From Catenulispora sp. EB89 (GTDB taxonomy: Bacteria > Actinomycetota > Actinomycetes > Streptomycetales > Catenulisporaceae): a DNA stretch of 64,000 nucleotides. Under the pieces are notes generated by a model, which had not been told where the DNA came from, did no database searches, and saw nothing but the letters and a program-made list of their open reading frames with translations. Both the position numbers and the translations under genes were made by a program. Positions 1 through 64,000 of this stretch are shown here, one piece after another. The stretch covers positions 1 to 64,000 of the forward strand of contig NZ_JBGCCU010000027.1 in the NCBI RefSeq assembly GCF_041261445.1, read 5' to 3'. The stretch's first letter is position 1, and every line of letters begins with the position of its first letter.

Positions 1-95
1 CGCTGCTGTGGTCCGGTTTCGTCCGGCTTGACCCCGCCAGTCCGGGATGGTTGTGCAAGCACCGCCGACAGCGACGAGGGATCCGGGACAACCCC
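1..95. repeat. Intergenic repeat, copy A (inverted partner at 16910-17004)
   Basis: The first 95 bases of the window are the exact reverse complement of 16910-17004; weaker similarity continues to about base 104. A diverged copy in the same orientation lies at 17014-17078. The repeat may extend beyond the left edge of the window. It contains a GGATCC palindrome within two TCCGGGA-like words. I see no start codon with a ribosome-binding site and no protein-like reading frame, so I treat it as a non-coding repeat of unknown function. Confidence 0.85.
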
Positions 96-320
96 GCCTG
101 TGGGAAGGATTCCCGCGCCCTTGGGCGCGCCACGTCACCACCCGCAGGTGTGCGCAGTGACTCGGACCCGCGTGCGGTCGTGCCCAGCAACACCCGCCGG
201 TCGCCAGCGCGTCGCCAGGCAAAGAAAACGCCTTTGACTGTCAGCCCACAAACAAACCGCACCCGCCGCACCCACACATCAAGCAGGAGCGCCTAAAAGC
301 CCGACCCACCGCCGCTCGCA
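96..320. other. Gene-free stretch with second repeat block
   Basis: No convincing gene is present. Bases 148-167 (GTGTGCGCAGTGACTCGGAC) recur exactly at 17210-17229 in the same orientation, and partial similarity continues through about 205 (matching up to about 17270). A further short match is the GCCCACAAAC-type sequence near 244, which recurs near 17370. The same blocks occur in the same order at both places, so this is a composite repeat family rather than a single short word. Confidence 0.6.
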
Positions 321-992
321 CTAAGCATCCGTGTTCACATACTCGACCCCTGCGACCGGCCCGCTCTCCACCAACTGCCCCTTGCGCAGCACCAGCGCGT
401 CATCCGCCATCCGCCGCACCTGCGCGGCGCTGTGGCTCACCAGGATCGCGGTCAGCCCGCCGCCGAGCAGCCCGCACAGCGTCTCCTCCACCGCGGTCGC
501 GGCCTCCGGGTCCAGCGCGGATGTCGGCTCGTCCAGCAGCAGTACCTCCGGGCCCACCGCCAGTGTGCGGGCCAGGCACACGCGCTGGCCCTCGCCGCCG
601 GACAGGCCCTCGGTCGGCCGGTCGTAGAACTCCTCCGCCAGCCCGACTCGCTTCAGCAGCCCCAGTGCCTCGTCGTCGGTCAGTGCCGGGGCGCCGACCC
701 GCAGTTCCTCCGGCACTGTCGCCGTCACCAGGACCGGACGCTGCCCGACCAGGCCCACCCGCCGGCGCAGCGCGAGCACGTCGAGCGTCTCCAGCGGGGC
801 GCCGTCCAGCAGCATCGTGCCGCTGCTGGGGTCATCGAGGCGGTTGAACAGTCGCAGCAGCGTCGTCTTGCCCGCGCCGCTGGGACCGACCAGGGCCGTG
901 CAGCGCCCCGGGGCGATGGTCGCCGTCACCCGGTCGATGATCAGGTGCCCGTCGCGCTCGACGGACACCTCGCGCAGATCGAACCGGCTCAC
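321..992 (-). CDS. ABC transporter ATP-binding protein
   Basis: A 223-residue stand-alone ABC ATPase. Walker A (GPSGAGKTT) is at residues 36-44, the Q-loop glutamine near 84, the signature LSGGEGQR near 130-137, Walker B (LLLDEP) near 151-156 and the H-loop histidine near 183. The compact size and sequence resemble the FetA/YbbL group of export ATPases, which normally act with a FetB/YbbM-type permease. No permease adjoins it here; the downstream side is a gene-free repeat. The GTG start at 992 overlaps the stop of the upstream acetyltransferase by four bases, so the two are probably translationally coupled. The substrate cannot be told from the sequence. Confidence 0.85.
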   Translation of the reverse strand: MSRFDLREVSVERDGHLIIDRVTATIAPGRCTALVGPSGAGKTTLLRLFNRLDDPSSGTMLLDGAPLETLDVLALRRRVGLVGQRPVLVTATVPEELRVGAPALTDDEALGLLKRVGLAEEFYDRPTEGLSGGEGQRVCLARTLAVGPEVLLLDEPTSALDPEAATAVEETLCGLLGGGLTAILVSHSAAQVRRMADDALVLRKGQLVESGPVAGVEYVNTDA

Positions 993-1783
993 GCCTCGAA
1001 CCTCCCGCTCGTCATCTGGTGCGTGGTGCGGAATCCGAGGCGTGCGTAGACGCGCCGCGCGGGTTCGTTCGGGTGCCAGTGGCCGAGGGCGCAGAAGCCG
1101 TCGCCGTTCGCCAGCGAGCGGCGGGTCAGCCAGGCCGACACCGCCTTCCCGAGGCCCTGGCCGCGCGCCTCCGGCCGGGTACCGATCGACGCCAGGTAGC
1201 CGTTGCCGCCGTCGCGCCGGCAGTACGCGCCGCACGCCAGCAGGGCCCCCTCCGCGTCGCGCACCACGCCCCAGGCCTGGATCGCCTCCCAGCCCGGCTT
1301 CGCCGAGTGCGAGGGGTTCGCGACCTTCAGGAAGCCGGCGATCTCGGCGTCGGCGGCGGGGGAGGGCAGCATCTCCGTCACCCGCTCCTCGCCGGGGACC
1401 GCCGGCAGCTCGACGCCCCAGGCCGGGTCGAACGCCATGAAGTCCCACGTCTCCGGCTCCGAGAAGGCGAACGCCGCCAGGTCCGTGCCGCGCGGCACGG
1501 AGAAGCCGTACGGCCGCCGCGGCAGCGTCTCCAGCGCCTGCCGCAGCAGTGCGCCGGCGGTCTCCGGCGTGCCGATCACGGTCAGCCAGTCCACCAGGCC
1601 GGGGCCGTCCGCCGACCCGCCGAAGGCGAAGCCGCCGTCGGATGCGACCCAGCCCACGCCCTGCTGCTCCAACGACTCCTCCGGGGCGGCGTCGGAGCGC
1701 AGCAGGTAGTCGCCCCCGGCGACCGCGAACAACTCCTCGGCCGACTCCACGCGCCGTATCACGGGTTCCGTCATGGCGATCAT
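989..1783 (-). CDS. GNAT family N-acetyltransferase
   Basis: A 264-residue protein whose C-terminal half carries the GNAT fold. The acetyl-CoA pyrophosphate loop is RPEARGQGLGKA near residues 195-206, followed by a NEPARRVYARLGF segment typical of motif B. The N-terminal half is less conserved. Two in-frame ATG codons (1783 and 1774) could start it and neither has a clear ribosome-binding site, so the first is used. It is the first gene of a two-gene leftward unit with the ABC ATPase and is divergent from rarA. The acetylated substrate is unknown; the pairing suggests detoxification or export, but that is inference. Confidence 0.8.
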   Translation of the reverse strand: MIAMTEPVIRRVESAEELFAVAGGDYLLRSDAAPEESLEQQGVGWVASDGGFAFGGSADGPGLVDWLTVIGTPETAGALLRQALETLPRRPYGFSVPRGTDLAAFAFSEPETWDFMAFDPAWGVELPAVPGEERVTEMLPSPAADAEIAGFLKVANPSHSAKPGWEAIQAWGVVRDAEGALLACGAYCRRDGGNGYLASIGTRPEARGQGLGKAVSAWLTRRSLANGDGFCALGHWHPNEPARRVYARLGFRTTHQMTSGRFEA

Positions 1784-1827
1784 TGTGACGGACTGGTCTG
1801 ACGGACGGCGCTGTCAGACCGGGGCGC

Positions 1828-1833
1828 TAAGGT
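1828..1833 (+). promoter_or_regulatory. -10 box for leaderless rarA
   Basis: TAAGGT matches the actinobacterial TANNNT -10 pattern and lies six bases before the GTG start of rarA. That spacing places transcription initiation at or next to the start codon. There is no ribosome-binding sequence in between. Confidence 0.5.
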
Positions 1834-1839
1834 CGTGAC

Positions 1840-3231
1840 GTGGAGCAGCTGGACTTGTTCGAGGAGGCGGGCACCGAGAAGGCCAGGATCGCGGCCCCGC
1901 TCGCGGTGCGCATGCGCCCGCGCGTGCTGGACGAGATCGTCGGGCAGAAGCACCTGCTGCGCTCTGGCTCGCCGCTGTGGCGCCTGGTCAAGGCCGGTGA
2001 CGGGGTCACCGTGCCGGCCTCGATCCTGCTCTGGGGCCCGCCCGGCACCGGCAAGACCACGCTGGCCTACGTCCTGGCCAACGCCACCGACCGCACCTTC
2101 GCCGAGCTGTCCGCGATCAACGCGGGCGTCAAGGAGGTCCGGGCCGTGGTGGACCGGGCCAAGCGCGAGCTCGGGATGTACGGCCGCGAGACGCTGCTGT
2201 TCCTCGACGAGATCCACCGCTTCTCCAAGGCGCAGCAGGACTCCCTGCTGCCCGCCGTGGAGAACCGCTGGGTCACGCTGGTCGCCGCGACCACCGAGAA
2301 CCCGCACTTCTCCGTCATCTCCCCGCTGCTGTCCCGCTCGCTGCTGCTGACGCTGCAGCCGCTGACCGAGGACGACGTCCGCGAGGTCGTCCACCGCGCG
2401 CTCGCGGACGAGCGCGGCCTGGCCGGCAAGGTCACGCTCCCGCCGGACTCCGAGATCCACCTGCTCCGGGTCGCCGGCGGCGACGCCCGGCGCGCGCTGA
2501 CGGCCCTGGAAGCCGGGGCCGCCGGGGCGCTCGCGGCGGCCAAGGGCGAGGTCCCGGCCGAGCTCACGCTGGAGATCCTGGAGCAGGCGGTCGACCGGGC
2601 CGCGGTCCGCTACGACCGCGACGGCGACCAGCACTACGACGTCGCCAGCGCCTTCATCAAGTCCGTGCGTGGCAGCGACGTGGACGCGGCGCTGCACTAC
2701 CTGGCGCGCATGGTCGACGCCGGCGAGGACCCGCGCTTCATCGCGCGCCGTCTGGTGATCTCCGCCAGCGAGGACATCGGCATGGCCGATCCCAGCTCGC
2801 TCCAGGTCGCGGTGGCCGCCATGCAGGCCGTCTCCTTCATCGGCTGGCCCGAGGCGCAGATCACGCTGGCGCACGCGGTCATCCATCTGGCCCTGGCGCC
2901 GAAGTCGAACTCCGCCGTGAAGGCCATCGGCGCCGCGCTCGGGGACGTGCACAAGGGCCTGGCCGGCCCGGTGCCGCCGCATCTGCGTGACGCTCATTAC
3001 TCCGGTGCCCAGTCCCTCGGGCACGGGAAGGGCTACCTCTACGCCCACGACGTCCCCGGCGGCGTGGCCGCGCAGCAGTATGCGCCCGACGCCGTGAAGG
3101 ACCGCCGCTACTACGAGCCCACCAGGCACGGCGCGGAGGCCCGCTACTCCGACGTCTACGACCGTGTCAGGGCCATGCTGGACGGCACCGGCTCCGGCAG
3201 CGATCCCGCCCCCGGCGGCGAAGCCTCCTGA
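1840..3231 (+). CDS. rarA: Replication-associated recombination protein A (RarA/MgsA AAA+ ATPase)
   Basis: A 463-residue cytoplasmic AAA+ ATPase related to clamp loaders that acts at stalled replication forks with SSB. Walker A (GPPGTGKT) is near residues 65-72, Walker B (LLFLDEIHR) near 120-128 and the sensor segment [10 protein letters not shown] near 150. The C-terminal half contains the conserved tetramerisation region ([26 protein letters not shown]). Full length matches the family. The GTG start fits the family N terminus and sits six bases after a -10-like TAAGGT, suggesting a leaderless mRNA. rarA upstream of alaS-ruvX-mltG-aroE is a recurring actinobacterial gene order. Confidence 0.95.
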
Positions 3232-3326
3232 CACGCCGACGGGGCGACGCCGTCGAGCCCCGTGCCGCAGAGCTGCCGCCGCGCGATAGGGTGCTGTCTC
3301 CAAACGTAAAGCGTTTCGTCAATACC

Positions 3327-3332
3327 TATAAC
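3327..3332 (+). promoter_or_regulatory. Candidate -10 box for the DUF948 gene
   Basis: TATAAC lies in an unusually AT-rich 40-base island in the 121-base gap after rarA. A short palindrome, AAACG...CGTTT at 3302-3316, lies just upstream. A GGGAG ribosome-binding sequence follows at 3342-3346. No good -35 match is visible, so this is a tentative call. Confidence 0.4.
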
Positions 3333-3352
3333 AAACTTTCAGGGAGTCCCTG

Positions 3353-3778
3353 GTGTCCGCTGGCGCGATTGTCGGACTGGTGTTCGCGATCTTCTTCGCG
3401 ATCGGAGTGTGCTTCTTCGCCTTCGTCCTGGTCCGCGTGGCCGAGGTGCTGAAGGAGACGACCAAGCTGGTCGCCGGCATCACCCAGGAGACCGTCCCGC
3501 TGTTGAACGAGATCACCGACACGGTCAAGAACGGCAACGCCCAGCTGGTGAAGGTCGACCACATCACCGACAACGTCGAGACGATGTCGAAGAACGTCTC
3601 CGGACTGGTCTCCACCGCCACCTCGGCGATCGGCGGACCGCTGGTGAAGGTGGCCTCCTTCAGTTATGGGGTGCGCGCGGCCATCACCTCGCGCAAGAAT
3701 GAGGACGTGGCCAAGCGGGTCAAGGCCGAGCTGAAGGCGGACCGCAAGGCCCGTCGCGCCGACAAGAAGAAGGGATGA
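3353..3778 (+). CDS. DUF948 membrane-anchored protein
   Basis: A 141-residue protein with one N-terminal membrane segment (about residues 5-27). It is followed by an amphipathic helical region rich in Val, Thr and Asp (VTAGITQ-like repeats, residues 35-90) and a strongly basic tail ending in lysines. This is the DUF948 architecture found next to alaS in many actinobacteria and Firmicutes; a general-stress association is known for Firmicutes relatives, but no biochemical role is established. The GTG start has GGGAG upstream. The next small gene starts seven bases after its stop. Confidence 0.85.
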   Translation: MSAGAIVGLVFAIFFAIGVCFFAFVLVRVAEVLKETTKLVAGITQETVPLLNEITDTVKNGNAQLVKVDHITDNVETMSKNVSGLVSTATSAIGGPLVKVASFSYGVRAAITSRKNEDVAKRVKAELKADRKARRADKKKG

Positions 3779-3785
3779 CGGGCCG

Positions 3786-4085
3786 ATGTTCACAGGAACT
3801 GTGCGCCGCCTCTTCTGGGTGTCCATGGGCGCGACCGCGGGTGTGCTGGTGTTCCGCAAGGTCACCGCGACCGCGAAGGAGCTGACACCGGCGGGCATCG
3901 CCGACCGGGCCGCGGTCTCCGGCGGCGGTCTGCTGGACTCGGTCAAGGAGTTCTTCGAGGACGTGCGCGAGCGGGCGCACGACCGCGAGGAGGAGCTGAA
4001 CGTCGCGCTGGGCATCGACGTGCCCCCGACCACCGACCGTGACCCGGAAGGCGACGGTTTCTCCAAGAAGGCGCGAGCTATCTAG
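3786..4085 (+). CDS. Small conserved membrane-anchored protein (DUF6167-like)
   Basis: A 99-residue protein. The N terminus has a short hydrophobic segment (about residues 9-24, FWVSMGATAGVLVF); the rest is charged and helical with an acidic stretch (VRERAHDREEELN). Proteins of this kind occur between DUF948 genes and alaS in actinobacteria and are grouped as DUF6167; no function is known. The stop of the preceding gene is seven bases away and AAGGGATGACGGG gives a ribosome-binding site, so the pair is one transcription unit. Family assignment is from size, topology and context. Confidence 0.75.
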   Translation: MFTGTVRRLFWVSMGATAGVLVFRKVTATAKELTPAGIADRAAVSGGGLLDSVKEFFEDVRERAHDREEELNVALGIDVPPTTDRDPEGDGFSKKARAI

Positions 4086-4199
4086 GGCCGGTCGCCGCCC
4101 TGCTCGGCCGAACCGGCCCACCCCGACGCCCCGTCATCACTCGCGGCGCCAGGGTCGTTGCCCGACTCGCGCCGCATTTCCTAGAAGGCTGACAAGCTC

Positions 4200-6869
4200 A
4201 TGGAATCCGCGGAGATCCACCGCCGCTGGCTCGACTTCTTCCAGAAGAAGGGCCACACGGTCGTCCCGTCGGCGTCGCTCATCTCGAACGACCCGACCAC
4301 CCTGCTCACCATCGCGGGCATGGCCCCGTTCAAGCCGTACTTCCTCGGCGAGCAGCCGGCGCCCTGGCCGCGCGCGACCTCGGTCCAGAAGTGCGTGCGC
4401 ACGCTGGACATCGAGGAGGTCGGCAAGACCACCCGGCACGGCTCGTTCTTCCAGATGTGCGGCAACTTCTCCTTCGGGGACTACTTCAAGGAGACCGCCA
4501 TCCCGATGGCGTGGGAGCTGTGCACCACGCCGGTCGACCAGGGCGGCTTCGGCCTGGACCCGGACAAGATCTGGGTCACCGTCTACCTCGACGACGACGA
4601 GGCCGAGGAGATCTGGAAGAAGGCGGGCTTCCCGGCCGAGCGTATCCAGCGCCTCGGCATGAAGGAGAACTACTGGTCGATGGGCGTGCCCGGGCCCTGC
4701 GGCCCGTGCTCGGAGCTCTTCTACGACCGCGGCCCGGAGTTCGGCGAGCCCGGCGGCCCGGCGGTGAACGACGAGCGCTACATGGAGTTCTGGAACCTGG
4801 TCTTCATGCAGTTCGAGCGCGGCGCGGGCGGCGACAAGGGCGGCTTCCCGATCCTCGGCGAGCTCCCCAGCAAGTCCATCGACACCGGCCTCGGCCTGGA
4901 GCGCCTGGCGACGATCCTGCAGGGCGTCAACAACCTCTACGAGATCGACACCTCGCGGGCGATCCTGGACAAGGCGGCGTCGATCGCGGGCGTCACCTAC
5001 GGTGCCGAGACCAAGAACGACGTCTCGCTGCGCGTGGTCACCGACCACGTGAAGACCGCGACCATGATGATCGGCGACGGCATCACGCCGGGCAACGAGG
5101 GCCGCGGCTACGTGCTGCGCCGCCTGATGCGCCGCGCGATCCGCAACATGCGGCTGCTCGGCGCGCACGGCGCGACCATCAAGGACCTGACCGAGACCAC
5201 CATCGAGGCGATGGGCCCGGCCTATCCCGAGCTGATCGCGGACTCCTCGCGCATCATCGCGGTCGCGGTCGCGGAGGAGACCTCCTTCCTGCAGACGCTG
5301 CGCACCGGCTCGGCGATGTTCGAGACGGTCGCGGAAGAGGCGAAGAAGTCCGGCAGCGCGGTGTTCTCCGGCGACCAGGCGTTCAAGCTGCACGACACCT
5401 TCGGCTTCCCGATCGACCTGACCCTGGAGATGGCGTCCGAGGCGGGCCTGAGCGTCGACGAAGAGGGCTTCCGCCGCCTGATGAAGGAGCAGCGGGACCA
5501 GGCGAAGGCGGACGCGCGGGCGAAGAAGACCGGCCACGCGGACATGTCGGCGTACCGGGAGCTGCTGGACGCGGCGGGCCCGTCGGCGTTCACCGGCTAC
5601 CACGAGGTGTCCTCCGAGGGCCTGCTGAAGGCGATGCTGGTCAACGGCCAGGTCGGCAGCTCGGCGCAACCCGGCGACGAGGTGGAGCTGGTCCTGGACC
5701 GCACCCCCTTCTACGCGGAGGGCGGCGGCCAGCTCGCGGACCACGGTCTGATCCGGCTCGGCAACGGCGCGCTGGTCGAGGTCGTGGACGTGCAGAAGCC
5801 GGTCGGCGACCTGATCGCGCACCGGGCGATCGTGCGCGACGGCGAGGTCGTGCTGGGCACCGAGGCGTGGGGCGAGGTGGACACCGCGCGGCGCGCGGCG
5901 ATCTCCCGCGCGCACACCGCGACACACATGGTTCACAAGGCGTTCCGCGAACTGCTCGGCGAGACCGCGACCCAGGCGGGCTCGGAGAACTCGCCCGGCC
6001 GCTTCCGCTTCGACTTCGCGTCCCCGGGCGCGGTGCCGCACTCGGTGCTGAACGACGTCGAGCAGCGGGTCAACGAGCTGCTGATCGACGACCTCACGGT
6101 CACCGCGCAGGTGATGAGCCAGCCCGAGGCCAAGGCGATGGGCGCGATGGCGCTGTTCGGCGAGAAGTACGGCGACCGGGTCCGCGTGGTCTCGGTCGGC
6201 GAGTGGGCGCACGAGCTCTGCGGCGGCACGCACGTGGACAACACCGGCCGCCTCGGCCTGGTGAAGCTGCTCTCGGAGTCCTCCATCGGCTCCGGCGTGC
6301 GCCGCGTCGAGGCGCTGGTCGGCACCGACGCGTACCACTTCCTGGCGCGCGAGCACGTCCTGGTGGCGCAGCTCGCGGAGGTCGTGAAGGCGCGGCCGGA
6401 GGAGCTGGTCGAGCGGGTCGGCGGCATCATGACCAAGCTGCGGGACGCGGAGAAGGAGATCTCCGCGCTCAAGGCGGGCCAGCTGCTGCAGATCGCGGGC
6501 TCGCTCGCGGACGGCGCGACCGACGTGCACGGCGTCGCGGTGGTCACGCACCAGGCGCCGGACGGCGCGTCCGCGGACGACCTGCGCAAGCTGGTGCTGG
6601 ACGTGCGCGGCCGGCTCGGCACCCGCCCGGCGGTGGTCGCGGTGGCGGCGAGCGCGGGGGAGCGGCCGGTGGTGGTCATCGCGACCAACGAGGGCTCGCG
6701 CGGGCTCGGCCTGAAGGCGGGCGAGCTGGTCCGCTCGGCGGCGAAGACCCTCGGCGGCGGCGGAGGCGGCAAGGACGACGTCGCGCAGGGCGGCGGCACC
6801 GACGTCACGGCGATCCCGGCGGCGCTGGAGGGTGTCGGCCGCGCGGTGGCGGAGAAGGTGGCGGCGTAG
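4200..6869 (+). CDS. alaS: Alanyl-tRNA synthetase
   Basis: An 889-residue class II synthetase that charges tRNA-Ala. The N-terminal catalytic domain (about residues 1-240) has the conserved opening [13 protein letters not shown]. It is followed by the tRNA-recognition domain and an editing domain with the zinc ligands H572/H576 (HTATH) and C674/H678 (CGGTH). The C-terminal C-Ala domain ends with a glycine-rich stretch (GGGGGG then KDDVAQGGG). Length and motif order are those of a complete bacterial AlaRS. The ATG start is 114 bases after the small membrane-protein gene. A perfect hairpin terminator follows the gene. Confidence 0.98.
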
Positions 6870-6891
6870 GCTCCGGACACGCCAGTTCCAG

Positions 6892-6918
6892 GCCCGGGAC
6901 CGGGATCCGGTCCCGGGC
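6892..6918 (+). terminator. Hairpin terminator after alaS
   Basis: GCCCGGGACCGG and CCGGTCCCGGGC form a perfect 12-bp stem with a three-base loop (GAT), 23 bases after the alaS stop. There is no run of T after it, which is common for actinobacterial terminators. ruvX, mltG and aroE are therefore probably transcribed separately from alaS. Confidence 0.75.
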
Positions 6919-7072
6919 TCTGTCACCGACGGTGATTCGTACCTTGTCATGTGGTGTCCGGCAAATCGGTTTATCGGCGCCGGAGGCGACAGCGGAGGCC
7001 GGAACCGGGTACGGTCACGGACGCGTCACGGTTGGAGTGGGCCGTGCCCGGGCGGAAGGAGGACCGCGGATC

Positions 7073-7588
7073 ATGGAACTGCCGGAGGTCCCGGAACCGT
7101 CCCCGCAGCGCGAGATGCGCCGCGGCGTGCGGCTGGGGGTGGACGTCGGCACAGTCCGGATCGGCGTCGCCTCCTGCGACCGCGACGGCCTGCTCGCCAC
7201 CCCGGTGGAGACGGTGAAGGCCGAGCCGCGCCGGGGCTCCCTGGACCGCCTGGCGGCCCTGGCCGCCGAGTACGAGGCCTTCGAGGTCGTGGTCGGCCTG
7301 CCGCGCTCGCTGTCCGGCGGCGAGGGCCCGGCCGCGGCCAAGATCCGGGCCTACGCCCGGGATCTGGCCCGCCGCCTGGGTCCGCAGCGTCCGGTCCGGC
7401 TCGTCGACGAGCGGCTCTCCACGGTCACCGCGACACAGGGTCTGCGCGCCTCGGGCGTCAAGGCCAAGAAGGGCAGATCGGTGGTAGACCAAGCGGCCGC
7501 CGTGGTTATCTTGCAGAACGCACTTGATGCCGAACGGATGTCCGGACGTCCGCCCGGCACGATGGTCCAGCTGGAGGACGGCAACTGA
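7073..7588 (+). CDS. ruvX: RuvX/YqgF RNase H-like protein (pre-16S rRNA nuclease)
   Basis: A 171-residue RNase H-fold protein of the YqgF family, implicated in maturation of the 16S rRNA 5' end and formerly proposed as a Holliday-junction resolvase. The metal-binding aspartate lies in [15 protein letters not shown] (D24), followed by [11 protein letters not shown] and, near the C terminus, [10 protein letters not shown] and [11 protein letters not shown]. The ATG start is preceded by GGAAGGAGG. Its TGA stop shares one base with the ATG of mltG, indicating coupling. Confidence 0.95.
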
Positions 7589-9678
7589 TGAGCGACGGCG
7601 ATTGGCGATACGGGGGCGACGCGCCTCAGGGGCGGGGCCGCCGGAGGGCCGATGCACAGCCGTCGGATCCGTATGGGCAGGATCCGTCGTCGTACGACCA
7701 GGAGCAGGACCAGCAGGGTCAGCAGGGCCAGCAGCAGTCCGGTTACGACCGGGGCTACGGCCGGCAGCAGGGTTCGTACGGTCAGCAGGGGTACGGACAG
7801 CAGCAGGGTGCTTACGGTCAGCAGCCGGGCTACGGACAGCCGGGTCAGCAGGGCCAGCAGGCCGGGCAGGCCCCGCAGGGCCAGGCCGGCCAGCAGGACC
7901 AGTACGGTCAGCAGCGCGGCTACGGCCAGCAGCAGCGCGGGTACGGCCAGCCGGGCCAGCCGGCCGCGCCGATCCCCGGCCAGCAGGGGCAGCCCGGCGG
8001 CGGCACGCGCGGCTACGGCCAGCCGCCGCAGCAGGGGCAGTACGGCCAGCAGGCGCAGGCGCCGCAGGGCTACGGCCAGCAAGGGCAGCCGGGCCAGCCG
8101 GGCCAGCAGGCCCAGCCGGGTTACCAGCAGCCCGGCTACGGCCAGCAGGCGCCGCAGGGCTACGGCCCGCCGGCCGCGGCGCCGGACGCCGGCGCCCCGC
8201 GCGGCGGCCGCCGCGCCGCCCGCCCGGGCCCGAAGGTCGTGCAGAGCGAGGTCATCGACCCCTACGCGCAGCCGTCGCAGGACCCTTACGGCGCCGGCCG
8301 CGGGACCACCACGACCGCGGCGGACCCGTACACCGACGACGGCTGGGGCGACACCGGAACCTCGACCGCCGGCTCCACCCCCGCCGACGACGGCTACGCC
8401 GAGCACGGCAGCGAGGGCTGGGACGACGGCGGCCGGGCGAGCCGCTCGCGCGGACGCCGGGGCGGCCGGGGCCGTCGCGGCGCCGCCGAGGAGGAGTACG
8501 CGCAGAGCGGCTACGAGCAGGGTTACGACCAGGGCGGCGGCGACTGGGGCGACCAGGACGGCTTCTTCGAGGAGCAGCCCCCGCGCCGCCGCGGCGGCAA
8601 GCTGCGGGCCTGGGCGCCGCTGTTCGTGCTCGTCGGTATCCTGAGCCTGTTCGGCGGCTGCATGTACGCCGGCTACTCGTACTACAAGGGCAAGTACGGT
8701 CCGGCCCCCGACTTCACCGCGGCGGCGAACTGCGCGGCCGCCGCGAAGGTCCCGGTCGACATCCCCCGCGGCGCGACCGGATCGCAGATAGCGAACGCGC
8801 TGGTCACCGCCGGCGTGGTCAAGAGCGCGCGGGCCTACGTCAACGCGGCGAACCAGAACCAGGGCTCCTCCGGCATCACCGCCGGGACCTACTCGATCTG
8901 TCCGTCGATCTCCGGCTCCAACGCCGTGCTGGAGCTGTTGAAGAAGTCGAACCTGTCCGACGCCTCGCAGATAATCGTGACGTCGCACGAGTGGGCCAAG
9001 GACGTGGTCGCGAGCCTGATCGACAAGCGCAAGTGGAAGCAGGCCGACTTCGACGCGGCGGTCTCGGGCAACACGATCGGGCTGCCGCCGTGGTCGGTGG
9101 ACTCCGGGACGCACCAGTTCACCATCGAGGGGATGCTCGAGCCGGGCACGTACTCGCTGACGTCGTCCGACACGCCCAAGAGCGTGCTGACACAGATGGT
9201 CACGAACCGCATGGCGTACCTGAACAGCATCAACTTCGTGGCCAAGTCCGCGACGCTGACCTGTGGCACCGCCAAGTGCACGCCGGAACAGGTGCTGACT
9301 GTCGCCTCGATCGCCGAGGGCGAGGTCACCGACCCGACCGACGGCGCCCGGGTCGCCGAGGGCGTCTACGCGCGTCTGAAGGCCAACGACTACCTGGGCG
9401 TCGACTCCACGGCGCTGTACATGATCGGCCACCTCGCCGGCGGCAAGCTCCCGAGCGCGGCCCAGGTCCAGGACCCGACCAACCGCTACTCGACCTACGC
9501 GCCGCACCACGGTCTGCCGCCGACGCCGGTCTACCTCACGTCGGACGACATGATCAAGGCCGCGCTGGCGCCGACGCACGAGGGCGACTACTACTGGTGC
9601 GTCACCGCGACCGGCACGAACTTCTACACCAAGTACGAGCAGTCGCAACGTGACAAGGCCTGCGCCGCTTCGCAGTGA
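7588..9678 (+). CDS. mltG: Endolytic murein transglycosylase MltG with long YGQ-rich cytoplasmic region
   Basis: A 696-residue membrane-bound lytic transglycosylase that cleaves nascent glycan strands and so helps terminate peptidoglycan chains. About residues 30-200 are a low-complexity region of repeated YGQQ, QGQ and GYG units. An acidic/basic linker with [10 protein letters not shown] follows, then one membrane segment near residues 341-362 and the YceG/MltG domain to the end. The catalytic glutamate is probably E577 in [10 protein letters not shown] (E. coli: VEKE). The family core is about 340 residues; the extra length is all in the cytoplasmic part. It overlaps ruvX by one base and aroE by 29 bases. 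Confidence 0.95.
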
Positions 9679-10525
9679 GGACCTTCGCAGTGAGGAACCC
9701 GACCTGATCCGCCACGCCGCCGTCCTCGGCAGCCCGATCGCGCACTCGCTGTCCCCGGTCCTGCACCGGGCCGCGTACACCGCGCTCGGGCTGACCGACT
9801 GGACCTACGACGCGCACGACGTCGACGAGGCGTCGCTCCCGGACTTCCTGTCCGGCCTCGACGCCTCCTGGGCCGGCCTGTCCCTGACCATGCCCCTCAA
9901 GCGCGCGGTGATCCCCCTGCTCGACGAGGTGAGCGCGACGGCCCGCGCGGTCGAGGCGGTGAACACGGTGCTGTTCGCTGCGGACGGCTCCCGCACCGGC
10001 ACCAACACCGACGTGCCAGGCCTCGTCAACGCCCTGGCCGAACGCGCCGTGACCGAGGCCGCCTCGGCGGCGGTCCTCGGCGCCGGCGCGACCGCGTCCT
10101 CGGCCCTGTCGGCCCTGTCGGGCATCGCCAAGAGCGAGGTCGAGGTCTTCATCCGCAACCGAGCCCGCGACGCCGAAATCCACGCGATCGCCGAAGCGGT
10201 CGGCACCCCGATCCGCATCCGCGACTGGAAAGACGCCCCGGCGGCGTTCGAGCACGAACTCGTGATCAGCACCACCCCGACCGGCGCGACCGACGACCTC
10301 GCCCAGGCGGTCCCACCGACCCCCGGCACCCTCTTCGACGTGCTCTACCACCCCTGGCCCACCCCCCTGGCCGCCGCCTGGACGGCCCACGGCGGCGCGG
10401 TCCTCGGCGGCCTGGACCTGCTGGTGCACCAGGCGGTGCTGCAGGTGGAGCTGATGACCGGCCGCGCGCCGGCGCCACTGGCCGCGATGCGGGTCGCGGG
10501 GGAGGCGGCGCTTTCGGCTCGCTGA
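9650..10525 (+). CDS. aroE: Shikimate dehydrogenase
   Basis: A 291-residue NADP-dependent enzyme that reduces 3-dehydroshikimate to shikimate. The substrate-binding motif SPIAHSLSP is near residues 27-35, the catalytic lysine is K84 in LTMPLKR, the paired aspartate is D121 in GTNTDVPG, and the nucleotide-binding glycine loop is LGAGATASS. The C terminus has [10 protein letters not shown]. The only usable in-frame start is GTG at 9650, inside mltG. This gives a leader carrying a duplicated five-residue unit ([10 protein letters not shown]) from a 15-bp tandem repeat. A decayed copy of its 3' end follows at about 10572-10645. Confidence 0.92.
9668..9697 (+). repeat. 15-bp tandem duplication at the mltG/aroE junction
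   Basis: CTTCGCAGTGAGGAC at 9668-9682 is followed directly by CTTCGCAGTGAGGAA at 9683-9697. The first copy contains the mltG stop codon. Because the unit is 15 bases it adds five residues in frame to the aroE leader without a shift. Confidence 0.85.
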
Positions 10526-10571
10526 GGGGCGATCGCGGCGGCTGCTCACATCGGTGCGGCGCGATGTTGGT

Positions 10572-10645
10572 GGGATGGAGCTGATGTCCGGCCGAGTACT
10601 GGCGCCGTTGGCGGCGACGCGGAGTACTGGGAAGCAGTGCTTTCA
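10572..10645 (+). pseudogene. Decayed duplicate of the aroE 3' end
   Basis: Bases 10572-10645 align with the end of aroE (about 10446-10520) at roughly 70 percent identity with one small gap. Translated, the remnant reads MELMSGRVLAPLAA where aroE has [14 protein letters not shown]. It lies 46 bases after the aroE stop, has no upstream body, and runs into the 3' end of the leftward methyltransferase gene. It is therefore a truncated relic of a duplicated or second aroE. Its divergence means the duplication is not recent. Confidence 0.7.
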
Positions 10646-11452
10646 GCTGCTGGCCCGCACAGCGGTCACCGTGACCGTCGCGTACTCCACCACGAACTCC
10701 CCGCCGGCCGCGTCCACCTCCGCGCCGATCGCCTTCTGTAGCGCGGCTACCTTCTGGCGCGGCAGCAGCGCGTGGCCGCCGAATGTCGGGAACAGGTCCA
10801 CCCACTCGGCGCTCGTGTATGTGCGCTGCCATTCGTCGCGCCACTGGTCGGCGGGTTCGAAGCCTGCTTCGTGCAGGCGGTCGGCGGTGCTGGCCAGGAG
10901 TGGTGCGTAGATGTCCTTGCTGAACTGGGCGCCGCCGGTCTGGAAGGTCGGCATCTCCGGCCGGAGTTCGGCGTAGACCTTCGCGAACGCCGTCGCGAGG
11001 TCCGGCGGCAGCTGGAAGGCGTTCCAGAACAACGCGATCCGGCCGCCGGGTCGCACGACGCGTGCCGCCTGCGCGGCGCCCGCCACCGGATCGACCCAGT
11101 GCCAGGTCATTCCGGCGGTCAGCGTGTCGAAGACACGGCCGGCCGGGTCCCAGTCCTCGAACTTCGCGATCTCGACGCGCAAGCCGCGTTCGGCCGCGTA
11201 TGCCGCCATGCGCTTGTCCGGCTCGACGCCGGTGACCTCGCAGCCGGCGGCCTGGAACTGTCGGGCGGCGATGCCGGTGCCGCAGCCGACGTCCAGCACG
11301 GTGCGACCGGTCCGGCCGGCCACGATGCGGTCGATCAGCGCGCGCGGGTAGTCCGGCCGGGCGCGGTTGTAGCGCTCGGGGTCGTCGCCGAACGACTCGG
11401 CGATCGGCGTGCTCGGCTGCTCAGGCGGGGTGTCTCCGGCTATAGTGGTCAT
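10643..11452 (-). CDS. SAM-dependent class I methyltransferase
   Basis: A 269-residue protein with the Rossmann-like methyltransferase fold. Motif I is VLDVGCGTG near residues 56-64, the acidic residue closing strand 2 is in VTGVEPDKRM, and the post-I region has a GMTWHWVDP segment typical of the Methyltransf_11/UbiE-like group. The substrate is unknown. The ATG start lies six bases after a -10-like TAGAGT on the minus strand, so the mRNA is probably leaderless. It is divergent from a TetR regulator and shares a palindrome with it, so it is the likely target of that regulator. Confidence 0.85.
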   Translation of the reverse strand: MTTIAGDTPPEQPSTPIAESFGDDPERYNRARPDYPRALIDRIVAGRTGRTVLDVGCGTGIAARQFQAAGCEVTGVEPDKRMAAYAAERGLRVEIAKFEDWDPAGRVFDTLTAGMTWHWVDPVAGAAQAARVVRPGGRIALFWNAFQLPPDLATAFAKVYAELRPEMPTFQTGGAQFSKDIYAPLLASTADRLHEAGFEPADQWRDEWQRTYTSAEWVDLFPTFGGHALLPRQKVAALQKAIGAEVDAAGGEFVVEYATVTVTAVRASS

Positions 11453-11472
11453 GCGCCCACTCTAATGGGCGC
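11453..11472. promoter_or_regulatory. Palindromic operator between methyltransferase and tetR
   Basis: GCGCCCA (11453-11459) and TGGGCGC (11466-11472) form a perfect seven-base dyad with a six-base spacer. On the minus strand it overlaps the TAGAGT -10 box and directly abuts the methyltransferase start codon. Binding here would block that promoter. Position and symmetry fit a TetR-family operator; the assignment to the adjacent regulator is inference. Confidence 0.65.
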
Positions 11473-11501
11473 CCGCCCACTCCGCCAGGAAGGACCCGCC
11501 G

Positions 11502-12083
11502 TTGCCCACCGGCATCGCCATCCGCGACCCCCGCCGGCAGCTCTTCGACGCCGCCGAGCGGGTCCTGCTCGGGGCCGGCCCGGCCGCGCTGACCAGCCGT
11601 GCGGTCACCGACGAGGCCGGCGTGGCCAAGGGCGTGCTGCACCGGCACTTCGCCGACTTCGACGCCTTCCTCGCCGACTACCTCATCGAGTGCGCGCGCC
11701 GGGTCGCCGAGCAGGACGAGCGCCTGCGGGCCCGCGCCGGGCAGGGCGATCTCGCCGACAACCTGGCCGAGGCGCTGACCGACTTCTTCGGCTCGGTGGC
11801 GCAGCACGTGCTGGTGCTCGTGACCTTCCGCGACGGGCTCCGGGCCCGGCTGCGCGCGGCCGGCGTCCCCGGCCTGCCGGTGCTGACCGAGGGCACGCGC
11901 ATGGTCGTCGGCTACCTGGAGGCCGAGCGCGCTCTGGGCCGGCTGCCGGCCGGGTTCGATCCCGAACTCAAGACGCTGATGCTGGTCGGGTCCACGCAGC
12001 TGGCCGCCGCCGGGCGCGACGACGGGCCGCCGTCCTTCGGCGAGGTCCGGCGGTTCGTCGTCGAGGCGTTGGGCCTGGGGTAG
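11502..12083 (+). CDS. TetR family transcriptional regulator
   Basis: A 193-residue regulator with an N-terminal TetR helix-turn-helix (RRQLFDAAERVLLGAG, then ALTSRAVTDEAGVAKGVLHRHF near residues 27-50) and a ligand-binding C-terminal half. The TTG start is chosen because AGGAAGGA lies eight bases upstream and the N terminus fits the family. It is divergent from the methyltransferase with an 11453-11472 palindrome in the gap. The expected role is ligand-responsive repression of the neighbouring gene and possibly itself; the ligand is unknown. Confidence 0.88.
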   Translation: MPTGIAIRDPRRQLFDAAERVLLGAGPAALTSRAVTDEAGVAKGVLHRHFADFDAFLADYLIECARRVAEQDERLRARAGQGDLADNLAEALTDFFGSVAQHVLVLVTFRDGLRARLRAAGVPGLPVLTEGTRMVVGYLEAERALGRLPAGFDPELKTLMLVGSTQLAAAGRDDGPPSFGEVRRFVVEALGLG

Positions 12084-12091
12084 TTCAGAGT

Positions 12092-13990
12092 TCAGCTGGT
12101 GGTGCCGGTGCTGTTGCCGGTCGAGCTGGTGGGACCGGTCCCGGTCCCGCCGCCGCTCGGCGTGCAGGCGACGTCGACGGATCCGGCGCTGGTCGTGCCT
12201 CCGGACGTGCCCGGCGCGCTCCAGGTGATGTCGACCGTGCCGGACAGCCCTTTCTGGGCGCGCTGGTCGTCCCAGACCTTGAACTGATCCGACACGGAGC
12301 CGTCGTGCGCGGTGATCGTCGCGCCGCCCCCGACTGTCCCGCCCGCGGCGCCGCCGGCCCCGCCGCCGGCCAGGCGCCAGTGATAGGTGATCGGCACCGT
12401 GCCGCCGGCCGGCAGCCCCGCGACGGTGAACGTCACCGTCCCGGTCGGCAGATCAGCGGGCGGACACGGCCCGTGGTACTTGCCGTTCGCTATGGCCGCG
12501 TCTGCCGAGACGGTCACCGCGACGCTCGGCGGAGTCGTCGGCCCTGTGCTGCCGGGTGGCGTGCTCGGAACCGTCGTCGACGGCGGCGGCGGATAGCTGG
12601 GGCCCGGCCCGGTCGGGCCCGGGCTCGACAACGGCAGGCCGATCGGCGTCGCCGACGACAGTGGCGCCGTGACCGTCGTCGTCGCGGAGGTCGGCGAGGT
12701 CGGGCCGCTGGTCGCCGTCTTCGCCGGAGAACTGCTGTCCGCGCTGCTCGAACCGGGTGTCGGCGCGCCTCCCGCAGCCAGCCCCGGCGACGAATCGTCG
12801 GTCACCGACGACGAGTCGGTCGGCGTCACGACGAGCTGCCCCGACGGTCCGGTGGCCGCCGCCGCGTGCTTCCCGGGGGCGAACGCCACCGCCGCCACCA
12901 CCGCGCCGATCACCGCGATCGCGGCCGCGGCGAGCCCGGCCTTGGTGCCGCGCCCCATCCCCTCGCCGTCCTCGTCCGACGAGTCCGACGAGCCGTCCTC
13001 CCGGTACCAGATGGTCTGACCGTCCGACGCCCCGGCGACCGCAGCCGCTCCGGCACCAGCCCCGGCCACCACCGGCAGTACGCTCGTCGGCGCCTCGGCA
13101 ACGGCCTCTTCCTCAGGAATCGTCGCCACCGTCGCCACCGCCGCCACCGCCGCCACCAGCGCCGCCAACTCCCACCGCCCGCGCTCCTCCCACTCCATCC
13201 CGAACTCCACGACCGCGGCCGCTTCCAGCTCGGCGAGGAAGTCCGCCGTATCGGCCGGCCGCTCCACCGGCGTCTTGGCCAGCCCCTGCGCCAGCAGCGG
13301 CCGCACCGCGGCGGGCACGTCGGCCACGGGTATCGGCGCCGCGCGGTGCAGCGTCTGCAGCTCGAACACGGAATCCGCCGCGTACGGCACCCGTCCCGTC
13401 AGGCACTCGTAGAACGTCGCCGTGACCGCGTACATGTCGGTCACCGACCGCGGCGTCGCCCCCTCCCACAGCTCCGGCGCCATATAAGAAGGCGTACCGG
13501 CCGCCGGCATCATCGCCTCGGTCCGTACGGCGAGGCCGAAACCGCCCACCGCGCCGACCCCGTCGGTGCCGATCACCACGTTCGACGGCTGGTAGTCGCG
13601 GTGTACGACGCCGACCTCCTGCGCCGCGCCGAGCCCGGCCAGCGACGCCTTCAGCACCGCGAGCGCCGCCTCCGGCGTCAGCGGGGCCGAGGTCGCGAGC
13701 ACCCTCCGCAGTGTCGCGCCCTCCACCGCCTCGCTGATCAGCGCGACCGCGGCGGCGGTCTCCACCAGCTCGCGCACCCGCACCACGTTCGGGTGCGCCA
13801 GACTCGCGAGCCGTTCCGCCTCGTCGCGGAAGCGCTCCCGGAACGCCGGGTCCGAGCACAGCTTGGCACCCGGGTACGTGATCGTGACCCGGTCGCCGCT
13901 CGCGTCGTGCACGGCCTCGACGATCCGGCCGGTCTCCCCAGTGCCGAGTACCCGGGTTTCGGTGTACCCGGGAACCGTCCATCCGGCCAA
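12092..13990 (-). CDS. Receptor-like Ser/Thr protein kinase homologue, probable pseudokinase
   Basis: A 632-residue protein in three parts. A kinase-fold domain (about 1-260) is followed by one membrane segment near 351-371. The outer part has a Ser/Thr/Pro linker and a C-terminal Ig-like domain with two cysteines (GPCPP and VACTPS). The glycine loop GTGETG (16-21) and the APE motif are present. However, the VAIK lysine is Thr38 (VTIT), the catalytic loop reads HRDYQPSN (130-137) with Gln134 for lysine, and the DFG motif is GFG (150-152). Phosphotransfer is therefore doubtful. The TTG start has GGGAGG five bases upstream. It faces tetR tail-to-tail and lies upstream-adjacent to the ABC exporter genes on the same strand. 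Confidence 0.88.
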   Translation of the reverse strand: MAGWTVPGYTETRVLGTGETGRIVEAVHDASGDRVTITYPGAKLCSDPAFRERFRDEAERLASLAHPNVVRVRELVETAAAVALISEAVEGATLRRVLATSAPLTPEAALAVLKASLAGLGAAQEVGVVHRDYQPSNVVIGTDGVGAVGGFGLAVRTEAMMPAAGTPSYMAPELWEGATPRSVTDMYAVTATFYECLTGRVPYAADSVFELQTLHRAAPIPVADVPAAVRPLLAQGLAKTPVERPADTADFLAELEAAAVVEFGMEWEERGRWELAALVAAVAAVATVATIPEEEAVAEAPTSVLPVVAGAGAGAAAVAGASDGQTIWYREDGSSDSSDEDGEGMGRGTKAGLAAAAIAVIGAVVAAVAFAPGKHAAAATGPSGQLVVTPTDSSSVTDDSSPGLAAGGAPTPGSSSADSSSPAKTATSGPTSPTSATTTVTAPLSSATPIGLPLSSPGPTGPGPSYPPPPSTTVPSTPPGSTGPTTPPSVAVTVSADAAIANGKYHGPCPPADLPTGTVTFTVAGLPAGGTVPITYHWRLAGGGAGGAAGGTVGGGATITAHDGSVSDQFKVWDDQRAQKGLSGTVDITWSAPGTSGGTTSAGSVDVACTPSGGGTGTGPTSSTGNSTGTTS

Positions 13991-14052
13991 CGCGCCTCCC
14001 AGTTGAATCGCTGCAGTTCACCAGCCACGCCCGAGATTGCGCGGTTACCGTA

Positions 14053-15015
14053 TCAGCCTGTGTACAGGTTGCGAATAACTTCTTCGATGTCTGCGTCCCG
14101 GATGGAGACGTCGAGCAACTCGTAGCGCGCCGCGATCGCGGCCACCAGAGCCGCCGCGTTCGCCTCGGCGGGGAACGCCAGCCACTGCCGCGGGCCGTCC
14201 ACGCGCGTCACCTTCGCCCCCGGCACGTCGATCGCCGGGCCCGGCGCGGCCAGGTCCACGACCAGCGTCCGGTCCGGGGCCACCCGGGCCCGCAGCGCGG
14301 CCAGCTCGCCGTCGTAGGCGACGGTCCCGTGGTCGATGACCACCACCCGGCGGCACAGGAGCTCGATGTCGTCCAGGTCGTGGGTGGTGAGCAGGATCGT
14401 CGTGCCCTGCTCCCGGTTCAGCTCGGACAGGAACTCGCGGACCACCGCCTTGCTGGTGACGTCCAGGCCGATCGTCGGCTCGTCCAGGTAGAGCACGGCC
14501 GGGTCGTGCAGCAGCGCCGCGGTCAGGTCGCCGCGCATCCGCTGGCCGAGGCTGAGCTGGCGCACCGGGGTGTCGAGCAGCGGCTCCAGTTCGAGCAGGC
14601 CGACGTAGCGCTTGAGGTTGGCCGCGAAGCGCGCGTCCGGGACGGAGTACATGCGGTGCAGCAGCGCGAAGGAGTCGCGCAGCGGCAGGTCCCACCACAG
14701 CGTCGTGCGCTGCCCGAAGACCACGCCGATGCGCCGCGCCAGCTGCTTGCGGTCCCGGATCGGCTCCAGCCCCGCGACGCGCAGCTTCCCGGCCGAGGGG
14801 GACAGGATGCCGGTGAACATCTTGATGGAGGTGGACTTGCCCGCGCCGTTGGGCCCGATGTAGCCCAGCAGCTCGCCCTCGGCGACGGACAGGTTCAGGT
14901 CGCGGACCGCCTCGACGGTGGTCCGCTCCCGTTTCAGGCGGCCGGCCTTCTTGCGCAGCGTGTAGGTCTTCGACAGGTTCTCGGCTTCGATGATCGGTTT
15001 GGAAACACAGATCAC
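14053..15015 (-). CDS. ABC-2 type transporter ATP-binding protein
   Basis: A 320-residue ABC ATPase of the COG4586 type. Walker A is YIGPNGAGKST near residues 45-55, the signature is LSLGQRMRGD, Walker B is VLYLDEPTIGLD, and the H-loop is LTTHDLDD. About 80 residues after the nucleotide-binding domain form an accessory C-terminal domain. The GTG start is five bases after the stop of the upstream permease, with GGGAG before it. Together with the two six-helix permeases it makes a complete exporter. Relatives are annotated as viologen or antibiotic exporters; the substrate here is unknown. Confidence 0.9.
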   Translation of the reverse strand: MICVSKPIIEAENLSKTYTLRKKAGRLKRERTTVEAVRDLNLSVAEGELLGYIGPNGAGKSTSIKMFTGILSPSAGKLRVAGLEPIRDRKQLARRIGVVFGQRTTLWWDLPLRDSFALLHRMYSVPDARFAANLKRYVGLLELEPLLDTPVRQLSLGQRMRGDLTAALLHDPAVLYLDEPTIGLDVTSKAVVREFLSELNREQGTTILLTTHDLDDIELLCRRVVVIDHGTVAYDGELAALRARVAPDRTLVVDLAAPGPAIDVPGAKVTRVDGPRQWLAFPAEANAAALVAAIAARYELLDVSIRDADIEEVIRNLYTG

Positions 15016-15020
15016 GGCGG

Positions 15021-15917
15021 TCAGCTCCCGGTGGATCGGTGGTGGCGCAGCGCGGCGCGCCAGGCGAGCAGGGCCAGGCCCCACAGGGCGGCGGCGAACA
15101 GCGGCCCGGCGAAGCGCAGGACCGAGGGCGTGCCGAGCGGGTCGGCGTGGCCCAGGACGTAGAGCGTGGGCTGCCAGTTCACGTAGGCCAGCGGGAGACC
15201 GAAGGTCAGGAACAGCATCAGGTTCCGGCCGTAGAGGGACAAGGGGTAGGAGGTCATGAACTGGCCGCCGTAGGTGACGCTGTTCATCACCTCCGAGGCG
15301 TCCGCCGCGACGATCTGGAAGGCCCCGACCAGGATCCACACCGCGCCGAAGACGGCCACCCCGACCAGCAGCGTGTAGGGCACCATCGCGACGCGCAGCA
15401 GCGTCCAGTGCACCGGCGCCTCGGCCACCCCGATCGCCAATGCGGCATACGCCGGGACCAGCGGTGCCAGGCGCCGCGGTGTGAACTGGTCGGCGAACAC
15501 CTGCGGCAGCACTCCGACCGGCCGCACCAGCAGGCTGTCGAAGGTGCCCAGCCGGATGCGGTCGGCCAGATACTCGGTCCCGGTGAACAGCAGGTCGCTG
15601 GTGAAGAACGCGGCCTGCGCGGTCCCGTAGAGGTACAGGGCCTCCGACAGCGAGAAACCGCCGATCGAGCTGACGTTGCCGAACACGACCAGGATGCCGA
15701 GCAGCTCCAGGCTGGCGGTGACGCCGGAGTTCAGCATCGTCAGCACCATGGAGGCCCGGTACTGGAGCGCGGACCGGGCCCACATGCGCGCGGTCAACAT
15801 ATAGGTCGCCACGACTCCCGGCGGCCTCCGCTCGAAGCGGTTCTCGAACCGGTACTCGGCACGGGCATCGAAGCGCGGCTCCGGCTCCATCCGCGGCTCA
15901 AGATGCGACTCAGCCAC
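15021..15917 (-). CDS. ABC-2 family permease (COG3694-like)
   Basis: A 298-residue membrane protein with a charged N-terminal tail of about 35 residues (EPRMEPEPRFDARAEYRF). It then has about six hydrophobic segments, including SLELLGILVVFGNV and FGAVWILVGAFQIV, and the conserved LGTFDSLLVRPVG loop of this permease family. It is the second subunit of the exporter. It overlaps the upstream permease by eight bases and is followed after five bases by the ATPase. Confidence 0.88.
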   Translation of the reverse strand: MAESHLEPRMEPEPRFDARAEYRFENRFERRPPGVVATYMLTARMWARSALQYRASMVLTMLNSGVTASLELLGILVVFGNVSSIGGFSLSEALYLYGTAQAAFFTSDLLFTGTEYLADRIRLGTFDSLLVRPVGVLPQVFADQFTPRRLAPLVPAYAALAIGVAEAPVHWTLLRVAMVPYTLLVGVAVFGAVWILVGAFQIVAADASEVMNSVTYGGQFMTSYPLSLYGRNLMLFLTFGLPLAYVNWQPTLYVLGHADPLGTPSVLRFAGPLFAAALWGLALLAWRAALRHHRSTGS

Positions 15918-16704
15918 CCTGGACCACCACCCGGTGCCGGGCCCGCCGCGTGACCAGCCGCCCGGCCAGCAGCAGCGCCACCGCCCACCCGGCCTCGAAC
16001 AGGTACGCCCCGCCGACCGCGGCCCCGGTCCGCTTGCCGAGGAACACGTCCGCCGGCAGCTGCACCAGCGAGGCCCACGGCAGCATCCGCGCCAGGTGCC
16101 CCAGCCACCCGGGAAAGAGCACCAACGGCACGATCATGCCGCCGAGGAAGGAGGTGAGGACGTTGGCCAGCCCGGTCACGCCCTTCTCGTCGAGCAGCCA
16201 GAACGCGGACATCGCCGCGAGGTAGCGCAGCGCGAAGCTGACGACCGTCCCCAGGAACACCGCCACCAGGAACGCGGCCCAGACCCGCGGATCCTCGGGC
16301 ACGTGCAGGTGGAACAGCAGCCCCCCGATCACGAAGGGCACGACACTACGCCCGAGCAGCGCGAACCCCGCACGCCCCAAATCGGTGGCCAACCAGTAGT
16401 TCTGGAAGTCGACGGGCCGGAACAAGTCGGTCCCGATGTCCCCGGAGCGCACGCGAGCGGGGATGTCGAGCCCATTGGCGAGCAGCGACATCGGCCCGAT
16501 CATGGCCTGCGCGAGGAAGACATAGGTGAGCGCGTCGGCCAGGCCATAGCCGCCGATGGTCGCCCGCTGACGCCACACGGCGGTCATGATGAAGGCCTTG
16601 ATGACACCGAACACAGTGTTGGCGAGCACGCCGCCGAACAACGCGCCGCGGTAGGTGAGGTAGCGCCGGAAAGCTTGTCGGGTGATCAGGGCATAGACGA
16701 CCAA
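15910..16704 (-). CDS. ABC-2 family permease (COG4587-like)
   Basis: A membrane protein of about 264 residues with six predicted helices and the conserved loop VRSGDIGTDLFRPVDF, which parallels the LGTFDSLLVRPVG loop of its partner. The TTG at 16704 is chosen as start because GGAAGGA lies eight bases upstream and it gives the short cytoplasmic N terminus usual for the family. A TTG at 16764 would add 20 residues (MRSAAGRWHSAKFALG...) but has no ribosome-binding site. It is the first gene of the three-gene exporter operon. Confidence 0.85.
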   Translation of the reverse strand: MVVYALITRQAFRRYLTYRGALFGGVLANTVFGVIKAFIMTAVWRQRATIGGYGLADALTYVFLAQAMIGPMSLLANGLDIPARVRSGDIGTDLFRPVDFQNYWLATDLGRAGFALLGRSVVPFVIGGLLFHLHVPEDPRVWAAFLVAVFLGTVVSFALRYLAAMSAFWLLDEKGVTGLANVLTSFLGGMIVPLVLFPGWLGHLARMLPWASLVQLPADVFLGKRTGAAVGGAYLFEAGWAVALLLAGRLVTRRARHRVVVQGG

Positions 16705-16909
16705 GGGTCCTGTCCTTCCGAGGGCGAACTTGGCACTGTGCCAGCGCCCGGCTGCGCTACGCAACGGGATTTGCCGGAGCGGAGCTACGGCGCCGGCCGC
16801 GAGGCCGCTGGTTTTCGCTTGTAGACCGTCAGCCAGCTGACAACGTCGCGCGGTGACCGGCGCCGCCGGCCCGGCTCCACGGCACCTCGTGCATGGTTTT
16901 CACACAGTG

Positions 16910-17004
16910 GGGGTTGTCCCGGATCCCTCGTCGCTGTCGGCGGTGCTTGCACAACCATCCCGGACTGGCGGGGTCAAGCCGGACGAAACCGGACCACAGC
17001 AGCG
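16910..17004. repeat. Intergenic repeat, copy B (inverted, exact match to 1-95)
   Basis: This is the exact reverse complement of window bases 1-95. Outside those 95 bases the match weakens quickly on the 16900 side; the other side cannot be checked because copy A starts at the window edge. Together with copy C it forms an imperfect head-to-head palindrome. Confidence 0.85.
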
Positions 17005-17013
17005 TGTGATGCG

Positions 17014-17078
17014 GCTTTACCCCGCCAGGCCGGGATGGTTCCCTTTAGGGCGACGTCAGCGACGAGGGATCCGGGACT
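17014..17078. repeat. Intergenic repeat, copy C (direct, diverged)
   Basis: ACCCCGCCAGGCCGGGATGG, then CAGCGACGAGGGATCCGGGA, match bases 31-90 of copy A in the same orientation. The central 20 bases differ. It lies ten bases from copy B in the opposite orientation, so B and C could pair into a long imperfect cruciform or RNA hairpin. Confidence 0.65.
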
Positions 17079-17449
17079 CGGCGACCAACATTCGGACCGC
17101 CGCCGAGGCGGGGGGTTGGGGATCCCTCAGAGTCTCGAGTGCCCCCGCCGGAGGCGCCTGCTTTTGACTTCAGGCACCCACCACACGCGGCCGCCGCCCG
17201 CCCACCTGACGTGTGCGCAGTGACTCGGACCGGTGCGTGGTCGTGGACACGAACACCGCCGGCCGCCAGCGCAACCTGCGGCGCACCACCGAACTGCGTC
17301 CCCCCGCGAGGTCATCAAACCTTAGGCGAAGCCGTAAAAAGCCTCTAAAACCAAAGAACTAACCGCCGCCTGCCCACAAACCGCAGCACCGCCCGACCCG
17401 CCGGGTGCAAGTTAGACCACAACCACCCCTTCATATATGTATAGCGCGC

Positions 17450-17750
17450 GCCGCCGGCACCCTCCACCACCCCCGCCGCCTCCGCCCCACCCAACCCCCA
17501 CCCCCGCCACCACCGCCGCCGACATCACCGCCCCTGCCACCACCGCCTCAGCGGCTCCCGACCCGACCCCCGCCGCGACCGCCACCACCGTCCCAGCGCC
17601 TGCCGACCCGACGGCCCCCCCGCCGCGCCCGCTGCCTCCGCCCCTCGCCACTGCCCCCACCACCACCCCAGCGGCTGCCGACCCCACCGCCCCCACCGCC
17701 CCCGCCCCACCCCCGTCCACTCCCCGAACCCCGTCCGGCTCGCCAATCGA
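17450..17750 (+). promoter_or_regulatory. C-rich, G-poor aroC leader with minus-strand G-quadruplex motif
   Basis: The plus strand is dominated by CC, CCA and CCG words with very few G. At 17485-17505 the minus strand reads G5-T-G5-TT-G3-T-G4, a textbook G-quadruplex motif with one- and two-base loops. A phrase of the form CAGCG(G/C)CT(G/C)CCGACC recurs three times. Transcribed rightward, the RNA would be C-rich and G-poor, the known preference of Rho loading sites. The reading frame stays open into aroC and would encode Pro/Thr/Ala repeats, but the family start is at 17770. Confidence 0.6.
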
Positions 17751-17769
17751 GACGTGGAAGAATCGGCCC

Positions 17770-21111
<3,342 letters not shown>

Positions 21112-21135
21112 ACGGAGCTTCGTACTGTAGAGGGC

Positions 21136-22275
21136 ATGACCGCTGACCGTACCGCCGCCGGACCCGCCGCCATCGCACCCGAGGCCTACGCCACCCGCCG
21201 CGAGCGGCTGCGGGCCCGGCTGGAGGCGGTGGACGCGGACGCCGCGCTGGTCACCAAGCTGGTGAACGTGCGCTACCTGACCGGCTTCACCGGGTCCAAC
21301 GGCGCGGTGCTGGTCACCCGCGGCGGCGCGGTGTTCTGCACCGACTTCCGCTACGACACCCAGGCCGCCTCCGAGGTGCCGGACGTGGAGCGGATCATCG
21401 TCCGGCACTGCGCCCCGGCGCTGGTCGAGCGGGCGGCCAAGGACGGGCTGCGGCGGATCGCGGTGGAGGAGCACGAGATCACCGTCGAGGAGCACCGGCA
21501 GCTGTCCGCCGAGCTCACCGCGGCGGCGCCGAGCGCGCGGCTGGTCGGGCTCGGCCACGCGGTCGAGGAGCTGCGCCGGGTCAAGGACGAGAGTGAGATC
21601 GCGCTCATCCGCGAGGCCTGCGCCATCTCCGACCGGGCGCTGGCCGAGCTCACCGAGTCCATCCTGATCGGGCGCACCGAGCGGCACATCGCGCAGGAGC
21701 TGGAGCGGCGGATGACCGACCACGGCGCCGACGGCCGGGCCTTCGACACGATCGTGGCTTGCGGCCCGAACTCCGCGGTCCCGCACCACCGGCCCGGGGA
21801 GCGCCGGGTCGGCGAGGGCGAGTTCCTCAAGATCGACTTCGGCGCGCTCTACCAGGGCTACCACGCCGACATGACCCGCACCTTCGTGGTCGGCCGGGCC
21901 CCGGCGGACTGGCAGGTCGAGGTCTACGACCTGGTCTTCGCCGCGCAGAAGGCCGGCCGGCAGGCGCTGGCGCCGGGCGCGCGGTGCGCCGACGTGGACG
22001 CCGCGGCGCGCGCCGTGATCGAGGCCGCCGGCTACGGCGAGTACTTCGGCCACGGGCTCGGACACGGCGTCGGCCTGGAGATCCATGAGGACCCGAGGCT
22101 GGGCGCGGGTCTGCCGGGTACACTGGATGATCGCACTCCGGTGACCGTCGAACCCGGGGTCTATCTGCCGGGCCGCGGCGGTGTCCGCATCGAGGACACC
22201 CTGGTGGTCCGGCCGAAGGCCGAGGGCGGTCCGGAGCTGCTCACCATTACCACCAAGGAACTGCTGGTGCTGTAG
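21136..22275 (+). CDS. pepQ: M24 family Xaa-Pro peptidase
   Basis: A 379-residue creatinase/aminopeptidase P-fold metallopeptidase. The dinuclear metal ligands are all visible: Asp in LKIDFGA, Asp in HADMTRTF, His in GHGLGHGVGLE, Glu in EIHEDP and Glu in VRIEDT. The N-terminal third is the non-catalytic creatinase N domain. Position between aroQ and efp matches mycobacterial pepQ. A TANNNT box (TACTGT, 21123-21128) lies seven bases before the ATG, so the gene may also be expressed from its own leaderless promoter. Confidence 0.92.
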   Translation: MTADRTAAGPAAIAPEAYATRRERLRARLEAVDADAALVTKLVNVRYLTGFTGSNGAVLVTRGGAVFCTDFRYDTQAASEVPDVERIIVRHCAPALVERAAKDGLRRIAVEEHEITVEEHRQLSAELTAAAPSARLVGLGHAVEELRRVKDESEIALIREACAISDRALAELTESILIGRTERHIAQELERRMTDHGADGRAFDTIVACGPNSAVPHHRPGERRVGEGEFLKIDFGALYQGYHADMTRTFVVGRAPADWQVEVYDLVFAAQKAGRQALAPGARCADVDAAARAVIEAAGYGEYFGHGLGHGVGLEIHEDPRLGAGLPGTLDDRTPVTVEPGVYLPGRGGVRIEDTLVVRPKAEGGPELLTITTKELLVL

Positions 22276-22336
22276 GCCGCCGGAAGCGGTCTGACTCGCC
22301 GGGGCCGGCAGTCGGGAAGCAGGAGTACACACCGAC

Positions 22337-22900
22337 GTGGCGTCCACAAACGAACTCAAGAACGGCATGGTCCTCAAGATCGACAACCAGCTCTGGTCTG
22401 TCGTGGAGTTCCAGCACGTCAAGCCCGGCAAGGGCCCCGCCTTCGTGCGCACGAAGCTCAAGGCCGTGCTCTCGGGCAAGGTGGTCGACCGGACCTTCAA
22501 CGCCGGCATCAAGGTCGAGACGGCCAACGTCGACCGCCGCGACATGCAGTACCTCTACAAAGAGGGCAACGAGTTCGTGTTCATGGACACGGACACCTAC
22601 GACCAGCTGCACATCTCCGGCGACACCGTCGGGGACGCGGCCAACTACATGCTCGAGGGCACCATGGCTCTGGTCGCCACCAACGAGGGCACGCCCCTGT
22701 ACGTGGAGCTCCCGGCCGCGGTCGAGCTGGTCATCCAGTACACCGAGCCGGGTCTGCAGGGCGACCGCTCCACCGGCGGCACCAAGCCGGCCACGTTGGA
22801 GACCGGCCACGAGATCCAGGTCCCGCTGTTCCTGACCACCGGCGAGAAGGTCAAGGTCGACACCCGCGACGGTTCCTACCTCGGCCGCGTCAGCAGCTGA
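22337..22900 (+). CDS. efp: Elongation factor P, PGKGP type
   Basis: A 187-residue translation factor that relieves ribosome stalling at polyproline. The three domains KOW-like, OB and C-terminal are complete. The tip of the domain I loop reads KPGKGPA with Lys32. This is the actinobacterial PGKGP subfamily, in which the lysine is thought to work unmodified, in contrast to E. coli KPGKGQ. No lysine-modifying EpmA/EpmB genes are nearby. GTG start; its stop shares one base with the nusB ATG. Confidence 0.96.
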
Positions 22901-23337
22901 TGGCCTCACCGCGCAGCAAGGCCCGCCAACGGGCCCTGGAGATCCTCTTCGAGGCGGATCTGCGGGGCATCGACCCGCGCACGGTACTGGCCGACACCCA
23001 GGCGCGGGTGCGCGCCCAGGGGCCCGAGGGCACGATCCCGGCCGTGCAGCCGTACGCGGCCACCCTGGTCGAGGGCGTGCTGGAGCACGTGGACAAGATC
23101 GACGACCTGCTCGACGAGCACAGCGAGGGCTGGGCTCTGGACCGCATGCCGACCGTGGACCGCAACGTCCTGCGGATCGGCGTGTACGAGCTGCTCTGGC
23201 AGGCCGACGTGCCCGACGCGGTGGTCCTGGACGAGGCGGTCTCGCTGGCGCGGCTGATGTCGACCGACGAGTCGCCGCAGTTCGTCAACGGGCTGCTCGC
23301 GCGGATAGCCGAGGTCAAGGACAGCTTGAAGCGGTAG
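22900..23337 (+). CDS. nusB: Transcription antitermination factor NusB
   Basis: A 145-residue all-helical protein that binds boxA RNA with NusE (S10) during rRNA transcription antitermination. The family motifs RSKARQRALEILFEADLRG at the start and DVPDAVVLDEAVSLARLMS near the C terminus are present. It overlaps efp by one base (TGATG) and is followed directly by a strong hairpin pair, so it is the last gene of the aro-pepQ-efp-nusB unit. Confidence 0.95.
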   Translation: MASPRSKARQRALEILFEADLRGIDPRTVLADTQARVRAQGPEGTIPAVQPYAATLVEGVLEHVDKIDDLLDEHSEGWALDRMPTVDRNVLRIGVYELLWQADVPDAVVLDEAVSLARLMSTDESPQFVNGLLARIAEVKDSLKR

Positions 23338-23408
23338 GCAGGTCCTACTGCCTGCCGCCCGAACGATGGAGGGCCCGTCTCGCGAGGTTCGCGAGGCGGG
23401 CCCTTTCG
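23337..23408. terminator. Double hairpin terminator between convergent nusB and phosphotriesterase genes
   Basis: GGCAG...CTGCC at 23337-23356 forms a small hairpin starting at the nusB stop. At 23370-23404 AGGGCCCGTCTCGCG pairs with CGCGAGGCGGGCCCT (one G-T pair) around a five-base loop and is followed by TTCGT. The second is strong in both directions and lies just before the stop of the leftward gene, so it can serve both. Confidence 0.85.
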
Positions 23409-23413
23409 TGATT

Positions 23414-24337
23414 TCAGACACGCCAGTCGGCGTCGAAGGCGCGCGCCGGGTTCCTTCGGAAGAAGGCGTCGGCGACGTCGGGGCCGAAATCCCGGAGCAC
23501 GCGGGCCCTGATATCGGTGAGCAGATACGGGATGCCCGGTCCGCCGCCACTCGCGGCACGGGCCGCGGCGCTGGTGGTGTCGCCGCCGAGCAGGACGCGG
23601 TCGGCGTGACCCGCCTCGACCAGCGCGGCGAGGCAGTCGAACAGGCGCCAGTCGGTCGCGTGGTTGGCGCGCGAGGGGCCGTCGAAGCCGAGGAAGGCCC
23701 CTGCTTCGGCCGCTTCGCGGTGCGGTCCGAGGTCCGGGAAACGGTTCAGATGCCCCAGAATGAACGATGACGCGGGGACGCCGTCCAGCGCTTTCAACAC
23801 TCCGAGCGGATGTGTGCCGCCTTCCAAGTGCACTGCGATCGGGGAGCCGGTGGCGTGGTGAGCGGCGGCCGCCGCCTCGAAGGTCGCGGAGGCGTGCCGG
23901 TCCACCTGGTGGAAGTCTCCGGCCACCTTGATCAGGCCGGCTCGCGCCGGCAGCGGCGGGCCGTCCGGGTCCTCATCGCGGCGAAGTCCTGCACTGAGCT
24001 CTGCGATGAACCGCCCGGCCAGGCCGTCGAGCAGGCGCGGCAGCTTCTCGGGCGGATAGTGCCCGGCCTGGTGCAGCCCGGTGGCGGCGATGATGTGGAC
24101 GCCGGCCGACTCCGACAGCGCCGGCAGCGCCTCCGCGTGCCGTCCCAGGCCCATCGGCGTCCACTGGGCCAGTGCCTGACCGCCAGCCTTGGCGAACGCC
24201 CGCAGCTCGGCGTCGGCCGCCGCGACGTCGTCCAGCTCCTGACCGGGGAGCTTGGCCGAGGCGAAGAACAGATGGTCGTGCGAGTCGGTGATGCCCAGCG
24301 TGTCCGGGACGATGTCGCCGAGGACCGTGCGGATCAC
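23414..24337 (-). CDS. Phosphotriesterase-family metal-dependent hydrolase
   Basis: A 307-residue amidohydrolase-fold protein of the phosphotriesterase/phosphotriesterase-like lactonase family. Likely metal ligands are the HxH of DSHDHLFF near residues 18-24, the bridging lysine in AGLIKVAGDF, histidines in AVHLEGGTH and ILGHLNRF, and the final aspartate in LLGGDTTSA. Substrate is open: lactones, phosphoesters and carboxylic esters are all known in the family. It overlaps the upstream carboxymuconolactone-decarboxylase-like gene by four bases, so the two form one leftward operon under the twin palindromes at 24748 and 24785. Confidence 0.88.
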   Translation of the reverse strand: MIRTVLGDIVPDTLGITDSHDHLFFASAKLPGQELDDVAAADAELRAFAKAGGQALAQWTPMGLGRHAEALPALSESAGVHIIAATGLHQAGHYPPEKLPRLLDGLAGRFIAELSAGLRRDEDPDGPPLPARAGLIKVAGDFHQVDRHASATFEAAAAAHHATGSPIAVHLEGGTHPLGVLKALDGVPASSFILGHLNRFPDLGPHREAAEAGAFLGFDGPSRANHATDWRLFDCLAALVEAGHADRVLLGGDTTSAAARAASGGGPGIPYLLTDIRARVLRDFGPDVADAFFRRNPARAFDADWRV

Positions 24338-24726
24338 TTGTCCGCCGCCTCGAACGCCGCCGCGGCGGCCCGCAGCCCGGCCAGCGCCTTCGGCACGCCG
24401 ACGTACGGCGCCAGGTGCACGAAGACCTCCACGATCTCCTCCCGGCTCATGCCGATCCGCTCGCTGGTCTTCACGTGGCCGACCAGCTGCGGCTCGACGC
24501 CGCCGAGCGCGGTCAGCGCGGCCAGGTTCGCGATCTGGCGCTCCCGCAGGCCCAGCGCGGGGCGCTGGTACGTGCCGCCGAACAGCGCCGTCACGATCCA
24601 GTCGGTGAAGCCCGGCGCCAGCTTCTCCACGCCGGGCAGTGCGGCGTTCTGCGTCGCCTCGTCCTGGAGCACGTCCAGCAGGGTGTAGCCGGCTTCGCGG
24701 TCGAGGGTGGCTGCTTCGAAGTCCAT
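24334..24726 (-). CDS. Carboxymuconolactone decarboxylase family protein
   Basis: A 130-residue AhpD-fold protein of the PcaC (4-carboxymuconolactone decarboxylase) branch. It has the family core LGLRERQIANLAALTALGG and GMSREEIVEVFVHLAPYVG and lacks the CxxC pair of the peroxidase branch. The ATG at 24726 is chosen because GGGAGGA sits eight bases upstream; an earlier ATG at 24747 would place that site inside the gene. It is the first gene of the operon with the phosphotriesterase-like enzyme. Together they suggest catabolism of a lactone or aromatic-derived compound. Confidence 0.88.
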   Translation of the reverse strand: MDFEAATLDREAGYTLLDVLQDEATQNAALPGVEKLAPGFTDWIVTALFGGTYQRPALGLRERQIANLAALTALGGVEPQLVGHVKTSERIGMSREEIVEVFVHLAPYVGVPKALAGLRAAAAAFEAADK

Positions 24727-24747
24727 GGGTGGTCCTCCCGAATTCAT

Positions 24748-24766
24748 GTAACGTCTCAAGCGTTAC
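24748..24766. promoter_or_regulatory. Palindromic operator 1 (GTAACG-N7-CGTTAC)
   Basis: GTAACG (24748-24753) and CGTTAC (24761-24766) form a perfect dyad with a seven-base spacer. It lies just upstream of the carboxymuconolactone-decarboxylase ribosome-binding site. The identical arrangement occurs again 37 bases to the right. Confidence 0.8.
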
Positions 24767-24784
24767 TTGAGCACGGTAGCAGCT

Positions 24785-24803
24785 GTAACGGTAGGAGCGT
24801 TAC
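24785..24803. promoter_or_regulatory. Palindromic operator 2 (GTAACG-N7-CGTTAC) overlapping a -10 box
   Basis: GTAACG (24785-24790) and CGTTAC (24798-24803) repeat operator 1 with the same seven-base spacing. The right arm overlaps TACACT (24801-24806), a TANNNT box seven bases before the ATG of the CGNR-type regulator. Occupancy would directly block that leaderless promoter, as expected for autoregulation. Confidence 0.8.
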
Positions 24804-24813
24804 ACTTTTCGGC

Positions 24814-25380
24814 ATGGAGACCGTCCCCTTCCGCCTCGACACCGGCGCGACGTGGCTGAACCTGCTCGCCACGCGCGGCAGCGCCTTCGGCCGCCATCCG
24901 GAGGAGCGCATCCCGACGCCGGAGCGCTTGGCGGACTGGCTGGCGGCCGTGGAGCTGGTGCCGGAGGCGCCGGTCACCGGTGCGGATCTGGAGCTGGCCT
25001 GGCGGCTGCGCGAGACGCTGCGTCCGCTGGCGTTGTCCGCCGCGACCGGCGAGGATCCGTCCCCTGAGGCGGCGGCTGAGCTGATCGCGTTCCTGCAGGC
25101 CCACGACGACCCGCTGCGCCTGGCCGGCTCGGCCGCGCCGCCGGGGCTGGCCCGCGTGGTGCCGGAGAACGCCGCCGCCGCCCTCGGCCGCGTCGCACGC
25201 CAGGCCGCCGACCAGCTCACCGGGCCCGAGCGGCACGCGCTGAAGGCGTGCCCGGAGTCCGACTGCCGCGGCGTCTTCGCCGATCCGGACGGCCGCCGCC
25301 GCTGGTGTCCGTCGCCGGCCTGCGCCAGCCGCGGCCGGGTGCGGGCGCACCGGGCCCGTAAGGCGGCCGCGGCCGAGTAG
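24814..25380 (+). CDS. CGNR-type zinc-finger regulator (ABATE domain)
   Basis: A 188-residue putative transcription regulator. The N-terminal about 130 residues form the stress-related ABATE domain. The C-terminal zinc finger has four cysteines, CPESDC then RRRWCPSPAC. In the usual motif CGNR follows the last cysteine; here it reads CASRGR, so the name-giving motif is altered while the zinc ligands are kept. It is divergent from the small hydrolase operon and separated by two identical palindromes, which makes it the probable repressor of that operon and of itself. Confidence 0.88.
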   Translation: METVPFRLDTGATWLNLLATRGSAFGRHPEERIPTPERLADWLAAVELVPEAPVTGADLELAWRLRETLRPLALSAATGEDPSPEAAAELIAFLQAHDDPLRLAGSAAPPGLARVVPENAAAALGRVARQAADQLTGPERHALKACPESDCRGVFADPDGRRRWCPSPACASRGRVRAHRARKAAAAE

Positions 25381-25414
25381 CCGCTGAGCAGCCCTGACGG
25401 CCCGCTGTCAGCGG
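25381..25414 (+). terminator. Possible hairpin terminator after the CGNR regulator
   Basis: CCGCTGA (25381-25387) and TCAGCGG (25408-25414) can pair in a seven-base stem around a 20-base loop directly after the stop codon. A second GTCAGCGG word follows at about 25420, so the structure is not unique. Confidence 0.4.
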
Positions 25415-25498
25415 CTCGTCAGCGGTCTGCCAGCCGCCGGCGCGAAGCTGTGCCGTGGGACGGGAATCCGTCCGGCGAGCGGAGCGAGGGGAGCTGCC

Positions 25499-26350
25499 AT
25501 GGGCGCGTACGTGGACGTCGACGGCCTGACCATGTACTACGAGGTCGCGGGGGAGGGCGAGCCGGTGGTGCTGGTCCACGGCACCGGCGGCTTCGCCGAC
25601 AGCTGGGCCGCGCAACGGGACCTGCTCCCCGACTGGTACCAGCTCTTCATGCCGGAGTGCCGAGGCCACGGCCGCACCCCGGACGTCGAGGGCCCCTACA
25701 CCTACGAGAACTTCGCCGACGACATCGCCGGCTTCATCGAAGCACTGGACCTGGGCCCGGTCCGCCTGGTCGGCTGGAGCAACGGCGCCAGCGTGGTCCT
25801 GCGCCTGGCGCTCCGCCGGCCCGACCTGGTGCGCCGCCTGGTCCTGCTCAGCGGCGGCGTCCTGGACCTCGCCGGCCAAACCGCCGAAGCCACGGCGCTG
25901 TCCGTCGAGCCCGGCCGCACCTGGCTGGCCGAGACCTGGCGCCCCCTCTACGAGGCACTGTCCCCGGACGGCCCCGAGCACTTCCCGGTGGTCGAGGAGA
26001 AGCTGAACCGCATGTGGCGCGAGGCGACCCCGGTCACAAGGGCCCAGATAGCGGCCCTGCCGATGCCCCTGCTGGTCCTCCAAGGCGACGACGATTGCGT
26101 CGAGATCGCGCACGCCGCAGCCCTGGCCGGCACCGTCCCGGACGGCCGCCTGGCCGTGGTCCCGGGCACCTCGCACATCGCGCCGATGGAGAAGCCGGAG
26201 CTGGTGAACCTGATCCTGCTCGACTTCTTCGAGGACAAGCCTGCCGCGCGCCTCTTCCCGCTGGGCTCGCTGCGCTCGGCGGCGGAAGCGGCCGACACGC
26301 CCACCGCATCCGCCGACTCCCGCCCCGGCTCGATCCCGCGCGCAGCCTGA
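25499..26350 (+). CDS. Alpha/beta hydrolase
   Basis: A 283-residue alpha/beta-hydrolase-fold enzyme. The oxyanion segment is VLVHGTGGFADSW near residues 24-36, the nucleophile serine lies in GWSNGA near 95-100, the acid is in LVLQGDDDCVE, and the histidine is in VPGTSHIAPMEKPE near residue 225. The last about 35 residues are Ala/Pro/Ser-rich and probably disordered. The ATG has GGAGCGAGGGGAG upstream. The substrate is not predictable; no partner genes share its unit. A hairpin terminator follows. Confidence 0.87.
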   Translation: MGAYVDVDGLTMYYEVAGEGEPVVLVHGTGGFADSWAAQRDLLPDWYQLFMPECRGHGRTPDVEGPYTYENFADDIAGFIEALDLGPVRLVGWSNGASVVLRLALRRPDLVRRLVLLSGGVLDLAGQTAEATALSVEPGRTWLAETWRPLYEALSPDGPEHFPVVEEKLNRMWREATPVTRAQIAALPMPLLVLQGDDDCVEIAHAAALAGTVPDGRLAVVPGTSHIAPMEKPELVNLILLDFFEDKPAARLFPLGSLRSAAEAADTPTASADSRPGSIPRAA

Positions 26351-26404
26351 GAAAAATGCCTTACCCGCGCCCAGATTCTTAGCTTTCACCTTCGTCCGAA
26401 CAGC

Positions 26405-26441
26405 CTAAAGCCCGCCGCGCATCACAGCGTGGCGGGCTTAG
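26405..26441. terminator. Hairpin terminator between convergent hydrolase and bldD
   Basis: AAGCCCGCC (26408-26416) pairs with GGCGGGCTT (26431-26439) around a 14-base loop. The stem is bounded by A and T residues on both sides, so it can terminate transcription from either direction. It lies between the stops of two convergent genes. Confidence 0.75.
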
Positions 26442-26485
26442 AGCTGTATGAAGGTGTCCGAGGCTGTCAGGGCCGTGAAGCCCGC

Positions 26486-27040
26486 TCAGACCTCGTCGTC
26501 CTCGGCGAAGCCGCCCGGGAAGGCGCCGGCCTCGCCGTCGCCCTCCTCGTCGTTGTACGGGCGCGCCGCGGCCGGGTTCAGGACGTCCCACTCGGTGAGC
26601 ATCTTGACCAGCTCCGACGGGGCCATCTCGTAGATGACGCCGAGGGTGCGCAGGTCCTCGCCGCGGATCGTCATGACGCGGCCGTTCCAGTCGCCGCGCT
26701 GGCTCTGGATGCTGCCGACATAGCGCAGCAGCGGGCCGGCCTGGTCGACCGGGAGGGCCTTCAGGCGCTCCAGGTCGAGGACCAGCTTTCCGCCCTGCTC
26801 GTGCGCCGACGCCGGGGCGCCGGTGCCGGGCAGCAGTTCGTGGACCGGCACGCCGTAGAACTCGGCGAGCTCGGACAGACGCTGCACGGTGACAGCGCGG
26901 TCGCCGCGCTCGTACGAGCCGACGACGACGGCTTTCCAGCGCCCCTGCGACTTCTGCTCGACGCCGTGCAGGGACAGGCCCTGCTGGGACCGGATGGCGC
27001 GCAGTCGGACGCCCAGCGCTTTCGCGTACTCGGTGGACAT
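26486..27040 (-). CDS. bldD: Developmental regulator BldD (c-di-GMP-responsive)
   Basis: A 184-residue homologue of BldD, the repressor that holds sporulation genes off during vegetative growth in streptomycetes. The N-terminal XRE helix-turn-helix is near residues 5-65 (LGVRLRAIRSQQGLSLHGVE, then GRWKAVVVGSYERGDRAVTV). The C-terminal domain carries R115-G-D117, eight residues, then R126-G-E-D129, matching the RGD-X8-RxxD signature through which BldD binds tetrameric c-di-GMP. An acidic tail (NDEEGDGEAG...AEDDEV) follows. The ATG at 27040 fits the family N terminus and has GGGGAG upstream. It is divergent from pyrR. Confidence 0.95.
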   Translation of the reverse strand: MSTEYAKALGVRLRAIRSQQGLSLHGVEQKSQGRWKAVVVGSYERGDRAVTVQRLSELAEFYGVPVHELLPGTGAPASAHEQGGKLVLDLERLKALPVDQAGPLLRYVGSIQSQRGDWNGRVMTIRGEDLRTLGVIYEMAPSELVKMLTEWDVLNPAAARPYNDEEGDGEAGAFPGGFAEDDEV

Positions 27041-27372
27041 GTAGCTCCCCATAGACACAACTGCGGCCTCACGTGTTCCCCTCGCCACACGGCTTGGCCC
27101 AGTTCAGCGGATCGGCAGTTTTCTCGTATGACCCGTTGGTGACTTAGCGTGACGGTACGCGCAGCAGAGATTCTGCGCAAGTCCCGTCGTTGTCAAGGAA
27201 ACCGATGACTGCCGGTGGTCTGGTCCAATCAGCTTATGTCACTCACAGCAGTGCTCCGCACTCGGATGGCGGAGCGCCCGTGACGATCAAGGGTGATCGT
27301 CCTGGTAGAGTCGTTGCCGACCGAGTCCTTTAACGATCTGTCCCGTGAGGCAGAGAAGGGGGTCTTTTTCGT
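27041..27372. promoter_or_regulatory. Divergent bldD/pyrR promoter region
   Basis: A 332-base gene-free gap. Toward pyrR, TAGAGT at 27306-27311 is a candidate -10 box, which would give a leader of about 55 bases. Toward bldD there is a GTGAC repeat pair at 27139 and 27149; BldD is known to autoregulate in Streptomyces, but I cannot recognise its operator with confidence here. No RNA gene or further ORF is visible. Confidence 0.5.
27338..27366 (+). promoter_or_regulatory. PyrR-binding-like hairpin over the pyrR ribosome-binding site
   Basis: TCCC at 27341-27344 can pair with GGGG of the ribosome-binding sequence at about 27358-27362. The loop reads GTGAGGCAGAGAA, close to the conserved PyrR loop (GNGAGGCNNNAAGG). 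In high-GC actinobacteria PyrR is known to act by covering the ribosome-binding site rather than by Bacillus-type attenuation, and the geometry here fits that. No separate terminator hairpin lies before pyrR. Confidence 0.65.
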
Positions 27373-27942
27373 ATGTCCGCAATACCGCAAGGTGCGCGGC
27401 CCGTTCTCGATGAGGCCGACATCTCCCGGGCTTTGACCCGGATAGCGCACGAGATCCTCGAACGCGCCAAGGGCGCCGAGGACGTCATGCTGCTGGGCAT
27501 CCCCACCCGCGGCGCCACGCTCGCCAAGCGCTTGGCCGCCCGCATCGCCGACGTCGAGGGCACCACCGTCCCGGTCGGCTTCCTGGACGTCACCATGTAC
27601 CGCGACGACCTGCGGATGAAGCCGGCCCGCGCGCTGGAGCGCACCGAGATCCCCGACGAGGGCGTCGACGGCCGCCTGATCGTCCTGGTGGACGACGTCC
27701 TGTACTCCGGACGCACCATCCGCGCCGCCCTGGACGCCCTGAACGACCTCGGCCGCCCGCGTGCCGTGCAGCTGGCGGTCCTGGTCGACCGCGGCCACCG
27801 CGAGCTGCCGATCCGCGCCGACTACGTCGGCAAGAACCTGCCGACCTCCCAGCGCGAGAGCGTGAAGGTCCGGCTGCGCGAGCACGACGGTGTGCAGCAT
27901 GATGCCGTTTACCTGGGGATTGAGAGCGAGACGGCCATATGA
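27373..27942 (+). CDS. pyrR: Bifunctional pyr operon regulator / uracil phosphoribosyltransferase PyrR
   Basis: A 189-residue PRTase-fold protein that binds pyr mRNA in response to UMP and has weak uracil phosphoribosyltransferase activity. The PRPP-binding loop is [17 protein letters not shown] near residues 103-119. The RNA-binding face includes basic residues in [14 protein letters not shown]. The ATG follows AGAAGGGGG. The last four bases overlap the ATG of pyrB (ATGA), starting a chain of overlapping genes through carA. Confidence 0.96.
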
Positions 27943-28949
27943 AGCGCCACCTGTTGTCCACCGCCGACCTCTCCCGCGACGACGCGGTGCTGATCCTGGA
28001 CACCGCCGAGGAGATCGCCCGGCTGGCGGCCCGCCCGATCAAGAAGCTGCCGACGCTGCGCGGCCGCACCGTGGTCAATCTCTTCTTCGAGGACTCCACC
28101 CGGACCCGGACCTCCTTCGAGGTCGCGGCCAAACGGCTCAGCGCCGATGTGATCAATTTCTCGGCCAAGGGCTCCAGCGTCTCCAAGGGCGAGTCCCTGA
28201 AGGACACCGCGCTCACCCTGGAGGCCATGGGCGCCGACGCCGTCGTCGTCCGGCACAGCGCCTCCGGCGCCGCCTACCGGCTCGCGAACGCCGGCTGGAG
28301 CTCCAGCCACGTGGTCAACGCCGGCGACGGCACCCACGAGCACCCCACGCAGGCCCTGCTGGACGCCTTCACCATGCGCCGCCACCTCGGCGGCTTCGAC
28401 GGCCGCCGGGTCACCGTGGTCGGCGACGTCCTGCACTCCCGGGTCGCGCGCTCCAACGTCCACCTGCTGGCCACCCTCGGCGCCCGGGTGACGCTGGTCG
28501 CCCCGCCGACCCTGCTCCCGGTCGGCGTCGAGAGCTGGCCCTGCGACGTCTCCTACGACCTGGACGCGGCCGTCCCGGGCAGCGACGCGATCATGATGCT
28601 GCGGGTCCAGCGCGAGCGGATGAACGGCGGCTTCTTCCCCACCCAGCGCGAGTACAGCCGCCGCTACGGCCTGGACGCCCAGCGCATGGCCAAGCTGCCG
28701 GACAAGGCGATCGTCATGCACCCGGGGCCGATGGTCCGCGGCATGGAGATCTCCGCCGCGGTCGCCGACTCCGACCGCTCGGTCATCGTCGAGCAGGTCG
28801 CCAACGGCGTCAGCGTCCGGATGGCCGTGCTCTACCTGCTGCTCAGCGGCAGCGAGTCCGCGATCGGCAGCGACGAGGGCCAGGGTCAGGGCCAGGCTCA
28901 GGGCCAGAACCAGCACCAGAACACCGAATCGAAGGGCGCCGCCGCGTGA
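27939..28949 (+). CDS. pyrB: Aspartate carbamoyltransferase catalytic subunit
   Basis: A 336-residue enzyme that condenses carbamoyl phosphate with aspartate. The carbamoyl-phosphate motif is [10 protein letters not shown] near residues 51-60; [15 protein letters not shown] and [13 protein letters not shown] form the rest of the site. The core ends near residue 305. An added tail of alternating Gly/Gln/Asn ([16 protein letters not shown]) is probably disordered and is not part of the fold. No pyrI regulatory subunit is present. It overlaps pyrR and pyrC by four bases each. Confidence 0.96.
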
Positions 28950-30238
28950 GCACCACCTACCTGATCAAGAACGCGAGCGTCCTGGGCGGTGACCCGCAGG
29001 ACCTGCTCCTGCGCGACGGCATCATCGCCGAGGCCGGGGCCCTGGGCCCGGTCCCGGGCACCGTGGTGGTCGACGCCGGCGGCCTGATCGCGCTGCCGGG
29101 CCTGGTCGACCTGCACACCCACCTGCGCGAGCCGGGCCGCGAGGACGCTGAGACCGTCGACACCGGTACCCAGGCCGCGGCGCTCGGCGGCTTCACCGCC
29201 GTGCACGCCATGGCCAACACCGACCCGGTCGCCGACACCGCCGGCGTGGTCGAGCAGGTCTGGCGCCTGGGCCGGGAGGCCGGGCACTGCGACGTGTTCC
29301 CGGTCGGCGCGGTCACCGTGGGCCTGGCCGGCGAGCGGCTGGCCGAGCTCGGCGCGATGGCCGACTCCGCGGCCCGGGTCCGGGTCTTCTCCGACGACGG
29401 CAAGTGCGTCTCCGACGCGAACCTGATGCGGCGCGCGCTGGAGTACGTGAAGGCCTTCGACGGCGTCATCGCGCAGCACGCGCAGGAGCCCCGCCTTACC
29501 GAGGGCGCGCAGATGAACGAGGGCGAGCTGTCCGGGATCCTGGGCCTGACCGGCTGGCCGGCGGTCGCCGAGGAGGCGATCATCGCCCGCGACATCCTGC
29601 TGGCCGCGCACACCAAGTCCCGCCTGCACGTCTGCCACGTCTCCACGGCCGGCTCGGTGGAGCTGATCCGCTGGGCCAAGTCCAAGGGCTACCCGGTCAC
29701 CGCCGAGGTCACCCCGCACCACCTGATCCTCACCGAGGACCTGGTGAAGAGCTACGACCCGATCTACAAGGTGAACCCGCCGCTGCGCACCGCCGCGGAC
29801 GTCGAGGCGCTGCGCGCGGGCCTGGCCGACGGCACCATCGACGCCGTCGCCACCGACCACGCCCCGCACCCGCAGGAGGACAAGGACTGCGAGTGGGCCG
29901 CGGCGGCCATGGGCATGCTCGGCCTGGAGACCGCGCTGTCCGTGGTGCAGCAGACCATGGTCGACAGCGGCCTGATGAGCTGGGCCGACGTCGCGGACCG
30001 GATGTCCGTGCGCCCGGCCGCGATCGGCCAGGTCGACGACCGGCACGGCCGCCCGCTGGCCGTCGGCGAGCCGGCGAACCTGGTCCTGGTCGACCCGAAC
30101 GCGAAGCGCACCGTGGACCGCACGGGGCTGGCCTCGCTGTCCCAGAACACCCCGTATCAGGGCATGGAGCTGCCGGGCGCGGTCGTGGCGACGTTCCTGC
30201 GCGGGACCGCCACCGTTCTGGACGGGAAGCTCGCATGA
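28946..30238 (+). CDS. pyrC: Dihydroorotase
   Basis: A 430-residue class I amidohydrolase-fold dihydroorotase. The metal motif is [13 protein letters not shown] near residues 57-69. Further ligands lie in [15 protein letters not shown] and AVATDHAPH. It closes carbamoyl aspartate to dihydroorotate. GTG start overlaps the pyrB stop (GTGA). Its stop overlaps the ATG of the following membrane-protein gene. Confidence 0.95.
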
Positions 30239-30789
30239 ACACCCTGATCTCAGCCGCGGGCGAGCACTCGGCCCCGGTCACGCACATCGGCCAGCGGATC
30301 GTCTGGACCATCGTCACCCTGGCCGCGATGGGCGGCATCTACCTGCTGATGTGGCGGGGCTGGAAGAAGCGCAAAGCCCGGCAGTCCGACCTGCAGCCGC
30401 TGAACGAGGTCCCGGCCGGGGCCTTCTCCGGCGAGGGCTTCGAGACCGTCTACGTGTCCACGACCTCCGAGGGCGACTGGCTGGACCGGATCGCCGTGCA
30501 CGGCCTCGGCCAGCGCAGCAACGCGCAGGTCCACGTGGCCGAGGCCGGCGTGCTCATCGACCGTGAGCCGACGGCCGTCTTCATCCCGGCCGCCGCGATC
30601 CGCGGCATCCGCCTGGCCTCCGGGATGGCCGGCAAGTATCTCCGGGGTGAAGGCCTGGTGGTGATCACCTGGCAGCACGGTGACCGCACGCTGGACACCG
30701 GCGTCGACCCCCGGCACGGGACTGATGAACTGATGTCGGCCCTGGAGGCCCACTTCGCAGTAAGCGCAACAGAAAGGCCGTCCGCATGA
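30235..30789 (+). CDS. Conserved membrane protein of the pyrimidine operon
   Basis: A 184-residue protein with one membrane segment near residues 22-40 ([20 protein letters not shown]). A basic patch ([10 protein letters not shown]) and a soluble domain of about 140 residues follow, including [12 protein letters not shown]-like and [20 protein letters not shown] segments. A small membrane gene at this place between pyrC and carA recurs in actinobacteria, but I know of no assigned function. It overlaps pyrC by four bases and carA by four, so it is made in step with the pathway enzymes. A role in anchoring or transport would be speculation. Confidence 0.85.
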
Positions 30790-31934
30790 GCAATCGACCC
30801 CCGGCGATCCTCGTCCTGGAGGACGGACGGACCTTCCGCGGCGACTCCTACGGCGCGCTCGGCGAGACCTACGGCGAGGCCGTCTTCACCACCGGCATGA
30901 CCGGCTATCAGGAGACCCTGACCGACCCCTCCTACCACCGCCAGGTCGTCGTGATGACGGCCCCGCACATCGGCAACACCGGCGTCAACGACGAGGACCC
31001 CGAGTCCCGGCAGATCTGGGTCGCCGGCTACGTGGTCCGCGACCCCAGCCGCGTGGCCTCCAACTGGCGCTCGCAGCGCACGCTGGACGAGGAGCTGGTC
31101 TCGCAGGGCATCGTCGGCATCTCCGGCGTCGACACCCGCGCCATCACCCGGCACCTGCGCGAGCGCGGCGCGATGCGCTGCGGCGTGTTCTCCGGCGACC
31201 TGGCCGCCCTGGACCCGGCCGCGCTGGTCGAGAAGGTCAAGGCGAGCCCGGAGATGGCCGGTGCGGACCTGGTCGGCGACGTCACCACCAAGCAGGGCTA
31301 CGTCGTCGAGCCGATCGGCGAGCACAGGTTCACCGTCGCGGCCTACGACCTCGGTATCAAGTCCATGACACCGCACCGGATGGCCGAGCGCGGCGCCCGG
31401 GTGCACGTGCTGTCCGCCTCCGCGACCCTGGAGGACGTCCTGGCGCTGGCGCCGGACGGCTTCTTCATGAGCAACGGCCCCGGCGACCCGGAGACCACCG
31501 AGGAGACGATGGTCCCGATCGTGCAGGCGGTCCTGGACCGGAGGATCCCGGTCTTCGGGATCTGCTTCGGCAACCAGATCCTCGGCCGGGCCTTCGGCTT
31601 CGGCACCTACAAGCTCAAGTACGGCCACCGCGGCATCAACCAGCCGGTGCAGGACCGCGCGACCGGCAAGGTCGAGGTCACCGCGCACAACCACGGGTTC
31701 GCCGTGGACGCGCCGCTGGACAAGGTCAGCGACACCAAGTACGGCCGGGTCGAGGTCAGCCACGTCTGCCTGAACGACGACGTGGTGGAGGGCCTGCGGG
31801 CCCTGGACGTCCCGGCCTTCAGCGTGCAGTACCACCCGGAGGCGGCGGCCGGCCCGCACGACGCCGCCTACCTGTTCGACAGGTTCACGGATCTCATGGC
31901 CGAGACGAAGAACAACCAGAAGAGCGAGGCCTGA
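30786..31934 (+). CDS. carA: Carbamoyl-phosphate synthase small subunit
   Basis: A 382-residue glutamine amidotransferase subunit that supplies ammonia to CarB. The class I triad is visible: Cys260 in [10 protein letters not shown], His350 and Glu352 in QYHPEA. The N-terminal CPSase small-subunit domain begins [16 protein letters not shown]. It overlaps the preceding membrane-protein gene by four bases and is separated from carB by one base, so the two subunits are translated together. Confidence 0.97.
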
Positions 31935-31935
31935 G

Positions 31936-35233
<3,298 letters not shown>

Positions 35234-35235
<2 letters not shown>

Positions 35236-35343
35236 ACACCTCGGCGCCGAGGTATCTCGTTCGCGAGGTATATCGGCGCCGAGGTATACCGATTCGAAAT
35301 ATATCGACGCCGAGGTATCTCGGCCGCGAGGTACCTCGGAGCC
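35234..35343. repeat. Seven-unit 16-bp repeat array between carB and pyrD
   Basis: Seven units begin at 35234, 35249, 35265, 35281, 35296, 35312 and 35328, each 15 or 16 bases, with consensus GAGGTATCTCGGCGCC. Units 1 and 5 are the most diverged (GAACACCTCGGCGCC and GAAATATATCGACGCC). Most units contain a CGAG...CTCG-like dyad, and ACCTCGGCGCCGAGGT at 35238-35253 is a perfect 16-base palindrome. There are no spacers, so it is not a CRISPR. It fills the whole gap up to the pyrD leader inside an otherwise compact operon. Confidence 0.9.
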
Positions 35344-35388
35344 GGTGTCGGCGGCCGTGGCGGTAGGGAATCAAGGAAGGTGCCTGCG

Positions 35389-36519
35389 ATGCGGATCTAT
35401 CCGAAACTGTTCAACCTGGTGTTCCGTCGGATGGACGCCGAGCAGGCCCACCGTCTCGGCTTCGGCGCGATCAAGGCGGCCGGCGCGCTGCCGGCCGGCG
35501 CCGGCCTGGCGCTGCTGGAGCGGCTGTTCCCGGTGCACGACCCGGTGCTCAAGCAGACCGTGTTCGGCGTGGAGTTCCCGGCGCCGTTCGGCCTGGCCGC
35601 CGGCTTCGACAAGAACGCCGAGGGCATCGACGCGCTGGCCGCCCTGGGCTTCGGCTCGGTGGAGATCGGCACGGTCACCGGCCAGGGCCAGCCCGGCAAC
35701 GAGCAGCCCCGGCTGGCCCGGTTGATCGCCGACCGCGCGGTGGTGAACCGCATGGGCTTCAACAACGGCGGCGCCGAGGAGGTCGCGCGGCGGCTCAAGC
35801 GGCGGGTGGCCAAGCCCGAGCGCTGGGACAAGGTGCCGCCGGTGGTCGGCGTCAACATCGGCAAGACGAAGATGGTGCCGGAGGACGAGGCCGCGACCGA
35901 CTACGTGGTGTCGACCAAGCTGCTGGCGCCGTACGCCGACTACCTGGTGGTCAACGTCTCCTCGCCGAACACGCCGGGGCTGCGCAACCTGCAGGCCGTC
36001 GAGGTGCTGCGGCCGCTGCTGAAGGCGGTGCGCGCGGCGGCCGACGAGGCGGTCCCGGGGCGGCACGTGCCGCTGCTGGTGAAGATCGCCCCGGACCTGG
36101 CCGACGCCGATGTCGACGCGGTCGCCGACCTGGCCCTGGAACTGCACCTGGACGGCGTCATCGCGACCAACACGACGATCGGCCGCTCGGGGCTGAAGTC
36201 CTCCGAGGAGAAGGTCTCGGCCGCCGGCGGCGGCGGCCTGTCGGGCGCGCCGCTGAAGACGCGGTCGCTGGAGGTGCTGCGCCGGCTGCGCGCCCGGACC
36301 GGGGGCAAGCTGGTGCTGATCTCGGTCGGCGGCGTGGAGACCGTGAACGACGCCTGGCAGCGCCTGGTCGCCGGCGCCGACCTGGTCCAGGGCTACACCG
36401 GGTTCATCTACGAGGGACCGGGCTGGGCGTCTCGGATCAATCGCGGGCTCGCCGAGAAGGTGCGGGCCGGCGGATACACGAGCTTGCGCGACGCCGTCGA
36501 GGCGGCACGCGTTTCTTAG
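35389..36519 (+). CDS. pyrD: Quinone-dependent dihydroorotate dehydrogenase (class 2)
   Basis: A 376-residue flavoenzyme oxidising dihydroorotate with a membrane quinone as acceptor. The N-terminal extension (residues 1-40, [20 protein letters not shown]) is the membrane-associating helix pair of class 2. FMN-site motifs are [22 protein letters not shown] and [15 protein letters not shown]. The catalytic serine lies in that last motif. ATG at 35389 is preferred to GTG at 35380 because AAGGAAGG lies eight bases upstream of it. It is part of the pyr operon but separated from carB by the 16-bp repeat array. Confidence 0.95.
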
Positions 36520-36543
36520 GACTCATATATAAGGAGAGTTGTC

Positions 36544-37389
36544 ATGGCTGCTCGACCGGATTCCCCGTTCGGCGCACGGTTGCGGACCGCTCTCGACGAG
36601 CGCGGCCCGCTGTGCGCCGGCGTCGACCCGCACACCGCGCTGCTGGCGCAGTGGGGCCTCGACGACGACGTCGCGGGGCTGGAGCGGTTCTCGTACACGG
36701 TGGTCGAGGCGCTGGCCGACCGGGTCGCCGTCCTGAAGCCGCAGTCGGCCTTCTTCGAGCGCTACGGCAGCCGCGGCATCGCGGTCCTGGAGCGCGTCGT
36801 CGACGACGCCCGCTCGGCCGGCACCCTGGTGATCATGGACGCCAAGCGCGGCGACATCGGCTCCACGGTCGCGGCCTACGCCGACGCCTACCTGGAGCCC
36901 TCCTCGCCGCTGTTCTCGGACGCGCTGACCGCGAACCCGTACCTCGGCTTCGGCTCCCTGGAGCCGCTGTACGCGCTGGCGGAGAAGAACAACGCCGGCG
37001 TGTTCGTGCTCGGACTGACCTCGAACCCCGAGGGCGCGCAGGTCCAGGGCGCGGTCGGCGCGTCGGGCCGCAGCGTCGCGGAGGAGATCATCGCCGCCGC
37101 GGCCGCCCGCAACGCCGACGCCTCCCCGATGGGCCCGATCGGCGTGGTGGTCGGCGGCACCGTCGAGACCCCGACCTTCGACCTCGGCCGCCTGAACGGC
37201 GCGTACCTGGTGCCCGGCATCGGCGCCCAGGGCGCGACCGCCGAGGACGTGAAGCGCATCTTCGGCGCCGGCGCGCACAACGTCGTACCGGCGAGCAGCC
37301 GCGAGATCCTGCGCGGCGGGCCTTCGGTGGCCGGACTGCGGGACGCGGCTGCTCGGGCGGTGGATGAGCTGCAGGGGATCTTGGACTAG
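36544..37389 (+). CDS. pyrF: Orotidine 5'-phosphate decarboxylase (type 2)
   Basis: A 281-residue TIM-barrel enzyme forming UMP from OMP. The catalytic signature is MDAKRGDIGST with Lys101. This spelling and the length mark the type 2 subfamily usual in actinobacteria, against about 230-240 residues for the E. coli type. Phosphate-binding residues are in VPGIGAQGAT. The ATG follows AAGGAGAG, 24 bases after the pyrD stop. It is the last gene of the pyr operon and faces a serine hydrolase tail-to-tail across 18 bases. Confidence 0.96.
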   Translation: MAARPDSPFGARLRTALDERGPLCAGVDPHTALLAQWGLDDDVAGLERFSYTVVEALADRVAVLKPQSAFFERYGSRGIAVLERVVDDARSAGTLVIMDAKRGDIGSTVAAYADAYLEPSSPLFSDALTANPYLGFGSLEPLYALAEKNNAGVFVLGLTSNPEGAQVQGAVGASGRSVAEEIIAAAAARNADASPMGPIGVVVGGTVETPTFDLGRLNGAYLVPGIGAQGATAEDVKRIFGAGAHNVVPASSREILRGGPSVAGLRDAAARAVDELQGILD

Positions 37390-37407
37390 GTCCCGTTCCG
37401 GCCGGAG

Positions 37408-38580
37408 CTACCCTGCCCGGCAGAGCTCCTTGTCGACCAGCGCGTTGGTGGCCAGCTGGATGGCCTCGCTGCCGTCGCCGGTGCTGGAGACCACGACGCT
37501 GCGGCCGGTGTCCGGCGCGACGGCGTCCCAGGTCTGGTAGCCCGGCACGCCGCCGGGGTGGCCGAAGTAGCCGCCGCCGCAGGAGAGCGGGAACCAGGCC
37601 AGCCCCAGGCCGTAGCGGGCGTCGGGCCAGAAGACGCTGAGCTGGGCCGCCGGGATGGTGGTCTCCATGGCGGCGAGTTGGGCCGGGGCCAGCAGGCGGC
37701 CGCTGGTCAGGGCCGTGTAGAAGCGGCCCAGGTCGCCGGTGGTGCTGATGATCGAGCCGGCCGCGTCGATCATGCTCGGGTTGAGCACGGTGACGTCCAC
37801 CGGATCGGTGCCGCCGAAGGTCGAGTAGCCCTCGGCGTGCGGGCCGCGGATGTACGGGACCGTGCCCGGGATCACGGTGTGGCGCAGGCCCAGCGGCTTG
37901 ATGATCCGGGCCTCGACCTCGTGCGCCCAGGTCTGGCCGGTGACCTGCTTGATGATCATGCCGAGCAGGACGTAGTTGGTGTTCGAGTACGAGATTCCGG
38001 TGCCCGGCGCGAAGGTCGGCTCGTGTTTCATCGCCAGCGCCACCAGCTGCGCCGGGGTGTAGACGTCGAAGCGGCCGGTCTGGTAGCCGGCGGCGGTGGC
38101 GATCTCGGGCAGGTCGTGGGCGAAGTCGTAGATGCCCGAGGTGTGCTGGAGCAGCTCGTTGACGGTGATCCGGCTGCCGTCGTTGCCGTTGCCGGCGACC
38201 ACCCCGGGCAGCCAGTGGCCGACCGTGTCCGACAACGACAGCCGACCCTCGCCGACCAGCTGGAGCACGACCGTGGCGACGAAACTCTTGGTCGCGCTGC
38301 CGATCCGGAACCGGGCGTCCAGCGGCACCGGCGCTCCGGTGGCGGTGTCGGCCACCCCGGACCGGACGGTCTGCCGGCCGTTCGGCGTGGTCACCGAGAC
38401 CAGGACGCCGGGCGCCCCGGCGGCGCGGATCGCGTCGGCCTCTTGTTGCAGCCGGCCGGCATGCTGCGGGCCTGCCGGGGTCGCGCCGGTGTCGGCGCTG
38501 GCAGGCGCGGCGGCGGCCAGCCCCACTGCCGCCGTGAGGAGGAGCGCGGGCACGGTGTGATTCAGCGTTTTCCAACGCAT
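37408..38580 (-). CDS. Secreted serine hydrolase, beta-lactamase/D-Ala-D-Ala carboxypeptidase family
   Basis: A 390-residue exported protein of the class C beta-lactamase superfamily (MEROPS S12-like). An N-terminal signal peptide of about 29 residues ends in APASAD. The serine/lysine pair is in GSATKSF near residues 93-99. The YxN motif is YSNTNY, and GHPGGVPG stands at the KTG-equivalent position. Likely activity is on peptidoglycan D-Ala peptides or small esters; true beta-lactamase function cannot be concluded. It is divergent from the histidine kinase across a gap with two dyads, so the two-component system may control it. Confidence 0.9.
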   Translation of the reverse strand: MRWKTLNHTVPALLLTAAVGLAAAAPASADTGATPAGPQHAGRLQQEADAIRAAGAPGVLVSVTTPNGRQTVRSGVADTATGAPVPLDARFRIGSATKSFVATVVLQLVGEGRLSLSDTVGHWLPGVVAGNGNDGSRITVNELLQHTSGIYDFAHDLPEIATAAGYQTGRFDVYTPAQLVALAMKHEPTFAPGTGISYSNTNYVLLGMIIKQVTGQTWAHEVEARIIKPLGLRHTVIPGTVPYIRGPHAEGYSTFGGTDPVDVTVLNPSMIDAAGSIISTTGDLGRFYTALTSGRLLAPAQLAAMETTIPAAQLSVFWPDARYGLGLAWFPLSCGGGYFGHPGGVPGYQTWDAVAPDTGRSVVVSSTGDGSEAIQLATNALVDKELCRAG

Positions 38581-38649
38581 GGTCGATCTCGCTTTCTGGT
38601 TGTCGGCGTCTCGCTGGCAGGGACGCTAGTGAGATCGCGGACCGAGACC

Positions 38650-38692
38650 GTCCCCCTGTCGGGGACACCGTCCGTACCCCCGTGGGGGGACG
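38650..38692. promoter_or_regulatory. Pair of dyads between serine hydrolase and histidine kinase
   Basis: GTCCCC...GGGGAC at 38650-38666 has a five-base spacer. It is followed by CCGTCC...GGACGG with an inner CCCCC...GGGGG pair at about 38668-38693. The two lie in the middle of the 145-base divergent gap and upstream of the kinase -10 box (TAGAGT, 38713-38718). They are candidate binding sites for the adjacent response regulator; that link is inferred from position only. Confidence 0.5.
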
Positions 38693-38725
38693 GCTGCGGC
38701 AGCACAGGTGTTTAGAGTCTGGAGA

Positions 38726-39910
38726 GTGTTGATCCAGACGGTGGACCCGATGGGTGCCGCGACGCGCGCTCTGCGCAGAGTCCCCGAGGACGTCGCCGAC
38801 GTGGCGCTCGCCGCCGCGTTCCTGGCCGCGATGGTCGTCGAGCGGGCGCGGATGCTGTCGGGGGAGCGGTTGGCAGCCGCGATCGCGCTGAGCGTGGTCA
38901 TGGCCGGCTGCGTGGCGCTCCGTCGCCGAGTGCCCTACGCGGGCTACATCGTCGGCTCGACGGCGCTCATGGCGGAGGCGCTGTGGATCGCCCCCAGCCC
39001 GATCTCGCCCTACGCGAACCTGGTCTGCCTCTACTCCCTCGGCCTGTACGCGACACGCAGCCGCGCCCGCTGGGGTCCGCTGATCCTGATCCCCGGCGTC
39101 GTCGCCTACTTCGCGAAGTTCCCGTCCGCCACCCTCACCATGCCCGCCGGCGTCCTGTTCACCTGGTGGCTCGCCTGGGCCGTCGGGTACGGCGCGGCCC
39201 GGCGGCACGAGGAGCAGCGGGCGGCCCGGCAGGCGGTGCGGCGGGCGGCGGTGGCCGACGAGCGGCTGCGGCTGGCGCGCGAGCTGCACGATCTGATCGG
39301 GCACACGGTCAACGTGATGGTGGTGCAGGCCGGCGCGGGCCGGCGGGTCCTGGACCGGGATCCGGGGAAGACCCGGGAGATCCTGACCGGCCTGGAGCAC
39401 ATCGGCCGGGACGCGCTCACCGAGCTGGACCGGGTGCTCGGCCTGCTGCGGCGGCACGAGCCGGGCGGGCTCGGCGACCTTCTCGACACCTCGCCCGGCA
39501 TCGCGGAGCTGCCCCGGCTGGTCGAGCGCATGGCGCAGGCCGGGGTCCGGGTGACGGTCCGGATGGATCCGGCCGTGTCGGACGTGATCCCGAGCGTGGA
39601 CCTGTCGGCCTACCGGATCGTCCAGGAGGCGCTGACCAACGCGCTGAAGCACGGCGGCGCCAGGTCGGCGAGCGTCACGGTCCGCCACGACGGCCGGGCC
39701 GTGGACATCGAGGTCTGCGACGACGGACGCGGCAGCCCGGCCGGCTACCTACCCGGGCGCGGGCTGCTGGGCATCGCCGAGCGGGTCGCGGCGTTCGGCG
39801 GCAGCGTCGAGCACGGCAGCGTCGAGCGCGGCGGAGGCGAGCACGGCGGCGAGCACAGCGGAGGCGACCGGGGCGGCTTCCGGCTGCGGGCCGTGCTCCC
39901 GGTCCCATGA
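38726..39910 (+). CDS. Two-component sensor histidine kinase (HisKA_3)
   Basis: A NarL-type sensor kinase of about 394 residues with four to five membrane segments in the first 150 residues and no large outer domain. The phosphoacceptor His188 is in [11 protein letters not shown] and the ATP-binding N-box in [11 protein letters not shown]. The region between the G boxes and the C terminus holds a run of Gly/Glu/His repeats ([16 protein letters not shown]), likely a flexible loop. GTG at 38726 lies seven bases after TAGAGT, suggesting a leaderless transcript; GTG at 38708 would add six residues. It overlaps the response regulator by four bases. Confidence 0.88.
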
Positions 39911-40602
39911 CCGTCCGGGTCCTGATCGCCGACGACGACGCCCTGCTGCGCGCCGGCGTCACCGTCGTCCTCGGCACCGCGGACGGCGTCGAGGTGGTCG
40001 GCGAGGCGGCGGACGGCCTGCGCGCCGTCGAACTCTGCCGATCCCTGGAGCCGGACGTCGTCCTGATGGACGTGCGCATGCCCGGCGTCGACGGCATCGA
40101 GGCCACCCGCCGCATCGTCGGCGCCGCGCTGCCCACGCGGATCCTCGTGCTCACCACGTTCCACCACGACGAGTACGTCTGGGGCGCGCTCCGGGCCGGC
40201 GCCAGCGGCTTCCTGCTCAAGCGCTCCCCGCCTGAGCGGCTGATCGACGCCGTCCACACGGTGGCGGCCGGCGACGCGCTGCTCGATCCGGCGGTGACGC
40301 GGGACCTCGTGCGGCGCTTCGTCGAGCTGAGCGCGGCCGGCTCGGCGCGGGAGACGGCTCCGGCTCAGGCGTCGGCGAAGCGGAGGCGGCGCGAACTGGA
40401 CCGCCTGACCGAGCGCGAGAAGCAGGTCCTCCGGCTCGTCGCCGAAGGCTACGCCAACGCGGAGATCGCCGGCCTGCTGGTGATCGCGGAGTCCACCGCG
40501 AAGACCCATGTGAAGCGGATCCTCGCCAAGATCGGTGCGCGCGACCGGGCCCAGGCCGTCGTCATCGCCTACCAGGGCGGCTTGATGAGCCCTTGGACGT
40601 GA
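39907..40602 (+). CDS. NarL/LuxR-family response regulator
   Basis: A 231-residue regulator. The receiver domain (1-120) has the acidic pair near residues 9-10 (ADDD), the phosphoacceptor Asp55 in LMDVRMPG, and the conserved lysine in GFLLKRS. The C-terminal LuxR helix-turn-helix runs from about 160 ([20 protein letters not shown] to [15 protein letters not shown]). It is coupled to the kinase by an ATGA overlap. The partner promoter with two dyads upstream of the kinase is the obvious target to consider. Confidence 0.92.
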
Positions 40603-40604
40603 GA

Positions 40605-41036
40605 TCAGCCGGTCTCGAGAACGCGCTTGAGGCGGTTGAGCGAGACCTTGAAGAAGAGCCTGGTCGTCGGCCCGATCGCCAGCCAGCCGATCTTCCCCAG
40701 CACCCCGAGCGGCAGGTCTACCCGCTCCCACCACGTGACCCGGCACCGATCCGCACCGAGCGCCGCCACCTCGAACCCGCCGGTGCCGCGCACCACGTGC
40801 CCGGTGTGCAGCACCGCGCAGCTGCGCGGCGGGTCCCACGCGGTGACCGTCATCGTGTCCAGGAAGCCCAGCGGGCCGATCCCGGTCCAGCCCTCCAGCT
40901 TCTCGCCGACCGCGCTCGCCGTCCCGCGCACCCGCGTCGCGACCATCCACGTGCCCTGAGACGGCCAGTCGGCGATCGCCGCCCAGGCCCGCTCCGCCGG
41001 GACCGCGACGCCGACCGACACCCTCAGCTCAGCCAA
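40605..41036 (-). CDS. SRPBCC (START-like) family protein
   Basis: A 143-residue helix-grip-fold protein of the polyketide cyclase/dehydrase type. The family start is LRVSVGVAVPAERAWAAIADWPSQGTWM, followed by alternating strands and a C-terminal helix (LFFKVSLNRLKRVLE). Such proteins bind hydrophobic small molecules. The TTG start overlaps the stop of the upstream YjbR-family gene by eight bases. Its stop is two bases from that of the convergent response regulator. The ligand is unknown. Confidence 0.8.
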   Translation of the reverse strand: MAELRVSVGVAVPAERAWAAIADWPSQGTWMVATRVRGTASAVGEKLEGWTGIGPLGFLDTMTVTAWDPPRSCAVLHTGHVVRGTGGFEVAALGADRCRVTWWERVDLPLGVLGKIGWLAIGPTTRLFFKVSLNRLKRVLETG

Positions 41037-41448
41037 GGCGCGCCGCCAGCGTTTTGGGCGCCACCTTCCGGTACGCGTCCCGCACGATCTCCTCGACGTC
41101 CTCCCAGTCCGGGTCGTCGTCGAGGTTCACGCCGAGCCAGCCCCGGACGCCCACGTACGGCGGGCTGTAGAACGTGTCCGGGTCCTGCTCGATCCGCATC
41201 TCCTGCACGCCGTCGGCGGCCGGGCACCAGAAGCCCAGGCGCTTGCCGTGGTGGTGGTTGCAGAACATCACCAGGGTGCGCTTGCCGCGGATGAACCAGG
41301 TCGGCTCGCCGTGGCTCAGCCGCTCCTCGACCTCGGGGAGGTCCAGGCAGATCCTGCGGAGTTCTTCGAGCGCGACGATCTCCTCGGGCAGCATCGCTTC
41401 TTCGGGCGGCACGGCTTCTTCCGGTGGCATGGCCTTCTCGCGCGGCAT
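41029..41448 (-). CDS. MmcQ/YjbR family protein with PPEEA repeats
   Basis: A 139-residue protein. The C-terminal about 110 residues are the MmcQ/YjbR (CyaY-like fold) domain, with LRRICLDLPEVEERLSHGEPTW and YVGVRGWLGVNLD. The N-terminal 25 residues repeat a five-to-seven-residue unit: MPREKA, MPPEEA, VPPEEA, MLPEE. ATG at 41448 is chosen for its AGGATGGAG ribosome-binding site and because it includes the repeats; three in-frame ATG codons within the repeats are possible alternatives. Function of the family is not established. Confidence 0.8.
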   Translation of the reverse strand: MPREKAMPPEEAVPPEEAMLPEEIVALEELRRICLDLPEVEERLSHGEPTWFIRGKRTLVMFCNHHHGKRLGFWCPAADGVQEMRIEQDPDTFYSPPYVGVRGWLGVNLDDDPDWEDVEEIVRDAYRKVAPKTLAARLG

Positions 41449-41502
41449 GGCTCCATCCTCACGGTTCGCACTGACAGCGTCGAGCCGGGCCCGGCCGCCG
41501 CT

Positions 41503-41522
41503 CGTTGAGCGAGCGCTCAACG
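41503..41522. promoter_or_regulatory. Palindromic TetR-type operator
   Basis: CGTTGAGCG and CGCTCAACG form a perfect nine-base dyad around AG. It lies 19 bases upstream of TAGCGT (41541-41546), itself six bases before the ATG of the tetR gene, so it covers the -35 region of that leaderless promoter. Size and symmetry are typical of TetR-family operators and suggest autoregulation. It may also affect the divergent YjbR/SRPBCC genes, whose promoter must lie in the same gap. Confidence 0.75.
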
Positions 41523-41552
41523 AACCCTTGTGCGATCCGGTAGCGTCGCGGC

Positions 41553-42197
41553 ATGAGCACCGACACCCGGGACCGGCTCCTGCGGGGCACGATCGACGCG
41601 CTGCGGACCCAGGGCATCGCCGGGGTGTCGGCCCGCACCATCGGCGCGGCCGCCGGGGTGAACCAGGCGCTGGTGTTCTACCACTTCGGCAGCGTCGACG
41701 AGCTGCTGGCCGCGGCCGCCATGTGGTCGACGGAGCAGCAGGTCGCGGAGTACCGGGAGCGGTTCGAGCGGGTGCGCTCGCTGCGGGAGCTGCAGAAGGT
41801 GGGCCGGGATCTGCACGCGCGGGAGAGCGCGGCGGGCAACGTCACGGTGCTGGGCCAGATGCTCGCCGGAGCGCAGACGAACCCGGCGTTCGCGACGGCC
41901 ACGCGGGACGCGCTGGCGCTGTGGACCGTGGAGATCGAGCGGGTGCTGAGCCGGGTGCTCGCGGACTCGCCGCTGGGGGAGGTGGCCGACGTGCCGGGGC
42001 TGGCGCGCGCGGTGACGGCCTCGTTCATCGGGATGGAGCTGCTGGCCGCCGTCGACCCCGAGGGCGACAAGGCGGCGTTCCGCGCCCTGGACCAGCTCGG
42101 CGCGCTGCTGGAGTATCTGGACGATCTGGGCCCGGCCGCGCGGGCGGCGGCGCGGCGCGCGGTGCGGACCGCGGTGCGGCGGTCGGTGCGCGCTTAG
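41553..42197 (+). CDS. TetR family transcriptional regulator
   Basis: A 214-residue regulator with the TetR DNA-binding domain in residues 5-50 (LLRGTIDALRTQGIAGVSAR, then IGAAAGVNQALVFYHFGSVD). The helical ligand-binding part ends in a basic Arg/Ala tail (ARRAVRTAVRRSVRA). The mRNA is probably leaderless (TAGCGT six bases before ATG). A perfect palindrome lies just upstream. It is divergent from the YjbR/SRPBCC pair, its likely target besides itself. Confidence 0.88.
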   Translation: MSTDTRDRLLRGTIDALRTQGIAGVSARTIGAAAGVNQALVFYHFGSVDELLAAAAMWSTEQQVAEYRERFERVRSLRELQKVGRDLHARESAAGNVTVLGQMLAGAQTNPAFATATRDALALWTVEIERVLSRVLADSPLGEVADVPGLARAVTASFIGMELLAAVDPEGDKAAFRALDQLGALLEYLDDLGPAARAAARRAVRTAVRRSVRA

Positions 42198-42316
42198 GGC
42201 GGTGCTTGCTTAGGGCGGTGCGCGGTGCGCAGTGGGCGAATATGCCTTTCGATGTGCGCGTAGGCGGCGGCGCGGAAGCGGAGCCGCCCAAACGTTTCGC
42301 CGATGCGGCGTCCGGG

Positions 42317-42826
42317 TCAGCCCTCGCCGAACAGGTGCGCGTTGGCGGCCTTGACCAGCGGCTCGAACTCGGGCATCTCCACGACTTCGATGCCGGCGTC
42401 CCGGAGCAGTTCGACGCCCCGGCAGTCCTCGACCAGCAGCGCGGGCTCGCGCCAGGCGAACACCACGCGTCGGATGCCGGAGGCGATGATCAGCTGGGTG
42501 CAGGTGGCCGGCCGGGACTTGCGGACCGAGCAGGGCTCCAGCGAGGAGTAGATGGTCGCGCCGGGCAGCCGCGGGTGGTTCGGGGCCAGGCGGGCCAGCG
42601 CGGACTCCTCGGCGTGCACGTGCTCGTCGGTGTCGCGGGACCAGCCGCGGGCGAGCTCGCGGTCGTCGGCGTCGACGATCAGCGCCCCGACGTTGAACGC
42701 CCGCGGCGACGGCGGGCAGCGCCAGGCGAGGTCGACGGCGGTGCTGAGCCATTCACGGTCTTCCCCGCGGGTGCGGTCGGAGAAGGAATGGGAGAAGGAA
42801 GCGGAGGCGGCGTCGGTGGTGGTCAC
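42317..42826 (-). CDS. Cytidine/deoxycytidylate deaminase-fold protein (RibD N-domain-like)
   Basis: A 169-residue zinc deaminase-fold protein. The zinc and proton-shuttle motif is HVHAEESAL near residues 69-77 and the second zinc motif is LEPCSVRKSRPATC near 95-108. The eight-residue spacing between the two cysteines is longer than the CxxC of cytidine deaminases and resembles RibD-type and related deaminases. No reductase domain follows. GTG at 42826 is chosen for GGAAAG just upstream. The substrate is probably a pyrimidine or pterin-like base; this is inference. Confidence 0.8.
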   Translation of the reverse strand: MTTTDAASASFSHSFSDRTRGEDREWLSTAVDLAWRCPPSPRAFNVGALIVDADDRELARGWSRDTDEHVHAEESALARLAPNHPRLPGATIYSSLEPCSVRKSRPATCTQLIIASGIRRVVFAWREPALLVEDCRGVELLRDAGIEVVEMPEFEPLVKAANAHLFGEG

Positions 42827-43152
42827 TTTCCAAAGCCCTCGGTTCTGATCGGGTCCGGCGGGTGGGTGGTCCGCGCACGGCGCCAGTGGCACTGCCGCGT
42901 CGCCGGCGCGGGGGAGGCACGCAGGGTGGGGGAGGCGGGTCGGGCGGAGAAGTCCGGACGGCCGGGACGCCGACGGCGTCCGGGACGGTCCAGGGTGGCC
43001 GGGACCGTCCCGCGGCGACGAGCGGAGCCGGAACTGTCTGTGGTCACAAGTCCCAACAGTAGTCGCGGCGGGCCGGCGTTTCTCGGGTTCGCCGCCAAGC
43101 CGCCGTCGGAAGGGGGGAAAGAGCCCCCGCGCGGGTTGGTATCTTGATCGGC
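42827..43152. other. Gene-free divergent gap with strong hairpins
   Basis: The 326-base gap between the deaminase and HAD genes contains no supported gene. CGGGACGGTCC (42981-42991) and GGACCGTCCCG (43002-43012) form a perfect 11-base stem with a ten-base loop. An imperfect dyad (CCGGGACGCCG then CGGCGTCCGGG) lies directly before it at about 42962-42984. TATCTT at 43140-43145 is a -10 box for the HAD gene. Confidence 0.55.
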
Positions 43153-43818
43153 ATGCTCCACCCCATACCGCCGGCCGCTGTGTTCTTCGACATGGACGGT
43201 CTGCTCATCGACTCCGAGCCCACCTGGTTCCAAGCCGAAAAGGACATGCTCGCCGGTTACGGGTACACCCTGGGACCCGAGCACTATCCCCACGTGCTGG
43301 GCAAGCCGATAGAGGTCTCGACGGCGTACCTGCTGGAACTCACCGGCCACCCGGTCACCGCGGAGCAGTTCGCCGACGGCATCGAGACGGCGATGGTCGA
43401 GCGCCTGCGCGACGGCGTCCCCATGATGCCCGGCGCGAAGAACCTCCTGGTGGAACTGGAGGCGGCGGGCATCCCGCTGGCCCTGGTGTCGGCCTCCTCC
43501 CGCCGCATCGTGGAAGCGTGCCTGCCGCTGATCGGCCGCGACCACTTCCGCGTCACGGTCTCCGGCGACGACGTCGAGCACAGCAAGCCGAACCCGGACC
43601 CGTACCTCCTGGCCGCCCAGCACCTGGCCGTCGACCCGGCGCACTGCGTGGTCCTGGAGGACTCGCCGACCGGCGCCGCCGCAGGCCACGCGGCGGGCTG
43701 CCGCGTGATCGCCGTCCCGCACGCCGCCGAGGTGCCGGCCCGGGAGCGGGTGACGGTCGTGGACTCGCTGCAGCGGGTGGACCTGGCCTTCCTGCGGCGG
43801 CTGTTCGACGAGAGATAA
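43153..43818 (+). CDS. HAD-family hydrolase (beta-phosphoglucomutase-like)
   Basis: A 221-residue HAD phosphatase of subfamily IA. Motif I is FFDMDGLLIDSEP near residues 12-24 with the nucleophile and acid aspartates. Motif II is in LALVSASS, and motif III/IV is the lysine of HSKPNPDPYL with VVLEDSPTGAAAG. A helical cap lies between motifs I and II. Likely substrates are sugar or polyol phosphates. ATG at 43153 is seven bases after TATCTT, so the transcript is probably leaderless; TTG at 43144 lies inside that box and is rejected. Confidence 0.9.
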   Translation: MLHPIPPAAVFFDMDGLLIDSEPTWFQAEKDMLAGYGYTLGPEHYPHVLGKPIEVSTAYLLELTGHPVTAEQFADGIETAMVERLRDGVPMMPGAKNLLVELEAAGIPLALVSASSRRIVEACLPLIGRDHFRVTVSGDDVEHSKPNPDPYLLAAQHLAVDPAHCVVLEDSPTGAAAGHAAGCRVIAVPHAAEVPARERVTVVDSLQRVDLAFLRRLFDER

Positions 43819-44384
43819 CTGGCCCCAAGGGACACCAATGGCTCGGAGCACGGTGCTCCGGGCCTTGCTGTTTTCCCGGCGCTCGCTTGCGGGATTGTCC
43901 CCCCGCACAATGCTCGGGCTCTTGGCCTGCCTGTCACGGCGGACCGACGATCTTCCTGGCACCTGCCGAACCAGCTCATCAGATCGGCGCTGGATATGCC
44001 CGAGCACGCGCCAGAGCCAAACGCCTCTTGCCGGACTGGCCCGGCGTGATTCTCCGCCGCTGTGCCGCCGGATTCCCGCCGGATCGGACCTGCGGCGGGG
44101 GCCAAGCGCTTCTTGCCGGGCTGGCTGGGCGTGCAAGCCGCCGGTGCTTGTCTCTTGCCGGCTCAGCTCATCGCGGCAGCAGCACAGCCGAGTGGAGTGG
44201 CGTGATTCTCCGCCGCTCTGCCGCCGGATCGCACCTGCGGCCGGGGCCAAGTGCTTCTTGCCGGGCTGGCCCGGCGCGCAAGCCGCAGGTGCTTGTCTCT
44301 TGCCGGCTCAGCTAATCGCGGCAGCAGCGCAGCCGAGTGGCCCGGCGTGATTCTCCGCCGCCATGCCGCCAGCTCCCCGCCGAA
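43819..44384. repeat. Gene-free stretch with 145-156-bp tandem repeats
   Basis: The word GGCGTGATTCTCCGCCG begins at 44043, 44199 and 44344, giving two near-complete units of 156 and 145 bases and a truncated third. Units share AAG(C/T)GCTTCTTGCCGGGCTGG, GGTGCTTGTCTCTTGCCGGC and CGGCAGCAGC segments; the shorter unit has lost about 11 bases after GCCGCCGGAT. Bases 43819-44030 are unlike the units. All frames stay open for long runs because of GC bias, but no translation resembles a protein family. Confidence 0.8.
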
Positions 44385-45344
44385 TCAGCCCTCTGCCTCG
44401 TCTGAGCCAGCTCCAGCCCCGCCCCCAGCCACCACCGCCGCAGCTCGCCCCCGCTGCCCCGGCACCGCCTCCGAAGCCTCGACCACCTCCACCGGCCCCA
44501 GCGCCGGCGGCGTCCCGCCGTAGGCCGGGCACAGCGCCTTGTGGTCGCACCAGTCGCACAGGCGCGAGGGGTTCGGGCGCCACTCCCCGCGCTCCGCAGC
44601 GGCGCGGATCGCGGTCCACAGTGCGGCCAGTTTGCGTTCGGTGGCGCGCAGGTCGCCTTCGTCGGGGTCGTAGGTGACGATCTGGCTTTCGCCGCCTAGG
44701 TACATCAGCTGTAGGCGGCGCGGGACCACGCCTCGGGTCTTCCACAGCACCAGTGCGTAGAACTTCATCTGGAACAGGGCTTTGCCTTCGAAGGCGGGGC
44801 CCGGCGCTCGCCCCGTTTTGTAGTCCACCACGCGGATCGCGCCGTTCGGGGCCACGTCGATGCGGTCCACGAAGCCGCGCAGCAGCAGGCCTTCGGTGGT
44901 GCGTGCGTGGACGAACAGTTCCCGCTCGGCCGGTTCCAGGCGGTTCGGGTCCTCCAGGCGGAAGTAGCGTTCCAGCAGGTCCACCGCGCCGGCCAGCCAG
45001 GCCTCGTCGCCGCCGGCCTCCTCGGCGAGTGCCTTCAGTTCCGGGTCCGCCTCGACCATGCGCTCCCATTCGGGGGACAGCATGCTGCTGGCGGAGGTCG
45101 GGGTGCGCTCGCCGGTCGGGAGGTCGAAGAGGTGCTCCAGGACCGCGTGGACCAGTGTGCCGCGGGTGGCGGCGGCGCTCTTGCGTTCCGGGAGCTTGTC
45201 GATGACGCGGAAGCGGAACAGCAGCGGGCACGTCATGAAGTCCGACGCGCGGGACGGCGAGAGCGCCATCGGCAGTGTCACCGTCACAGGGCTCGTCGTC
45301 GCCGGAACGGGGAGAGCGGTGCCGGGTGCGTCCATCGCGTCCAT
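44385..45344 (-). CDS. RecB-like PD-(D/E)XK exonuclease with probable Fe-S cluster
   Basis: A 319-residue nuclease of the RecB/Cas4-like PDDEXK_1 family. The nuclease core is GFVDRIDVAPNG then IRVVDYKTGRAP, followed by the QMKFYALVL motif. Four cysteines are placed as in AddB/Cas4 iron-sulfur nucleases: one in FMTCPLLFR near residue 40 and three in LCDWCDHKALCPAYG near the C terminus. The last about 40 residues are Ala/Gly-rich. ATG at 45344 lies eight bases after TAGGGT. It is divergent from the M50 protease; an equivalent gene accompanies trmI and mpa in mycobacteria. Confidence 0.88.
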   Translation of the reverse strand: MDAMDAPGTALPVPATTSPVTVTLPMALSPSRASDFMTCPLLFRFRVIDKLPERKSAAATRGTLVHAVLEHLFDLPTGERTPTSASSMLSPEWERMVEADPELKALAEEAGGDEAWLAGAVDLLERYFRLEDPNRLEPAERELFVHARTTEGLLLRGFVDRIDVAPNGAIRVVDYKTGRAPGPAFEGKALFQMKFYALVLWKTRGVVPRRLQLMYLGGESQIVTYDPDEGDLRATERKLAALWTAIRAAAERGEWRPNPSRLCDWCDHKALCPAYGGTPPALGPVEVVEASEAVPGQRGRAAAVVAGGGAGAGSDEAEG

Positions 45345-45466
45345 GGGCCTCGACCCTACTCGGCGGTACCGACATCGCCGCCGAGGGGCACGCGCAAGCC
45401 CCCGTGTGGCGCCCCGTGTGATGAGATCGCCCGCGCGGTGAGTGGTCTTGCAAGTTCGCCTGCGCA

Positions 45467-45472
45467 TAGAGT
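45467..45472 (+). promoter_or_regulatory. -10 box for leaderless M50 protease gene
   Basis: TAGAGT is seven bases before the GTG start at 45480 with no ribosome-binding sequence in between. Confidence 0.5.
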
Positions 45473-45479
45473 CGAAGAC

Positions 45480-46757
45480 GTGGCGGACGACGAGGGCAGG
45501 CAGAGCACCGGTAATGGTGGCTCGGAAGGCGACGGCGGCAAGTCCGGCCGGGCGCAGGTCGTCCGTGGCCCCGGCCTGCGGCTGGGCCGGCCGTTCGGCA
45601 TCCCCCTGTACGTCTCCCCGTCGTGGTTCGTGGTCGCCGCGTTCATCACGGTGCTGCTCGCCCCGCAGTCCGGCGACGTCACGGACCCCTCCAACGACTT
45701 CGGCAACGAGCTCGGCGGCTGGCGTTACGTCCTGTCCCTGGCCTACGCGATCTTCCTCTACGCCTCGGTCGTGGTCCACGAACTCGCGCACTCCGCCCTG
45801 GCCAAGAAGCTGGGGCTGCCGGTGCGCCGCATCGTCATCCACTTCCTCGGCGGCGTCTCGGAGATCGAGAAGGAGTCCGACGCCCCCGGCAAGGCCTTCT
45901 GGATCGCCTTCGTCGGGCCGCTGACCTCCGCGGCCCTGGCCGGCATCGGCTTCGCGATCTACGAGATCATCCCGCACGACGACAACGTGAGCCTGACGCA
46001 GAAGGTCGCCGCCACCCTGGTCTTCGGCTTCTGGGCCTCCAACCTGCTCGTCGCCCTGTTCAACCTGCTCCCGGGCCTGCCCCTGGACGGCGGCCAGATG
46101 CTGCGCGCCGCGGTCTGGAAGGCCAGCGGCAAGCCGATGACCGGGACCGTCGCGGCGGCGTGGGCCGGACGCGTGCTGGCGATCGCGGTGTTCATCGTGA
46201 TGAACCTGGTCTACGTCCGCAACGGCACCATCCAGCCCTTCGGCCTGGGCCTGGCGGTCTTCATGGCGATGTTCATCTGGTTCGGCGCGACGCAGGCGCT
46301 GGTCGTGGCCAAGCTGCGGGAGCGCATCCCGGGCCTGTCGGCGCGCAAGATGACCCGCCGCGCGGTCAGCGTCGAGGCCCGCACCCCGCTGGCCGAGGCG
46401 CTGCGCCGGGCGCACGAGGTCAACGCCCGCGGCATCGTCCTGGTCGACGGCAACGACAAGCCGACCGGCCTGGTGAACGAGGCCCAGGTGATCGCCACCC
46501 CCGAGCAGCGCCGGCCCTGGGTCGAGGCCGGGGACGTGGCGCGCCCCCTGGACCCGAACCTGATAGTGGCCGCCGACCTCACCGGCGAGGACCTGCTGGA
46601 CGTGCTGCGCGCCAACCCGGCGCCGGAGTACCTGGTGGTCGAGTCCGGCGGCGAGATCGTCGGCGTGCTGGCGGCCTCCGACGTCCAGGCCGCGTTCCTC
46701 GGCAAGCCTCCGGGGCCGCCTCCGCCCCCTCCGGCGCAGCGGCGGATGCCGGTTTAG
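45480..46757 (+). CDS. M50 family site-2 metalloprotease with CBS domains (Rip3-like)
   Basis: A 425-residue polytopic intramembrane protease. The zinc motif HELAH (H100, E101, H104) lies in the second or third membrane segment and the third ligand is Asp203 in NLLPGLPLDGGQ. Several further helices follow, then a pair of CBS domains (about 290-410) and a proline-rich tail (PPGPPPPPPAQRR). Proteases of this kind cut membrane-bound regulators such as anti-sigma factors; the CBS pair suggests control by adenine nucleotides. No anti-sigma gene is adjacent. It sits between the RecB-like nuclease and trmI. Confidence 0.92.
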   Translation: MADDEGRQSTGNGGSEGDGGKSGRAQVVRGPGLRLGRPFGIPLYVSPSWFVVAAFITVLLAPQSGDVTDPSNDFGNELGGWRYVLSLAYAIFLYASVVVHELAHSALAKKLGLPVRRIVIHFLGGVSEIEKESDAPGKAFWIAFVGPLTSAALAGIGFAIYEIIPHDDNVSLTQKVAATLVFGFWASNLLVALFNLLPGLPLDGGQMLRAAVWKASGKPMTGTVAAAWAGRVLAIAVFIVMNLVYVRNGTIQPFGLGLAVFMAMFIWFGATQALVVAKLRERIPGLSARKMTRRAVSVEARTPLAEALRRAHEVNARGIVLVDGNDKPTGLVNEAQVIATPEQRRPWVEAGDVARPLDPNLIVAADLTGEDLLDVLRANPAPEYLVVESGGEIVGVLAASDVQAAFLGKPPGPPPPPPAQRRMPV

Positions 46758-46789
46758 CGCGGTCCGGAGGGCCCCAGCAGCGCCGGTAG

Positions 46790-47875
<1,086 letters not shown>

Positions 47876-47897
47876 CGGCACGCGCCGCGGACGCGGG

Positions 47898-47937
47898 CCG
47901 TGACCGCCGTCGTGGTGACGACGGCGGGCACGGCCGC
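47898..47937 (+). terminator. Hairpin terminator after trmI
   Basis: GGCCGTG-A-CCGCCGTCG pairs with CGACGGCGG-G-CACGGCC around a six-base loop, giving a 16-bp stem with a single A-G mismatch. It starts 23 bases after the trmI stop and separates trmI from the sugar-transport operon. Confidence 0.8.
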
Positions 47938-48076
47938 TGGGATCGGCCGGTCCACCGGGTTAGGGACTGGCCAACATTTCAGGACATCACAAGATCTCGA
48001 ATATAAGAAGCCTTGTAGTCGATTGTTCACCGAAACGTCGCGGGAATGACATCCACGCCCGCGACAGTCTCATGCC

Positions 48077-49033
48077 GTGACCGCAACGACCGACGCCGCC
48101 ACCGCCGTCGCCGCCCCGCCCGGCCCGGCGCGCCGCAGGCCCACCCGCGACTTCCGCGCGACCCGCTGGGGCTGGGCGTACTCGGCCCCGGCCGTGCTCG
48201 TGTTCCTGGCCTTCGTGATCATCCCGACCGGGTACACGTTCTACGTCTCGCTGTGGAAGTGGAACGCGCTGAACCCGGCGCTGTCCAAGTTCAAGGGCCT
48301 GGGCAACTACACGCGGCTGTTCCAGGCGAACCAGCCGACGTTCCTGAGCAGTCTGTGGCACTCGCTGTACTTCACCGGCGCGATGGTGATCGGCGGGACC
48401 GCGATCTCGCTGGCCCTGGCCCTGCTGCTGCAGCGCGGCGGCGCGCTGCTGAACGGCACCCGGGTGGCGCTCTTCCTGCCGCACGCCACGCCGGTGATCG
48501 CCACCTCGATGATCTGGACCTGGATCTTCAACTACAAGTTCGGCCTGGCCGACTGGATCCTGCACAGCCTGCATCTGCCGACCTCGCAGTGGCTCCAGTC
48601 CTCGTCCTCGGCGATGCCCGCGGTCGTGATCTACAGCCTGTGGCATGAGGTCGGCTTCACCACCGTGGTGTTCCTCGGCGGGCTGGCGACGCTGTCCAAC
48701 GAGCTGTCGGAGGCCGCGCGGGTCGACGGCTGCTCGGGCTGGCAGGAGTTCTGGCACGTCACCTGGCACCAGCTCAAGCCGGTCACCGTCTTCGTGATCG
48801 CCATCACCGCGATCACCTCGCTGCAGGCCTTCACCCAGTTCTACCAGCTGGCCAGCGGCGGCCCGGCGTACGCCACCACGACCCTGAGCTACCTGGTCTA
48901 CCAGGAGGCCTTCCTGTTCAGCGACACCGGCTACGGCGCGGCGCTGGCCGTGGTCCTGTTCGCCATCACCGTCTTCTTCACGCTCGTCCGGCGCCGCACC
49001 GCGGCCAACGGCGAGTCGCACGCTCTCGTCTGA
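48077..49033 (+). CDS. ABC sugar transporter permease (MalF/UgpA-like)
   Basis: A 318-residue inner-membrane permease with six predicted helices. The cytoplasmic EAA loop is ELSEAARVDGCSGWQEFWHV near residues 210-229, which docks on the ATPase. It belongs to the carbohydrate uptake (CUT1) type. GTG start after a 200-base gap with the trmI terminator and an AT-rich promoter patch (AATATAAG near 48000). It is followed by the binding protein and the second permease. No ATPase gene is in the operon. Confidence 0.9.
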   Translation: MTATTDAATAVAAPPGPARRRPTRDFRATRWGWAYSAPAVLVFLAFVIIPTGYTFYVSLWKWNALNPALSKFKGLGNYTRLFQANQPTFLSSLWHSLYFTGAMVIGGTAISLALALLLQRGGALLNGTRVALFLPHATPVIATSMIWTWIFNYKFGLADWILHSLHLPTSQWLQSSSSAMPAVVIYSLWHEVGFTTVVFLGGLATLSNELSEAARVDGCSGWQEFWHVTWHQLKPVTVFVIAITAITSLQAFTQFYQLASGGPAYATTTLSYLVYQEAFLFSDTGYGAALAVVLFAITVFFTLVRRRTAANGESHALV

Positions 49034-49120
49034 TCCGCAGTACCGCACACCGAGCTCCACCTCTCGTTCCAGTTCCGCACTGCCACCGAAAACCCCTCAA
49101 ATCGGGAGACCTGAACCATC

Positions 49121-50464
49121 ATGCGCAAGCGCATCACCGCGGCCGCCGGGCTGGCCGCTCTCGCCCTCGCCACGACGGCGTGCGCCGGCGGCGGCACTTC
49201 CACGCCGAAGTCCGACGCCGGCACCTCGGCCAAGGCCGGCGGCTCCGGCACCGAGCTCGCCGTCCCCACCGGTCCGGTGACCATCACCTTCGAGGAGGCG
49301 ATGACCATCGGCACCCTGAAGCCGGCGATGGACAAGCTCGTCTCCGACTTCCAGGCGAAGTACCCGAACATCACCGTCAAGCTCCAGGGCGACCCGGACT
49401 ACGGCACGATGTACACCAAGGAGAAGGCCGAGGTGCAGGCCGGGAACGCCCCGACCATCGGCCAGGCCTACGAGAGCTGGGCCTCCTACTTCCAGTCCGC
49501 CGGCAAGCTGGTCCCGATCAGCGAGCTGGCCGGCACCGACTCCCCGGCCGAGATGTCCACGTTCTACAAGGGCATCCAGACCGACATGAAGCTGCCGGAC
49601 GGCAAGACCTGGATGTGGCCGTTCAACAAGAGCGTGCTGATCCTGTTCGCCAACGCCGACCTGCTGGCCAAGGACGGCCAGAGCGAGCCCAAGACCTGGG
49701 ACGACTACGCCAGCGTGATGAAGGCGGTCTCCACCAACGGCGTCACCGGCTCCACCATCGATCCGGGCTCGGCCACCGGCGCCACCTTCGGCACCCAGTG
49801 GTTCGAGATCCTGGCCCGGGCCAACGGCGCCACCCTGTACGACACCGACGGCACCCCGCACCTGACCGACCCCGGCGTGGTCAAGGCCCTGCAGTACATG
49901 AAGGACCTGAAGGACGCCAACGATCTGGCCACCGGCAAGAACTACCCTGGCGAGACCGCCCTGGGCGCCCAGAAGGGCGTCTTCGACATCTCCTCGGCGG
50001 CCGGCTACGGCTTCGAGAACAAGACCGTCGGCGGCAAGTTCAAGCTGGACATCACCGCGCTGCCCTCCGGCCCTTCCGGCGCCGTGAACGAGCTGACCGG
50101 CACCAACATCGTGATGTTCTCCGGGGCCAGCGCCGACCAGAAGGCCGCGGCCTGGGCCTTCATGAAGTTCATCACCAGCCCGGCCGAGCAGGCGCAGTGG
50201 GCCGCCACCTCCGGCTACCTGCCGGTGACCAGCCAGGCGCTGAGCGACCCGGTCATGCAGGCCTTCGTGGCCAAGAACCCGTACGAGACCGCGGCCGTCT
50301 CCGAGCTGGACACCGCCTTCGCGCTGCCCGGCTTCTCCTGGATCTTCAAGTGCCAGGGCTTTGAGTCCACCGCGATCCAGGAGGCCCTGGAGAACGGCAA
50401 GCAGCCCGCCGACGCCCTGAACGCCGCGCAGTCCGGCTGCGCCGCCGCGAAGGCGCAGGGGTGA
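49121..50464 (+). CDS. ABC sugar transporter solute-binding lipoprotein
   Basis: A 447-residue extracellular binding protein (SBP type 1). The signal peptide ends in LALATTACAGG, a lipobox-like site with Cys21 as lipidation residue. A Thr/Ser/Gly linker follows and then the two-lobed binding domain, with the family-like segments PVTITFEEAMT and FNKSVLILFANADLL. Likely ligands are sugars or sugar phosphates such as glycerol phosphate diesters; the sequence alone does not decide. It lies between the two permease genes, an unusual order, and its stop overlaps the GTG of the second permease. Confidence 0.9.
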   Translation: MRKRITAAAGLAALALATTACAGGGTSTPKSDAGTSAKAGGSGTELAVPTGPVTITFEEAMTIGTLKPAMDKLVSDFQAKYPNITVKLQGDPDYGTMYTKEKAEVQAGNAPTIGQAYESWASYFQSAGKLVPISELAGTDSPAEMSTFYKGIQTDMKLPDGKTWMWPFNKSVLILFANADLLAKDGQSEPKTWDDYASVMKAVSTNGVTGSTIDPGSATGATFGTQWFEILARANGATLYDTDGTPHLTDPGVVKALQYMKDLKDANDLATGKNYPGETALGAQKGVFDISSAAGYGFENKTVGGKFKLDITALPSGPSGAVNELTGTNIVMFSGASADQKAAAWAFMKFITSPAEQAQWAATSGYLPVTSQALSDPVMQAFVAKNPYETAAVSELDTAFALPGFSWIFKCQGFESTAIQEALENGKQPADALNAAQSGCAAAKAQG

Positions 50465-51333
50465 GCAAGCCCTCCGTATCCCGCGGCATGGCGGGAGGGA
50501 GCCGCGCCGGGCGTTGGGCCCGGCGCGCGCTCGCCGCCGCCATCGGCCTGGCGTTCGTCTTCCCGTTCTACTGGACGGTGGTGATCTCGCTCGGGCATCC
50601 CGGCGAGTTCAGCAACTTCCCGCCGCTGCTGGTGCCGCACTGGGACTGGTCGAACTGGTCGCGGGCCTGGCACGCGGCGCCCTGGGTGCGGCTGTTCGCG
50701 AACACCATCCTGATCGCCTCCTGCACCATGGCGCTGTGCCTGGTCACCTCGCTGCTGGCCGGGTTCGCCTTTGGCGTGCTGCGCTTCCCCGGTCGCAAGG
50801 TGCTGACGCTGGTCGTGCTCTCCGTGCTGATGATGCCCGGCACGGTGCTGATCATTCCGGACTACGTGCTGGCCAACGACCTGCACCTGCTGAACACCTA
50901 CTGGATCCAGATCATCCCGTGGGGCGCCAGCGTGTTCGGGATCTTCCTGGTCCGCCAGTTCTTCCTGACCATGCCCTCGGAGATCCTGGACGCCGCGGCG
51001 CTGGACGGCGCCTCGCGGCTGCGCTTCCTGCGCTCGATCGGCGTGCCGATGGTGCGCCCGGCGCTGGTCATCATCGCCATCAACGTGTTCCTGGGCTCCT
51101 GGAACTCGTTCCTGTGGCCGGTGATCATGACCAGCTCCAACATGGAGTCCTCCAGCACGGTGCAGCCGGTCGAGGTGGGGCTGTCCACGTTCGCCAACGC
51201 CGAGGGCACCGACTTCCCCGGCCTGGCCGCGGCGGTCACCTTCACCACGCTGCCGGTCATGGTGTTCTTCCTGCTGCTGCAGCGGCAGTTCATCCGCGGC
51301 GCGCTGTCCGCGGCCGGAGGCGTCCGTGGCTGA
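50461..51333 (+). CDS. ABC sugar transporter permease (MalG/UgpE-like)
   Basis: A 290-residue six-helix permease, partner of the one at 48077. The EAA loop is EILDAAALDGASRLRFLRSI near residues 178-197. GTG start overlaps the binding-protein stop by four bases, and the next gene (HAD family) starts eight bases before its stop, so five genes from 48077 to 53402 are probably one transcript. As no ATPase is encoded, a shared MsiK-type ATPase elsewhere in the genome would be needed. Confidence 0.9.
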   Translation: MSKPSVSRGMAGGSRAGRWARRALAAAIGLAFVFPFYWTVVISLGHPGEFSNFPPLLVPHWDWSNWSRAWHAAPWVRLFANTILIASCTMALCLVTSLLAGFAFGVLRFPGRKVLTLVVLSVLMMPGTVLIIPDYVLANDLHLLNTYWIQIIPWGASVFGIFLVRQFFLTMPSEILDAAALDGASRLRFLRSIGVPMVRPALVIIAINVFLGSWNSFLWPVIMTSSNMESSSTVQPVEVGLSTFANAEGTDFPGLAAAVTFTTLPVMVFFLLLQRQFIRGALSAAGGVRG

Positions 51334-52090
51334 TTCGAGCACGATTTCCACAAGGCCGGACTCCAGGACGCCGGACCGCCGTCCGATCCTGGTCGTGGAC
51401 TTCGACGGGACCGTCTACCGCGACGACGGTCCGGTCCGCTTCTACGCCGAGCACGCCGCCGGCAGCCTGCCGAACGAGTGGCGCGGTCGGTTCCTGGACC
51501 TGTTCGAGGCCTACCTCGAACAGGGCGTCGCCGCCGCGGACCGGGTCGCCGACGAGTCGGCGGCCGCGGTCCTGCGCAGCTCGGTCGACGCCTGGGGCGC
51601 GGCGGCCGGGCTCGCGGCGCTGTCCGGGGTCGGCCCGGCCGCGACCGAGCAGGCCTTCCTGGCCAGCCGGCAGTACATGCTGACCGCGTCCTGCCGGGTC
51701 ACGGCGGTCCCGGCGCTCGTCGAGGCCTTCGAGAAGCTGCGCGGCGACGTGCGCATCGTCCTGGCCACCAACAGCCCCGCCGGCGGCCTGGCGCCGCTGC
51801 TGGACCGGCTGGGGGTCACCCCGCTGTTCGAGGAGGTCGTCTCCGGAGCGAACAAGCCCGAGGGACTGCGGCGCTGGATCGCCGCGGAGCTGGCCGACCG
51901 GCCGGCCGCCGAGCTCTTCTCGCTCGGCGACCACTACTTCAACGAGATCGAACCCGCGATGGCGGTCGGCGCGTGCGCCGGCTACATCGACCGGTTCGGC
52001 CGCGCCGACGGCCCCGCGACGGTGATCGCCCCGGTGGTCGAGGACATCCTGCCCGGCGTCTTCGCCTGGGTTCGTGCGCTTAATTCATAG
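51326..52090 (+). CDS. HAD-family hydrolase in the sugar-transport operon
   Basis: A 254-residue HAD-fold protein. Motif I is LVVDFDGTVYRDDG near residues 22-35. The cap is helical. Motif II is in VLATNSPAG, the lysine of motif III in SGANKPEGLRRW, and motif IV in FSLGDHYFNEIEPAM. The DYFNEIEP-like segment, in place of a plain GDxxxD, is a variation. GTG start overlaps the permease by eight bases. Context suggests it dephosphorylates the imported compound, which is inference. Confidence 0.85.
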   Translation: MADSSTISTRPDSRTPDRRPILVVDFDGTVYRDDGPVRFYAEHAAGSLPNEWRGRFLDLFEAYLEQGVAAADRVADESAAAVLRSSVDAWGAAAGLAALSGVGPAATEQAFLASRQYMLTASCRVTAVPALVEAFEKLRGDVRIVLATNSPAGGLAPLLDRLGVTPLFEEVVSGANKPEGLRRWIAAELADRPAAELFSLGDHYFNEIEPAMAVGACAGYIDRFGRADGPATVIAPVVEDILPGVFAWVRALNS

Positions 52091-52109
52091 GAAGAGAACA
52101 CGTATATAC

Positions 52110-53402
52110 ATGGCAGCATCCGTCGAGTTCTGGGGCGGGGTCGGCGTCATCGGCTCCAGCAAGGTCCTGATCACCGAGGGCGACCACCGCGTCCTGCTCG
52201 ATTTCGGGCTCGACATCCCCCGAGGCACCGACTTGTTCCGGCCCCCTGTCGTGCCCAGGGCGCACCGCTATCTGGCCGACCGGCTGCGGGTCGGCGCGGC
52301 ACCGAGGCTGCCCGGCGTCTACGACCCGGCGATGGTCGAAATGGGGGACCCACTGGGGGAGGAGGGGCCGGCGACGGCGGTGTTCGTCAGCCACGCGCAC
52401 ATCGACCACTGCGGTCTGGTCGGAACCCTCAGGCCGGGAATTGAGGTTCACGCCTCCCCGGAGACCATCGCAGTGATGCGCGCGCTGAGCGCCGCCGGCG
52501 ACGGCCTGCCCGGCGGCGACCCGGACTGGCGGCCGCTGGCCGACGAGCAGCCGCTGAGGTTCGGCCCGATGACCGTGGAGCGGATCACCGTGGACCACGA
52601 CGTGCCCGGGGCCAGCGGCTACCTGGTCACCACCTCCGACGGCGTGCTGGCCTTCACCGGCGACATCCGGTTCCACGGCCGCGCCCCGGAACGTGCCTGG
52701 CGGCTGGCCGAGCGTGCTGCGGGCTGTGAGATGTTCGTCACGGAGGGTACGGCTCTGGGGCTGCCGGTGTTCCCGGGGCCGGTGCGCACCGAGGACGACG
52801 TCGTCCGGGACTTCGCCGCCGTGCTGGACGAGGCGCGCGGGGACCTGGTGCTGCTCGCGATGTACCCGCGCGACCTGGAGCGGGTCCGGGAGTTCGTCGA
52901 GGTGGCCGACGCCGCCGGGCGCCGCGTGCTCTGGGGCGACCCGGTCGCGGCCTTCCTGCGCGAGCTCGGGGTCGAGGGCGTGGTGGCCTACTCCGAGGTC
53001 GGCCTGGAGGCTCTGAAGGCCGATCCCGGGGCCTTCGTCTACCAGCCGGACCTGCGGGACCTGCGCGGCATCCCGGACCTGGCGGACCTGCCGGTCGGCG
53101 AGCGCACCGTGTGGCTGCACGCCAACGGCGAGCCGCTGGGGCCGTTCGAGTCGCGCTGGGCGCTGTTCATGGAGTGGCTGGAGGTCCTGGGCATCCCGCT
53201 GCGCCGGATCGGCTCCTTCGGCCACGCCACCGGCGACGACCTGCACACGCTGGTGCACCGGGTCGCGCCGCGGACCGTCGTCCCGATCCACACCGACGCG
53301 CCCGAGCGGCTGCATCCGGTGGCCGGCCCGACCCGGCTGATACCGGTGTTCGCCCAGCGGTACGACCTGGGCGGTCACCCGATTGAGCGAACCTGGGCCT
53401 GA
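52110..53402 (+). CDS. RNase J-like metallo-beta-lactamase-fold hydrolase
   Basis: A 430-residue MBL-fold enzyme. The zinc motif is VSHAHIDHCG near residues 92-101; HDVPGASGY, TGDIRFHG and TEGT follow in the order seen in beta-CASP nucleases such as RNase J. The C-terminal segment GHATGDDLHTLV then VVPIHTDAPERL is the RNA-specificity-type motif of that group. ATG at 52110 fits the family start; upstream in-frame codons would add an unrelated basic leader. It ends the ABC-HAD operon. Acting on RNA or on a phosphorylated small molecule are both possible. Confidence 0.85.
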   Translation: MAASVEFWGGVGVIGSSKVLITEGDHRVLLDFGLDIPRGTDLFRPPVVPRAHRYLADRLRVGAAPRLPGVYDPAMVEMGDPLGEEGPATAVFVSHAHIDHCGLVGTLRPGIEVHASPETIAVMRALSAAGDGLPGGDPDWRPLADEQPLRFGPMTVERITVDHDVPGASGYLVTTSDGVLAFTGDIRFHGRAPERAWRLAERAAGCEMFVTEGTALGLPVFPGPVRTEDDVVRDFAAVLDEARGDLVLLAMYPRDLERVREFVEVADAAGRRVLWGDPVAAFLRELGVEGVVAYSEVGLEALKADPGAFVYQPDLRDLRGIPDLADLPVGERTVWLHANGEPLGPFESRWALFMEWLEVLGIPLRRIGSFGHATGDDLHTLVHRVAPRTVVPIHTDAPERLHPVAGPTRLIPVFAQRYDLGGHPIERTWA

Positions 53403-53425
53403 CCGGCAACCTGGACGGCCGGTCA
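53400..53425 (+). terminator. Hairpin after the MBL-fold gene
   Basis: TGACCGG (starting with the stop codon) and CCGGTCA form a seven-base stem with a 12-base loop. It is a modest terminator candidate at the end of the five-gene operon and before the convergent ferredoxin gene. Confidence 0.5.
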
Positions 53426-53540
53426 TGCGTCTGGGTTAGCGATTGAGGGAAAGGTTCGATCGGGCCGCGAGGAGCACGACGGCGGCCGAGACTGGTGCCG
53501 AGCTGGGGCGGAACTGGTCTCCCGCCGTCCAGCTCGCGCC

Positions 53541-53843
53541 TCAGGCCGCTTCGGCGTCCGGGCCGGCGACGACCACCTGGTCCGAGGCGCGCCGGACGTG
53601 GATGCACTCCCCGGGGCACTCTTGGGCCGAGTCGATCACCGCCAGCACCAGATCCACCGGGACCGGGACCCGGGCCTCCGGTCCGGTCAGCAACTCGGCG
53701 TCCGGGCCGTTCTTCACATAAGCGACACCGTCGATGTCGAGTTCGAACACGTCCGGTGCGTACTGGGCACAGATGCCGTCACCTGTGCACAGATCGTGAT
53801 TGATCCATACCTCTAGAGCATCCGTGTCAGTGGTAACGGTCAT
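53541..53843 (-). CDS. Small ferredoxin, [3Fe-4S]/[4Fe-4S] type
   Basis: A 100-residue electron carrier. Cluster cysteines are in [14 protein letters not shown] (Cys19 and Cys25) and in [10 protein letters not shown] (Cys76 and Cys80). The Gly/Asp at the second position of the first motif replaces a cysteine, as in the actinobacterial P450-type [3Fe-4S] ferredoxins. The body between the cysteine pairs is acidic. The ATG has GGAAA upstream and TAGCGT nine bases before it. It is divergent from arc; a role in the proteasome pathway is not known. Confidence 0.88.
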
Positions 53844-53995
53844 AGTTTCCAGACGCTACCAAGCCGCCGCGGCGAACCATCCGGGGCCCCCGGTCGTTGA
53901 TCGATTGTCCTCGACAAAGCATCACCTGTGGGCAAGGATCGGGATCACAACTCCGGGCCGGCTCCACATAACCAGCCGAGTGAGGGGGAATCGTG

Positions 53996-54172
53996 ATGAC
54001 GACAGGCCTTGTTGTTCCTACGAAGAGCACCCGAGTTCCGGATACGCGGGGTGTGCCGTGTCCGGACCCGGTGGCGGCAACTGCACAACATTCAGCGGTT
54101 TCAAGAACGCTTCCGCTAGGCAGGACAGCAGCAAGGAAGTTCTTGAGCATCGCAGCTTCCGGCGGGAGGTGA
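53996..54172 (+). CDS. Possible 58-residue leader ORF upstream of arc
   Basis: ATG at 53996 is preceded by GAGGGGGAA with a six-base gap, one of the better ribosome-binding sites in the region. It opens a 58-codon frame ending at 54170-54172. The stop lies within the ribosome-binding sequence of arc, six bases before its GTG, a geometry that favours translational coupling. The peptide is basic with no membrane segment ([19 protein letters not shown] at the start). I recognise no family. It could equally be a chance frame in a 5' leader. Confidence 0.35.
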
Positions 54173-54177
54173 GGACC

Positions 54178-55962
54178 GTGCCAGCACACGACGACGACAT
54201 CCGCGAGGGCGCCGGCCGCTCGGCGCGCGGGTCGGATGACCTCTCTGCCCAGGTCACGTACCTGGAGCAGGAGATCGCCGTCCTGCGGCGCAGGCTCCGC
54301 GACGCCGCGGACGCCCCGAGGGGCGGCCGGGCCGTGGAGGAGCGGATCAACGAGTTGCAGGCCACTGTGGCCGGGCTCACGAGCCAGAACGAGCGCCTGG
54401 TGGCGACGCTGCGCGAAGCGCGCGACCAGATCGTGGCGTTGAAGGAGGAGATCGACCGCCTCGCACAGCCGCCCAGCGGCTTCGGGGTGTTCCTGGAGGA
54501 CGCCGGCGAGGGCAACGCCGACATCTTCACCGGCGGCCGCAAGATGCGGGTGTCGGTGAGCCCGTCCATCGAGCCCGGCACGCTGCATCCCGGCCAGGAG
54601 GTGATGCTGAACGAGGCGCTCAATGTCGTCGCCGCGTTCGGCTTCGAGAGCGTCGGGGAGATCGTCAGCCTCAAGGAGATCCTGGAGGACGGCAGCCGCG
54701 CCCTGGTCACCGGCCGGACCGACGAGGAGCACGTGGTGCGCCTGGCCGAGCCGCTGCTGGAGCCCGGCGTCAAGCTGCGCCCCGGCGACGCCCTGCTGAT
54801 GGAGCCGCGCAGCGGCTACGTGTACGAGGTCATCCCCAAGTCCGAGGTCGAAGACCTCGTGCTGGAGGAGGTCCCGGACATCTCCTACCTGGAGATCGGC
54901 GGCCTGGACGGCCAGATCGAGCTGATCCGGGACGCCGTCGAGCTCCCGTATCTGCACCCTGACCTGTTCAAGGAGCACAAGCTCCGGCCGCCCAAGGGCG
55001 TGCTGCTGTACGGGCCTCCCGGCTGTGGCAAGACCCTGATCGCCAAGGCGGTGGCCAACTCGCTGGCCAAGAAGGTCGCGGAAGTGACCGGCTCGGACAA
55101 CGTGAAGAGCTACTTCCTCAACATCAAGGGCCCTGAGCTGCTCAACAAGTACGTCGGCGAGACCGAGCGGCACATCCGCCTGGTCTTCCAGCGGGCTCGT
55201 GAGAAGGCCAGCGAGGGTGCCCCGGTCATCGTGTTCTTCGACGAGATGGACTCGCTGTTCCGCACCCGCGGCAGCGGCATCAGCTCGGACGTGGAGAACA
55301 CCATCGTCCCGCAGCTGCTCTCGGAGATCGACGGCGTCGAGGGCCTGGAGAACGTCATCGTCATCGGCGCCTCCAACCGCGAGGACATGATCGACCCGGC
55401 GATCCTGCGGCCGGGCCGGCTGGACGTCAAGATCAAGATCGAGCGTCCGGACGCCGAGGCGGCCAAGGACATCTTCGGCAAGTACGTCACCGCCGAGCTC
55501 CCGCTGCACGCCGACGACCTCGCCGAGCACCACGGGGACCGGCAGGAGACGGTCACGGCGATGATCCAGGCCACCGTCGAGCGGATGTACAGCGAGATCG
55601 ACGAGAACCGGTTCCTGGAGGTCACCTACGCCAACGGGGACAAGGAGGTCATGTACTTCCGCGACTTCAACTCCGGTGCGATGATCCAGAACATCGTCGA
55701 CCGCGCGAAGAAGTCCGCGATCAAGGACTTCCTGGACCACAAGCAGAAGGGTCTGCGCATCTCCCACCTGCTCGGCGCCTGCGTCGACGAGTTCAAGGAG
55801 AACGAGGACCTGCCGAACACCACCAACCCCGACGACTGGGCCCGCATCTCCGGCAAGAAGGGCGAGCGGATCGTGTTCATCCGCACGCTGGTCACCGGCA
55901 AGCGGGGCGGTGACACCGGCCGCTCGATCGACACCATCGCGAGCACCGGCCAGTACCTGTAA
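54178..55962 (+). CDS. arc: Proteasome-associated AAA+ ATPase (ARC/Mpa)
   Basis: A 594-residue ring ATPase that unfolds pupylated proteins and feeds them to the 20S core. An N-terminal coiled coil (about 15-95) captures Pup. Two OB domains follow, then the AAA module with Walker A GPPGCGKT and Walker [12 protein letters not shown]. The C terminus is GQYL, the motif that docks on the proteasome alpha ring. GTG at 54178 is chosen for GGGAGG eight bases upstream; GTG at 54169 is a weaker alternative. It is transcribed away from the ferredoxin gene and closed by a strong terminator. Confidence 0.96.
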
Positions 55963-55978
55963 ACCCGTCAAGGCCTGT

Positions 55979-56028
55979 GCGCCGCCCGCGGGCTGTCGAA
56001 TGCGACAGCGCGCGGGCGGCGCGTGCTT
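55979..56028 (+). terminator. Long hairpin terminator after arc
   Basis: GCGCCGCCCGCG pairs perfectly with CGCGGGCGGCGC (12 bp), and inside it GCTGTCG pairs with CGACAGC (7 bp) around AATG, with a single G-G mismatch between the two. The 3' side continues GTGCTTTG. This is the strongest terminator in the window and isolates arc from dop. Confidence 0.9.
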
Positions 56029-56157
56029 TGTCCGGGCCTGTAACCCGGCGTCCGCCCACGATTCATTGATCACCCCCCGGGTACACACACCGAGTGGCAA
56101 CCCATCACCCCAGCAAAAACCGTGCACAAGGCACTGCCACACGTCACCCCCGCGGAA

Positions 56158-56163
56158 TAAGGT
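56158..56163 (+). promoter_or_regulatory. -10 box for leaderless dop
   Basis: TAAGGT lies seven bases before the ATG of dop. No ribosome-binding sequence separates the two. The 140-base gap after the arc terminator contains no other feature. Confidence 0.5.
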
Positions 56164-56170
56164 GGCCGGT

Positions 56171-57682
56171 ATGAGCGTGTGGCGAATCATGGGCACCGAG
56201 ACCGAGTACGGCATCTCCGTACCAGGGAACCCCGGCGCCAACGCGATGCTGATCTCTTCTCAAATCGTCAACTCCTACGCGGCGGCCATGCACCGGGCCC
56301 GCCGCGCGCGCTGGGACTTCGAGGAAGAGAACCCCCTGCGTGACGCCCGGGGGTTCGACCTGGCCCGGGACATCGCCGACGCCAGCCAGCTCACCGACGA
56401 GGACGCGGGCCTGGCCAACGTGATCCTCACCAACGGCGCGCGCCTGTACGTCGACCACGCGCACCCCGAGTACTCCTCACCCGAGGTCACCAACCCGCGC
56501 GACGCGGTGATCTGGGACAAGGCCGGGGAGTGGATCATGGCCGAGGCCTCGCGCCGGGCCGCCGAGATCCCCGGCACCGCCCCGATCAACCTGTACAAGA
56601 ACAACACCGACAACAAGGGCGCCTCCTACGGCTCGCATGAGAACTACCTCATGCAGCGCTCCACCCCGTTCGCCGACATCGTCCGCAACCTGACCCCGTT
56701 CTTCGTCTCCCGGCAGGTGGTCACCGGCGCCGGCCGGGTGGGCATCGGCCAGGACGGCCGCGCGCACGGCTTCCAGATCTCGCAGCGCGCCGACTTCTTC
56801 GAGGTCGAGGTGGGCCTGGAGACCACGCTCAAGCGCCCCATCATCAACACCCGCGACGAGCCGCACGCCGACCCCGAGCGCTACCGCCGGCTGCACGTCA
56901 TCATCGGCGACGCCAACCTGGCCGAGATCTCCATCTACCTGAAGATGGGCACCACGGCGCTGGTCCTGGCGATGATCGAGGAGCGCTTCATGTCCACCGA
57001 CCTGTCGGTGGACTCCCCGGTCCGCACCCTGCACCAGGTCAGCCACGACCCGACGCTGCGGCAGCTGGTGACGCTGCGCAGCGGCCGCAAGCTCACCGCG
57101 GTGCAGCTGCAGATGGAGTACTGCGAGCAGGCGCGCAAGTTCGTGGAGGACCGCTACGGCGTCGACGTGGACGACGTCACCAAGGACGTGCTGGAGCGCT
57201 GGGAGTCGGTGCTCACGCGGCTGGAGTCGGACCCGATGTCGCTGTCCCGGGAGCTGGACTGGGTCGCCAAGTACGAGATCCTGCAGGGCTACCGCAAGCG
57301 CGACGGCCTGGAGTGGGACTCCTCGCGGCTGGAGCTGGTCGACCTGCAGTACTCCGACGTCCGGCCGGAGAAGGGCCTGTACCAGCGCCTGGCGGCCCGC
57401 GGGCGGTTCGAGCGCATCACCACCGACGCGCGGATCCGGCAGGCGGTGGACCACCCGCCGGAGGACACCCGGGCCTACTTCCGGGGCCGGTGCCTGGACA
57501 AGTACGCGGACTCGGTGGCGGCCGCGTCGTGGGACTCGGTGATCTTCGACGTCCCCGGTCGCGAATCGTTGCAAAGGGTGCCGACACTGGAACCGACGCG
57601 CGGAACCAAGCAGCACGTCCAAGCGTTGATCGATCGAAGCCGTACCGCGGAGGATCTGGTACGGGCACTGACCGAAGGCTGA
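56171..57682 (+). CDS. dop: Deamidase/depupylase of Pup (Dop)
   Basis: A 503-residue carboxylate-amine-ligase-fold enzyme. It converts the C-terminal Gln of Pup to Glu and also removes Pup from substrates. The opening [14 protein letters not shown] carries the catalytic strand of the glutamine-synthetase-like fold. [19 protein letters not shown] and [13 protein letters not shown] bind ATP and magnesium. A loop of about 40 residues after residue 30 ([17 protein letters not shown]...) is the Dop-specific insertion absent from PafA. ATG at 56171 matches the family start; in-frame upstream codons extend into the terminator region. Confidence 0.96.
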
Positions 57683-57702
57683 GACAGAACGTATCGCGAT
57701 CT

Positions 57703-57730
57703 GGGACCAGCGCCTGTCGGCGCTGGTCCC
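57703..57730 (+). terminator. Hairpin terminator after dop
   Basis: GGGACCAGCGCC pairs perfectly with GGCGCTGGTCCC around a TGTC loop (12-bp stem), 20 bases after the dop stop. It separates dop from pup. Confidence 0.85.
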
Positions 57731-57781
57731 GCAAGTTTCACCGGTTGTAATTAAAGAGCTCCTGGGATCGCGAGTGGAATA

Positions 57782-57811
57782 CCCCCGTTCGGGGGAAGTT
57801 GAAGCTAGAGT
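57782..57811 (+). promoter_or_regulatory. Candidate pup promoter with dyad
   Basis: CCCCCG-TT-CGGGGG at 57782-57795 is a perfect dyad lying where the -35 region would be. TAGAGT at 57806-57811 is the -10 candidate. The leader to the pup ATG would be about 40 bases and contains GGAGAGGG. A protein bound to the dyad would control the pup-prcB-prcA unit. Confidence 0.5.
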
Positions 57812-57854
57812 GAGGAAGATCGGCAACCTTGCCGAGGAGTGGGAGAGGGCTGAG

Positions 57855-58064
57855 ATGGCAGCGGACGAACGCGGCGGCCAGCAGCACGCCAGCCGGGACA
57901 AGCAAGAGGTCGAGGAAACCGCCACCGAGGCGAGCAGCGACCTGCAGGAGCGCCAGGAGAAGCTCTCCGAGGACGTGGACTCGATGCTGGACGAGATCGA
58001 CGAGGTGCTGGAGGCCAACTCCGAGGACTTCGTCCGGGGCTTCGTCCAGAAGGGTGGCCAGTGA
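57855..58064 (+). CDS. pup: Prokaryotic ubiquitin-like protein Pup
   Basis: A 69-residue, strongly acidic and mostly disordered protein that is linked to lysines of target proteins. The conserved C-terminal half LDEIDEVLEANSEDFVRGF binds the coiled coil of ARC. It ends in QKGGQ, so the terminal Gln69 must be deamidated by Dop before PafA can ligate it. ATG at 57855 follows GGAGAGGG. An upstream in-frame start at 57774 would add an unrelated leader and precedes the likely promoter. prcB starts 75 bases downstream. Confidence 0.97.
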   Translation: MAADERGGQQHASRDKQEVEETATEASSDLQERQEKLSEDVDSMLDEIDEVLEANSEDFVRGFVQKGGQ

Positions 58065-58139
58065 GGTTCGCGATCTACTAGGGTCGCACCACATCAAGGT
58101 CCGATTGCGTACGAACCTTAATAGAAGGGGATTGCTGAA

Positions 58140-59006
58140 GTGGAATCCAACGCGGACTGGGGCTCTCGGGGCGGTCTGCCGCAGGCGTTCCTCACGCCGG
58201 GCATCTCCTCTTTCAGCGAGTTCTTGAAGGGCTTCGCCCCCGAATTCCTGCCCGGCGGGCGCTCCCTGCCGGCCGGCGCCGCCGGCCCGATGTCCGCTCA
58301 GGACATCGCGCCGCACGGCACCACCATCGTGGCCATCACGTTCCCCGGCGGCGTGCTGCTGGCCGGCGACCGCCGGGCCACCATGGGCAACTTCATCGCC
58401 CAGCGCGACATCGAGAAGGTGTTCCCGGCCGACGAGTTCTCCGCGGTCGGCATCGCCGGCAGCGCCGGGCTGGCCGTGGAAGTGGTCCGGCTGTTCCAGC
58501 TGGAGCTGGAGCACTACGAGAAGATCGAGGGCGTCACGCTCTCCACCGACGGCAAGGCCAACCGCCTGGCCACCATGATCCGCGGCAACCTCGCCATGGC
58601 GATGCAGGGCCTGGCCGTGGTCCCGCTGTTCACCGGGTACGACGAGGAGACCGGCGAGGGCCGGATCTTCAGCTACGACGTCACCGGCGGCATGTACGAG
58701 GAGCACGACTTCTACTCGGTCGGCTCCGGCTCGATGTTCGCCCGCGGCGCGCTCAAGAAGCTGTTCCGCCCGGACTTCAGCGCCGAGGACGCCGCGGTCG
58801 CGGCCGTGCAGGCGCTCTACGACGCCGCCGACGACGACTCGGCCACCGGCGGCCCCGACCTGTTCCGCAAGATCTACCCGGTCGTCGCGGTGGTCACCGA
58901 GGACGGTTACCGGCGGCTGCCGGACGAGGAACTCTCCGCGCTCATCGAGGGCATCATGGACGCCCGCCGCGCGGTTCCCGACGGTCCCCGCTCCCCGCTG
59001 CGATAG
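58140..59006 (+). CDS. prcB: Proteasome beta subunit
   Basis: A 288-residue precursor of the catalytic 20S subunit. The propeptide (1-60) contains the conserved [13 protein letters not shown] segment and is cut before Thr61 in [13 protein letters not shown], which becomes the N-terminal nucleophile. [10 protein letters not shown] and IEKVFPAD supply the partner Asp and Lys. GTG start with AGAAGGGGA upstream. The core assembles as two heptameric beta rings between alpha rings made from prcA. Confidence 0.97.
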
Positions 59007-59073
59007 TTTCGGTTCGCAGCACACCGAATCAATTGTCTTGCAGACCTCGGTCCGAAGTCAGGAGTGACCCGTC

Positions 59074-59934
59074 GTGACGACGCCGTTCTACGTCTCGCCC
59101 GAACAGATCATGAAGGACCGGGCCGAGTATGCCCGTAAGGGCATCTCGCGTGGCCGGTCCGTGGCAGTCATCTTCTATGACAAGGGCATCCTTTTCGTCG
59201 GGGAGAACCCGTCGCGGGCCCTGCACAAGATCTCCGAGATCTACGACCGCATCGCCTTCGCCGCGGCCGGCCGCTACAACGAGTACGAGCAGCTGCGCAT
59301 CGCCGGCGTCCGGCACGCGGACATGCGCGGCTACGTCTACGACCGCCGCGACGTCACCGGCCGGGCCCTGGCGAACACCTACGCGCAGGCCCTGGGCACG
59401 ATGTTCAGCGAGGGCGCGGGCAAGCCGTACGAGGTGGAGCTGGCCGTCGCCGAGGTCGGCGAGAAGGTCGCCGACGACCAGGGCTACCGGGTCACCTTCG
59501 ACGGCCAGGTCACCGACATCCGCGGCTTCCAGGTGCTCGGCGGCGCCGCGGACGCGGTGAACCAGGTGCTGGAATCCTCCTACGAGGAGAACGCCGCGCT
59601 GGAGACGGTCCTGAACGCCGCGGTCGACGCCCTGGGCCGGGACGGCACCGAGCCGCGCACCCTGGCCCCGAACCAGCTCGAGGTCGCGGTCCTGGACCGG
59701 AACCGCAGCCAGGTGCGCAAGTTCCGGCGGATCACCGGGCCCGCGCTGTCCCGGCTGCTCGGCGTCGAGGGCGACGGCGCCGACGGCGGCAAGAAGGGCG
59801 CCGAGGGCGCCGGCGACAGCGGCGAGACCGGCACCACGAACCCGCCGGCCGCCAAGTCCGTGCCCGCCGACGACGGCGACGTGCTCGGCGCGGTCGACGA
59901 CATCCTCGGCGAAGAGGACTCCTCGGAGTCCTGA
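59074..59934 (+). CDS. prcA: Proteasome alpha subunit
   Basis: A 286-residue outer-ring subunit of the 20S proteasome. The N terminus ([20 protein letters not shown]) forms the gate and the H0 helix. The body has the beta-sandwich without a threonine nucleophile. About 55 C-terminal residues are a Gly/Asp/Glu-rich tail ([13 protein letters not shown] to EEDSSES), longer than the structured fold and probably disordered. GTG start with AGGAGTGA upstream, 67 bases after prcB. Confidence 0.97.
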
Positions 59935-60006
59935 CAAAGCGGCAGTCGAACGACGGCGCAAAGGGCTGACGCAGATTAAAGTCCAACGCGGCAAAAGGTG
60001 GTCATC

Positions 60007-61368
60007 ATGGACCGGCGGATCTTCGGGCTAGAAAACGAATACGGGGTCACCTGCACGTTCCGCGGACAGCGCCGTCTGTCCCCGGACGAGGTCGCCCGCT
60101 ACCTGTTCCGCCGCGTCGTGTCCTGGGGGCGCTCCAGCAACGTCTTCCTGCGCAACGGCGCGCGGCTGTACCTGGACGTCGGCTCGCACCCGGAGTACGC
60201 CACGCCCGAGTGCGACTCCGTGCGCGAGCTGATCGTCCACGACAAGGCCGGCGAGCGGATCCTGGAGGGGCTGCTGGCCGACGCCGAGCGGCGCCTGCAC
60301 GAGGAGGGCATCGCCGGGGACGTCTACCTGTTCAAGAACAACACCGACTCGGCCGGCAACTCCTACGGCTGCCACGAGAACTACCTCGTGGGCCGGCACG
60401 GCGAGTTCTCCCGCCTGGCCGACGTCCTGATCCCGTTCCTGGTCACCCGGCAGCTGATCTGCGGCGCCGGCAAGGTCCTGGCCACCCCCCGCGGCGCGGT
60501 CTACTGCGTCTCGCAGCGCGCCGAGCACATCTGGGAGGGCGTCTCCAGCGCCACCACCCGCTCCCGCCCGATCATCAACACCCGGGACGAGCCGCACGCC
60601 GACGCCGAGAAATACCGCCGCCTGCACGTGATCGTCGGCGACTCGAATATGTCCGAGACCACGATGCTCCTCAAGGTCGGGGCGACCGACCTGGTCCTGC
60701 GGATGATCGAGGCCGGCACCACCCTGCGCGACATGACCCTGGAGAACCCGATCCGGGCCATCCGCGAGGTCAGCCACGACATGACGGGCCAGAAGAAGGT
60801 CCGCCTGGCCAACGGCCGCGAGATGAGCGCCCTGGAGATACAGGAGGAGTACTTCACCAAGGCCCGCGACTTCGCCGAGAAGCGAGGCCTGCGCACCGGC
60901 GCCGTCGACCGCATCCTGGACCTCTGGGAGCGCACCCTCACCGCGGTGAACACCGGCGACCTGGACCTGATCTCCAAGGAGATCGACTGGGTCATCAAGT
61001 ACAAGCTCATCGAGCGCTACCGCGCCAAGAACAACCTGGCGATGTCCGCCCCCCGCGTGGCCCAGCTCGACCTGGCCTACCACGACATCTCCCGCAACCG
61101 AGGCCTGTACTACCTGCTGGAGAAGCGCGGCATGGTCGAGCGCACCGCCACCGACCTGGAGATCTTCCAGGCCAAGTCGGTGCCCCCGCAGACCACCCGC
61201 GCGCGCCTGCGCGGCGAGTTCATCAAGCGGGCCCAGGAGCAGCGCCGGGACTTCACGGTCGACTGGGTGCACCTGAAGCTCAACGACCAGGCCCAGCGGA
61301 CCGTCCTGTGCAAGGACCCGTTCCGGTCGGTGGACGAGCGGGTGGAGAAGCTCATTTCGTCGATGTGA
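60007..61368 (+). CDS. pafA: Pup-protein ligase PafA
   Basis: A 453-residue ligase that joins the C-terminal Glu of Pup to substrate lysines with ATP hydrolysis. It is a homologue of Dop: [14 protein letters not shown] opens the fold, [19 protein letters not shown] and [13 protein letters not shown] match the Dop motifs, and the Dop-specific loop is absent. ATG at 60007 follows AAAAGGTGG. It is 72 bases after prcA and may share its transcript. A short hairpin follows. Confidence 0.96.
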
Positions 61369-61386
61369 GTCCCCGTGACCGGGGAC
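61369..61386 (+). terminator. Hairpin after pafA
   Basis: GTCCCCG and CGGGGAC form a seven-base stem around TGAC directly after the pafA stop codon. It is short but perfect. Confidence 0.5.
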
Positions 61387-61628
61387 CAGGTGCACTGACG
61401 GCACGGCTGGGGCTGGCGGGCTTGGTTGCGCGCGCCGGTGCCGGCCGTGCCGGTTGTCTTTGAGGTGCGACGCCGCCGGCGACCCCCTGTCCAGCCCCAC
61501 TGTCCTGGTTTTGCGTATTCGTGGCCTGCTCCCGGCTCCGGTCGGGCGCGGGCCGCGCTACTGTGGTGCGGTCCCATGGACATGTGTTCGTCGTATTTCC
61601 ATCTCTACGTGCCGATTCGAGGTTTCCC

Positions 61629-62645
61629 GTGCGCCGTCCCGTGGCCACCCGCCGGACCCAGACCGCCCTCGCCGGGCTCGCCGCCGGCCTGGTGCTGTTG
61701 GCCGGCTGCTCGTCGTCGTCGAGCAAGCCCGCAGCGCCGAGCGGTTCCTCGGCCGGCTCCACGGCCTCTTCGGGGGCCTCGTCCGGTGCGCCGGCCGCCG
61801 CCGCGTTCGGGGTGCGCCCGAGCATCCAGGTGCCGGCCGGGCAGCCGGACGGCAAGCTCGGGGTGAAGGTGAAGATCCCCGGCGACGGGGCGAAGGTCAC
61901 CGACGGCAGCGCCGTGGTGCTGCAGTACACCGCCAAGCTCTGGCGCGACGGTTCGGACCTGGGCAGCAGCTACGACCAGGGCCAGCACCCGGTCACCGCC
62001 GTCGAGGGCCAGGGCCAGATGCTGCCGGGCTGGGAGCAGGGGCTCAAGGGCCAGGCCGCGGGCAGCCGGGTGGAGCTCACCGTGCCGCCGGCGCTCGGGT
62101 TCGGCGCCAAGGGCAGCACCGACGGCAAGATCACCATCACCGGCACCGACACGATCATCTTCGATCTGGACATCGTCGGCGTGTACCCGTCGGCGCAGGC
62201 CGACATCCCGGCCGGCACCGGCGTGCTGAACGACCCGACGCTGCCGACCGTGGGCACCGCCGTGGGTACGGCCGACCCGAAGGTGACCATCCCGGCCGGC
62301 AAGCAGCCGCCGGCCGGCGCCGTCTACAAGCCGGTCATCGTCGGCAAGGGCCCGCAGGTGAAGAAGGGCCAGACCCTCGTGGTCCAGTACGAGGGCCTGG
62401 TCTGGCGCACCGGCCAGATCTTCGACTCCTCGTTCAGCAAGGGCAAGTCGATCTTCGCCACCCCGATCGGGGTCGGCGCGGTGGTGCAGGGCTGGGACGA
62501 GGGCCTGATCGGGCAGACCGTGGGCTCCCGGGTCCTGCTGGTGATCCCGCCGGACAAGGGCTACGGCGCGCAGGGCCAGCCGAGCGCCGGGATCCAGGGC
62601 ACGGACACGATGGTGTTCGTCGTGGACATCCTGGACGCCCGGTGA
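61629..62645 (+). CDS. Lipoprotein with two FKBP-type peptidyl-prolyl isomerase domains
   Basis: A 338-residue secreted lipoprotein. The signal peptide ends in LVLLAGCSSS, giving a lipid-modified cysteine near residue 26. A Ser/Ala linker precedes two FKBP domains. The first (VVLQYTAKLWRDG to TIIFDLDIVG) and second (VVQYEGLVWRTG to MVFVVDILDA) each have the GWEQGL/GWDEGL and PPALGFG/PPDKGYG signatures. The expected role is folding of exported proteins. GTG at 61629 is chosen for CGAGG upstream and the signal-peptide position. FKBP genes next to pafA recur in actinobacteria. Confidence 0.92.
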   Translation: MRRPVATRRTQTALAGLAAGLVLLAGCSSSSSKPAAPSGSSAGSTASSGASSGAPAAAAFGVRPSIQVPAGQPDGKLGVKVKIPGDGAKVTDGSAVVLQYTAKLWRDGSDLGSSYDQGQHPVTAVEGQGQMLPGWEQGLKGQAAGSRVELTVPPALGFGAKGSTDGKITITGTDTIIFDLDIVGVYPSAQADIPAGTGVLNDPTLPTVGTAVGTADPKVTIPAGKQPPAGAVYKPVIVGKGPQVKKGQTLVVQYEGLVWRTGQIFDSSFSKGKSIFATPIGVGAVVQGWDEGLIGQTVGSRVLLVIPPDKGYGAQGQPSAGIQGTDTMVFVVDILDAR

Positions 62646-62723
62646 CGCGGCGGTGACCGCCGAAGACGCCCTGATAGCGTAACGAGAAGTCCACCCCCGA
62701 GCAGGATTGGGAACAGCAAGCCC

Positions 62724-63098
62724 ATGAGTCTTGAAAAGCCTGAGATCGACTTCCCCGACTTCCCGGTCCCCGCGGACCTGGTCATCGAGGACATCACCGT
62801 CGGGGCCGGCGAGGAAGCCAAGGCCGGCCAGCAGGTGAAGGTGCACTACGTCGGCGTCGCCTACTCCACCGGAGAAGAGTTCGACGCCTCCTGGAACCGC
62901 GGCTCGGCCTTCGAGTTCCCGCTCGGCGGCGGCCGGGTCATCGCCGGCTGGGACCGCGGCGTGGCCGGCATGAAGGTCGGCGGCCGGCGCAAGCTCGTCA
63001 TCCCGCCGCACCTGGGCTACGGCGACCGCGGCGCGGGCGGCGCGATCAAGCCGGGCGAGACGCTGATCTTCGTGGTCGACCTGCTCGGCGTGAGCTGA
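62724..63098 (+). CDS. Cytoplasmic FKBP-type peptidyl-prolyl cis-trans isomerase
   Basis: A 124-residue single-domain FKBP without signal peptide. The fold is complete, with VKVHYVGVAYSTGEEFDASW, VIAGWDRGVAGM, LVIPPHLGYGDRG and LIFVVDLLGV. Aromatic pocket residues are the family ones. The ATG lies 78 bases after the lipoprotein gene. The two FKBPs may form one unit. A strong terminator follows. Confidence 0.94.
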   Translation: MSLEKPEIDFPDFPVPADLVIEDITVGAGEEAKAGQQVKVHYVGVAYSTGEEFDASWNRGSAFEFPLGGGRVIAGWDRGVAGMKVGGRRKLVIPPHLGYGDRGAGGAIKPGETLIFVVDLLGVS

Positions 63099-63110
63099 GC
63101 CAGCCGTTCT

Positions 63111-63143
63111 CGATGGCCGTCCCGGGCTCCGGGACGGCCATCG
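63111..63143 (+). terminator. Perfect 15-bp hairpin terminator after the FKBP gene
   Basis: CGATGGCCGTCCCGG pairs perfectly with CCGGGACGGCCATCG around a three-base loop. It is 12 bases after the stop. No T-run follows; instead GGCGTGTCC words repeat. Confidence 0.88.
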
Positions 63144-63261
63144 GCGTGTCCGGCGGCGTGTCCGGCGGCGGTGCGCCCCACCAGGCCAATCCGCGGCGAG
63201 TGGCCCGGGACCAGCCCTCCGACCTGCCCCGCGGCGCTCCCGGCGTGGCAGCATCGTCGGT

Positions 63262-63891
63262 ATGCCTGTCGCGTCCTTCGCCGCGTTGCTGACCGTCTGG
63301 ACCCTGGCCCTGCTGATCCCCGGCCCCGACTTCCTCGCCGTCTCCCACGCCTCGGTGGCGCGCTCCCGCCGCGACGCGGTCTTCGTCGGCCTCGGCGTCG
63401 CCGCCGCGATGGCGGTCTGGGCCACCACCAGCCTGGTCGGCCTGACCGTGCTCCTGGTCCGCTTCCAGCCGGTGTTCGAGGCGGTCCGCGTGGCCGGCGC
63501 CGCCTACCTGCTGTGGCTGGCCTTCCAGCTCCTGCGCTCGGCTGCGCGCCGCCGCGTGCACGGCCCGGCCGCCGGCGCCGCCGGCATCCGTCCCCGGGGC
63601 GCCGTGTCCGCCTTCCGGGCCGGCTTCCTGTGCAACATCGGCAACCCGAAGGCCGCCGTCTTCTTCTCCAGCGTCTTCGCCGCGCTGCTCCCGCCGCACG
63701 TGGACTGGGAGTACCGCACCGCGATCGGCGTCGCGATCCCGGCGATCGGCGTGGCCTGGTACGTGCTCGTGGCCTGCCTGTTCTCCGCCAAGCGCATCGC
63801 GGCGGCGTATGCCAGGGCGCGCCGGGTCGTGGACGCGGTGACCGGGACGCTCTTCGCGGTGCTGGCCGGCGACCTGCTGATCGCCGAGTAG
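63262..63891 (+). CDS. LysE/RhtB family exporter
   Basis: A 209-residue membrane protein with six predicted helices. The family signature is IPGPDFLAVSHASVARSRRD near residues 19-38, followed by FVGLGVAAAMAVW. The GFLCNIGNPKAAVFF segment near residue 130 is also conserved. LysE/RhtB proteins export amino acids or their derivatives with proton exchange; the substrate here is not predictable. ATG at 63262 has no strong ribosome-binding site. Confidence 0.9.
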   Translation: MPVASFAALLTVWTLALLIPGPDFLAVSHASVARSRRDAVFVGLGVAAAMAVWATTSLVGLTVLLVRFQPVFEAVRVAGAAYLLWLAFQLLRSAARRRVHGPAAGAAGIRPRGAVSAFRAGFLCNIGNPKAAVFFSSVFAALLPPHVDWEYRTAIGVAIPAIGVAWYVLVACLFSAKRIAAAYARARRVVDAVTGTLFAVLAGDLLIAE

Positions 63892-63938
63892 CGGCACCGG
63901 GCCGCGTCAGCGGCCGGCAGCACCCGCGCGGCCCCGCA

Positions 63939-64000
63939 CTACCCCAGCGTCAGCTCGGCGATCGGCGTCCCCGACAGCGTGTGCGCGCCGCCCGAGGGCT
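63939..64000 (-). CDS. C-terminal end of a leftward gene cut by the window edge
   Basis: On the minus strand one frame runs from the window edge to a TAG at 63939-63941 and reads SGGAHTLSGTPIAELTLG at its end. The coding-like third-position GC bias and the convergent position against the LysE gene support a real gene end. About 20 codons are too few to name a family. Confidence 0.5.
   Translation of the reverse strand, partial: PSGGAHTLSGTPIAELTLG

Follow-up and report, generated by a model that had tools for sequence, protein, structure and literature searches.

A conserved actinomycete operon joins an importer to HAD and RNase J-like enzymes and may scavenge small phosphodiesters

What does a bacterium import when the genes of an importer stand in one operon with a phosphatase-like and an RNase J-like enzyme? 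The question is raised by a locus of Catenulispora sp. EB89, in a window of 64,000 nucleotides (the whole stretch of DNA that was analysed). An earlier note had described the gene order as permease, binding lipoprotein, permease, HAD hydrolase and metallo-beta-lactamase (MBL) enzyme. Our check of open reading frames and Pfam domains in the window bears this out, with all five genes located as claimed, head to tail on the forward strand:

47968 to 47988, + strand: upstream element TGGCCAACATTTCAGGACATC, 21 conserved nucleotides about 90–110 nt upstream of permA
48077 to 49033, + strand: permA, UgpA-like CUT1 importer permease, 318 aa (PF00528, 2.9e-18)
49121 to 50464, + strand: SBP, substrate-binding lipoprotein of the UgpB/U3GBP phosphate-ligand group, 447 aa (PF13416, 2.3e-36; also PF01547)
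50461 to 51333, + strand: permE, UgpE-like CUT1 importer permease, 290 aa (PF00528, 7.1e-14)
51326 to 52090, + strand: HAD, HAD-superfamily hydrolase, predicted cytosolic phosphatase, 254 aa (PF12710, 6.6e-7)
52110 to 53402, + strand: MBL, beta-CASP metallo-beta-lactamase of the EF2904 family, predicted phosphodiesterase/nuclease, about 430 aa (PF12706, 6.6e-13)

Three of the four gene junctions overlap or almost do so, and the lipobox of the SBP reads LATTAC. The reading frame of the MBL gene opens at 52074; the conserved protein begins at the ATG at 52110, with AGGAAGAG just before it. The operon had also been placed between trmI and arc, as an interruption of a conserved neighbourhood; both points are correct for this genus only, since the sister genus carries the operon at another location.

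We propose that the operon is a scavenging route for a small phosphodiester, with RNA-derived dinucleotides, short oligoribonucleotides or cyclic nucleotides as the most likely ligands. The lipoprotein would grip the ligand via its phosphate, and the two CUT1-type permeases would bring it in, with energy from a shared ATPase whose gene lies elsewhere. The RNase J-like beta-CASP enzyme would cleave the phosphodiester in the cytosol, and the HAD enzyme would then strip the phosphate to leave a nucleoside (or an alcohol) and phosphate. We see an even chance that this whole chain of import, MBL cleavage and HAD dephosphorylation acts on a small phosphodiester, most likely an RNA-derived one. Taken by itself, a ligand of the phosphodiester class is probable, and its origin from RNA is about evenly balanced. 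A dedicated RNA-fragment-eating pathway, in which one operon couples an ABC importer of dinucleotides or short oligoribonucleotides to a specialised nuclease resembling RNase J and to a phosphatase for nucleotides, and has spread as a cassette across Actinomycetota and Bacillota, is a tentative reading to which we give somewhat less than an even chance.

The linkage of the importer, HAD and MBL genes is not chance. The same five-gene order is found in two loci of the same genus and three of the sister genus, and it is kept in all 20 Streptomycetaceae loci inspected. The earlier note had asked whether the HAD and MBL genes occur independently of the transporter. They do not: among 249 Streptomycetaceae genomes, the genes for MBL, SBP and HAD are found in an identical set of 23, where they share one locus; owing to common ancestry, these genomes do not count as independent. 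In a minority of actinomycetes the five-gene operon is passed on as one unit, and lactic acid bacteria and enterococci have an echo of it. A homologous importer with its own ATPase adjoins an MBL relative in 31 of the 33 Lactobacillales loci inspected. The importer-linked MBLs fall within a single supported clade, in which 25 of 30 rows are linked, and the linkage spans two phyla and has survived a rearrangement (L201). MBL relatives without an importer are found in archaea and others. No importer was seen near the MBL matches of Rhizobium phaseoli and Ochrobactrum, nor near distant matches on Thermus and Rhodothermus plasmids, where the neighbours are toxin–antitoxin, CRISPR, restriction or defence genes. 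PADLOC matched neither HAD nor MBL to a defence system. In a further locus (L202) a link to a PTS had been suspected from gene sizes, but the neighbours proved to be a patatin, a lone PTS IIB and YdjC.

The binding protein says most about the ligand. The best match of the SBP in the PDB is U3GBP (7c14/7c0f, E 6e-35), which scores 124 bits vs 58 for UgpB. With the Enterococcus-type SBP as a separate query U3GBP is again best, at 113 vs 68 bits. The Thermus thermophilus U3GBP (PDB 7c0f series; Chandravanshi 2021) is described, as cited in PMC12718374, as binding a uridylyl-guanosine dinucleotide. In the group of UgpB, GPC-binding proteins and U3GBP, two Tyr and two Ser hold the phosphate of the ligand (PMC12718374). 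This Tyr/Ser/Ser/Tyr quartet is found in 57 of 57 operon SBPs, with one Ser replaced by Thr in some, and MalE has none of the four residues. The window SBP also has the PFNKS signature in common with U3GBP. The two proteins differ in that the Arg retained in U3GBP is replaced in the window SBP and in most operon SBPs, and their identity is about 25%, a level at which SBPs can differ in ligand; G3P and GPC, too, are ligands of UgpB-type proteins. A structure prediction of the SBP from three sequences reached a pLDDT of 40. Together these observations suggest that the SBP is kin to a dinucleotide binder and binds a phosphate-bearing ligand, not a plain sugar. We infer, with good support from the sequences, that a phosphodiester is imported, because the UgpB/U3GBP quartet is conserved and is absent from MalE, and because a dinucleotide binder is the best solved relative of the SBP. 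Of the earlier suggestion that the operon scavenges an oligonucleotide, phosphodiester or phosphosugar, the phosphodiester part is therefore supported by the quartet and the kinship to U3GBP; the ligand itself and the enzyme activities stand as predictions.

The MBL enzyme is likewise suggestive of RNA. Its best fold match and full-length homologue is the hypothetical protein EF2904 of E. faecalis (PDB 2az4; E 1.5e-41). The AF2 model of the MBL (pLDDT 90.4) compares with a Z of 43 to 2az4 and of about 33 to RNase J. Asp32, HxHxDH 96–101, His164, Asp186, Glu213, His373 and His395 are invariant in all 60 MBL homologues, so that motifs 1–4 of the MBL domain and motifs A (acid), B (His) and C of beta-CASP are intact. 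Motif C is a His, the residue of RNA enzymes (PMC3095777), and the window enzyme is thus of the RNA-type within beta-CASP. The likeness to RNase J, TTHA0252 and CPSF73 covers the fold of the full MBL and beta-CASP core and all catalytic motifs. An RNase J orthologue it is not: identity to RNase J is about 16–21%, the C-terminal domain is lacking, the gene is operonic with an importer, and the NCBIfam RNase J models give 39 of 820 and 36 of 400 bits. The genome encodes a separate RNase J elsewhere (at G000:C2).

For the HAD enzyme, the phosphatase motifs D25FDGT (motif I, with D25-x-D27), S150 (motif II), K177 (motif III) and G201-D202 (the acidic motif IV) are invariant in 18 homologues. Its profile finds weak and mixed matches only in the PDB, including beta-phosphoglucomutase and sugar-phosphate phosphatases. 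In Lactobacillales operons HAD often gives way to a gene like that of a 2',3'-cyclic-nucleotide phosphodiesterase/nucleotidase. Such a nucleotidase-like gene, with a cytosolic-looking product, is carried by 18 of the 33 Lactobacillales MBL loci. Its best matches are 5'-nucleotidase-family proteins (4q7f/3qfk), followed by YfkN and CpdB (a 2',3'-cNMP phosphodiesterase/3'-nucleotidase); all of these together are its closest named kin. Unlike periplasmic CpdB, the partner protein has no signal peptide by eye, and in actinomycetes HAD stands in its place. The enterococcal EF2904-type operons differ from the window in the same way, with the nucleotidase-like gene in place of HAD, and also carry an ATPase gene. 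EF2903 is annotated as a sugar-type ABC substrate-binding lipoprotein (PMC3059304), and its gene number adjoins EF2904, as in the Enterococcus operon.

One could also argue that the imported compound is a glycerophosphodiester, namely GPC, GPE or fragments of teichoic acid, with MBL replacing UgpQ and HAD acting as a glycerol-phosphate phosphatase. This is possible because related proteobacterial importers come with calcineurin-like esterases, of which one is near to the glycerophosphodiesterase GpdQ and to Rv0805, or adjoin a GDPD-family gene. Ugp models give the best scores for the permeases and the SBP, though below the NCBIfam equivalog cut-offs (UgpB 56 of 411, UgpA 107 of 335, UgpE 120 of 297 bits). 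E. coli UgpBAECQ also unites a CUT1 importer, the phosphate quartet and an intracellular phosphodiesterase, its own UgpQ, in one operon, but that enzyme is a GDPD phosphodiesterase and not a beta-CASP MBL, and the operon has its own ATPase and no HAD. Sites resembling the Firmicutes Pho box (TTHACA-N5-TTHACA, used here for Lactobacillales) are consistent with phosphate starvation, and fit the RNA-fragment route proposed above as well; they occur at 8 of 54 transcription-unit starts of Lactobacillales operons vs 1 of 148 controls (p=1.2e-4), clustered in some lineages and in operons that are non-independent. We nevertheless consider a glycerophosphodiester unlikely, for the following reasons. 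First, UgpB has glycerol-binding Glu, Gly and Arg residues and a Trp clamp (PMC12718374). Both Trp are missing in all 57 SBPs, and no actinobacterial or Enterococcus-type SBP retains Arg397 (replaced by Q, E, G or T); Gly is kept, as is Glu in 24 of 26 actinobacterial SBPs. Second, U3GBP is closer to the SBP than UgpB is. Third, beta-CASP enzymes whose motif C is a His are described as RNA enzymes (PMC3095777).

Less likely still is the import of a sugar or oligosaccharide bridged by phosphate or phosphodiester, such as cell-wall or capsule fragments, from which MBL and HAD would trim the phosphate. CUT1 importers mostly carry carbohydrates, the SBP falls in general sugar-SBP Pfam families, and the HAD matches include sugar-phosphate enzymes, but these matches are unspecific, no glycosidase or sugar kinase was recognised beside the operon in annotated loci, and the Lactobacillales partner is nucleotidase-like. 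Last, a plain sugar importer might have caught HAD and MBL in its operon as unrelated cargo or as housekeeping genes (an mRNA-decay RNase, for instance). This might be argued from the importer-free MBL relatives and from the RNase J elsewhere in the genome, beside which the MBL might serve as an additional RNase with a specialised task, but is very improbable given the perfect co-occurrence, the linkage kept over two phyla and rearrangement, the single clade and the phosphate quartet.

Operons of an importer and a phosphodiesterase are known, as in Ugp with UgpQ; we found no account of one that includes a beta-CASP enzyme of the RNase J type. Our limited search of the open literature found no description of this operon, and EF2904 is listed there as a hypothetical protein only. 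Should the ligand be an RNA fragment, the operon would link a physiological importer of dinucleotides with a nuclease of its own. U3GBP, known as a dinucleotide binder from crystallography, would then gain a cellular setting, and EF2904, a crystal structure without explained function since 2005, would gain a role. By the proposed route, lactic acid bacteria and soil actinomycetes would gain nucleosides and phosphate from environmental RNA.

The importer had also been called ATPase-less. No ATPase gene lies near the five genes, but as an oddity this is weak. Actinobacterial importers of the CUT1 kind normally use a common MsiK-type ATPase, and the genome holds candidate ATPases elsewhere (43–44% to the ATPase of the Enterococcus operon). 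The absent ATPase is probably ordinary, with a shared MsiK-type protein in its place.

As to regulation, direct GTTCACC repeats 11 nt apart before the window operon match at best 10 of 14 positions, which 9% of shuffles equal. A Streptomyces-type PHO box before actinobacterial operons does not rise above shuffles, and a PurR-type box has no convincing match before Lactobacillales operons. The upstream element TGGCCAACATTTCAGGACATC has no further copy in the 11.9 Mb genome, and a regulon sharing it was rejected on that ground. By eye, the element is recognisable before permA in the sister genus and in most Streptomycetaceae loci.

The five genes that the earlier note had picked out as one block are all present, adjoining, closely packed and read in one direction (listed here with two flanking features):

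47968-47988, conserved 21-nt element upstream of the operon
48077-49033, + strand, permease gene permA
49121-50464, + strand, substrate-binding lipoprotein (SBP)
50461-51333, + strand, permease gene permE
51326-52090, + strand, HAD-superfamily hydrolase (HAD)
52110-53402, + strand, beta-CASP metallo-beta-lactamase of the EF2904 family (MBL), most likely starting at the ATG at 52110
53541-53843, - strand, small ferredoxin-like gene, with the operon on one side and the gene for the ARC ATPase on the other

Pfam recognizes two CUT1-type permeases, an extracellular solute-binding lipoprotein, a HAD hydrolase and a metallo-beta-lactamase among the products. No ATPase gene adjoins the five genes in the window. 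The genome is that of an actinomycete (11.9 Mb, 70 contigs). The operon's separate parts are of known kinds; their combination and its conservation across phyla appear to be undescribed within the open-access literature covered by our limited search.

MBL relatives are rare in a sample of 396 genomes of the phylum, which yielded the window's genome and four distant genomes. A scan of genome collections returned Streptantibioticus silvisoli (L030) as the only closely related named genome with the operon. Each of the nine further genomes of the genus has the MBL, as do three of four from the family; it is flanked by HAD, permE and ARC in 9/9 same-genus loci and by HAD and permE in 3/3 same-family loci. 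Among 249 genomes of the Streptomycetaceae, the family of Streptantibioticus, 23 carry the MBL, and the identical 23 carry the SBP (E≤1e-50) and the HAD (E≤1e-12). HAD and MBL genes apart from the transporter, which the earlier note had said would refute a joint system, were thus not found in this family. Two such sets of 23 would match by random draw with P ~6e-33, although shared ancestry makes the genomes non-independent. The order permA-SBP-permE-HAD-MBL is the same in each of the 20 Streptomycetaceae loci read. In two loci, L164 (genome G1184) and L165 (G1208), the MBL gene appears broken into pieces in different frames, as does HAD in L165, which suggests decay or sequencing error. Actinobacteria with small genomes have an MBL relative that stands alone, close to genes for a PASTA Ser/Thr kinase and a penicillin-binding protein (L022, 11922-16870).

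The AlphaFold model of the window MBL, which is confident (pLDDT 90.4), is closest in fold to EF2904 (2az4; Z 43.0, 2.5 A across 397 residues), followed by RNase J structures (Z ~33). The enzyme is not an RNase J orthologue: it has no C-terminal domain, it scores far under the RNase J cut-offs and a separate RNase J is encoded elsewhere in the genome. Its MBL and beta-CASP catalytic residues are all invariant among 60 homologues, and motif C is His, a residue described for members specific for RNA rather than DNA (PMC3095777). EF2903, annotated as an ABC substrate-binding lipoprotein and detected in the surface proteome (PMC3059304), has the gene number next to EF2904, in agreement with the enterococcal operon order. 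The HAD catalytic residues (D25, D27, S150, K177, D202) are invariant among 18 homologues.

Among PDB sequences, the window SBP matches the 7c0f-7c1b series best (124 bits, against 58 for UgpB), and this series is also the top match of the Enterococcus-type SBP (113 bits; next 68). We take it to be U3GBP of Thermus thermophilus, which binds uridylyl-3'-5'-phosphoguanosine. PMC12718374 cites U3GBP with its ligand and source organism and sets it beside UgpB, in which Tyr64, Ser143, Ser266 and Tyr342 hold the phosphate and Glu88, Gly303, Arg393 and Trp188/191 the glycerol. When these residues were transferred to 57 operon SBPs via E. coli UgpB, the phosphate quartet was found in 57/57, with one Ser replaced by Thr in some; MalE lacks it. 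In contrast to UgpB, all 57 lack the Trp clamp, and the glycerol-binding Arg is missing from 26/26 actinobacterial and 14/14 Enterococcus-type SBPs, while 9 of 17 more distant Lactobacillales SBPs retain it. Hence, judging from these residues, it is very probable that the ligand bears a phosphate, and probable that it is something other than glycerol-3-phosphate.

The order to which Enterococcus canintestini belongs was sampled with 395 genomes, and 88 of these have the MBL. An importer with its own ATPase lies within a few kb in 31 of 33 loci inspected, one of the 31 without a recognized permA, and 18 of the 33 encode a metallophosphoesterase/5_nucleotid_C protein. Among solved structures, this protein is closest to a full-length member of the 5'-nucleotidase family, followed by YfkN and CpdB; its top NCBIfam models are 2',3'-cyclic-nucleotide 2'-phosphodiesterases, with scores below cut-off. 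In the actinomycete operons, HAD would fill the functional slot of this nucleotidase-like protein. In one Bacillota genome (L201), HAD-MBL diverges from permA-SBP-permE, and the MBL, SBP and both permeases are nearer to actinomycete than to Lactobacillales genes, which suggests that the set was transferred as one unit. In a tree of 48 MBLs, a bacterial clade of 30 rows, 25 of them linked to an importer, stands apart with 100/99 support from the archaeal and other relatives, which are without the importer. A solitary MBL relative in a Bathyarchaeota genome has a TrmI-like methyltransferase gene about 1 kb away (L041, 10149-11051), recalling trmI beside the window operon, probably by coincidence. 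A PLSDB record named E. coli plasmid pCTX-M-55 (L019; OL539428.1, 25885-47979) holds Enterococcus-like chromosomal genes (LiaFSR, KtrC, the importer-MBL operon), its MBL being 99% identical to that of G728, a genome of the Enterococcus order; the record is probably mislabelled or contaminated.

UgpB-group importers with the phosphate quartet also occur on Pantoea, Acuticoccus, Nitratireductor and Chelatococcus plasmids (L220-L223), probably as further phosphodiester-scavenging operons. The last gene of the Pantoea and Nitratireductor operons encodes a calcineurin-like phosphoesterase, in Nitratireductor nearest to Rv0805 and 2zo9/3d03, which we take to be GpdQ, and the Acuticoccus importer adjoins a GDPD-family gene. 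A UgpB-group importer with an intracellular phosphodiesterase of varying superfamily looks like a general design, in which the beta-CASP enzyme would, by analogy, take the phosphodiesterase slot of the window-type operon.

Under the mechanism we propose, the SBP would capture the ligand through its phosphate, import would be energized by a shared ATPase (MsiK-type candidates are encoded elsewhere in the genome), the MBL would cleave the imported phosphodiester and HAD would then dephosphorylate the product. We consider it likely that the ligand belongs to the phosphodiester class, a reading strengthened by the importer-phosphodiesterase pairing elsewhere, which does not narrow the choice among phosphodiesters. 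A glycerophosphodiester is the less likely reading. The chances that the ligand is RNA-derived are about even, given three independent pointers: the kinship with U3GBP, the RNA-type beta-CASP enzyme and the nucleotidase-like partner.

TTHACA-N5-TTHACA repeats, presumably the Firmicute form of the Pho box, precede 8 of 54 transcription-unit starts of Lactobacillales operons versus 1 of 148 controls (p=1.2e-4, which is optimistic, the operons being related). For the Streptomyces-type box, GTTCACC direct repeats, the best site in the window scores 10/14, a value equalled in 9% of shuffles. The 21-nt element of the window resembles TGGCCAGCCTTTCAGGATTTCACA and has a single site in the genome to which the window belongs; similar elements precede the operon in most of the actinomycete loci (upstream regions of L148-L167). 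Many Streptomycetaceae copies (L153-L167) have CTATCTACGCGCGTTTCACTC immediately upstream of the first gene. This is half of the palindrome CTACGCGCGTAG, which lies further upstream in L148, L150, L152 and L166.
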